From positions 1 to 35,788 of the forward strand of contig PLSW01000102.1 of NCBI GenBank assembly GCA_003165275.1: 35,788 nucleotides of DNA, given 5' to 3'. Position 1 is the stretch's first letter. Each line of letters begins with the position of its first letter. This DNA comes from Caulobacteraceae bacterium. Lineage in GTDB: Bacteria; Pseudomonadota; Alphaproteobacteria; Caulobacterales; Caulobacteraceae. A model generated the notes under the pieces. That model saw only the letters and a program-made list of their open reading frames with translations. It did not search any database and had not been told where the DNA came from. Below, in pieces: positions 1 through 35,788 of the stretch. The position numbers and the translations under genes were made by a program.

Positions 1-22
1 TCGGCGTTAGCGCGGGCTGGTA

Positions 23-769
23 TTATTTCCCCAGGGTCATCAGCGCATTCCACGCCTGCCAGCGCATCGGCGGGATGGTGAACAGCGCCCGGTCGACGGC
101 GGCGGCCAGATTGAACAGGGGCACGCCGGCCGGGGTGTTGCGGAATGGGACCGAGCCCGGGGTCACCAGGCCGTAGAAACGCCAGTCGTTGCGCGTGAAG
201 AACTCACCGGCGAGCTTGTAGTCAGCCGCGGTCAGGGGGTGCTCGTCGACGGTGCGCGCCGCCGGGGTGGCCTTGCGGTAGAGGTCGATCAGCACATTGC
301 CCGACAGGGGCTCGCGGAAGACGGCGACGCCCCCCGGCTTCAGCACCCGGGCGATCTCGGCGAACGACCGCCGCGTCTCCAGGTGATGGATGATGCCGAT
401 CCCGAAGACGAAGTCGAAATGGTTGTCGGGAAAGCTGGTGGCGTGGGCGTCCATGACGTCGAAATGGGCGTTGGTCAGCCCCTTGGCCTTGGCCTCGGCG
501 CGGGCGGTCTCAATGGCGACGTCCGAGATGTCGATGCCATGCACCGCCTTGGCGACGGGCGCCAGGCGCAGGGCGTATTCCCCCAGGGCACAGCCATAGT
601 CGAGCACCACCGCATCCCGGCCGTACTGCAGCAGCAGCCGCTCGTATTCGTCGTCGCAGTCGCGGATGGCGAAATAGTACTTGCCCTGGGCGAGGCGGTT
701 TTCGTCGGTGAAGCGGGCGTTGTGGAAATCCCGCTCCCGCTCGATGACGCTCGGATCGTTACGACTCAT
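23..769 (-). CDS. Class I SAM-dependent methyltransferase
   Basis: A 248-residue cytosolic methyltransferase of the Methyltransf_11 type. The SAM-binding motif I reads VVLDYGCALGEYAL, and later strands follow as FDFVFGIGIIHHL and the LKPGG motif before AVFREPL. The open frame extends upstream to 895, but I chose the ATG at 769 because AGGGTGACCCC precedes it and the extra 42 residues look like low-complexity translated leader. The C-terminal 80 residues after the Rossmann core are probably the substrate cap; the methyl acceptor cannot be told. It stands alone, divergent from the enoyl-CoA hydratase operon across about 220 bases in which I see no strong promoter consensus. Confidence 0.85.
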   Translation of the reverse strand: MSRNDPSVIERERDFHNARFTDENRLAQGKYYFAIRDCDDEYERLLLQYGRDAVVLDYGCALGEYALRLAPVAKAVHGIDISDVAIETARAEAKAKGLTNAHFDVMDAHATSFPDNHFDFVFGIGIIHHLETRRSFAEIARVLKPGGVAVFREPLSGNVLIDLYRKATPAARTVDEHPLTAADYKLAGEFFTRNDWRFYGLVTPGSVPFRNTPAGVPLFNLAAAVDRALFTIPPMRWQAWNALMTLGK

Positions 770-991
770 GGGGTCACCCTGGCTGGATCGTGGGCCGGTC
801 GGACACGAAATGGCGAACTCCGTTCGTCGTCGAGATAGGGCTGCAGGGCTGAATTGTCGATTAAGGAACCCGTCTTCGCGGGCGCGGCGAGACAAATGCC
901 GCGGGCGCGGGCGCCTGCGCTTCCCAAGCCCGTCCCCCCGGCCCTATCCTCCCACCGCAAGCCCGGCGCCGACCGGTGCGGGGAGACGCGC

Positions 992-1831
992 ATGGATTTC
1001 CACGAGGTGCTCTACGCCGCCCAAGGCCCGGTCGGGGTGATCACCCTCAACCGGCCGGCCTATCGCAACGCCCAGGGCTACCGGATGTTGGACGAGATCG
1101 ACCAGGCCTTCGCCCTCGCCCGGGCCGACGATGCGGTGCGGGTGGTGATCGTGCGCGGCGCGGGCGGGGTGTTCTCCACCGGCCACGACCTGGGTACGCC
1201 GGAGGGGATGGCCTATCGCGAGGCCCTGGGCGCCAAGCCGGGCATCGAGACCTACGACCAGTTCAAGAAGTACAATCTCGACCTGCTGGTCGGCTGGCGC
1301 AACTTCCCCAAGCCGACCATCGCCATGGTCGAGGGCTACTGCATCTACGCCGGCTGGATGCTGGCCGCGGCCATGGACGTCGTCTTCGCCGCCGAGGACG
1401 CCCAGTTCCTGGCGGGCGTGGTCGAATACATGTCCATCCCCTGGGACATCGGCGTGCGCCGGGCCAAGGAACTGTGCTTCGAGAGCCGCTTCATCACCGC
1501 CCGGGAGGCCGCCGACTACGGCTTCGTCAACCGGGTGCTGGCGCCGGCGGACCTGGAGCGGGAGACCTTCGACTTCGCCCGCCGCGTCGCCCAGAACTCG
1601 CCGGAGGTGCTGCGCTTCGCCAAGATCCACGCCAACAAGGCCCAGGACGCGCAAGGCTTCACCAACGCCCTGGAGGACAGCCTCGGCGACTACCAGGCGA
1701 TGATGTATCTGCCGGGCTCGAACCTGCGCATGGAGGGCGAACGGCGGCTGCTGGCCGTCGATCTCGCCCTGCAAGGCCGCCGCGGCGAAAGGCCCGGGCA
1801 GACCCCCCTCCCCAAGACGAAGGACATCTGA
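992..1831 (+). CDS. Enoyl-CoA hydratase/isomerase family protein
   Basis: A 279-residue crotonase-fold protein that probably hydrates or isomerises an acyl-CoA in the cytosol. The N-terminal VGVITLNRP strand, the first oxyanion-hole loop around [10 protein letters not shown] and the second around [10 protein letters not shown] are present; the usual triple glycine of the second loop is reduced to AGW. The region after [10 protein letters not shown] takes the place of the catalytic-glutamate segment. The ATG at 992 follows GGGGAGACGCGC, a good ribosome binding site; the frame is open back to 854 but those residues are not crotonase-like. It is the first gene of an operon with the AcuI-type reductase one base downstream, which suggests a short-chain acyl-CoA route. 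Exact substrate is not deducible. Confidence 0.9.
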
Positions 1832-1832
1832 A

Positions 1833-2828
<996 letters not shown>

Positions 2829-2854
2829 CGACGCCCAGACAGAAGGAGACGGCC

Positions 2855-3748
2855 ATGGCCGACGATGCGCGCGAAATCACCGCCGCCCATGAGATCATCC
2901 GGCTGTGGCCTGACGGAGCGCCGTCGCCCCTCGGCGGGGTCGGCCCGGAGTCTGAATTTCGCCAGGACGCCTGCGGGGTCGAGACGACCATGCTGCGCAA
3001 CGTCTCCGATCCGACCCTGACCGTCTTTCGCCCGAGGCCGGGCCGGGCCAACGGCGTCGGCGTCATCGTCTGCCCCGGCGGCGGCTGGCGGATTCTGGCC
3101 TGGGAGCACGAGGGGGTCGACCTGGCGAACTGGCTGGCCGAACGCGGCTACACCGCCTTCCTGCTGAAATATCGTCTGGGCGCCACCCCGCCCGATCCCG
3201 CCGCCTTCGCCGAGGCCAGCGCCAAGATGGCCGAACAGAGCTGGGACGGCGTCCCCGCCGCCCTGGCGCCGCGGCGCATCGCCGACCTGATCGACGACGA
3301 GGCCTTCCGGCGCATGCGCGCGGTCGCCAGCGAGGACGGCCGCCGCGCCCTCGCCGTGGTCCGCGAGGGCGCCGCCGGCTTCGGCGTCGACCCCGGCCGG
3401 ATCGGCATGGTCGGATTTTCCGCCGGCGCCTTCCTCACCGCCGACGTGGCGATGCAGCCCGGGGGCGCGCCCCTGGCCTTCGCCGCCCCCATCTACGGCG
3501 GCGAGACCGGCGGGCGTCCGGTCCCCGCCGACGCCCCGCCCCTCTTCACCTGCATCGCCCAGGACGACCGAATGCTGTTCAAGGTGGTGGAGGGCCTCTA
3601 CGCCGACTGGTCCAACGCCGATCGCCCGGCGGACCTGCACATCTTCGCCCGCGGCGGCCACGGATTCGGCATGGTCAGGCGCGGCCTGCCCGTCGACCGC
3701 TGGATCGACCTGTTCGGCGACTGGCTGGTGGATCGGGGATTTGGGTAG
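2855..3748 (+). CDS. Alpha/beta hydrolase (BD-FAE / acetyl-esterase-like)
   Basis: A 297-residue alpha/beta hydrolase without an evident signal peptide. The oxyanion segment is CPGGGW at 73-78, the nucleophile elbow is GFSAG with Ser189, and the likely acid and base are Asp237 or Asp238 (QDDRM) and His269 (GGHGFG). This resembles sugar-ester or xylan acetyl esterases of the BD-FAE group. The ATG at 2855 is preceded by AGAAGGAGA, a near-perfect ribosome binding site, so the upstream in-frame extension is rejected. It lies 26 bases after acuI on the same strand and may be the last gene of that operon, although its function has no obvious link to acyl-CoA chemistry. Confidence 0.85.
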   Translation: MADDAREITAAHEIIRLWPDGAPSPLGGVGPESEFRQDACGVETTMLRNVSDPTLTVFRPRPGRANGVGVIVCPGGGWRILAWEHEGVDLANWLAERGYTAFLLKYRLGATPPDPAAFAEASAKMAEQSWDGVPAALAPRRIADLIDDEAFRRMRAVASEDGRRALAVVREGAAGFGVDPGRIGMVGFSAGAFLTADVAMQPGGAPLAFAAPIYGGETGGRPVPADAPPLFTCIAQDDRMLFKVVEGLYADWSNADRPADLHIFARGGHGFGMVRRGLPVDRWIDLFGDWLVDRGFG

Positions 3749-3758
3749 GGAACTCCTT

Positions 3759-3784
3759 CTCCTCCCCCATTCATGGGGGAGGAG
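3759..3784. terminator. Perfect 12-bp inverted repeat between convergent genes
   Basis: CTCCTCCCCCAT and its exact complement ATGGGGGAGGAG are separated by two bases and lie between the convergent hydrolase (ends 3748) and transglutaminase (ends 3796). The hairpin can form in both transcripts, so it is a plausible bidirectional transcription stop, but neither side has a T-tract. Its sequence also resembles dispersed intergenic palindromes common in alphaproteobacteria. Confidence 0.55.
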
Positions 3785-3795
3785 CGCGAAGCGCC

Positions 3796-4605
3796 CTACG
3801 CCTCCGGCAGTTCGTCGGTGATCACGTCGAACCCGGTCATCAACGCGTCCCCGAAGCTGGTGATGATCGCCGCGTCGGTGGCGTCGCGGCCGTGGGCCAT
3901 CAGGATGCGGCCGATGCGCGGCTTGTTGTGGCGCGCGTCCATGGTGCGCCAAGCGCCGTCCAGCCAGACCTCGAACCAGGCGCTGAAGTCCATCGGCAGC
4001 ACCAGGGGCACGCCGATATCGCCCAGATAGCCGGTGCAATAGCGGGCGGGGATGTTCATGCAGCGGCAGAGGGTGATCGCCAGATGCGCGTAGTCGCGGC
4101 AGACCCCCAACTGCTCGTCGTGGGCGTCGAGGGCCGACTTGGTCGGCCGGGCGTGCTGGTAGCCGAAGGTGATCCGCTGGTGGGCGTAGTTGACGATCGC
4201 CTGCACCCGGGGCCAGCCGAGGGGGGTCTGGCCGAACAACGACCAGGCCAGGTCGCTCATCTTGTCGGTCTCGCAATAGCGGCTGCCGAGCAGGAACACG
4301 ATCACGTCGTCCGGCAGATCCTCGACCGCCGACTGGCGCGCATGGGGGAAAATGGGATCGAGAACACCGGGGTCGCGGATGATGAAATCCGAAGACAGCA
4401 CCGTGCGTCCGGCCGGCAGCAGGGTGCGGCTGCAGAGGTTGCCGAAGCCGTCCACGTATTGGCTGATCGGCGCGCCGCTGTCGGCGGTGAGCACATCGGG
4501 GGTTTCCAGGTCCGCCGCGCGGCTGGGATGCACGCTCAGCATCATCAGCAGGGGGGACGGCGCCGCACAGTCATAGGTGATGCGATAGCCGGCACGAATG
4601 CGCAT
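3796..4605 (-). CDS. Transglutaminase-like family protein
   Basis: A 269-residue protein with an N-terminal beta domain and a transglutaminase/protease-like core. The nucleophile segment is GVCRDYAH (Cys169) and the acid position is MDARHN (Asp223). The place where the catalytic histidine is often found, before AWFEV, is Ser208. Such proteins are usually predicted cytosolic cysteine proteases or amidases. Downstream IGRILMAHGRDATD is a conserved tail of this subfamily. The gene follows a second transglutaminase-like gene by 28 bases on the same strand, and the pair probably forms an operon. No signal peptide is visible. Substrate unknown. Confidence 0.85.
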   Translation of the reverse strand: MRIRAGYRITYDCAAPSPLLMMLSVHPSRAADLETPDVLTADSGAPISQYVDGFGNLCSRTLLPAGRTVLSSDFIIRDPGVLDPIFPHARQSAVEDLPDDVIVFLLGSRYCETDKMSDLAWSLFGQTPLGWPRVQAIVNYAHQRITFGYQHARPTKSALDAHDEQLGVCRDYAHLAITLCRCMNIPARYCTGYLGDIGVPLVLPMDFSAWFEVWLDGAWRTMDARHNKPRIGRILMAHGRDATDAAIITSFGDALMTGFDVITDELPEA

Positions 4606-4633
4606 GGGGTGTGTTTCCTGACCAGCTAGGGGT

Positions 4634-5599
4634 TCAGGACAACGCCCGCTTGGCCGTTCGGTTGCTGTCCTTGCGCAGTTGAAGTGTCTCGAGCGCCGCG
4701 GGGGGCGTCTCGTCCTCCGCAGTCACCTCCACCTCGACCTCCATGTCCATGAAATCCTCCGCCTCTCCCGAATAAGCGCCCCATAGGGGCGCCGCCTGGC
4801 GCGGGTCGCGGGCGATGGCCACCCGGATCAGGTCGGCGTTGCCGACGATGCCGTTGGTGGGGTCGAACTCGACCCAGCCACAGGCCGGCAGATAGACCCG
4901 CACCCAGGCGTGGGTGTGCCCGCCGCCGACCCGGGTCAGGCCGCCCACGCTGAGGGGCGGCGAATAGATGTAGCCGGAGACGAATTGCGCCGGCAGGCCC
5001 AGGCTGCGCACCGCCTCCATCAGCAGTAGGGCGAAATCCCGGCAGGCGCCCGACTTCAGCGCCAGGGTCTCCGCCGGACTCTGCGGCGAGCCGAAGAGCC
5101 GCGTCGCGTAACGGAAATCGGCGTGGATGGACTGGGTGATCTCCGCCAGCAGCGACTGCAGGCTGGTGCGGCCCCGGTGGCGCACGAACCCCCGCGCCCA
5201 GGCCTCGACCACCCCGTCGGGATCGGCGTATTGCCGCTCCATGGACCGGGTGAGGTCCGGCAGATCCTCGACGCTGTAGGTCGCCGGCAAGGTCGCGTCA
5301 TAGGGCTCGATGCCCCCGTCCACGTCCGCGAAGGCCGGCAGGGGTGAGTGCTCCAGCCGCACCCGGCTGTCGAACACCAGTTCCTTGGTCGGCGCCCCGA
5401 ACCGCGCGACGCCCACACAGTTGCCGAAGACGTCGTGAAGGTTACGCAGGTAGGTCGGCTCGGGCGAAATCGTCACGCTCGACGACAGCAGCCGCTGGTC
5501 GTAACTCTCCAGCGGCCGCAGCATCATCCGGTGTTCGCCAAGTCCCACCGGCCTGCGATATCGGTAGCGGGTGAGATGGCGGATCGAGAGGATAGGCAT
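4634..5599 (-). CDS. Transglutaminase-like protein with N-terminal BTLCP-type domain
   Basis: A 321-residue protein starting with the ISIRHLTRYRY-like beta domain (here LSIRHLTRYRY, residues 4-14) typical of bacterial transglutaminase-like cysteine proteinases. The core has a complete triad: Cys in SGACRDFA, His in GGHTHAWV and Asp in VEFDPTNG. The C-terminal tail is acidic, with MDMEVEVEVTAED. In other bacteria such genes cluster with circularly permuted ATP-grasp and alpha-E genes; those are not seen here. The start codon at 5597-5599 shares a base with the proposed TTG start of the divergent gene. It leads into the second transglutaminase-like gene. Confidence 0.88.
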   Translation of the reverse strand: MPILSIRHLTRYRYRRPVGLGEHRMMLRPLESYDQRLLSSSVTISPEPTYLRNLHDVFGNCVGVARFGAPTKELVFDSRVRLEHSPLPAFADVDGGIEPYDATLPATYSVEDLPDLTRSMERQYADPDGVVEAWARGFVRHRGRTSLQSLLAEITQSIHADFRYATRLFGSPQSPAETLALKSGACRDFALLLMEAVRSLGLPAQFVSGYIYSPPLSVGGLTRVGGGHTHAWVRVYLPACGWVEFDPTNGIVGNADLIRVAIARDPRQAAPLWGAYSGEAEDFMDMEVEVEVTAEDETPPAALETLQLRKDSNRTAKRALS

Positions 5600-6402
5600 T
5601 GGCTAAGGTTGCGGTTGATTTGACGGGCGCGTCCAGCGACCTCCTTGTCGCGGGGGACCCCGACCCGGTCGTTGCCGCTAATCTGGGCGGCGTTTCGCCG
5701 TTGGTGTTGCTGGGAGATCACGCCGGCCGCGCCATTCCGACGCAGCTGGGCCGTCTCGGCCTGGTCGCCGCGGAACTCGACCGGCATATCGCCTGGGACA
5801 TCGGCGTGGCCGGCCTGGGCGCAAACCTCGCCGCCCGCCTGGACGCTGCCCTGATTCGCCAGCGCTATTCGCGGCTGGTGATCGACTGCAATCGCGGTCC
5901 TGGCCGCCCTGGCTCCATCGCCGAGATCAGCGACGAGACGCCCATCCCCGGCAATCTGGGCCTGAGCCCCGCTGCCGCCGCGGCGCGGGAGGCCGCCATC
6001 TTCCGCCCCTACCACGCCCGCATCGCGGCCGAACTCGACGCTCGGTCCGCCGGGGGCCGACCCTCGATCCTGGTGTCCCTGCACAGCTTCACCCCCGTCC
6101 TGGGCGCCCACCGGCCCTGGCGGTTCGGCGTTCTGCATCGGCATGAGTCCGACTTCTCCCGGGCCATGCTGACCGCCCTCCAGCGGACCGAGGGTGACGC
6201 GGTCGGCGACAACCAGCCCTACGCCATGGACGGGACCGACTTCACCATTCCCCACCACGCCGACCCCAGAGGACTAGACTATCTCGAGCTTGAGGTGCGC
6301 CAGGACCTCATCGCGACCGCCGATCAACAGGACCAGATCGCCGAAATCGTCGCCGAGGCGCTCCTCCAGGCTCTGGCCGCCGCCCCGCCGAGGGCGGCCT
6401 GA
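5599..6402 (+). CDS. N-formylglutamate amidohydrolase family protein
   Basis: A protein of up to 267 residues matching the FGase family: GDHAGRAIP near the N-terminus, DRHIAWDIG, the VIDCNRGPGRP segment, LVSLHSFTP and the YLELEVRQDLI segment near the C-terminus. Known enzymes hydrolyse N-formyl-L-glutamate to formate and glutamate in histidine breakdown, but no hut gene is nearby. No in-frame ATG precedes the conserved core. TTG 5599 has GAGAGGA seven bases upstream and is the most likely start; TTG 5620 is an alternative. The stop overlaps the ATG of the downstream oxidase by one base, so the two are cotranslated. Confidence 0.85.
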   Translation: MAKVAVDLTGASSDLLVAGDPDPVVAANLGGVSPLVLLGDHAGRAIPTQLGRLGLVAAELDRHIAWDIGVAGLGANLAARLDAALIRQRYSRLVIDCNRGPGRPGSIAEISDETPIPGNLGLSPAAAAAREAAIFRPYHARIAAELDARSAGGRPSILVSLHSFTPVLGAHRPWRFGVLHRHESDFSRAMLTALQRTEGDAVGDNQPYAMDGTDFTIPHHADPRGLDYLELEVRQDLIATADQQDQIAEIVAEALLQALAAAPPRAA

Positions 6403-7532
6403 TGGCGACCTACGACGTCGCCGTCGTCGGCCTGGGCGCCATGGGCGGGGCGGCCATCTATGACCTGGCCGCCCGCGGCCAGCGGGTGATCGGCCTGGAC
6501 CGTTTCCCCGCCGACCACACCCGGGGCTCCTCCCACGGGGAAAGCCGGATCATCCGCCTCGCCTATTTCGAGCACCCCGACTACGTGCCCCTGCTGCGCC
6601 TGGCCTACCGCAACTGGCGGGCCCTGGAGGCGGACACCGGCCAGGCCGTTCTGCTCACCACGGGAATTGTCGAGGCCGGGCCGCCGGGATCGTCGATCGT
6701 CGCCGGCTCCCTGGCCTCCTCCATGGAGCACGGCATCGCGCACACGGTGCTGGACGCCGCCCAGGTCGCCGCCCGATTTCCCGCCCTCACCCTGCCCCAG
6801 GACTGGACCGCGGTGTTCCAGCCCGACGCGGGCATCCTCGCCCCCGAGCGAATCCTCGCCCTGCATGTGGCCGCGGCCAAGGCCCAGGGCGCCGAGGTGC
6901 TTGAGGGCGCCGCGGTGACCGCGGTTCGCGACCGGGGCGGCTCGGTTCAGCTGACCCTGGCGGACGGCTCGACCGTCACCGCCGGCGCCGTGGTGATCGC
7001 CGCGGGCGGCTGGATCGGCGAGCTTGCGCCCCAGCTGGCCCCGCACCTGCGGCTGACGCGACAGGCCCTGGTCTGGTTCCAGCCGCGCCGGCCCGCGCTT
7101 GTCACGCCGGATCGCCTTCCGATCTTCATGCTGGATGACCCGCGGACGGTCACCTACGGCTTCCCCGACTGGTGCGGGACCGGCGTCAAGGCCGCTTCCC
7201 ACGACGCGGGGCGGCGGCTGAACTCCGCCGACGCCGCCGCCCAGGACGCGGACGCCGCCGACGCCGAGCAGATCACCGAGGTGCTGGAAGACCTCCTCCC
7301 GGCCGCGGCTGGTCCCGCGCGCCAGATGGCGACCTGCTTCTACACCCGCACCCCCGACGAGCATTTCATCCTCGGCCCGTCGCCGGACTCGGCGCGGATC
7401 ATCCTCGCCTCTCCCTGCTCCGGCCACGGCTTCAAGTTCGCCAGCATCATCGGCGAGATCCTGGCCGATCTTTCCACGACAGGGACCACCGACAAGCCCA
7501 TCGGGCTGTTTTCGCCCACGCGGTTCGGCTGA
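6402..7532 (+). CDS. solA: N-methyl-tryptophan / sarcosine oxidase-type flavoprotein
   Basis: A 376-residue FAD-dependent amine oxidase of the monomeric sarcosine oxidase / SolA family, which oxidises N-methyl amino acids to amino acid, formaldehyde and hydrogen peroxide. The dinucleotide motif GLGAMGGAA (10-18), the TRGSSHGESRIIR flavin segment (40-52), Cys312 in CFYTRTPDEHF (the family's covalent flavin site) and CSGHGFKF (339-346) are all present. It overlaps the N-formylglutamate amidohydrolase by one base (TGATG). The pairing suggests one-carbon release from N-substituted amino acids, with the hydrolase acting on N-formyl compounds; this is inferred from adjacency only. Confidence 0.87.
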   Translation: MATYDVAVVGLGAMGGAAIYDLAARGQRVIGLDRFPADHTRGSSHGESRIIRLAYFEHPDYVPLLRLAYRNWRALEADTGQAVLLTTGIVEAGPPGSSIVAGSLASSMEHGIAHTVLDAAQVAARFPALTLPQDWTAVFQPDAGILAPERILALHVAAAKAQGAEVLEGAAVTAVRDRGGSVQLTLADGSTVTAGAVVIAAGGWIGELAPQLAPHLRLTRQALVWFQPRRPALVTPDRLPIFMLDDPRTVTYGFPDWCGTGVKAASHDAGRRLNSADAAAQDADAADAEQITEVLEDLLPAAAGPARQMATCFYTRTPDEHFILGPSPDSARIILASPCSGHGFKFASIIGEILADLSTTGTTDKPIGLFSPTRFG

Positions 7533-7546
7533 GCGCGCAGCCCGGC

Positions 7547-8290
7547 CTAAGCCAGGTAGTCGTGCAGCACCCGCCCGTACGGCAGCACGAAGTCGACGAT
7601 CTGGTGCCGGGCGCCGACGATGCGCTTTACCGGCAAGTCGGCCACCCGGCAGTTCACGTGCGGAATCAGATGCAGCCGCGCCTCCCCCTCCCAGGCCCCG
7701 TGGACATGAATGTCCGTCAGATTATAGCCGACCAGCTGGGCCACCTTGGGTCCGCCGGTCACATCAGGCAGCAGTTTCAGGTTGACGTTCAGCTTGGCGA
7801 TCCCGTTGGCGACCGTATCCAGTTGGTCTTCCAGGCTGCGCGGCTTGAACGGCATGGTGCCCATGGCCACCCGCTCCTCGTCGTAGTGCAGGGTGCCGGT
7901 GAGGGTGTCCTTGATCACCTTCAGCCGCGGCACCCCGTACTTCTTGGGAAACCCCCAGATCTCGCGCCCGCCGGTGATCGGCGGCTCGTCGTCCAGGTAC
8001 ATCTGGACCGAGAAGTTGCAGGGCTCGCCGTTGAAGAGGGCGAGCGCGCCTGTGCCGCTCTCCTCGTAGTCGCCGAAGCCGGAGGCGTCCGGCATCTTCA
8101 TCCACTCGTAATAGGCCAGGTTGCCGGGGGCGGGCCCCAGCGGCTCCGGCAGGGCCGCGCGCAGGGCGTCCGCGTCGGTCTCATAGGTGATGATCAGGTA
8201 TTCCCGCTTGATGAAGCGGAACGGGCCGCGCGGATAGCTGGGGGCGAAGGCCGGCATCGACGGCGTTGCCAGGATTTCATCGCGGGTCAT
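7547..8290 (-). CDS. Acetoacetate decarboxylase family protein
   Basis: A 247-residue ADC-family protein. The Schiff-base motif GGREIWGFPKKYG carries Lys116 and Lys117, matching the catalytic and pKa-lowering lysine pair of clostridial Adc. YLIITYETDADALRAALPEPL at the N-terminus is typical of the family. Known enzymes decarboxylate acetoacetate to acetone; many relatives act on other keto acids. It lies 60 bases downstream of an Old Yellow Enzyme homologue on the same strand and is convergent with solA, with only 14 bases between their stops. Function at family level is secure, the natural substrate is not. Confidence 0.9.
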   Translation of the reverse strand: MTRDEILATPSMPAFAPSYPRGPFRFIKREYLIITYETDADALRAALPEPLGPAPGNLAYYEWMKMPDASGFGDYEESGTGALALFNGEPCNFSVQMYLDDEPPITGGREIWGFPKKYGVPRLKVIKDTLTGTLHYDEERVAMGTMPFKPRSLEDQLDTVANGIAKLNVNLKLLPDVTGGPKVAQLVGYNLTDIHVHGAWEGEARLHLIPHVNCRVADLPVKRIVGARHQIVDFVLPYGRVLHDYLA

Positions 8291-8350
8291 GGGCTGAGAC
8301 TTCCGGTGGGGGACGGGTCTTCAGCCTAGAGCAGGTCTGTGGCGCGGCGC

Positions 8351-9445
8351 CTATTCCGCGGCGACCGGTTCGGCCACAAACCCCCTCCAGCTCGCCATAT
8401 AGTCGATGAAGGCCGGCCCGAGGCCTTCCTGCCGCAGGTGCTCCCGCGTCACCGGAATTCGCGCCGGCGTGAAGGCTGGGTCCGCCGCCCGCAGCGGGAA
8501 GTCGTGGTTGAGGATGGCGGCGCGGCCGAGCAGCACGAAGTCGGCGCCGGCGGACAGCATGTCGGCGGCGATCCGCGGGGTGCTGACCTTGCCGGCGACG
8601 CCGAGACGCACCGCGCCGCGGGTAAGCTCGGTGAAATAGGCCATCAGCGGCCTGCCCTTGAACGCCGCCTCTTCCGGTTCCTTGGCAACGTCCCACAGGG
8701 ACATGTCGAGGTAGTCGATGGCGCCGGCGGTCATCAGCGCCTGGGCCAGATCGCGGATATCCGCGAGCCGCAGGCCGAACCGTTCCGGCGATAGGCGCAG
8801 GCCGATGGAAAAGTCCGGGCGGCAGCGGCCGCGGACGCCCTCAATGACCTCCCAGAGGATGCGCGCGCGCCCCGCCGCGTCGCCGCCGTAGCGGTCGTCC
8901 CGGCGATTGATCTCCGGGCTGAGGAACTGGCTGAGCACATAGCCGTGGGCGCCGTGAATCTCGACCCCGTCGAAACCGGCCCGTTCGGCCCGGAGGGCGG
9001 CGGCGACGAAGGCCTCCACCAATGCCTCGGCCTCGCCCAGGCTCAGGCCCCGCGCCTTGAACTCGTCGTTGTCGGACGGGCAGACCGGCTGGCCGCCGAT
9101 CAACTCGGCGGGCGAGCGCATGCCGGCGTGGTGCAACTGGACCACGGCGAGGCTGTTCTCCGCCTTGATGGCGGCGGCCAGTCGCGTCAGGCCGGGCAGG
9201 TGATCGTCGGAGAAGACGCCGAGCTGGCCCGGGAACCCCTGCCCTTCGCGCTGGACATGCGCCGCGCAGGTCATGGTCAGGCCGAACCCGCCCTTGGCCC
9301 GCAGGGTCAGCCAATGAAACTCGTCGTCCGAGAGCGTCCCGTCCGCATGGCTCTGCAGATTGGTCAGCGGCGCCAGCATGAAGCGGTTCTTCATCGCCGG
9401 GCCGTGGCTGAAGGTGAGCGGCTGAAAGAGGCTCGAAAGGGACAT
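8351..9445 (-). CDS. NADH:flavin oxidoreductase, Old Yellow Enzyme family
   Basis: A TIM-barrel FMN enzyme of about 364 residues. Landmarks are LFQPLTF...MKNRFMLAPLTN at the N-terminus, VVQLHHAGMRS, the GFDGVEIHGAHGYVLSQFLSP active-site block followed by NRRDDRYGG, and GADFVLLGRAAI near the C-terminus. The frame stays open to 9490. I prefer ATG 9445 because homologues start about three residues before the LFQP motif; ATG 9454 and ATG 9484 are alternatives, and none has a strong ribosome binding site. Such enzymes reduce activated C=C bonds of enones or enoyl-CoAs. It probably shares a transcript with the acetoacetate decarboxylase downstream. Confidence 0.88.
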   Translation of the reverse strand: MSLSSLFQPLTFSHGPAMKNRFMLAPLTNLQSHADGTLSDDEFHWLTLRAKGGFGLTMTCAAHVQREGQGFPGQLGVFSDDHLPGLTRLAAAIKAENSLAVVQLHHAGMRSPAELIGGQPVCPSDNDEFKARGLSLGEAEALVEAFVAAALRAERAGFDGVEIHGAHGYVLSQFLSPEINRRDDRYGGDAAGRARILWEVIEGVRGRCRPDFSIGLRLSPERFGLRLADIRDLAQALMTAGAIDYLDMSLWDVAKEPEEAAFKGRPLMAYFTELTRGAVRLGVAGKVSTPRIAADMLSAGADFVLLGRAAILNHDFPLRAADPAFTPARIPVTREHLRQEGLGPAFIDYMASWRGFVAEPVAAE

Positions 9446-9539
9446 GGCGTTCATCGTGGCTGTCGGCGTCTCGGGCGACGCCATCGCCAAGCTCTTACCC
9501 GACCGCGTCGAAGGGCGACAAGGCCATCCGGGAAGGCCC

Positions 9540-10190
9540 CTAGGCCGACGTGCGCCCGATCACCACGGTGAGCGGATCGCAGCCTGCGCCCTCGCGAAGG
9601 CGGCGGGTCTCCATCGCGGCGAACCCGGCCCGCTCCAGATAGAGGCTGACCAGCCGCGCCTGGCCGGCCGCGTCCAAGGCCCGCCAGATCGCCACCGCCT
9701 TGGTGGGAAAGCAGCGGTTGGAAAAGCTGATCACCACCGGCGCCCCGGGCTTCAGCACCCGCGCCACCTCCGCTAGCACCGCCGCGGGCCGCTGAAGGTA
9801 CTGGATGGAGACGCAGATCATCGCCGCGTCCACGCTCCCCGGCCCGAACGGCAGTCGGTGGTCGCGGTTGAGATCCTGCACGATGCGTCGCCCCAGACGC
9901 GGGTTGGCGTTCAGCTCGTCGGCGTTCATGCCGTGGCCGATGACCTCGGCGTAGGCGACGTCCTCCGGCAGGTGGCTCACCCAACTGCTCATCAGGTCCA
10001 GCAGCACGCCGCCTTCCGGAAGCATGCCCCGGTAGAATTCCGTCAGCGCCGCGATCGCCCCCGGGTCGATATGGGTCACGAGCCTTGGGATCGCATAGAA
10101 TTCGGCGTCATCGGCCGCGTCCGGCTTGGCGAAGGCGTCGGCTGGGAATTGCGGACCGGCGGCCATGGCCCCTGCCTTTCTGCGACTCAT
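9540..10190 (-). CDS. Class I SAM-dependent methyltransferase (degenerate motif I)
   Basis: A 216-residue protein. It aligns with methyltransferases through DAAMICVSIQYL, VARVLKPGAPVVISFSNR and a C-terminal TVVIG strand. Motif I reads VLLDLMSSWVSHLP, lacking the usual GxGxG, but the post-I acidic residue region (VIGHGMNADEL) is intact. ATG 10190 has a poor ribosome binding site; ATG 10166 is preceded by AAAGGCAGGGGCC and is a good alternative, giving 208 residues. It lies upstream of the Old Yellow Enzyme gene on the same strand, 94 bases away. The substrate is unknown. Confidence 0.75.
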   Translation of the reverse strand: MSRRKAGAMAAGPQFPADAFAKPDAADDAEFYAIPRLVTHIDPGAIAALTEFYRGMLPEGGVLLDLMSSWVSHLPEDVAYAEVIGHGMNADELNANPRLGRRIVQDLNRDHRLPFGPGSVDAAMICVSIQYLQRPAAVLAEVARVLKPGAPVVISFSNRCFPTKAVAIWRALDAAGQARLVSLYLERAGFAAMETRRLREGAGCDPLTVVIGRTSA

Positions 10191-10206
10191 GGTTGACCAT
10201 TCTAGC

Positions 10207-10255
10207 GAGCAAACGCCGCGTCTAGCGTCAAGTTTCGGCAGAATCGGCGTTGCTC
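10207..10255 (-). terminator. Inverted repeat after the TonB receptor gene
   Basis: GAGCAAACGCCG (10207-10218) and CGGCGTTGCTC (10245-10255) are complementary apart from one bulged A, with a 26-base loop. They follow the stop of the minus-strand TonB receptor and precede the methyltransferase. No T-tract follows, so it could be a Rho-independent-like stop, an mRNA stabiliser or an operator. Confidence 0.35.
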
Positions 10256-10262
10256 ACTTCGG

Positions 10263-12722
10263 TCAGAAGGCGGCGGACAGGGTCACCCGCAACGTGCGCG
10301 GGCGCTGCGGGGTCGCCTCGCTGATCTGGCGGAAACTGAAGGGGTTGCCATAGGAGAAGGTGTTGCCCCCCTCGTTCGTCGGATTGATGAGGAAGGCCGA
10401 CAGGGTCCAACGTGGCCCCTTCACCTGAGCGCTGAGCGAGCCGAGCCAGTATCCGCCCATCACCGGCGCCAGGGTCGGGTCGAAGGTGACGTGCGAGCGG
10501 CCCACGTACTGGGCTTCGGCGCTGAGCCGCCACGCCCAGTCCGCCCAGAGCGCGGCCGAATAGCTTGCCCGGCCGCCCCCCGAGATATCCGGCACGCCTG
10601 GAAGACCGGTCTTGGGTTGGGTGATGAAACCCGGCCTCGGGTGGTTCAATTCCGGATGATCGAACAGGGCGTTGCCTTCCAGGGTCAGATGCTCGGAGGG
10701 CCTGATGGTCAGTTCGCTCTCGGAGCCGGCGTTGACGCCGTCCCCGGCGTTGTCGGTGTAGGAGAGGCCAGAGGCGAGATACTGGTCGGTCTGGATATTG
10801 TTCCAAACGTCGTAGAACAGGGCCGTGTGCAGGGTGATCCTGCCGTCCCAAAGGCTGGACTTCAGCCCGCCTTCGTAGTTCCAGATCTGGTCCGGGGCGA
10901 ACCGGCGATGCATCCCCGGCGCATCCGGCGCCGTGGCGAAGACCACGCCGATCGGACCGCCGGTGTTAAAGCCGCCGGCCCGGCGACCCTGCGAGACCAG
11001 GACGTAGAGATGCTGGTCGCGCCAGACCTGGTAGTCCAGCGCCGCCTTAGGCGACTGCCCTGTTGAATTCAGGTCGCCATCGAACGTGCGCTGCCGGCCC
11101 GACACCGGCATCGACACCAGCGACTGGGTCGAGGTCTGCAGCTCGGAGATCCGATCGCCCACCGTCGCCGTGAGCCGGTCGGTCAAGGCGTAGGAGACCT
11201 CGGAGTAGGCGGCGACGCTGCGCCGGTGATCCTTGCGCCACTCCTGATAGAGGGTCACCGCGGCGGAGCCCCCCGCGGCGGGGGAGCCGACGATCGACTG
11301 GATATCTTCCAGGGTCGTCGAACCCAGGACGCCGACGAGCCACTGCAGCCGCCCGCCGCTCGGCGAGGACAGCACCGCGTCCTCGATCAGCATCTGGGTG
11401 GCGTTAGGCTCATGGTACTCCCCGACCGCCGCCGATCCGCCGAACAGCGGCAGCGCCGTCGACGCATCCGTCTGGCTGGACAGTTCGTGCTCGACATAGG
11501 CGGTGGTCGACTTGAAATCGAAGGCGGCGGCGTCGCGCTCGAGGGTCACGTAGAGGTCCGAGAACGCGTTCACCGAGCCTTCTCGAACGGCGTTGGCGCG
11601 GTGCAGCCGTCCTTGGCCGGGCATCACATACTGGGTGTCGTTGGAGGCGATGTGCTGGTAGGCGCCGCCCACCGTCAGCGTCCAGTCGGCGTCGAGGAGG
11701 CTGCGCAGGGCGGCGCGCCCGCCAGATCGGGTCACGCCGTCGATGTTTTTGGCGTGCAGTTCGACGTTGTCGATATAGCCGCCGTCGTATTCGTCGTAGG
11801 CCACCAGCCGCAGGGCGGTCTTATCGGTCGCAAGCGGGACGTTCAGCATCGCTTCCGCCTCGCCGCTGGGCGCGCCGCCCTGGGTGATCGAGCCTCCGGT
11901 GAGCAGGGATCCGGCCCACAGGTTCAACTGCGGCCGCTCGGTGACGACGCGATAGACGCCGCTGAGCGAACCGCCGCCGTAGAGCGAGCCCTGAGGCCCC
12001 CGCACCACCTCCACGGACGCCACGTCGACGAGGCGCAGATCCGGATCGGGGGCGTTGGAGGTCAGCGGCACGTCGTCGAGATAGATGCCAACCGTCGATT
12101 GGGTGCGGCCGGTGAAGGCGCCGTCGGAAAGCCCTCGCAGAAGGATCTTGTCCCGCCCGGGACCGAGGTTGGTCGTGGACACCCCCGCCAGGACGGCGGT
12201 AAGCCCGCTGATGTCCTCGGCGCCGATGACGGCGATTTCCTGGGCGCCGACCACACTCACCGCGTAGGGCAGGCGGTCGACGTAGGCCTGGCGTTTGGTC
12301 GCGGTGACGACCAGTTCGGGGATGGCGTCGGCCTGCGGCGGCGGCGGCGCGCGCGGTGTGGACGGCGCTGGCCTTGGCGGCGGCGCGGCGCGCGCGATGA
12401 TGCGGAAGGTGTCCGGCGCGACCTGCTTGAAGTCGCACGACGTCGAGGCCAGTAGCCGCGCCAGGCCCTCGGCGATCGGGTAGCGCCCGTTCAGCGGGTT
12501 GGACCGGCCCGTGCAGTGCGGCGCGCCGCCGAGGGTGACGTTGGCCTGGACGGCGAAATCGATCAGCGCCGCGGACACCGATTCGGCGGGAATGGCGAAC
12601 TGGCGCAGCGCCACCGGAGCCGCCTCGGCGGGCGAAGCCGCCGCGGCCATCACGGCCACGGCGCCGGCGAAGGCGGTCATGCGCGGCCTTGTACCGTGGG
12701 CGCCCACTATCCCGTATCCCAA
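10263..12722 (-). CDS. TonB-dependent receptor with N-terminal signalling (STN) domain
   Basis: An outer-membrane receptor of up to 819 residues, FecA-like in layout. A signal peptide ends near ASPAEA|AP, followed by an STN signalling domain (about 36-108, with a cysteine pair), a proline-rich linker, a plug domain (IPELVVTATKRQ to about 265, with VEVVRGPQGSLYGGGSLSG) and a beta-barrel ending in phenylalanine. The frame opens at TTG 12722. ATG 12680 would remove the positively charged RPR from the signal peptide; GTG 12707 is another option. The STN domain and the fecR gene three bases upstream point to signal-regulated uptake of a siderophore or another large ligand. The ligand is unknown. 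Confidence 0.9.
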   Translation of the reverse strand: MGYGIVGAHGTRPRMTAFAGAVAVMAAAASPAEAAPVALRQFAIPAESVSAALIDFAVQANVTLGGAPHCTGRSNPLNGRYPIAEGLARLLASTSCDFKQVAPDTFRIIARAAPPPRPAPSTPRAPPPPQADAIPELVVTATKRQAYVDRLPYAVSVVGAQEIAVIGAEDISGLTAVLAGVSTTNLGPGRDKILLRGLSDGAFTGRTQSTVGIYLDDVPLTSNAPDPDLRLVDVASVEVVRGPQGSLYGGGSLSGVYRVVTERPQLNLWAGSLLTGGSITQGGAPSGEAEAMLNVPLATDKTALRLVAYDEYDGGYIDNVELHAKNIDGVTRSGGRAALRSLLDADWTLTVGGAYQHIASNDTQYVMPGQGRLHRANAVREGSVNAFSDLYVTLERDAAAFDFKSTTAYVEHELSSQTDASTALPLFGGSAAVGEYHEPNATQMLIEDAVLSSPSGGRLQWLVGVLGSTTLEDIQSIVGSPAAGGSAAVTLYQEWRKDHRRSVAAYSEVSYALTDRLTATVGDRISELQTSTQSLVSMPVSGRQRTFDGDLNSTGQSPKAALDYQVWRDQHLYVLVSQGRRAGGFNTGGPIGVVFATAPDAPGMHRRFAPDQIWNYEGGLKSSLWDGRITLHTALFYDVWNNIQTDQYLASGLSYTDNAGDGVNAGSESELTIRPSEHLTLEGNALFDHPELNHPRPGFITQPKTGLPGVPDISGGGRASYSAALWADWAWRLSAEAQYVGRSHVTFDPTLAPVMGGYWLGSLSAQVKGPRWTLSAFLINPTNEGGNTFSYGNPFSFRQISEATPQRPRTLRVTLSAAF

Positions 12723-12725
12723 CTG

Positions 12726-13712
12726 TCAGCGGCCGCCGCCGCCGGACCTCAGCACGATTTCGCCCTTGCCGTCGGTTTCAACGATGGGCAGCAGCATGGA
12801 CAGCCGTCGGACGGTCGTCGCCTCCGAATCGATGGTCAGCACGCCGCTGAAGCGAAGGGTGGCGATTTGAGCGCCCTCAAGACGGATCGGCGTGGGGAAG
12901 TACTGGTTGAGGTCGTCCACCACCGCCTGCAACGACTGGTCACGATAGATCAGCCGCCCCTGGCGCCAGGCGAAGGCGTCGTCCGCGTGCACCTGATCCA
13001 CGGTGGAGCCGGCCGCGCCGACGTTGTGGCGCAGCCTCTGGCCCACCACCAGCGAGACCGCCTCGCCCCCCTCCCCGGTCGAAGGCGCAACCCGGACACT
13101 GCCGCGACGGACGGTCACATCGAGCTGGCCGCGGCGACTGCGGACGTCGAACTCGGTGCCCAGATCCTCGATCGATCGATCGGCGGCGTGAACCCGGAAG
13201 GGACGCTGGGCGTCGTGAACGACGCTGAAGGCCGCCTCGCCCTCGGCCATCTCCACCTCGCGCCGCTGCCTGGACATCCTCACCGTGAGCCGCGAGCCGC
13301 CGCCCAGGTCGATCCGCGTGCCGTCGGCCAGTAGAACCGAGCGCCGCTCGCCGTGGCCGGTGGCGTAGGTGGTCTGGCTGACGGGTGACGGAATCAGGGA
13401 TGGCGCGACCAGGACCGCCAGGGCCACGCTGGCGGCCAATGCGCCCCCGGCCCAGGCCGCCGGCGCGGCGTACTGGGGCTGTGCGGGCCTGCGGCGGCGG
13501 GTGGGCGGCGCAACAATCGGTCGTGGACCGCGATCGAGGGACAGCCAGATGCCCATGGCCTCGTCGAAGGCCGCGCGGCTGTCGGGGGCGGCCTGCAGCC
13601 ACCCCTCGAACGCATGCCAATCAGCCTCGTCGCAGTCGGGGGAGCGCAGGCGCTGCACCCAGTCCGCCGCGGCCGCTCGGAGCGATGCGCCGTCGGCGCT
13701 GTCTCTTATCAT
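12726..13712 (-). CDS. fecR: FecR-family anti-sigma / signal transducer
   Basis: A 328-residue inner-membrane regulator. The N-terminal cytosolic DUF4880-like domain contains AAADWVQRLRSP and FEGWLQAAPDSRAAFDEA; one transmembrane segment lies at about 86-108; the periplasmic FecR domain carries GERRSVLLADGTRIDLGGGS; and a C-terminal DUF4974-like (secretin-related) region contains QSLQAVVDDLNQYF. In Fec systems it relays receptor occupancy to an ECF sigma factor. The ATG is at 13712, one codon inside the open TTG at 13715. The adjacent receptor fits, but no fecI-like sigma gene is present in the window, so the partner sigma is elsewhere or this protein acts differently. Confidence 0.9.
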   Translation of the reverse strand: MIRDSADGASLRAAAADWVQRLRSPDCDEADWHAFEGWLQAAPDSRAAFDEAMGIWLSLDRGPRPIVAPPTRRRRPAQPQYAAPAAWAGGALAASVALAVLVAPSLIPSPVSQTTYATGHGERRSVLLADGTRIDLGGGSRLTVRMSRQRREVEMAEGEAAFSVVHDAQRPFRVHAADRSIEDLGTEFDVRSRRGQLDVTVRRGSVRVAPSTGEGGEAVSLVVGQRLRHNVGAAGSTVDQVHADDAFAWRQGRLIYRDQSLQAVVDDLNQYFPTPIRLEGAQIATLRFSGVLTIDSEATTVRRLSMLLPIVETDGKGEIVLRSGGGGR

Positions 13713-13775
13713 CAATGGCCCAGCCCGTTACGCCCGCAAACATCGCCCGCGGCGCGGGCCTTATCACAACGCGCG

Positions 13776-13800
13776 CCGTGTCACCTGTAGAGTAACACGG
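13776..13800. promoter_or_regulatory. 25-bp palindrome upstream of fecR
   Basis: CCGTGTCAC and GTAACACGG form 9-bp arms with one mismatch around a 7-base centre. The site is 63 bases upstream of the fecR ATG and 49 bases beyond the stop of the hybrid kinase on the same strand. No T-tract follows, so an operator for the fecR-receptor unit is more likely than a terminator. The cognate regulator is unknown. Confidence 0.5.
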
Positions 13801-13849
13801 AATAATCCGCCCGCACCGTCTCTTGGGAGGACGCGGTTTCGCCGCCGAC

Positions 13850-15649
13850 TCAGGCGACGTCGCTCAAGGGAGCGGCGACGCCGGCAACCATGTCCATAAG
13901 CTGGGCCAATCGCCCGAATTCCACGGGCTTGTTCAGATAGGTGTCGGCGCCCGCCTCCAGGCCGGCCTTGTGATCGTCGGCGTGGGCCGAGGCCGACAGG
14001 ACGACGATGGTGGTCCGCTGGTTCGGCCCGGGAGCGGCCCGGATGGCGCGGGTGGCGCTGAGGCCGTCGAGCACCGGCATGTTCACGTCCATCAGCACCA
14101 GATCGAAGATCTGCGTCGCGCACGCCTCAATGGCCAACTGGCCATTTTCGGCGCTGGCGCAGACATGACCGGCCGTTTTCAGCCACGTCTCCAGGATCAA
14201 CCGGTTGACCGGATGGTCCTCGACCACCAGCACCTTCAGCGGGCGGAAGTCGATGGCCTCGCCCTCGGCCTGCGCCTCGTCCGGCCCGGCCTCAACGACC
14301 TCGGGGGGCAACCAGGCCAGCACCTCGGCGTCGATCTCCAGGGTGAAGCTCGACCCCCGCCCCAGTTCCGATTCCACCGAAAGATCCCCCTCCATCATCC
14401 GCGCCAGCTTGCGGGCGATGGATAGGCCCAGGCCCGTGCCGCCAAATCGGCGCGTGGTCGAGACGTCGAGCTGGGTGAAGGGCTGGAACAGCCGCCCCGC
14501 GTCCTCCTTGGAAATCCCCGGCCCGGTGTCGGTGACCGAGATGCGCAGGCGGGCGCGATCATCGGCGACGCGCTCGCAGGCCAACGTCAGTTCGACGCCG
14601 CCCTCGGTGGTGAACTTCAGGGCGTTGGAGATGAGGTTGTGCAGGATCTGGGTCAGGCGGGTGGGATCGCTGCGCACCGTCCAGGGCCGCTCGCCGCGCC
14701 ACGCCAGCCGGTAGTCGAGGGCCTTTTCCCCGGCCCTCGCCTTCCAGGTGTTGAAGACCCGGCCCACCAACTCTTCCATCTCGAAGGGGATGGCCTCGAT
14801 GTCCAGGCGGCCGGCCTCGATCTTGGCGTGGTCGAGGATCTCGTTGAGCAGGCCGAGCAGATTGTCGCCGGAGCTGCGGATGATGCCGGTCAGGCCGCGC
14901 TGCTCCGGGGTCAGGTCGGTGTTGTCCAGCAGCTGGGCCGCCCCCAGGACTCCGTTCATGGGGGTGCGGAGCTCATGGCTGATCACCCCCAGGAAGGCGG
15001 TCTTGGCGGCGTTGGCCGCGTCGGCGCGATCGCGGGCCTGCTCGACCTCCTCCATCAGCCTTTGTTGCCGATCCTGGAAGGCGGTCAGCTTGGCCTGGGC
15101 GATCTGGCTCAGCAGCACATGCACGGCCAGGCCGGCGTAGACGAACGGCAGGACGCCGAGAAATCCCCAGAACTCGGGTCGCCCCCAGGCGCTGGCCGCG
15201 ATGATCAGCGAAGCGACCGTATAAGGCGTCGATATCATCAGTGCGCGGACGGGTGAGTTCCGCAGCTGGGTGAACACCAGCAGATATCCGCTGCAAAGAT
15301 AGGCCATGGCCAGGGGCTGGCCGAACGGCTTGCCGGAGAACCAGGCGATCAGCGGCGCGGCGGCCCAGAAGCAGCCGGTCGACAGGGCGACGGCGGTGAA
15401 GACGAAGCCGAAGGTCTTGCCCGTCCGTCCCGCCAGCTTGCGCTCGACCCAGCTGCGCACGCCGCCGGCGGCGATGGTGAAGGCGAACCAGAACAGCGCG
15501 GTGCTGAAGTTCACCCCCGCCCAGAGCCCCACCGCCCAGCAGCCGATGAGGCCGTAGCGGACGTACTGTGTCTGCAGCATGGTGGACAGGACTTCCGCCG
15601 CGTCCGTAGGCAGCATTGGCGCTTGCCGCGTCGATCTATTGCCGCCCAT
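13850..15649 (-). CDS. Membrane hybrid histidine kinase
   Basis: A 599-residue sensor. About six hydrophobic segments fill residues 30-180, followed by a short coiled coil (LTAFQDRQQRLMEEVEQARD), HisKA with His225 in SHELRTPMNG, HATPase_c (N-box HNLISNALKF, DTGPGIS, GGTGLGLSI) and a C-terminal receiver with Asp521 in LMDVNMPVLDG and the LNKPV lysine. The ATG at 15649 is preceded by AGGGGACGAGTGG; the frame is open to 15799 but that extension is not needed. A phosphorelay through an HPt protein is expected because no output domain is present. No HPt or response regulator gene is nearby. The multi-helix sensor suggests a membrane-embedded signal. Confidence 0.9.
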   Translation of the reverse strand: MGGNRSTRQAPMLPTDAAEVLSTMLQTQYVRYGLIGCWAVGLWAGVNFSTALFWFAFTIAAGGVRSWVERKLAGRTGKTFGFVFTAVALSTGCFWAAAPLIAWFSGKPFGQPLAMAYLCSGYLLVFTQLRNSPVRALMISTPYTVASLIIAASAWGRPEFWGFLGVLPFVYAGLAVHVLLSQIAQAKLTAFQDRQQRLMEEVEQARDRADAANAAKTAFLGVISHELRTPMNGVLGAAQLLDNTDLTPEQRGLTGIIRSSGDNLLGLLNEILDHAKIEAGRLDIEAIPFEMEELVGRVFNTWKARAGEKALDYRLAWRGERPWTVRSDPTRLTQILHNLISNALKFTTEGGVELTLACERVADDRARLRISVTDTGPGISKEDAGRLFQPFTQLDVSTTRRFGGTGLGLSIARKLARMMEGDLSVESELGRGSSFTLEIDAEVLAWLPPEVVEAGPDEAQAEGEAIDFRPLKVLVVEDHPVNRLILETWLKTAGHVCASAENGQLAIEACATQIFDLVLMDVNMPVLDGLSATRAIRAAPGPNQRTTIVVLSASAHADDHKAGLEAGADTYLNKPVEFGRLAQLMDMVAGVAAPLSDVA

Positions 15650-15761
15650 CCACTCGTCCCCTGACGGAATGATGAATGGTAGGGCCCAGGCCGCTAAGCA
15701 AAAGTGAACGGTGGTACGGCCGGCGACGATAAGCCGCACACCGCTGCGCCCGTCTGGCCGC

Positions 15762-17045
15762 CTAGCCGCCCCCGAAAACCTGCGCTGGGACCGCTCCAAC
15801 CACGGAGGCGGTCATGCAGGTGGCCAGGAAGCCCGCGACCAGGGCCTTCCAGACCATGCCGATCACCTCGTTGCGGCGCAGGGGCGCCAGCACGCTGTAG
15901 CCGGCGACATTGATGCCGACCGAGGCGACGTTGGCGAAGCCGCAGAGGGCGTAGGTCATGATCATCCGGCTGCGCTCGGACAAGGCTGCGGGGCCGATCT
16001 TGGAGAGCTGGATGAAGGCGGAGAATTCGGTCAGCACCAACTTGACCCCGAGCAGGGCGCCGGCGGTTCGCGCCTCCGCCCAGGGGATGCCCAGGCACCA
16101 GGCCAGGGGCGCGAACACCAGGCCCAGGATGCGCTCGATGCTGATGGGCGCGCCGCCGACGTCGGGAGCGATGCCCAGCAACCGGTCGGCGATGCCGACC
16201 AGGGCGACGATGACGATCAGGGTGGCGCCCACGTTCAGCACGACAGTCAGCCCGTCCCCCGTGCCCTTGATCAGGGCGTCGACGGAGCTGGCGTAGGTCT
16301 TCTCCTCGGCGAGTTCGAAGGCCTCGCGCTTCTCCACCGGCTCCGGCGGCACGATGATCCGCGCCAGGAGGACCCCGGCCGGCGCCGAGATGATCGAGGC
16401 GGTCAGCACATGGCCGGCGGCGTTGGGCAGCACGTCCTTCAGGATGGTCGCATAGGCGACCATGGTCGAGCCGGAGACGCAGGCCATGCCGACGCTGATC
16501 AGCATGAACAGCTCCGAGCGGGTCAGCATGTCGAGATAGGCGCGGATGAAGATCGGCCCCTCGACCTGGCCCATGAAGATGGTCGCGGCGGTGGCCAGGG
16601 CGGGCGGGCCGCGCAGGCCTAGGGTGCGCTGGAAGATGAAGCCGAAGGTCTGGGTGATCCATTTCAGGATCCGCCAATGCCAGAGCAGCGCCGAAAGCGC
16701 GCACACCACCAGGATCACCGGCAGCACCCGGAAGGCGAAGACGAAGAGGTTGGCCGAACTGCTCACCGCGAAGGGCTGCTCGGGGCCGCCGGCGAGGAAG
16801 CCGAACACGAACCGCACCCCGTCCTGGGTCGAGGCGCCCAGCCCGTCGACGGCCACGCCGACGCCGCGCAGGGCCGTCTGCGCCGCCGGAATGCCGAACA
16901 GCAGCAGCACGAGGCCGACCTGCACCCCGATCGCGCCGAGGGCCAGCAGCCAGGGGAAACGCCGCCGGTTCTCCGAGAGCAGCCAGCAGATGAACATGGT
17001 CAGGAAGAGCCCTGTCAGGCTCTGCGCATTACGTTCGTCGAACAT
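15762..17045 (-). CDS. Concentrative nucleoside transporter (NupC/CNT family)
   Basis: A 427-residue polytopic inner-membrane transporter. N-terminal helices, the gate region FAFRVLPVILVVCALSALL, the GQVEGPIFIRAYL motif (CNT G-x-x-E), SGSTMVAYATIL, and the C-terminal TEFSAFIQLS and CGFANVASVGI segments all match CNT proteins that import nucleosides with protons or sodium. The ATG at 17045 follows GGGGGGCGG, which itself lies just after a strong leader hairpin. It is 112 bases upstream of the hybrid kinase on the same strand. Nucleoside specificity cannot be read from the sequence. Confidence 0.92.
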   Translation of the reverse strand: MFDERNAQSLTGLFLTMFICWLLSENRRRFPWLLALGAIGVQVGLVLLLFGIPAAQTALRGVGVAVDGLGASTQDGVRFVFGFLAGGPEQPFAVSSSANLFVFAFRVLPVILVVCALSALLWHWRILKWITQTFGFIFQRTLGLRGPPALATAATIFMGQVEGPIFIRAYLDMLTRSELFMLISVGMACVSGSTMVAYATILKDVLPNAAGHVLTASIISAPAGVLLARIIVPPEPVEKREAFELAEEKTYASSVDALIKGTGDGLTVVLNVGATLIVIVALVGIADRLLGIAPDVGGAPISIERILGLVFAPLAWCLGIPWAEARTAGALLGVKLVLTEFSAFIQLSKIGPAALSERSRMIMTYALCGFANVASVGINVAGYSVLAPLRRNEVIGMVWKALVAGFLATCMTASVVGAVPAQVFGGG

Positions 17046-17057
17046 CCGCCCCCCGGC

Positions 17058-17080
17058 GCCCGCGGGTCCCCTCCGCGGGC
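17058..17080 (-). promoter_or_regulatory. Leader hairpin ahead of the nucleoside transporter
   Basis: GCCCGCGG and CCGCGGGC form a perfect 8-bp stem around a 7-base loop. In the transporter mRNA the stem ends 12 bases before the start codon, next to the G-rich ribosome binding site, so it could limit translation. No known riboswitch class is recognised. Confidence 0.4.
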
Positions 17081-17239
17081 AAGATCAAAACCGGATTGAT
17101 GACGATGATGCGACCGCGCGCAAGAGGCCGGGACGGATTCGGCCGGCGAAGCGCCAGGTCGGGGGTCGACATGGCGGCGTTCGGGGCTATGGACGAGTAA
17201 GACGCACGATATCCATGCGTCGCCCCGCCGTGAGCCGCC

Positions 17240-17869
17240 ATGACCGTCCTCGCCGCCCTGATCGCCTTCACCCTCGCCGCGGGTCTGCTGACCATCACCC
17301 CGGGCCTCGACACGGCCCTGGTCCTGCGCACGGCGGCGGTCGAGGGCCCGCGGCGGGCCGCGGCGGCGGCGCTGGGAATCGGGCTGGGCTGCCTGACCTG
17401 GGGCCTCGCCGTCGCCGTGGGCCTTGGCCTGCTGCTGGCGGCCTCGCAGACCGCCTACCTGATGCTGAAGTGGGCCGGGGCGGCCTATCTGATCCATCTC
17501 GGCGGGCGGATGCTGTTGCGGCCGCGCCACGCCTTCGCCCTGGCCGGGTCAGGCGATCGCAAGGCGGTCACCGCCCTCGGCTGGGCCGGGCGCGGCCTGC
17601 TGACCAATCTCCTGAACCCCAAGGTCGGGGTCTTCTACGTTTCGTTCCTACCCCAGTTTGTGCCCGCCCCCGTGGCGGCCGGACCGTTCATCGCCCTGTT
17701 GGCGCTAATCCATGTCGTGCTCGGACTGATCTGGGCGGGCGGCCTGATCGCCGCCACCCGCCCCCTCGCCCGCGCGCTGCGGCGCCCCGCCGTGGTCGCG
17801 GCCCTCGACCGGGTGACCGGCGGGGTGTTCGTGGCCTTCGGACTGAAGCTGGCCCTCGCCCCCCGCTGA
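17240..17869 (+). CDS. LysE/RhtB-family exporter
   Basis: A 209-residue inner-membrane protein with about six transmembrane helices. The family motif TITPGLDTALVLRTA (18-32), ALGIGLGCLTWGLAVAVGL, LKWAGAAYLIHLG and TNLLNPKVGVFYVSFLPQFV are clear. Members export amino acids or related small molecules such as homoserine lactones. It starts at ATG 17240 with only a weak ribosome binding site. It is a single gene, divergent from the nucleoside transporter and convergent with the glyoxalase gene 22 bases away. Substrate unknown. Confidence 0.9.
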   Translation: MTVLAALIAFTLAAGLLTITPGLDTALVLRTAAVEGPRRAAAAALGIGLGCLTWGLAVAVGLGLLLAASQTAYLMLKWAGAAYLIHLGGRMLLRPRHAFALAGSGDRKAVTALGWAGRGLLTNLLNPKVGVFYVSFLPQFVPAPVAAGPFIALLALIHVVLGLIWAGGLIAATRPLARALRRPAVVAALDRVTGGVFVAFGLKLALAPR

Positions 17870-17890
17870 GGCGCCGTCGGGACTAGCCCC

Positions 17891-18331
17891 TCACCAGGCG
17901 CCCACATTCGGCATCGACGTCCATGGCTCCGCCGGGGGCAACGAGCCGCCCTTCTGCAGCAGCTCGATGGAAATGTTGTCGGGCGAGCGGACGAAGGCCA
18001 TGTGGCCGTCCCGGGGCGGGCGATTGATGGTCACGCCGCCGTCGATCAGCTTCTGGCAGAGGGCGTAGATGTCGTCGACCTGATAGGCTAGGTGGCCGAA
18101 ATTGCGGCCGCCCTGATAGTCCTCCGTGTCCCAGTTGAAGGTCAGCTCCACCGTCGGGGTGCGCTCATCCTTGGCCCGCTCCAGGTCGTCGGGAGCGCAG
18201 AGGAACACCAGGGTGAATCGGCCGGCGGCGTTGTCGAACCGCGAGGCCTCCACCAGACCCAGCTTGTTGCAATAGAAGTCCAGCGAGGCGTCGAGGTCGC
18301 GCACGCGGACCATGGTGTGCAGGTATTTCAT
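17891..18331 (-). CDS. gloA: Lactoylglutathione lyase (glyoxalase I)
   Basis: A 146-residue VOC-fold metalloenzyme that converts the methylglyoxal-glutathione hemithioacetal to S-lactoylglutathione. All four metal ligands of the E. coli enzyme have counterparts: His5, Glu62 (TVELTFNWD), His80 (FGHLAYQVDD) and Glu123 (ISIELLQKG). The N-terminal MKYLHTMVRVRDLDASLDFY is highly typical. The ATG overlaps the stop of the upstream ABC exporter gene (ATGA), indicating translational coupling. The coupling to a glutathione-conjugate-type exporter is suggestive of thiol or aldehyde stress handling. Confidence 0.93.
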   Translation of the reverse strand: MKYLHTMVRVRDLDASLDFYCNKLGLVEASRFDNAAGRFTLVFLCAPDDLERAKDERTPTVELTFNWDTEDYQGGRNFGHLAYQVDDIYALCQKLIDGGVTINRPPRDGHMAFVRSPDNISIELLQKGGSLPPAEPWTSMPNVGAW

Positions 18332-20262
18332 GCCAGGTTTTCCTCTTCGGGCTCGGCGATCAGGCGTTCAGTCTTATCAGGGTCAGGCGCCGTCGCATCG
18401 GCGGCCAGGCCCTCAAATCCACCGGTCCCGGTTTCGCGGGTCTGGCGGCGCCAGAGGGCGGCGTATTCGCCGTTGTGGCCGATCAGCTCCGCGTGGCGCC
18501 CGCGCTCGACAATGCGGCCCCGGCGCAGCACGAGGATCTCGTCGGCGTCGGCGATGGTCGAGAGCCGGTGGGCGATGACCAGGGTCGTGCGGCCCTGGCG
18601 CACCTTGCGCAGGGTCGCCTGGATGGCGGCCTCGGTGCGCCCGTCCAGGGCGCTGGTGGCCTCGTCCAGCACCAGCAGGCGCGGGCCCGCCAGCAGCGCC
18701 CGGGCGAGGCCCACCCGCTGGCGCTCGCCGCCGGACAGCTTCAGGCCCCGCTCGCCCACCCGGGTCTGCATCTTGTTCGGCAGCGCCTCGATGAACCGGG
18801 CGAGTTCAGCCGCCTCGGCCGCCGCCCAGACCTCGGTCTCGCTGGCGCCGGGCCGTCCGAAGCTGATGTTGGCGTAGAGGGTGTCGTTGAACAGGGCCAC
18901 ATCCTGCGGCACCAGGGCGATGGCCTGCCGCAGGGCCGGCTGCCTGACGTCGCGCAGATCGATCCCATCCAGGGTGATGCGCCCCGACTGCGGGTCGAGG
19001 AGCCGCAGGGCCAGCCGCACGAGGGTGGTCTTGCCGGACCCCGAAGGCCCGACCAGGGCGGTGGTGGTCCCCGGCGCCACCCGGAAGCTGACGTCCTGCA
19101 GCCCCACCGAGCGGGCCGCGTGCTGGAAGCCGACGGCCTCGAACGCCAGCGCCGCGCCGTCCGCCGAGGCCGGCGGCAGGTCGCGGGCGTCCGCCCGGTC
19201 GACGATACCGGGCGGCGACGCCATCAGGGCGATCAGCTGCTCCATGTCGATGAACGACTGGCGGATTTCCCGGTAGTTCATGCCCAGCATGTTCAGAGGC
19301 ATGTAGACCTGATTGAGGATCAGCACGCAGGCGGCGACGTCGCCCACGGTGAGCCGGTGGTTCAGGGCGTCCCAGCCGGCCAGCAGGACGATGGCCAGCA
19401 TGCCTAGGCGCAGCACCACCGACTGGACGGCGTTGAGCAGCTGCAGCGAGGTGTTGGCCTTGACCGCCGCCTGGGCGTACCGGCCCATCGCCCGCTCGTA
19501 CTGGCCGGCCGCCCGACCTTCGGACCCGAAGGCCTTGATGGTCTCGAAGTTCATGAACGAGTCGACGGCCAAGCCCGTGGCCTCGGAGTCCGCCTCGTTC
19601 CATTCGCGCCGATGCTTGATGCGCCAGTTGGAGATCGAGAAGGTGAAGACGATGTAGATGGCGATGGTGACGATGGCCACGACCGCCAGCCGCCCGTCGT
19701 GAAAATTGGCCGTCAGTACGAAGCAGGCCATCAACAGCTCGATCACCGTCGGACCGAGGTTAAAGACCACGCTGCGGATCAGGAAGTCCGTGGACCGCGA
19801 GCCGCGGTCGATGACCCGCGAGAGGCCGCCGGTCTGCTTGGACTGGTGGAAGTCCAGCGACAGCGACAGGGAGTGGGCGAAGGCCTCGACCGCCGAACGG
19901 GCGAGCGCGGCCTGCGAGACCGGGGTGAAGATGGAATCGCGCATATAGGGCGCGGTGTTGGCGACGAACTGCAGCAGCACGAACAGGGCCGCAAAACCGG
20001 CGAAAGCGACGAAGGTCGCCGCGGGATGGCCGAGCAGGTCCAGGCCGTTGCGGAACATCAGCGGCGCGGTGACCCCGGCCAGCTTGCCGATCAGCACCAG
20101 GGCCAGGGCCAGCAACAGCCGCCCCTTCAGCCCCTGCGCCTTCGACCGCATGACCAGCCGCGCGAGATCGGCCATCGACGACCAGAAGCTGAACTTCGTC
20201 GCCGGCTTGATCGCGCCGTCGGGGGCGATCGGCCGCCCCATGGCGGGGCCGTGGAAGCTCAA
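18328..20262 (-). CDS. ABC exporter, Atm1/HMT1-like half-transporter
   Basis: A 644-residue half-transporter with about six membrane helices (48-340) fused to an ATPase. Walker A is GPSGSGKTT (405-413), the signature LSGGERQRVGLARALL starts at 509, Walker B is LLVLDEATSALD (529-540) and the H-loop is VIAHRLS. SMNFETIKAF-type and DFHQSKQTGGLSRVIDRG segments match Atm1-like transporters, which export glutathione-linked sulfur or metal species. The TTG at 20262 overlaps the upstream stop (TTGA); ATG 20241 is an alternative start. Its coupling to glyoxalase I downstream fits a role in glutathione or thiol stress. Confidence 0.9.
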   Translation of the reverse strand: MSFHGPAMGRPIAPDGAIKPATKFSFWSSMADLARLVMRSKAQGLKGRLLLALALVLIGKLAGVTAPLMFRNGLDLLGHPAATFVAFAGFAALFVLLQFVANTAPYMRDSIFTPVSQAALARSAVEAFAHSLSLSLDFHQSKQTGGLSRVIDRGSRSTDFLIRSVVFNLGPTVIELLMACFVLTANFHDGRLAVVAIVTIAIYIVFTFSISNWRIKHRREWNEADSEATGLAVDSFMNFETIKAFGSEGRAAGQYERAMGRYAQAAVKANTSLQLLNAVQSVVLRLGMLAIVLLAGWDALNHRLTVGDVAACVLILNQVYMPLNMLGMNYREIRQSFIDMEQLIALMASPPGIVDRADARDLPPASADGAALAFEAVGFQHAARSVGLQDVSFRVAPGTTTALVGPSGSGKTTLVRLALRLLDPQSGRITLDGIDLRDVRQPALRQAIALVPQDVALFNDTLYANISFGRPGASETEVWAAAEAAELARFIEALPNKMQTRVGERGLKLSGGERQRVGLARALLAGPRLLVLDEATSALDGRTEAAIQATLRKVRQGRTTLVIAHRLSTIADADEILVLRRGRIVERGRHAELIGHNGEYAALWRRQTRETGTGGFEGLAADATAPDPDKTERLIAEPEEENLA

Positions 20263-21119
20263 GACCGGCGCTCCGGCTCGTCAAGGATGATGGTGCACTG
20301 CACGCCGCCCCCAGGGGTCAACCAATCGATACGCCAGCTTCCGGCCAGCCGCGCGGCGTGGAACGGCAGGCCGGATATGGGGGCTGGCGGGCTGACCGCC
20401 ACCCCGGCCTGGTCCGCGGCGGTGGGAGTCTCGACCACCAGCTGGTGGTTTCCCGGCTTGAGCAGGGTGCTGGCGGTGATGGCGAAGCGGCCGGCGGGAT
20501 CGGCGTGGGCGTCGCCGGCCGAGACACCGTCGAGGATCAGATGGACCGCAGCGCCGGCCTTGGCGACGCCGGAAACCGTCGCCCCGCCCCCGGTGTCGAA
20601 ATCGACCGTGCGCAGGTGCAGGCCCCCGTCGCTCGCCGCCAGGGCGACGGACCCCGTGCCCGCCCGCAGCAGCACCGCCGGCGGCCGTCCGCTCGGGATC
20701 ACCGCCACATACCCCTCGCTTTGCACCACTCGGTCGCCGATCACCTCGGATAGGCCGAATTCGCGCACCTCGCGCGAAGGCGGCGCGGCGACGCGCCAGA
20801 CCCCGTCCGGCCCCGCGGTCGAGCCGTGGGCCTCGCCCCCGGGGGATGACAACCGCACCGTCACCAACGGCTCGGAGCGGCCGGAGACGACCACCGCGCC
20901 AGAGGCGTCCGCCGAGACGGCCGTGACCTGCGGCGGGCGGATATAGTCCGCATCCGGAGTTCCGGCCTGGTCGTTGGCGTGGGCCTGGCGCCAATCCGCG
21001 CCAGGCCGGCCGCACCCGCCGAGGCCAGAGCCCACAAGGGCCAGGATCGGCAGAAGGGTGACCAGCAATACGGCGCCGGGGCGTCTCCGGTCATTTTTCA
21101 TCAGTCGTTCGTTTTTCAT
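20259..21119 (-). CDS. Predicted lipoprotein of unknown function
   Basis: A protein of about 286 residues. A hydrophobic lipoprotein-type signal (GAVLLVTLLPILALVGSGLGGC) ends in the lipobox LGGC, so it is probably anchored to the outer membrane or inner-membrane face. The rest is rich in beta-strand repeats (VTAVSADASGAVVVSGRSEP, GATVSGVAKAGAAVHLILDG) reminiscent of Ig-like or Big-type domains. No catalytic motif is recognisable. Start is uncertain: ATG 21119 and ATG 21101 lie in an 18-bp imperfect tandem duplication, neither with a clear ribosome binding site. The stop overlaps the TTG of the ABC exporter, so it belongs to that operon and may be an envelope partner of the exporter; that is inference. 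Confidence 0.7.
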   Translation of the reverse strand: MKNERLMKNDRRRPGAVLLVTLLPILALVGSGLGGCGRPGADWRQAHANDQAGTPDADYIRPPQVTAVSADASGAVVVSGRSEPLVTVRLSSPGGEAHGSTAGPDGVWRVAAPPSREVREFGLSEVIGDRVVQSEGYVAVIPSGRPPAVLLRAGTGSVALAASDGGLHLRTVDFDTGGGATVSGVAKAGAAVHLILDGVSAGDAHADPAGRFAITASTLLKPGNHQLVVETPTAADQAGVAVSPPAPISGLPFHAARLAGSWRIDWLTPGGGVQCTIILDEPERRS

Positions 21120-21180
21120 CAGGTAGGCAAGTCTTTGAAAGCGTGCGCCGATGGCGCTCAACCAACTGGAGTGGACATCA

Positions 21181-21786
21181 ATGTCCGATCTGTCGAGTCA
21201 AGTCCGCACCGTCTGCGTCTACTGCGGCTCGTCGGCCGTCGCCGACGCCGGTTTCGTCGAGGCGGCCGCGGTCTTGGGGCGCGATCTGGCCGAAGCGAAG
21301 ATTCGCCTGGTCTACGGCGGCGGCGGCACCGGGCTGATGGGCGCCGTCGCCCGCGCCGCCCACGAGGCCGGCGGCAAGGTCCTTGGCATCATGCCCGAAT
21401 TTCTGCGCCAGCCGGAGGGGCTCTACGAAGCGGTCGAGACCGTGGTCGTCGGCTCGATGCACACCCGCAAGCTAATGATGTTCGAGGAGTCCGACGCCTT
21501 CGTGGTCCTGCCAGGCGGGGTCGGGACCCTGGAGGAGATCGTCGAACTGCTATCCTGGCGGCGGCTCGAGCTGCACCGCAAGCCCATCGTCTTCTACAAT
21601 CCCGGCGGTTTCTGGAAGCCGCTGTTCGACCTCTTGCAGCACACCGTCGACCTGGGCCTCACCCCGCCCGCCGTCATGGACACCTGGCAGGCGCTTGAGG
21701 CGATCGGGGACGTGCTGCCGGCAGTCCTGGCCATGGCGGCCCAGGAGGGGCCGCACATCGACCTGCGCATCCACGCCCGCGTCTAG
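21181..21786 (+). CDS. LOG family protein (TIGR00730, cytokinin riboside monophosphate phosphoribohydrolase-like)
   Basis: A 201-residue Rossmann-like protein. VCVYCGSS (11-18), the YGGGGTGLMG phosphate loop (45-54), MHTRK (93-97) and the diagnostic PGGVGTLEE (111-119) are all present. Known members release the base from nucleoside 5'-monophosphates. ATG 21181 is chosen because GGAG lies nine bases upstream and the conserved VCVYCGSS starts soon after; the frame opens ten codons earlier. It is divergent from the lipoprotein/exporter operon and convergent with the VOC gene. Physiological role in this type of bacterium is not clear. Confidence 0.92.
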   Translation: MSDLSSQVRTVCVYCGSSAVADAGFVEAAAVLGRDLAEAKIRLVYGGGGTGLMGAVARAAHEAGGKVLGIMPEFLRQPEGLYEAVETVVVGSMHTRKLMMFEESDAFVVLPGGVGTLEEIVELLSWRRLELHRKPIVFYNPGGFWKPLFDLLQHTVDLGLTPPAVMDTWQALEAIGDVLPAVLAMAAQEGPHIDLRIHARV

Positions 21787-21794
21787 GCCGGCGC

Positions 21795-21822
21795 TTAACT
21801 GCGTTAACACTTAATTAAGCAG
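21795..21822. terminator. AT-rich inverted repeat between convergent genes
   Basis: CTGCGTTAA (21799-21807) and TTAAGCAG (21815-21822) pair with one bulged G around a 7-base loop, inside an AT-rich island (TTAAC, GTTAAC, TTAATTAA) that contrasts with the GC-rich surroundings. It lies between the stops of the LOG and VOC genes, so a bidirectional stop is plausible; the weak stem lowers confidence. Confidence 0.35.
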
Positions 21823-21823
21823 A

Positions 21824-22180
21824 TTACCGGGGCGGTGGGATCTTGGGTTGATCGCCGTCCAGCTCGACCAGCCCAAGGCGATTGCCGGCCGGGTCCCGAA
21901 AGAGGCCGAGGACCACGACACCGGGGACCTCGAATCGCGGTGCGTCGACGGAGCCGCCATGCCGGACGACCTTGTCCAGGGCGGCGGTCACGTCGGGAAC
22001 GCCGAGATAGAGCACCTTGTCGGCGGGATCGGCCCGAAGCGCGCCCATGAGCGGCGCCGTGACCGGCGCGTTAACACGTCCGTCCGGGGTGGACGCCCAG
22101 TCGAAGACCTGGGCGTAGAAGTCGCGCTGCGCCGCCAGATCGGGGCCGGCGATATCGAAGAACACGATCGGCGCCGCCAT
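21824..22180 (-). CDS. VOC family protein (glyoxalase/bleomycin-resistance fold)
   Basis: A 118-residue single-domain vicinal oxygen chelate protein. VFFDIAGPDLAAQRDFYAQVFDW at the start, YLGVPDVTAALDKVVRHGG in the middle and LFRDPAGNRLGLVE at the end are the standard betaalphabetabetabeta repeat landmarks. The first metal-ligand position holds Phe/Asp rather than His, so a metal-dependent reaction is not assured. The ATG at 22180 follows GGGGAGCCTCG. It stands 24 bases downstream of dksA on the same strand and may be transcribed with it. No specific substrate can be proposed. Confidence 0.82.
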   Translation of the reverse strand: MAAPIVFFDIAGPDLAAQRDFYAQVFDWASTPDGRVNAPVTAPLMGALRADPADKVLYLGVPDVTAALDKVVRHGGSVDAPRFEVPGVVVLGLFRDPAGNRLGLVELDGDQPKIPPPR

Positions 22181-22204
22181 CGAGGCTCCCCCTGCCCTGT
22201 GGGC

Positions 22205-22651
22205 CTATTCGTCCCGGTGAACGCGCTCGCGCCGCTCGTGCCGCTCCTGGGCCTCGAGGCTCAAGGTGGCGATCGGACGCGCGTCGAGGCGGGCCAGGCC
22301 GATCGGCTCGCCAGTCTCCTCGCAATAGCCGTACGAGCCGTCCTCGATGCGACGCAGGGCGTCATCGATCTTGGAAATCAACTTGCGCTGGCGGTCGCGG
22401 GTGCGCAATTCCAGAGCCCGATCGGTCTCCGACGACGCCCGATCGGCGAGGTCAGGATGATTTTCGGTTTCGCTCTGCAAATGCCTCAAGGTTTCCCCGG
22501 ACTCTCGCAAAATGTCATCTTTCCAGATGAGCAGTTTTTGCCGGAAATACTTGAGTTGCCGTTCATTCATAAACGGCTCGTCCTCGGACGGACGGTAACT
22601 ACCTTGATCAACCAGAATCGCGGTCGCCTTCATCGACGTTTCCACGCTCAT
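22205..22651 (-). CDS. dksA: RNA polymerase-binding transcription factor DksA
   Basis: A 148-residue DksA/TraR protein that binds the RNA polymerase secondary channel and, with ppGpp, adjusts rRNA and stress promoters. The long coiled coil has the tip motif DLADRAS with two aspartates (67 and 70 by the ATG start), equivalent to the catalytic-tip aspartates of E. coli DksA. The zinc-finger region reads YCEETGEPIGLARLDARP and keeps one cysteine of four, which is normal for alphaproteobacterial DksA. ATG 22651 is preceded by GGGGGCTGTGTTT; a GTG two codons upstream is also open. It lies downstream of fliX on the same strand but has its own promoter candidate. Confidence 0.93.
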   Translation of the reverse strand: MSVETSMKATAILVDQGSYRPSEDEPFMNERQLKYFRQKLLIWKDDILRESGETLRHLQSETENHPDLADRASSETDRALELRTRDRQRKLISKIDDALRRIEDGSYGYCEETGEPIGLARLDARPIATLSLEAQERHERRERVHRDE

Positions 22652-22681
22652 AAACACAGCCCCCTATGGCCGAGCGTGCCG

Positions 22682-22709
22682 CTTATACCAAAAAGCAACG
22701 CCTGTACAA
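22682..22709 (-). promoter_or_regulatory. Candidate sigma-70-type promoter for dksA
   Basis: On the minus strand TTGTAC (22709-22704) and TATAAG (22687-22682) are separated by 16 bases. Initiation near 22675 would leave a leader of about 24 bases before the dksA ATG. It overlaps the fliX terminator candidate. Confidence 0.5.
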
Positions 22710-22729
22710 TGAACCTGATGCAACAGGCG
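22690..22729 (-). terminator. Candidate terminator of fliX
   Basis: Reading the minus strand, CGCCTGT (22729-22723) and ACAGGCG (22705-22699) form a perfect 7-bp stem with a 17-base loop, followed four bases later by a run of five T (22694-22690). It begins four bases after the fliX stop codon. Confidence 0.5.
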
Positions 22730-22732
22730 AAT

Positions 22733-23164
22733 TTAGGCCGCCCGCCGGGCGAGTTCCAATTTGGCGAGCTCGACCGCCGCGCGGGTTTCGATCTCGTTCA
22801 AGACCTCCTCGAGCTTGGGGTCATCGGTCCCCGCCCGTTCCTGGCGCACGGCGCTGAGGAGCCGGTCGAGGGCCTCCGGCGGCACATCGCCTTCCAGCAG
22901 GGAGAGCTTCACGTCATCGAGGACGTCGAGGATGGCGCCGGCCCGGCGAACCGCCTTGCGACGGCGCTCCAATGGCCCGCCCACCTCCTGCAGGGCTAAC
23001 AGGGCGTCGATGGACCCGATCCCGCTCGGGCCCGCGGTCCGCACCGCCGGGGCGGCCTCCTGGGCGGCGCCCGGGCCGGCGACGGAAAAGCCGCCGGCGG
23101 CCGGGCGACCAGGCGCCCGCGACGCCGTCGCTGCTCCGATGCCACTGGCTCCGCTGACCTTCAT
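22733..23164 (-). CDS. fliX: Flagellar assembly regulator FliX
   Basis: A 143-residue protein matching Caulobacter FliX: MKVSGASGIGAA at the start, the alanine/proline-rich spacer, IGSIDALLALQEVG (about 48-61) and the C-terminal helical LLEGDVPPEALDRLL and LEEVLNEIETRAAVELAKLE segments. In Caulobacter, membrane-associated FliX controls FlbD and so links completion of early flagellar structures to sigma-54 promoters. The gene is divergent from flgI, an arrangement also described in Caulobacter. The ATG is at 23164 with a weak ribosome binding site. The conserved position supports the assignment even without alignment. Confidence 0.9.
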   Translation of the reverse strand: MKVSGASGIGAATASRAPGRPAAGGFSVAGPGAAQEAAPAVRTAGPSGIGSIDALLALQEVGGPLERRRKAVRRAGAILDVLDDVKLSLLEGDVPPEALDRLLSAVRQERAGTDDPKLEEVLNEIETRAAVELAKLELARRAA

Positions 23165-23238
23165 ATCGACTCTGGTTCCACACGGGTCCGAGACGCGAAA
23201 CGACTCTGGACGACGACCACAGTGTGGGCCCCGCCCCT

Positions 23239-23271
23239 TGCCGGTTGGTTAATACCCGGCAGTTTTTTCCC
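23239..23271. promoter_or_regulatory. Candidate FlbD-binding (ftr-like) element
   Basis: TGCCGG (23239-23244) and CCGGCA (23256-23261) form a dyad with an 11-base centre, and the second arm continues as CCCGGCAGTTTTTTCCC, which resembles Caulobacter ftr enhancers. Its centre is about 90-100 bases upstream of the sigma-54 promoter of flgI, the usual distance for such enhancers, and it also lies in the fliX promoter region. Consensus recalled from memory. Confidence 0.45.
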
Positions 23272-23339
23272 TCGGCGCCTTTGGTCGCCCGGGCCTGAAT
23301 CACGGATCTGATTTCATTGGGGAAATCGACCCCCAGGAT

Positions 23340-23355
23340 TGGCACGAACCTCGCA
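23340..23355 (+). promoter_or_regulatory. Sigma-54 promoter of flgI
   Basis: TGGCACGAACCTCGCA matches the -24/-12 consensus TGGCACG-N4-TTGCW with one mismatch (TCGC for TTGC) and has the essential GG and GC at correct spacing. Transcription would start near 23366, about 29 bases before the flgI ATG. Confidence 0.8.
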
Positions 23356-23394
23356 TGCCCGCCTGCCCAGCGCCCTGTTATGGTTAAGGACGAC

Positions 23395-24510
23395 ATGACC
23401 CCTCGTATCGCCTCCCGGATCGCGGCCCTGATGGTGGCCTTCGCCGCCCTCACCGTCGGCCCCTTCGCCGAGGCCGCCTCCCGGATCAAGGATATCGTCC
23501 AGTTCGAGGGCGTCCGTGAGAACAAGTTGGTCGGCTATGGCCTCGTAGTCGGCCTCGCCGGCACCGGCGACTCCCTGCGCAACGCGCCGATGACCAAGCA
23601 GAGCCTGGAGGCCATGTTGGAGCGACTGGGAGTCAACACCCGGGACGGTCAGCTGGACACCAAGAACGTCGCCGCGGTGATGGTCACCGCCGCCCTGCCG
23701 GCCTTTGCCGCCTCGGGCTCCAGCGTCGACGTGACCGTCTCGGCCATGGGCGACGCCAAGAGCCTGCTGGGCGGAACCCTGTTGGTCACGCCGCTGATGG
23801 GCGCGGACGGCGAGGCCTACGCCGTGGCCCAAGGCACGGTGGAGACCGGCTCGATCGCCGCCGGCGGCGCCTCCGGCTCCTCGGTCACCAAGGGCGTGCC
23901 CACCTCCGGCCGCATCGCCGCGGGGGCCAGCGTCGAGCGGGAGATCGGCTTCAAGCTCGCCAGCATGCAGACCCTGCGCATGACCCTGCGCAACCCCGAC
24001 TTCACCACCTCGCGCCGCATCGCCGACGTGATCAACGCCCACTATCCGGACTGCGCCGTCGCCGAGAACCCCACCATCGTCACCATCCGCCCCCCCGCCG
24101 GCGAAAACATGGTCGGCTTCGTCACCGCCATCGAGGAGCTGGCCGTCGAGCCGGACGCCCCGGCCAAGGTGGTGATCGACGAGGTGGCCGGGGTGATCGT
24201 CATGGGCGACAATGTGCGCCTGTCCACCGTCGCCATCGCCCAGGGCAACCTGACCATCTCGGTGGAGGAAAAGCCCACGGTCAGCCAGCCCGGCGCCTTC
24301 TCCAACGGCGTGACCACCACCACGCCGCAGAGCACGGTCAAGGTGGACGAGGAAAAGGGCAAGAAGCTGATCACGGTGAAGGAGGGAGCCTCCCTTTCCT
24401 CCCTGGTCGCCGGCCTCAACGCCCTGGGGGTCACCCCCCGCGACATGATCTCCATCCTGCAGGCCATCAAGGCGGCCGGCGCCCTTCAAGCCGACATTCA
24501 GGTGATGTGA
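23395..24510 (+). CDS. flgI: Flagellar basal body P-ring protein FlgI
   Basis: A 371-residue periplasmic protein that forms the P-ring around the flagellar rod. A signal peptide (MTPRIASRIAALMVAFAALT) ends near FAEA|AS, followed by the family hallmark SRIKDIVQFEGVRENKLVGYGLVVGL and GTGDSLRNAPMTKQSL. Near the C-terminus KKLITVKEGASLSSLVAGLNALGV and DMISILQAIKAAGALQADIQVM are typical. ATG 23395 is chosen because AAGGA lies nine bases upstream and it opens a clean signal peptide; ATG 23380 and 23317 are also in frame. A sigma-54 promoter lies just upstream. The stop overlaps the start of the next flagellar gene. Confidence 0.97.
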   Translation: MTPRIASRIAALMVAFAALTVGPFAEAASRIKDIVQFEGVRENKLVGYGLVVGLAGTGDSLRNAPMTKQSLEAMLERLGVNTRDGQLDTKNVAAVMVTAALPAFAASGSSVDVTVSAMGDAKSLLGGTLLVTPLMGADGEAYAVAQGTVETGSIAAGGASGSSVTKGVPTSGRIAAGASVEREIGFKLASMQTLRMTLRNPDFTTSRRIADVINAHYPDCAVAENPTIVTIRPPAGENMVGFVTAIEELAVEPDAPAKVVIDEVAGVIVMGDNVRLSTVAIAQGNLTISVEEKPTVSQPGAFSNGVTTTTPQSTVKVDEEKGKKLITVKEGASLSSLVAGLNALGVTPRDMISILQAIKAAGALQADIQVM

Positions 24511-24848
24511 TGAGCAGCCTTACCGCCACTGCCATGCCTATCGAACTGATGCGGCCGGTTCCCGCCGCCCTCAAGACCGCGGCCCTGGCCCCGACCGCCG
24601 CCGAGTCGGCCCGCCGCGCCGCCATCGCCAAGACCGCCAAGGACTATGAGGCCAGCTTCGTCTCCTCGATGCTCGGCAACATGTTCGAAGGGGTTGAGAC
24701 CTCGGCGCCCTTCGGCGGCGGCGAAGGCGAGAAGGCGTTCAAGTCCTTCATGATGGACGCCATCGCCAAGAAGGTCACCCAGGCCGGCGGCGTCGGCGTC
24801 GCCGCCTCGGTGCAGCGCGAAATGCTGAAATTGCAAGGCCTGAGCTAG
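24510..24848 (+). CDS. Rod-binding protein (FlgJ N-terminal-type)
   Basis: A 112-residue protein matching only the rod-binding domain of FlgJ: AKDYEASFVSSMLGNMFEG (about 45-63), GGGEGEKAFKSFMMDAIAKKV and the closing GVAASVQREMLKLQ. The muramidase domain found in enterobacterial FlgJ is absent, as in other alphaproteobacteria. It should help cap or chaperone the rod in the periplasm. The ATG at 24510 overlaps the flgI stop by one base (TGATG); GTG 24507 is also open. It sits between flgI and flbY, in an evident flagellar operon. Confidence 0.88.
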   Translation: MSSLTATAMPIELMRPVPAALKTAALAPTAAESARRAAIAKTAKDYEASFVSSMLGNMFEGVETSAPFGGGEGEKAFKSFMMDAIAKKVTQAGGVGVAASVQREMLKLQGLS

Positions 24849-24858
24849 GAACCCGACG

Positions 24859-25305
24859 ATGTCCGACCCCACCTCCGCGACGGACGCCCGTCTAGAACAG
24901 CTCATCATCCTCACCGAGCGGCTCACCGGCCTGATCGCCGATCAGGCCCAGGCCTTCGAGGCCCGCCGTCCGCAGGACGCTGCCCGCAACATGGAAGAGA
25001 CCTCGCGCCTGGCCAACGTCTACCGGCGCGAAGCCGAGCAGATGCGCGCGCAGCCCAGCCTGTTCTCGGACGCGCCCACCAAGCTGCGCTATCGCCTGAT
25101 CCAGGCCACCGAGGCCTTCGACGCGGTGATCGCCCGCCAGGGCCGCGCCATCGCCGCCGCCAAGACCATCACCGAGGGCCTGGTCCATGCCATCGCCCAG
25201 GAGGTCGCCACCCAGCGCACCTCCAACGCCGCCTACGGCCCCACGGGCGCCAAGCCGGTGGTCCCCGGCGCGGCCACCGCGGTGACCCTTAACCGCAAGG
25301 CGTAG
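24859..25305 (+). CDS. flbY: Flagellar protein FlbY
   Basis: A 148-residue, largely helical protein. RLEQLIILTERLTGLIADQAQAFE (11-34) and RNMEETSRLANVYRREAEQM form amphipathic helices of FlgN-like character, followed by LRYRLIQATEAFDAVIARQGRAIAAAKTITEGLVHAIAQEVA and a non-helical tail. It matches the Caulobacterales FlbY family, known from its flagellar locus; biochemical role is not well established, but the FlgN-like helices are consistent with an export chaperone. The ATG follows AGGAACCCGACG, ten bases after the rod-binding gene. A Rho-independent terminator lies 70 bases downstream, which closes the operon. Confidence 0.85.
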   Translation: MSDPTSATDARLEQLIILTERLTGLIADQAQAFEARRPQDAARNMEETSRLANVYRREAEQMRAQPSLFSDAPTKLRYRLIQATEAFDAVIARQGRAIAAAKTITEGLVHAIAQEVATQRTSNAAYGPTGAKPVVPGAATAVTLNRKA

Positions 25306-25375
25306 GGGCTTTCCGCCGACAGCGCTCCGCGGGCGGCTACGGCTTGCACACCTCTGGCGGGGGCAGCCGACGAGT

Positions 25376-25403
25376 CCTTCTCCCACGAGGGGAGAAGGTT
25401 TTT
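25376..25403 (+). terminator. Rho-independent terminator after flbY
   Basis: CCTTCTCCC (25376-25384) and GGGAGAAGG (25390-25398) form a perfect 9-bp stem with a 5-base loop, followed directly by TTTTT (25399-25403). It closes the flgI operon. The remaining gap to 25525 holds no gene or other structure I can support. Confidence 0.85.
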
Positions 25404-25525
25404 CGCCCTAACCTCGCCAGATGTGTGTTCCTACCATTTCCCGCACCCCCTCAAATCGCAAGCTTCGGGTCGAGCCCCCCGCCCGGCCCGCCTACACCGC
25501 GGCTCCCAACTCCGGAGCGCCGCCC

Positions 25526-25993
25526 ATGTCCTACGTCATCACCGGCCTGCCCCTGGCCGACTTCCAGCCCCTGTTCGGCCTCTCGGACGCCGCCCTCGCC
25601 GAACGCGGCGTCCTCCGCGTGCGGGTGACCGACAAGCCCGGCTTTCCCTGCCGCATCACCCTGGCCGACGCCGATCCGGGGGAGACGGTGCTGCTGCTGA
25701 ACTACGAGCACCAGGGCGCGGCCACCCCCTACCGCTCATCCCACGCCATCTTCGTGCGCGAGTCCGCCACCGGGACGGCCAGGGTGGCGGGCGCCATCCC
25801 CGAATGCCTTGCCGCCCGCCTGCTCTCGGTGCGCGCCTTCGACGCGGCCGGCATGATGGTGGACGCCGAGGTGGTGGAGGGCGCGGCGCTGGAGCCGCTG
25901 ATCGCGCGGATGTTCGCGGACCCGGCGGCGGCCTACCTGCACGTCCACAACGCCCGGCGCGGATGCTTCGCGGCGCGGGTGGATCGGGGGTGA
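25526..25993 (+). CDS. DUF1203 domain-containing protein
   Basis: A 155-residue protein of unknown function. The start MSYVITGLPLADFQPLFGLS, the PGFPCRITLADADPGE block, LLLNYEHQGAATPYRSSHAIFVRE and the closing AAYLHVHNARRGCFAARV are diagnostic of DUF1203. It has no signal peptide and no membrane segment, so it is probably cytosolic. ATG 25526 follows CCGGAGCGCC; the frame opens at 25421 but the added residues are not conserved in the family. It is a single gene after the flagellar terminator and is convergent with the next gene. Confidence 0.85.
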   Translation: MSYVITGLPLADFQPLFGLSDAALAERGVLRVRVTDKPGFPCRITLADADPGETVLLLNYEHQGAATPYRSSHAIFVRESATGTARVAGAIPECLAARLLSVRAFDAAGMMVDAEVVEGAALEPLIARMFADPAAAYLHVHNARRGCFAARVDRG

Positions 25994-26018
25994 GGCGGCG
26001 GCGCCGGCCCCGCCTCGC

Positions 26019-26672
26019 TCAGCCGCTGGCGACGATCGACGTGCCCGTGGCGTCTGGAACGAAGGTCATCTTGACCACGACCTGGGTCGCGCAGACCTTT
26101 ACGGTCCAGGCTTCCGTCCACGACCGCGGATCGCGCCCGGGGACCGTGACCTTGTTGATGATCTCCCCATAGGCGGTGAAGACCGTGTCGAGGATGTTGA
26201 TCTGCGCGCAACCGGCCGGCTCCCCCTTGCGCATGGCCAGCCCCTCGGCGGCGGACACCGCATAGCCGACGCCGTCCCGCGAAAGTTCGGGACTGGCGTT
26301 CGTCGAGCCGGGGAGCAGGCCGACGACATGGACGGTCCCGGCCGTGTCGGTCACGGTCATCACGTTGAACAGGCCGGTCGTGGCGCAGCCATCGACCTTG
26401 ATAACCTCCCGCCACCGGCCGCGCAGAAGGCTGCCGTCGGGGTTGAAGTCGATCGGCCCCATGGGGATCAGTCTGATCCGCTTCGCGGTTCCCGCGATGC
26501 ACGACGGAACGGCCGCCATATAGGGCCGCACATGGGTCATCACGGCGGCCATGTGTTCGGGGGTGCGGGTGTACGGGTCGAGCGCGGAGGGCAGGACGTC
26601 GGCGACCCCTCCGGTCGCGCCGGCGGCGAAGATCGCCGTCATCGCAATCAAAAAACCGGTGCGCGGAACCAT
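26019..26672 (-). CDS. Predicted secreted protein, function unknown
   Basis: A 217-residue protein with a signal peptide (hydrophobic stretch FLIAMTAIFAAGATGGVA) and probable cleavage near residue 24. Four cysteines at 58, 96, 155 and 194 could form two disulfides in the periplasm. The body has strand-rich segments such as LLRGRWREVIKVDGCATTGLF and TEAWTVKVCATQVVVKMTFVPD but no motif I recognise. GAGGAAATGCG precedes the ATG at 26672. It is convergent with the DUF1203 gene and divergent from the methyltransferase, so neighbours give no hint. It may belong to an uncharacterised family restricted to related bacteria. Confidence 0.8.
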   Translation of the reverse strand: MVPRTGFLIAMTAIFAAGATGGVADVLPSALDPYTRTPEHMAAVMTHVRPYMAAVPSCIAGTAKRIRLIPMGPIDFNPDGSLLRGRWREVIKVDGCATTGLFNVMTVTDTAGTVHVVGLLPGSTNASPELSRDGVGYAVSAAEGLAMRKGEPAGCAQINILDTVFTAYGEIINKVTVPGRDPRSWTEAWTVKVCATQVVVKMTFVPDATGTSIVASG

Positions 26673-26737
26673 CGCATTTCCTCATCGCCACTGACCGAAG
26701 GGTTGCATAGAATGCCTGGACGATCACGTTTGGTCGA

Positions 26738-27658
26738 GTGACCAGGTTTGCTGGAAACGGCCGCGCCTCCGTCTTCGTCGCCGGCCATGGGAAAAGGACG
26801 CGTCCGCCGTTGCAGCAAGGCCCCAGCCGCACCGCCCTCGCCGCCGCGTCCCACCGGGCCGCGCATCAGTTGCTGGACGCGGGCGCAGTCTTCCCCGATC
26901 CCCTCGCCGTCGCCATCGTCGGCCGTCCGGCCGCCGACATCGCCGCCGACGCCGAGGCCAACCCCGCCGGCCGCGGCATGCGCTGGTTCATCGCCGCCCG
27001 TGCGAAATTCGCCGAGGACAAGCTCGCGGAAGCGGTCGCTGACCGCGGGGTCAGCCAGCTGGTGGTGCTGGGCGCCGGTCTCGACACCTTCGCCTACCGC
27101 AATCCCTTCGAAGGCCGGCTGAGGGTGTTCGAGGTCGACCATCCGGCCACCCAGGCCTGGAAGCGCGAACGCCTCGCCGCCGCCGGGATCGCCATCCCCG
27201 CGACGATGGTCTTCGCCCCGGTGGACTTCGAGCGCGACACCCTGGCGAACGGCCTCGCCCGAGCCGGGTTCGATCCGGCGCGGCGGACGTTCTTCACCTG
27301 GCTGGGGGTGGTTCCCTACCTCACCGCGGCCGCCATCCAGGCGACCCTGGAGACCATCGCCCGTGTCCCCGGCGGGGCGGAGGTCGTGTTCGACTACAGC
27401 GACCCGCCCGCGACCCTCTCCCCCGAGATGGCCCGTCACCAGCAGGTGCGCGCCGCCCGGGTGGCGGCCTTGGGCGAGCCCTTCCTGAGCTTCTTCGAAC
27501 CTGCCGATCTTCACGCCCTGCTGAGCGGTCTCGGCCTCAGCGAGATCAACGACCTGGGCCCCAGCGACGTCGTCTCCCGGCTGATGGGCGCCGTGCCGGG
27601 CGAAAACGCGCCGACCCGCGGCGGCCACGTCATTTTCGCTGGGACGGCGCAGGCCTAA
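26738..27658 (+). CDS. Class I SAM-dependent methyltransferase, TIGR00027 (LCM-like) family
   Basis: A methyltransferase of up to 306 residues. PSRTALAAASHRAAHQLLDAG, VFPDPLA, MRWFIAARAKFAEDKLAEAV, the SAM motif LVVLGAGLDTFAYR, VFEVDHPATQAWKRERL and TFFTWLGVVPYLT define the leucine carboxyl methyltransferase-like TIGR00027 group, often annotated as O-methyltransferases. GTG 26738 opens the frame; TTG 26810 would start immediately before the conserved QQGPSRTAL and is equally plausible, giving 282 residues. Neither has a strong ribosome binding site. The target molecule is unknown; the gene is not coupled to its neighbours. Confidence 0.85.
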   Translation: MTRFAGNGRASVFVAGHGKRTRPPLQQGPSRTALAAASHRAAHQLLDAGAVFPDPLAVAIVGRPAADIAADAEANPAGRGMRWFIAARAKFAEDKLAEAVADRGVSQLVVLGAGLDTFAYRNPFEGRLRVFEVDHPATQAWKRERLAAAGIAIPATMVFAPVDFERDTLANGLARAGFDPARRTFFTWLGVVPYLTAAAIQATLETIARVPGGAEVVFDYSDPPATLSPEMARHQQVRAARVAALGEPFLSFFEPADLHALLSGLGLSEINDLGPSDVVSRLMGAVPGENAPTRGGHVIFAGTAQA

Positions 27659-27677
27659 AATGTCTGGAACATATGGT

Positions 27678-27792
27678 CCGTCACCCCCGGGCTTGTCCCG
27701 GGGCAAGGGAACACGAACGGGCCTCGTGAGCATTGCTGCAAGGATTTCGCCGTCTGTGATCCCCTCCCCCGGGACAAGCCCGGGGGTGACGG
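27678..27792. repeat. REP-like palindrome pair in inverse orientation
   Basis: Two 26-base copies (27678-27703 and 27767-27792) are exact reverse complements separated by 63 bases. Each copy contains its own palindrome (CCCCGGG-CTTGT-CCCGGGG), so each can fold alone or the two can pair in one long stem. This layout matches REP doublets (BIME-like) seen in intergenic DNA of many proteobacteria. No transposase gene is present within or beside it. It fills most of the 228-base gap between the methyltransferase and the aminotransferase-like gene. Confidence 0.85.
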
Positions 27793-27886
27793 AGGATAGG
27801 GGATGTTTCAATCCAACCCGACAATACGCTAGGCGGAGGGATCCGAATGACGCCACTCGGCGCGTGCTTCGGTGGGGAGGGTTAAA

Positions 27887-28804
27887 TTGGCCGGCAGCCA
27901 GGACTTTCAGGACGATCCCCGCAACGCGACCGTGCTGGTCAGCCTCAACGGCGCGCTCGTGCCGCGGGGCGAGGCCAAGGTCTCCATCTTCGACGCCGGC
28001 TTTGTGGTCGGGGACGGGGTCTGGGAGGGCCTGCGCCTGCACAAGGGGGCGCTGCTGTTCCTGGAGACCCACCTCGACCGCCTCTACGCCGGCGCCAAGG
28101 CCATCGCCCTGGACATCGGCCTCACCCGCGAGGCCCTGACCGCGGAAATCCGCCGCACCCTGGACGCCAACGGGTTCACCGACGGGACCCACCTGCGGGT
28201 GATGGTCACCCGGGGGCCGAAGACCGGCGCCAACCAGGATCCGCGCAACGCCCTGGGCATCCCGACCATCGTCGTCCTGGCCGAATGCAAGGTCCCCAGC
28301 CCGGCGGTGGCGACCCGCGGCCTGTCCCTGGCCACGGCCTCGATCCGCTGCACCCCGGCGGAAATGTTCGACATGCGGCTGAACTCCCACAGCCGTCTGA
28401 ACCTGATCACCGCCCTGCTGCAGGCCATCGAGGCCGGCGCCGACGAGGCGCTGATGCTGGACCCGCACGGCTTCATCTCCAGCTGCAACGCCACCAACTT
28501 CTTCTGGGTGAAGGACGGCGTCGTGCGCACCTCGCTGGGGGACTACTGCTTCAACGGCGTCACCCGGGCCAATGTGATCGCCCTCTGCCAGGAGGGCGCG
28601 GCGCCGATCGAGCTGGGAGACTATCCTTTGGACGCGGCCCACGACGCCGACGAGGCCTTCGTCACCGGCACCTTCGGCGGCCTGACCCCGGTGCGCGAAA
28701 TCGACGGCCACGCGCTGAAGGCCGCCCTCCCGGGCCCGGTCACTCGGCGCCTGCGCGCCGCCTACGAGGCGCTCAAGGACGCCGAGGCAGCCCGGCATGG
28801 CTGA
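27887..28804 (+). CDS. Class IV aminotransferase-like protein without the canonical PLP lysine
   Basis: A 305-residue fold-type IV protein related to branched-chain and D-amino acid aminotransferases. SIFDAGFVVGDGVWEGLRLHKG, HLDRLYAGAKA (Arg65, PLP phosphate), FNGVTRANVI (Thr226, phosphate) and FGGLTPVREIDG match the fold. However, the segment that should hold the Schiff-base lysine reads FDMRLNSHSRLNL, and there is no lysine at all between 135 and 209; the usual glutamate before the NxTNF motif is Ser199 (GFISSCNATN). It may be a pseudoenzyme or use different chemistry. TTG 27887 is chosen because GGGGAGGG lies five bases upstream. The stop overlaps the next gene by 8 bases. Confidence 0.88.
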   Translation: MAGSQDFQDDPRNATVLVSLNGALVPRGEAKVSIFDAGFVVGDGVWEGLRLHKGALLFLETHLDRLYAGAKAIALDIGLTREALTAEIRRTLDANGFTDGTHLRVMVTRGPKTGANQDPRNALGIPTIVVLAECKVPSPAVATRGLSLATASIRCTPAEMFDMRLNSHSRLNLITALLQAIEAGADEALMLDPHGFISSCNATNFFWVKDGVVRTSLGDYCFNGVTRANVIALCQEGAAPIELGDYPLDAAHDADEAFVTGTFGGLTPVREIDGHALKAALPGPVTRRLRAAYEALKDAEAARHG

Positions 28805-29555
28805 GGAGGCCCTGCGCAACGCCCCCCTGCGAATCGCGATGTGGTCGGGGCCGCGCAACATTTCCACCGCGATGATGCGGGCCTTCGAGAACCGGCCGGA
28901 CACGGCCGTCGTCGACGAGCCCTTCTACGCCGCCTATCTGGCCACCACCGGCGCCGCCCATCCGATGCGGGACGAGGTCCTGCGCAGCCAGCCCACCGAC
29001 TGGCGCAAGGTCGCCGCCGCGCTGGCGGGACCGAGCCCGGACGGCGCGCCGGTCTTCTACCAGAAGCACATGACCCACCACATGACCCCCGACGTGGGCC
29101 TGGACTGGATGGCCGCCTGCCGCAACGTCTTCCTGATCCGCCGCCCCGCCGAGGTGATCGCCTCCTACACCGCCAAGCGCGAGACGGTGGACCTGGCCGA
29201 CATCGGCGTGGCGCGTCAGGCCGAGCTGTTCGACCGGGAGGCCCAGCGCCTGAGCCGCGCGCCCCTGGTGATCGACAGCGCCGACGTCGCCGCCGATCCC
29301 CGCAGCCTGCTCACCGCCCTCTGCGCCGCCCTGGGCATCCCCTTCACCGACGCCATGCTCTCCTGGCCCGCCGGCTCCCGCCCCAGCGACGGGGTCTGGG
29401 CGCCGGCCTGGTACGACCAGGTAGAGCGTTCGACGGGCTTTGAGATTCGGACAAGGGCAGCGGCGCCGGCGCTGCCGCCGGCGTCGCAGCGGGTCGCCGA
29501 CGCGGCGCAGCCCTACTATGCGGCGCTGGCGAAATGGGCGTTGTCGGCGTCCTGA
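28797..29555 (+). CDS. Sulfotransferase-like P-loop protein
   Basis: A 252-residue protein with a sulfotransferase-type fold. MWSGPRNISTAMMRAFENR (15-33) corresponds to the 5'-phosphosulfate loop, followed by VVDEPFYAAYL; FLIRRPAEVIASY carries the 3'-phosphate-binding Arg/Ser pattern; VIDSADVAADPRSLLTALCAALGIPF and the DGVWAPAWYDQVERSTGF block follow. From memory, plant proteins named branched-chain amino acid aminotransferase-like join this domain N-terminally to a class IV aminotransferase domain, so the two proteins probably work together. The ATG overlaps the aminotransferase-like gene by 8 bases. True sulfotransferase activity is not established. Confidence 0.85.
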   Translation: MAEEALRNAPLRIAMWSGPRNISTAMMRAFENRPDTAVVDEPFYAAYLATTGAAHPMRDEVLRSQPTDWRKVAAALAGPSPDGAPVFYQKHMTHHMTPDVGLDWMAACRNVFLIRRPAEVIASYTAKRETVDLADIGVARQAELFDREAQRLSRAPLVIDSADVAADPRSLLTALCAALGIPFTDAMLSWPAGSRPSDGVWAPAWYDQVERSTGFEIRTRAAAPALPPASQRVADAAQPYYAALAKWALSAS

Positions 29556-29566
29556 CAGGCGGCTAC

Positions 29567-30199
29567 CTACCGCCCGAAATAGGCCAAGAAGATATCCACG
29601 CCCTCGGCGACAATCGCCCGCATCTCGGCCTCGTCCATGGGCTCGGCGACGCCCCATTGGCGGCGGTTGTAGAGGTCGCCCAGCATCAGGTCCTTGTAGC
29701 GGCGGGCCGCCCGCAGCGGATCGCACGGACGCAGAAGGCCTTCGGCGATGGCCCGCTCCATGTAGTCCGCCAGGCGAACCTCACCGAGTTTCGGGCCGGA
29801 CTCGTAGAACAGCCGGCCCACTTCGGGAAACCGGTCCGCCTCGGCCACCACCAGCCGGTGGATGGCGGTCACCGGCTCGGACATGATGAAGCCGGTGAAG
29901 TTGACGCCCAGGTCGATAAGGGCGTTGCGCCAGTCCTCGCCGATGGGCGGCAGGTTGTCGAACAGGGCGTTGGCCCGGCTGCCGCACACATCGGTCATGA
30001 AGGCGGCGAACAGCTCCTCCTTGGAGCGGAAGTAGTTGTAGAGCGTGCCCTTGGAGCCCCCCAGGCGGGCGGCGATGGACGACATGGAGGTGGCGGCGAA
30101 GCCGTCCTCCAGAAAGGCCTGGCTGGCGACGTCGAGAATGGCGCGGCGGCGCTGTTCGCTGCGGGCGGATTCGGCGATCGCGGTCGGGAGGGAAGACAT
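29567..30199 (-). CDS. TetR-family repressor of the efflux operon
   Basis: A 210-residue TetR/AcrR regulator. The HTH spans about 18-64, with RRAILDVASQAFLEDGFAATSMSSIAARL and KGTLYNYFRSKEELF. The C-terminal ligand domain resembles TetR_C groups found near multidrug pumps (FPEVGRLFYESGP, FTGFIMSEPVTAIHRLV). The longer frame upstream to 31114 overlaps the efflux gene and is rejected; ATG 30199 starts just inside a conserved N-terminus. It is divergent from the tripartite efflux operon, with two identical operators in the shared promoter, so it most likely represses both itself and the pump. Confidence 0.92.
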   Translation of the reverse strand: MSSLPTAIAESARSEQRRRAILDVASQAFLEDGFAATSMSSIAARLGGSKGTLYNYFRSKEELFAAFMTDVCGSRANALFDNLPPIGEDWRNALIDLGVNFTGFIMSEPVTAIHRLVVAEADRFPEVGRLFYESGPKLGEVRLADYMERAIAEGLLRPCDPLRAARRYKDLMLGDLYNRRQWGVAEPMDEAEMRAIVAEGVDIFLAYFGR

Positions 30200-30204
30200 T
30201 TTCT

Positions 30205-30221
30205 GACCATACCGTACGGTT
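30205..30221. promoter_or_regulatory. TetR operator copy 1
   Basis: GACCATACCGTACGGTT contains the perfect 10-bp palindrome ACCGTACGGT (30211-30220). It lies 6 bases upstream of the tetR start and downstream of its -10 candidate. It differs from copy 2 at one of 17 positions. Confidence 0.8.
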
Positions 30222-30229
30222 GTGGCTTG

Positions 30230-30258
30230 ACTATGGCGCCGATGATCGGCATCGTCAA
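30230..30258 (-). promoter_or_regulatory. Candidate promoter of tetR
   Basis: On the minus strand TTGACG (30258-30253) and CATAGT (30235-30230) are spaced by 17 bases. Operator copy 1 covers the expected start of transcription. Confidence 0.6.
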
Positions 30259-30287
30259 TTGACCGTACCGTACGGTTCGATTGGTTA
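30259..30287 (+). promoter_or_regulatory. Candidate promoter of the efflux operon
   Basis: TTGACC (30259-30264) and TGGTTA (30282-30287) are spaced by 17 bases on the plus strand. Operator copy 2 overlaps the -35 end and fills most of the spacer, an arrangement expected to block RNA polymerase. Confidence 0.5.
30261..30277. promoter_or_regulatory. TetR operator copy 2
   Basis: GACCGTACCGTACGGTT contains ACCGTACGGT (30267-30276). Its centre is 56 bases from that of copy 1. It overlaps the efflux operon promoter candidate. Confidence 0.8.
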
Positions 30288-30322
30288 ACCTCCCCCTGCA
30301 CGCTCACCTGGATGCCCCGGCC

Positions 30323-31783
30323 ATGGCCGTACTCACACATTCCTCTCGCGGCGAGCGCCGCCGCAGGTCTGCGGCCTGGCTGATCGGCGCGGGCGCCGCG
30401 GCCCTGGCCGGCTGCGCCGCGATTCCGCACATGGCCGCCGCGCCGAAGATCGAGGCGCCGGCGGATATCGCCACGGCCCAGAGTTTCGCCGCCCCGGCCC
30501 AGGACCGGCCGCAGAGCCGCTGGTGGGACGCCTACGGCGATCCGCAGCTCTCCGCCCTCATCGACGAGGCGCTGAAGAACGCCCCCAACCTCGCCCAGGC
30601 GGAGGCGCGGCTTCGCTCGGCGTCCGCCCAGGCCGATGTGGAGCGGGCCGCGGGCCTGCCCACCCTGTCGCTGAACGCCAAGGCGCTGGAGAGCGAGCAG
30701 AGCCGCAACCTCGGCTATCCGCCGCTGTTCCAGCCCTTCCTGCCCAAGGGATTCAAGGATTACGGCCGCGCCAGCGCCGACGCCTCCTATGACCTCGACC
30801 TCTTCGGCAAGAACCGCTCGGCCCTGGCCGCCGCGGTCTCCGAAGCGGCCGCCAGCCGCGCCGACGCCGCCCAGTCCCGCCTGACCCTGTCGGCGGCGGT
30901 GGCCCAGGCCTACGGCGACCTCGCCCGGCTGGGCGCGGAACGCGACGCAGCGGCCGAGGCGCTGAAGGACAAGCGCGAAAGCGGCGACCTCGTCGCCCTG
31001 CGCCTCAAGAACGGCCTGGACACCCGCGCCGAGCTTAAGCAGGCCCAGGCCGCCACGCCCACATCGCAGGCCGAGCTGGAGAGCCTGGACGAGCAGATCG
31101 TCCTCGCCCGCCACAAGCTCGCCGCCCTCGTGGGCGCCGGCCCGGACCGGGGCCTGGACATCGCCATGCCCAAGGCCGGCGCCGTCAAGGCCTTCGGCCT
31201 GCCCACCGACCTCGCCGCCAACCTGATCGGGCGCCGGCCCGACATCGTCGCGGCGCGGCTGCGCGTCGAAGAGGCGGCGAAGAAGATCGCCGTCGCCCGC
31301 GCCGGCTTCTATCCGAACATCAGCCTGACCGCTTTCATCGGCCAGGAGGCCCTGGGTCTCAGGTACTTCACCCAGCAGGCCTCGCAGATCGGCGCCGTCG
31401 GCCCGGCGATCAGCCTGCCGATCTTCGAGGGCGGTCGGTTGCGCGCCACCTATCGCGGCGCCCGGGCGGACTACGACGCCGCCGTCGCCGCCTATGACGA
31501 GACCCTGGTGACCGCCCTGCAGGATGTGGCCGACACCGCCGCCAGCATCCAGTCCGCCCAGCGCCAGCTGGTGGAGCGCCGCGAGGCCGTGGCCGCCGGC
31601 GAGGCCGCCTACAAGGTCGCCCGCCTGCGCTACGAAGGCGGCCTGTCCTCCTACGTCGCGGTGCTCAGCGCGGAGGACGCGGTCATCGCCCAGCGCCGCG
31701 CCCTCGCCGACGCCGAGGCGCGGGCCTTCACCCTCGACATCGCCCTCGTGCGCGCCCTGGGAGGCGGCTTTGCCGCCTCCTGA
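30323..31783 (+). CDS. Outer membrane efflux lipoprotein, NodT/OprM type
   Basis: A 486-residue TolC-like outer membrane factor. The arginine-rich n-region (RGERRRR) and hydrophobic stretch end in the lipobox LAGC (Cys31), so it should be a lipid-anchored trimeric channel. Typical segments are RWWDAYGDPQLSALIDEAL, SYDLDLFGKNR, LIGRRPDIVAARLRVEEA and SLPIFEGGRL. ATG 30323 gives a clean lipoprotein signal; the frame opens at TTG 30281 inside the promoter region and is rejected. It is the first gene of the efflux operon and supplies the outer membrane exit for the adaptor and pump encoded downstream. Confidence 0.92.
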   Translation: MAVLTHSSRGERRRRSAAWLIGAGAAALAGCAAIPHMAAAPKIEAPADIATAQSFAAPAQDRPQSRWWDAYGDPQLSALIDEALKNAPNLAQAEARLRSASAQADVERAAGLPTLSLNAKALESEQSRNLGYPPLFQPFLPKGFKDYGRASADASYDLDLFGKNRSALAAAVSEAAASRADAAQSRLTLSAAVAQAYGDLARLGAERDAAAEALKDKRESGDLVALRLKNGLDTRAELKQAQAATPTSQAELESLDEQIVLARHKLAALVGAGPDRGLDIAMPKAGAVKAFGLPTDLAANLIGRRPDIVAARLRVEEAAKKIAVARAGFYPNISLTAFIGQEALGLRYFTQQASQIGAVGPAISLPIFEGGRLRATYRGARADYDAAVAAYDETLVTALQDVADTAASIQSAQRQLVERREAVAAGEAAYKVARLRYEGGLSSYVAVLSAEDAVIAQRRALADAEARAFTLDIALVRALGGGFAAS

Positions 31784-31847
31784 CCTTTCGCTTTCCGGCG
31801 GCGGCTTGGCCGGCGCCTGCCCCTAAACGCCCAGACCGGACCTTCCC

Positions 31848-32954
31848 ATGGCTGACACCGAAATCGCCCCCAAGGCCAAGCCCCCCCAGACCACCGCCGC
31901 CGCGCAGCGGTCGGAACGCCGCCGCAACCTGTTCACCATCCTCGGCGGCGTGGTCCTCGTGGCCGCGGTCGCCTATGGGGTCTACTGGGTGCTGGTGGCC
32001 TCCCACCACGTCAAGACCGACGACGCCTACGTCGGCGCCGACGTGGCCGATGTGACCCCCCTGGTCAGCGGCGCGGTGATCTCCGCCCCGGTCAGCGACA
32101 CCAAGCTGGTCAAGACGGGCGACGTGCTGGTGACCCTCGATCCCGCCGATTATCGCCTCGCCCTCGCCCAGGCCCAGGCCACCCTCGGCCAGGCCCAGCG
32201 CAAGGTCGTCGGCTACTTCGCCAACAACGACGCCCAGGCCGCCACCACCGCCGCCCGGGGCGCCGATGTCACCCGGGCGAAGGTCGACCTGGAACGCGCC
32301 CGCACGGACCTCGATCGCCGCAAGGCCTTGGCGCCCGCCGGCGCCGTCTCCCGCGACGAACTCACCGCGGCGCAGAACAAGTTCGACGAGGCCGAGGCGG
32401 CCGTGACCCAGGCCGTGGCCAACCAGCGCGCCGCCGTCGGGCAACAGCGGGTCGCCGGCGCCCTGGTCGAGGGGACCAGCGTCGCCGACAACCCCGAGGT
32501 CGCCGTGGCCAAGGCCAAGGTCGACCAGGCGCAGCTTGATCTCGACCGCACCGTGATCCGCGCGCCCCTGGACGGGGTGATCGCCAAGAACGCCGTCGAG
32601 GTCGGCCAGCGGGTGGCCGCCGGCTCGCCGCTGATGACCGTGGTGCCGATCCAGGCCGCCTACGTGGACGCCAACTTCAAGGAGGTTCAGCTGCGCAAGG
32701 TTCACCTCGGCCAGCCGGTGACCCTGACCAGCGACCTCTATGGCGGCGGGATCAAGTACCATGGCCACGTCACTGGAATCGCCGGCGGCACCGGCTCGTC
32801 CTTCGCGGTGATCCCGGCCCAGAACGCCACCGGCAACTGGATCAAGGTGGTCCAGCGCCTGCCGGTGAGGGTGACTCTGGACGCGGGGGAACTGACCCAG
32901 CATCCGCTCCGGGTCGGCATGTCGATGAACGTCGATATCGACACCGCCCGCTGA
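31848..32954 (+). CDS. HlyD/EmrA-family membrane fusion protein
   Basis: A 368-residue periplasmic adaptor. A cytosolic tail is followed by one transmembrane helix (about 28-50), the TDDAYVGADVADVTPLVSGAV lipoyl half (57-77), a coiled-coil hairpin (ALAQAQATLGQAQRK onward) and the second half with TVIRAPLDGVIAKNAVEVGQRVAAG and VPIQAAYVDANFKEVQL. These match EmrA, which bridges an EmrB-type pump and an outer membrane channel. The start has a poor ribosome binding site, 64 bases after the outer membrane factor gene. The operon order is channel, adaptor, pump. Confidence 0.93.
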   Translation: MADTEIAPKAKPPQTTAAAQRSERRRNLFTILGGVVLVAAVAYGVYWVLVASHHVKTDDAYVGADVADVTPLVSGAVISAPVSDTKLVKTGDVLVTLDPADYRLALAQAQATLGQAQRKVVGYFANNDAQAATTAARGADVTRAKVDLERARTDLDRRKALAPAGAVSRDELTAAQNKFDEAEAAVTQAVANQRAAVGQQRVAGALVEGTSVADNPEVAVAKAKVDQAQLDLDRTVIRAPLDGVIAKNAVEVGQRVAAGSPLMTVVPIQAAYVDANFKEVQLRKVHLGQPVTLTSDLYGGGIKYHGHVTGIAGGTGSSFAVIPAQNATGNWIKVVQRLPVRVTLDAGELTQHPLRVGMSMNVDIDTAR

Positions 32955-32970
32955 TCCCCCCGCAAATCAC

Positions 32971-34515
32971 ATGGCCTTCAACGCCGCCTCATACAAAGAG
33001 CCGATCCCCCTCACCGGGGCCGCGCTCATCCTCGCCGGCTTCCTGCTGGCCGTGGGCAATTTCATGGTCGTGCTCGACATGACCATCGCCAATGTCTCGG
33101 TGCCGAACATCGCCGGGGGCCTGGCCGTCTCGCCCAACCAGGGCACCTGGGTGATCACCTCCTATTCGGTGGCCGAGGCCATCGTCGTGCCCCTCACCGG
33201 CTGGCTGTCGCAGCGCTTCGGCACGGTCAGGGTGTTCGTGCTCGGGATGGTCGGCTTCGGCCTCTTCTCCCTGCTCTGCGGCTTCGCCCCGTCCCTGGGC
33301 TGGCTGGTGGCGTTCCGGGTCATGCAGGGGGTCTGCGGCGGCCCGATCATGCCGATGTCGCAGACCCTGCTGATGCGCATCTTCCCACCCAACCAGCGCG
33401 GCCAGGCCATGGGCCTGTGGTCGATGACCACCGTCGTCGCCCCGATCGCCGGGCCGATCCTCGGCGGCGCGATCTGCGACAACATCGGCTGGTCGTGGAT
33501 CTTCTTCATCAACGTGCCGGTGGCCGCGATCTGCGGCTTCTTCGCCTGGCGCTCCCTCGCCAGCCAGGAGACGCCGACCCAGCGCAAGCCGGTGGACCTG
33601 GTGGGCCTCGCCCTGCTGATCACCTTCGTCGGCTCCCTGCAGATCATGCTCGACAAGGGCAAGGACCTGGACTGGTTCGAAAGCCCCTTCATCATCGGCC
33701 TGGCGCTCACCTCTGCCCTGGGCTTCGTCTCCTTCCTGATCTGGGAGCTGACGGCCGAGAACCCCATCGTCAACCTGCGGGTCTTCCGCCACCGGGGCTT
33801 CACCGCTTCGGTGATCACGATCAGCCTGACCTTCGGCGCCTTCTTCTCCTCCATCGTGCTGGTCCCCCTCTGGCTGCAGACCAACATGGGCTACACCGCC
33901 ACCTGGGCGGGCTATGTCACCGCCTGGGGCGGGGTGCTGGCGGTGGTGATGTCGCCGATCGTCGCCGGCTTCGTCGGCAAGATCGACAGCCGCATCCTGG
34001 TCAGTTTCGGCGTGCTCTGGCTCGCCGGAGTCGGACTGATCCGGTCGGGTCTCGCCAGCAACGCCAGCTATTGGGTGGTCGCCCTGCCCTTCGTGGCCCA
34101 GGGCCTGGCCATGCCGTTCTTCTTCATTCCCACCAACCAGCTGGCCCTGTCGTCGGTGCTGCCGGAGGAGACCGCCGCGGCGGCGGGCCTCTCCAACTTC
34201 ATGCGCACCACCTCGGCCGCCTTCGCCACCTCCCTGGTGACCACCAACTGGGAGAACGCCGCCGTTCGCGACCGCGTCAACATCGTGGGCGCGATCAACG
34301 ACCCCACAGGACTGATCAACAAGCTCACCGGCGCCGGGCGCAGTTCGGCCCAGGCCCTCGCCCAGATCGACGCGGTCACCCAGGGCCAGGCGGTGATGCT
34401 CGCCACCGACCAGATGTTCCTGATCACCAGCGTGGTGTTCGTGGTCGCCGCCGCGGTGATGTGGCTGGCCCCCAAGCCCGCGAAGGCCGGTCCGCCGGTG
34501 ATGGGCGGGCACTGA
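32971..34515 (+). CDS. DHA2-family MFS multidrug transporter (EmrB-like)
   Basis: A 514-residue inner membrane drug:proton antiporter with about 14 helices. VVLDMTIANVSVPNIAGGL (motif D1-like, about 30-48), WVITSYSVAEAIVVPLTGWLSQRFGT (motif A region) and GPIAGPILGG-type motif C (APIAGPILGGAI) are present. The gene begins 16 bases after the adaptor, and no terminator separates them. Such pumps expel hydrophobic compounds and uncouplers through the adaptor and outer membrane factor. The inducing ligand of the TetR regulator is not known. Confidence 0.94.
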   Translation: MAFNAASYKEPIPLTGAALILAGFLLAVGNFMVVLDMTIANVSVPNIAGGLAVSPNQGTWVITSYSVAEAIVVPLTGWLSQRFGTVRVFVLGMVGFGLFSLLCGFAPSLGWLVAFRVMQGVCGGPIMPMSQTLLMRIFPPNQRGQAMGLWSMTTVVAPIAGPILGGAICDNIGWSWIFFINVPVAAICGFFAWRSLASQETPTQRKPVDLVGLALLITFVGSLQIMLDKGKDLDWFESPFIIGLALTSALGFVSFLIWELTAENPIVNLRVFRHRGFTASVITISLTFGAFFSSIVLVPLWLQTNMGYTATWAGYVTAWGGVLAVVMSPIVAGFVGKIDSRILVSFGVLWLAGVGLIRSGLASNASYWVVALPFVAQGLAMPFFFIPTNQLALSSVLPEETAAAAGLSNFMRTTSAAFATSLVTTNWENAAVRDRVNIVGAINDPTGLINKLTGAGRSSAQALAQIDAVTQGQAVMLATDQMFLITSVVFVVAAAVMWLAPKPAKAGPPVMGGH

Positions 34516-34666
34516 CGGCATGGCCCGGCGCGACGCGGATGTACCCGCCCAAGCATTTGTGACACTCTCGTGACGGTAACCTGTTAGTGGCCGAGCCGGA
34601 GTAACCGGACGCCTCCAGCTCGCGCCTTCGACAAGGCGGCCCATAAGGCCGTGGGGTCCGAGCGCG

Positions 34667-34691
34667 CGCGGCGAACACGCCGCGAGGGAGG
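34667..34691 (+). promoter_or_regulatory. Leader hairpin plus ribosome binding site, first small secreted gene
   Basis: CGCGGCG (34667-34673) and CGCCGCG (34678-34684) form a perfect 7-bp stem with loop AACA, and AGGGAGG (34685-34691) follows with no gap. The ATG is eight bases further on. A matching arrangement precedes the paralogous second gene. Confidence 0.6.
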
Positions 34692-34699
34692 TTACGACC

Positions 34700-35020
34700 A
34701 TGCGTTCAGTTCTAGTGATCCTTTGCGCCGCCGCGCTTAGCGCCATCGGCGCACCAGCCTATGCGGCGGCCACTTGCGGCGGCGCCAAACAGCCGGCCTG
34801 CGGCAACAGCGCCGACGGCGCGGCCAAGGGCCAGGCCACCGAGGGCGTCTACACCGGCGGCGGCTCCGGCGGCGGCAAGCACGGGCCGCCGAGCATGGCG
34901 GTGAAGGGCGAAGGCGCTGGTACCGGCGATCCCCCCTGCAAATCCCGTCGCGGCCATCCCTGTTCCTCGGTCCTTGCGCCGCCGCAGGGCGGCCAGACGC
35001 CGGGTCACACGCCAAACTGA
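34700..35020 (+). CDS. Small secreted cysteine-containing protein, tandem paralogue A
   Basis: A 106-residue protein with a clear signal peptide (MRSVLVILCAAALSAIGAPA, cleavage near AYAA). The mature part is rich in glycine and proline, with Cys26, Cys34, Cys80 and Cys88. It shares a pattern with the next gene: MR-L-IL-AAAL-A-GAPA, TCGG-KQP, DGAAKGQA-EGV, PPxMAVK, a C-x7-C pair and a PP-GGQT-G-TP tail. A strong ribosome binding site (AGGGAGG) precedes the ATG. No known family is recognised. It follows the efflux operon by 184 bases and is followed by its paralogue after 50 bases. Confidence 0.8.
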   Translation: MRSVLVILCAAALSAIGAPAYAAATCGGAKQPACGNSADGAAKGQATEGVYTGGGSGGGKHGPPSMAVKGEGAGTGDPPCKSRRGHPCSSVLAPPQGGQTPGHTPN

Positions 35021-35037
35021 CAGGACCACGCGACAGC

Positions 35038-35065
35038 GCGGCGCAACCTCGCGCCGCCAGGGAGG
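35038..35065 (+). promoter_or_regulatory. Leader hairpin plus ribosome binding site, second small secreted gene
   Basis: GCGGCGC (35038-35044) and GCGCCGC (35051-35057) form a perfect 7-bp stem with a 6-base loop; AGGGAGG (35059-35065) follows one base later. The same hairpin-next-to-AGGGAGG arrangement stands before paralogue A. Confidence 0.6.
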
Positions 35066-35070
35066 CCATC

Positions 35071-35421
35071 ATGCGTACAGCGCTCTTGATCCTCGGCGCG
35101 GCGGCGCTCTGCGCCACCGGCGCGCCGGCGGGCGCCAAAACCACCTGCGGCGGCCCCAAACAGCCGCCCCGCAGCACGAACATCGGCGACGGCGCGGCCA
35201 AGGGTCAGGCCTCCGAGGGCGTGGCGAGCCGGCCCGGCGGCCAGACGCCGCCCGGCATGGCCGTCAAGAAGCCGGGCAACCCCGGCGGCGGCGGATCGGG
35301 CGGCGGCGGTGGAGGCGGCTCGCCGGGCCCCTCCTGCGTGCCCTACCCCGGTCGTCCCTGCCCCACGACGACCACCGCGCCGCCTCCAGGCGGTCAGACG
35401 TCGGGCGAGACGCCGCACTGA
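35071..35421 (+). CDS. Small secreted cysteine-containing protein, tandem paralogue B
   Basis: A 116-residue protein with a signal peptide (MRTALLILGAAALCATGAPA, cleavage near AGA|K). It is homologous along its length to the preceding gene: TCGGPKQP, IGDGAAKGQASEGV, PPGMAVK, Cys89-x7-Cys97 and PPPGGQTSGETP. It differs by a long glycine run (71-83) and by loss of the second cysteine (Cys34 in paralogue A). Its initiation site is strong (AGGGAGG, five bases before the ATG). The frame is open upstream to 34774, but that part overlaps paralogue A and is a shadow. Function unknown; probably periplasmic or exported. Confidence 0.8.
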   Translation: MRTALLILGAAALCATGAPAGAKTTCGGPKQPPRSTNIGDGAAKGQASEGVASRPGGQTPPGMAVKKPGNPGGGGSGGGGGGGSPGPSCVPYPGRPCPTTTTAPPPGGQTSGETPH

Positions 35422-35439
35422 CCGACAAGGAACCGCCGC

Positions 35440-35454
35440 GTTCCCAAAATGTTC
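35440..35454 (+). promoter_or_regulatory. LexA SOS box upstream of uvrA
   Basis: GTTCCCAAAATGTTC is an exact GTTC-N7-GTTC, the alphaproteobacterial LexA-binding sequence. It lies 78 bases upstream of the uvrA ATG, next to a possible -35 element (TTGCTG, 35455-35460), which fits DNA-damage control of uvrA. Confidence 0.8.
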
Positions 35455-35462
35455 TTGCTGCG

Positions 35463-35494
35463 AAGCCGACTCTGCGTACTACATTAGTCGGCTT
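35463..35494. repeat. 9-bp inverted repeat between the SOS box and uvrA
   Basis: AAGCCGACT (35463-35471) and AGTCGGCTT (35486-35494) are perfect complements around a 14-base loop. It could be a leader hairpin of uvrA or a second operator; no T-tract follows, so a terminator of the preceding gene is less likely. Confidence 0.5.
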
Positions 35495-35532
35495 GACCCA
35501 TTAGCCGTCCGGCGGGGTCGTTCCGAGCGAGC

Positions 35533-35788
35533 ATGATGGTCGAACCCCACCGCTTCATCCGCGTGCGCGGCGCGCGCGAGCACAATCTCAAGAACGTCAG
35601 CGTGGATATTCCGCGCGACCAGTTGGTTGTGCTCACCGGCCTTTCCGGCTCCGGCAAGAGCTCCCTGGCCTTCGACACCATCTACGCCGAGGGGCAGCGT
35701 CGTTACGTGGAGAGCCTCTCGGCGTACGCCCGCCAATTCCTGGGTCAGATGGAGAAGCCCGACGTCGAGTTCATCGAGGGGCTCTCGC
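35533..35788 (+). CDS. uvrA: Excinuclease ABC subunit A, N-terminal part (runs off the window)
   Basis: The first 85 residues of UvrA, the DNA damage-recognition ATPase of nucleotide excision repair. The start [20 protein letters not shown], Walker [30 protein letters not shown] and [19 protein letters not shown] are diagnostic. ATG 35533 or 35536 is the start; the upstream CCGAGCGAGC is a weak ribosome binding site. The remaining roughly 870 residues lie outside the window. An SOS box upstream suggests LexA control. Confidence 0.97.

Follow-up and report, generated by a model that had tools for sequence, protein, structure and literature searches.

A class IV aminotransferase-like protein without its Schiff-base lysine is paired with a sulfotransferase in two bacterial phyla

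We find that a class IV aminotransferase-like (AT-like) protein that lacks the Schiff-base lysine, and whose gene overlaps a sulfotransferase gene, belongs to a system that is more general than first observed, occurring in two phyla and in two forms. The lysine is the defining residue of B6 aminotransferases; the class IV clade described here has dropped it and kept the phosphate cup, its new pocket residues are as constant as a catalytic set, and most carriers keep the sulfotransferase partner across the two phyla. Sequence comparisons suggest that the two genes are a conserved functional unit and point to a conserved pathway in two bacterial phyla. Our preferred reading, to which we give a probability of about 0.4, is that the AT-like protein is a non-transaminating B6-phosphate protein with histidine chemistry, acting in one pathway with a PAPS-dependent sulfotransferase. 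Hereafter, Asn-form, His-form and lysine-form refer to the residue at the Schiff-base lysine position.

The window, by which we mean the whole stretch of DNA that was analysed (35,788 nucleotides), contains the following features:

27887..28804, + strand: lysine-less class IV AT-like protein, 305 aa, TTG start (Pfam Aminotran_4, 7.6e-42)
28382..28384, + strand: codon of Asn166, at the Schiff-base lysine position (alignment to 5mqz and 7z79)
28388..28390, + strand: codon of His168, within the NSHS motif of the Asn-form (His in 145/145 Asn-form rows)
28481..28483, + strand: codon of Ser199, which replaces the glutamate contacting N1 of PLP (aligned rows)
28797..28804, + strand: 8-base overlap in which the AT-like gene ends and the sulfotransferase gene starts (ATGGCTGA; sequence)
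28797..29555, + strand: sulfotransferase, Sulfotransfer_5, 252 aa (Pfam PF19798, 1.4e-73; fold match)
28842..28871, + strand: conserved loop WSGPRNISTA, sulfotransferase residues 16-25, which we take to be 5'-phosphosulfate-binding-like
29139..29165, + strand: conserved motif RxPxxxxxS, sulfotransferase residues 115-123, which we take to be 3'-phosphate-binding-like

The TTG start at 27887 agrees with the alignment of homologues, the consensus of the relatives starting MAGSQDF at that point. No NCBIfam model reached its cut-off for either protein. Aminotran_4 genes number four in the window's genome, whereas the Sulfotransfer_5 gene of the window is its only one. The upstream LCM methyltransferase was rejected as a partner (0 matches across 141 loci searched), as was a conserved third gene, none of the listed neighbour clusters recurring with all pairs; beyond the pair the neighbourhood is local synteny only, for example an argG-like neighbour (named by eye) in genomes of family f16. 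Between the methyltransferase and AT-like genes (27680-27790) lies a dispersed inverted-repeat element, the 24-base arm of which has 82 copies in the genome (42 forward and 40 reverse at two or fewer mismatches; 0 for the reversed control). These arms are often paired face to face about 90 bases apart, and in several variants both sides of the arm's inner palindrome are altered together.

Both the profile match and a fold search place the AT-like protein among class IV aminotransferases. The predicted model (mean pLDDT 84.3) matched 7z79 with a Z score of 36.0 (296 residues, rmsd 2.0) and 9j32 with 35.2, and the next 48 matches (rows 3-50, Z 27.9 to 32.2) are all titled aminotransferase or transaminase save 8ivp and 8isc, which are titled MV. 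Up to residue 300 the protein has lysines at 31, 53, 71, 112, 135, 209, 278 and 297, and Asn166 falls on the Schiff-base lysine of 5mqz (NIKSLNYLN in 5mqz, RLNSHSRLN in the window). The protein has Arg65, Asn166, His168, Ser199 and Thr226. The window protein is thus without both the Schiff-base lysine (Asn166) and the N1 glutamate (Ser199) of class IV aminotransferases, and it keeps their three phosphate contacts (R65, T226 and T262), the roles of which in fold type IV are taken from PMC12429042. What the preliminary description had read from this locus, namely that no lysine lies between 135 and 209, that Arg65 and Thr226 are kept as phosphate contacts, that Ser199 replaces the conserved glutamate and that the two genes overlap by 8 bases, was borne out. 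It had also said that an alignment with a conserved lysine in the active site would overturn its claim; no alignment gave the protein a lysine at that place.

The substitutions are shared by the relatives of the window protein. In a scan of genome contigs, all 80 loci have Asn at the lysine position, so that decay in one genome was rejected as the cause of the lysine loss; the glutamate position in the same loci is Ser in 76 and Thr in 4. Among 398 Pseudomonadota genomes searched, the 41 with a strong AT-like match all have the Asn, the His at +2 and Ser/Thr. Over 173 aligned rows, which contain genes fetched twice, the lysine position is Asn in 145, His in 13 and Lys in 15 (136, 7 and 15 distinct rows). 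As these groups are defined by that residue itself, the unity of the lysine-less rows is shown by the tree only and not by the count. His168 is present in 145/145 Asn-form rows, and the N1-glutamate position is Ser in 87 of these and Thr in 58. The His-form, found in a second phylum (that of the genome holding locus L081, titled as an Actinomycetes bacterium), has its histidine at the lysine position itself and keeps the glutamate (13/13 rows, as in 15/15 lysine-form rows). The phosphate contacts are common to all three groups: Arg65 is found in 173/173 rows, Thr226 in 172 (with one gap) and Thr262 in 169 (the other four being Ser, Ala and two gaps). The O3' tyrosine is replaced by Arg or Lys in all 145 Asn-form rows and by Leu in all 13 His-form rows. 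Five further residues, W46, H102, K112, E133 and N201, each occur in at least 143/145 Asn-form and 13/13 His-form rows and in 0/15 lysine-form rows. To judge from these alignments, the AT-like pocket is remodelled and not decayed, since the phosphate contacts are kept and five new residues are near-invariant.

In a maximum-likelihood tree of 55 representatives (chosen from 166 aligned rows by 75% clustering, with some lysine rows on long branches), the 43 Asn-form and four His-form rows formed one group (96/84) apart from the eight lysine rows, with support of 100/100 for the Asn-form and 100/99 for the His-form. This topology suggests that the lysine was lost once. A second tree covered 44 selected sulfotransferases. 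The 38 whose genomes also have an AT-like gene grouped together at 90/93, and the His-form partners were interleaved among the Asn-form partners (two joins, 99/100 and 91/90), unlike the AT-like tree with its four His-form rows, in which the forms do not mix. Because one sulfotransferase family pairs with either form, the Asn-form (with His168) and the His-form seem interchangeable and may do an equivalent job.

The sulfotransferase was likewise identified by profile and by fold. In a search with its predicted model (mean pLDDT 89.2), the first 44 rows are sulfotransferases, led by TPST1 (5wrj, Z 14.2), a curacin domain (14.1) and an olefin synthase domain (14.0); the Teg12, Teg14 and StaL rows are counted among them. 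P-loop nucleotide-binding enzymes appear at Z 9.0, beneath these 44. Conservation of the 5' loop and the 3' RxPxxxxxS motif is as expected of a PAPS-dependent sulfotransferase: W16, P19, R20, S23 and T24 are each present in 97-99% of 142 sequences, and Lys90, His95, Arg115, Pro117 and Ser123 are at 1.00 (rounded), R115, P117 and S123 being at 1.00 also in 11 sulfotransferases of the unpaired kind. From its motifs and predicted model, the window sulfotransferase looks complete, and by its family it would use PAPS; the APS kinase, a PAPS-making enzyme, that is encoded in the window's genome is merely permissive for such use. A search of phages gave 0 matches to the sulfotransferase.

Weaker relatives in Sulfotransfer_5 belong to the same Pfam family and have PAPS-site-like motifs like those of the window protein, but they score at most 82 bits, are without an AT-like neighbour in the loci seen and lie outside the paired group in the sulfotransferase tree. 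Seven of them have an ATP sulfurylase joined or directly downstream. In the second phylum one such protein is joined to a sulfate adenylyltransferase in a single 636-aa frame (L251:2324-4231, - strand), and among twelve further loci a co-oriented sulfurylase follows directly in six (L284, L286 and L288-L291) of the eight that had been chosen for their long frames and in none of the remaining four. On a Dolichospermum plasmid (L122), a cyanobacterial Sulfotransfer_5 gene has cysC (adenylyl-sulfate kinase) close by, and its annotated neighbours include no aminotransferase.

The AT-like and sulfotransferase genes occur together. In the genome-contig scan the sulfotransferase lies downstream of the lysine-less gene in 76 of 80 loci; two of the other four (L082 and L083) end right after the gene, and a Sulfotransfer_5 search in the genomes of the remaining two (L028 and L076) found none. 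Among 60 near relatives, the sulfotransferase and the lysine-less gene are each present in 16 genomes, the set being identical for the two, and in nine genera that hold both carriers and non-carriers the two genes agree in every genome. Across the 398 Pseudomonadota genomes the sulfotransferase is present in 38 and the lysine-less gene in 41, with both in 37 and neither in 356; the Fisher tests of co-occurrence treat genomes as independent, ignoring relatedness. Four genomes have the lysine-less gene only, with no sulfotransferase anywhere in the assembly, and one has the sulfotransferase only (a weak 62-bit match). In the second phylum, PF19798 matches were found in 49 of the 346 genomes searched, being strong (6.3e-40 or better) in 23 and at 82 bits or below in the other 26. 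The lysine-less gene is found in 23 genomes, the very ones that match strongly, and is next to the sulfotransferase gene in 23/23; this correspondence rests on the gap in match strength, as none of the 26 genomes with weak matches belongs to that set. The next aminotransferase matches in that phylum number 29 in 28 genomes (7.4e-65 or worse); the seven of these that were read all have the lysine and no sulfotransferase match.

Linkage is the rule, with exceptions. The two genes are linked in 28 of the 37 Pseudomonadota genomes with both and unlinked in nine, lying on different contigs in seven of these and on one contig in two (G140 and G263), where the distance is well over half a million bases even if the contig is circular. 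In 130 linked loci, a set that contains genes fetched twice, both genes are always on one strand, and in 119 they are 100 bases or less apart; the median gap is -4 across 117 Asn-form loci, gaps being measured from start codons chosen by rule. The AT-like gene comes first in 115/117 Asn-form pairs and the sulfotransferase in 13/13 His-form pairs. A bacterial fusion of the two genes was rejected, no fused frame being present in the 130 linked loci. That the sulfotransferase has a partner which is conserved but altered in its catalytic site, as the preliminary description had proposed, is strongly supported by the near-invariant remodelled pocket, the co-occurrence and the mostly adjacent genes in two phyla. 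That description had also taken homologues regularly far apart as evidence against the pairing, and that is what nine of the 37 genomes have, yet both genes are present there.

In the nine genomes of family f16 with separated genes (L155-L163 and L164-L172), the AT-like copy is nearer to a Ruegeria megaplasmid copy (71-78%) than are eleven linked copies (64-68%), one linked copy, L183, being at 82%. In three genomes of the second phylum, His-form pairs (L237-L240) are followed by an opposite-strand gene, which in L240 reaches 460 of the 575 bits that the UDP-sulfoquinovose synthase model sets as its cut-off.

Lysine-less genes are also found in a different setting, beside transporter genes. 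On plasmids they adjoin polar amino-acid ABC transporter genes at six annotated loci on the same strand and at one unannotated locus, and at two further plasmid loci such transporter genes lie on the other strand; two more lysine-less genes lie by TRAP genes and one near branched-chain ABC genes. Some of these loci also hold a GntR regulator, a ClC channel, a pyrroline-5-carboxylate-reductase-like gene or an MmgE/PrpD gene, and ClC chloride-channel genes recur near the lysine-less gene (L116, L118, L120, L174 and L296). No sulfotransferase match was found within the twelve transporter-type regions, and the Asn, His and Ser/Thr motif residues are kept in 12/12. Among the sulfotransferase-less Pseudomonadota carriers, G276 and G301 have the ABC context and G332 has no such match (G382 was outside this check). 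As lysine-less genes lie beside amino-acid transporter genes, the substrate is probably amino-acid-like, and since lysine-less genes without a sulfotransferase exist, their chemistry does not necessarily depend on a sulfation step in the cell that carries them.

In the mechanism that we propose, the AT-like protein would bind PLP or PMP through the phosphate group and would not be a turnover transaminase; an internal aldimine cannot form where the Schiff-base lysine is missing, and transaldimination is unlikely to be rapid. By analogy with ColD, acid-base work could be done by a histidine on the strand that once carried the lysine: His168 in the Asn-form and the lysine-position histidine in the His-form. 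Together with its PAPS-dependent partner, the protein would process one amine- or keto-bearing small molecule, most likely with the sulfotransferase sulfating a hydroxyl and the lysine-less protein then carrying out a B6-assisted lyase or tautomerase step on the same molecule. Against a B6 role, PLP may bind the Asn-form weakly or not at all, as this form also has Ser or Thr for the N1 glutamate and Arg or Lys for the O3' tyrosine. In a more specific and quite unlikely version of the scheme, sulfate is a leaving group: the sulfotransferase would activate the hydroxyl of an amino compound, and the lysine-less, histidine-based fold type IV protein would hold the B6 adduct and expel the sulfate. 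Were that so, the substrate of the transporter branch would arrive already carrying a leaving group, the anion and the imine product would be dealt with by the ClC channel and the pyrroline-5-carboxylate-reductase-like genes found in part of the transporter loci, and two phyla would have fold type IV enzymes of a class that does without the lysine.

Other explanations bear on the same evidence. The AT-like protein could be a pseudoenzyme or scaffold, an aminotransferase fold without B6 chemistry that serves the sulfotransferase as a subunit or substrate-presenting partner. In its favour, the Asn-form has other residues for all three of lysine, N1 glutamate and O3' tyrosine, and the two genes mostly overlap or abut, with the median gap given above, and co-occur. 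We consider this possible but doubtful: a mere scaffold would not need the phosphate cup and new pocket residues that are near-invariant in the 158 lysine-less rows, and the AT-like gene stands without an adjacent sulfotransferase in the transporter loci and without any in four whole genomes. Alternatively, the phosphate cup might hold another phosphorylated ligand (e.g. PAP, PAPS or a phosphorylated amino compound), with the AT-like protein serving its recycling or delivery as a ligand-binding or hydrolytic partner. The only contacts to the cofactor kept in the Asn-form are those to the phosphate, and the partner, by family, would use PAPS; the transporter-linked branch nevertheless keeps the same motif residues without an adjacent sulfotransferase, and we know of no PAP-binding precedent in fold type IV, so that this explanation is unlikely.

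A working transaminase or lyase with its Schiff base on another lysine would draw on Lys112, which is present in 156/158 lysine-less rows and in 0/15 lysine-form rows, where Gly is commonest. This near-constancy means that lysines are present, but away from the canonical place. Two lysine-less rows have Arg at 112, the Lys112 loop, going by class IV structures, is presumably close to the carboxylate of the substrate rather than to C4' of PLP, and the depositors of 9j32, by its title, restored the lysine at the canonical place; a relocated lysine therefore seems very unlikely. That the pairing is shared inheritance of a chromosomal segment with no joint function, for which the relatedness of many carriers (Caulobacterales; family f16) and Fisher tests that ignore it leave room, is highly improbable given the nine genera in which the two genes agree in every genome, the nine genomes that keep both genes unlinked, the reversed gene order between the His- and Asn-forms and the exchange of partners in the trees.

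Our preferred reading, of a non-transaminating B6-phosphate protein, can be set against known systems. Branched-chain and D-amino-acid aminotransferases share fold type IV and the Arg65, Thr226 and Thr262 phosphate contacts with the window protein, whereas the Asn-form is without their Schiff-base lysine, N1 glutamate and O3' tyrosine and the lysine-less clade adds Trp46, His102, Lys112, Glu133 and Asn201. In ColD, E1 and SpnQ (PMC8987622), the lysine is replaced by a histidine that serves a PMP adduct as both base and acid: PMP and a keto substrate form a Schiff base, and the histidine takes a proton and drives off the hydroxyl. Putting the lysine in (E1 H220K) is reported to have given transamination without turnover (PMC8987622). 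These nucleotide-sugar 3-dehydratases are of the B6 family and share the Lys-to-His change with the His-form, but their fold, as given there (PMC8987622), is aspartate-aminotransferase-like and that of our proteins is class IV, and in the window the lysine position is Asn166, with the histidine at +2. No aspartate-aminotransferase-like dehydratase was recognised among the best 50 fold matches of the AT-like model, a list from which absence is not exclusion. The system makes it testable whether histidine can replace lysine in the class IV fold.

Plant AT-like proteins have a sulfotransferase domain and an aminotransferase-like domain in one chain, sulfotransferase first, and by the preliminary description would keep the lysine. 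Their domain order is that of the His-form pairs; the window has two overlapping genes in place of a single chain. In the curacin pathway, sulfation precedes elimination, and the curacin sulfotransferase domain is among the nearest folds to the window sulfotransferase.

The closest known protein is that of 7z79, titled as an aminotransferase-like protein from Variovorax paradoxus, which is the best solved-structure match to the window AT-like protein (E 5.4e-103), followed by 9j32, titled as its mutant N174K. It is of the same family and shares the NSHS motif, with SSCN at the glutamate; it differs in grouping (100/99) with four plasmid genes that lie beside ABC transporter genes with no adjacent sulfotransferase. 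The depositors had met the missing lysine, as 9j32 puts a lysine back in the 7z79 protein. The lysine loss itself is therefore not new, a lysine-less member having already been crystallised, and the preliminary description's term "undescribed" holds only in part. It may hold for the pairing: a search of one open-access library listed no paper on 7z79, 9j32, this family or the pairing, and neither the His-form nor the shared pocket was found in print there. With the relatives described here, the orphan crystal structure 7z79 gains a family with a genomic partner.
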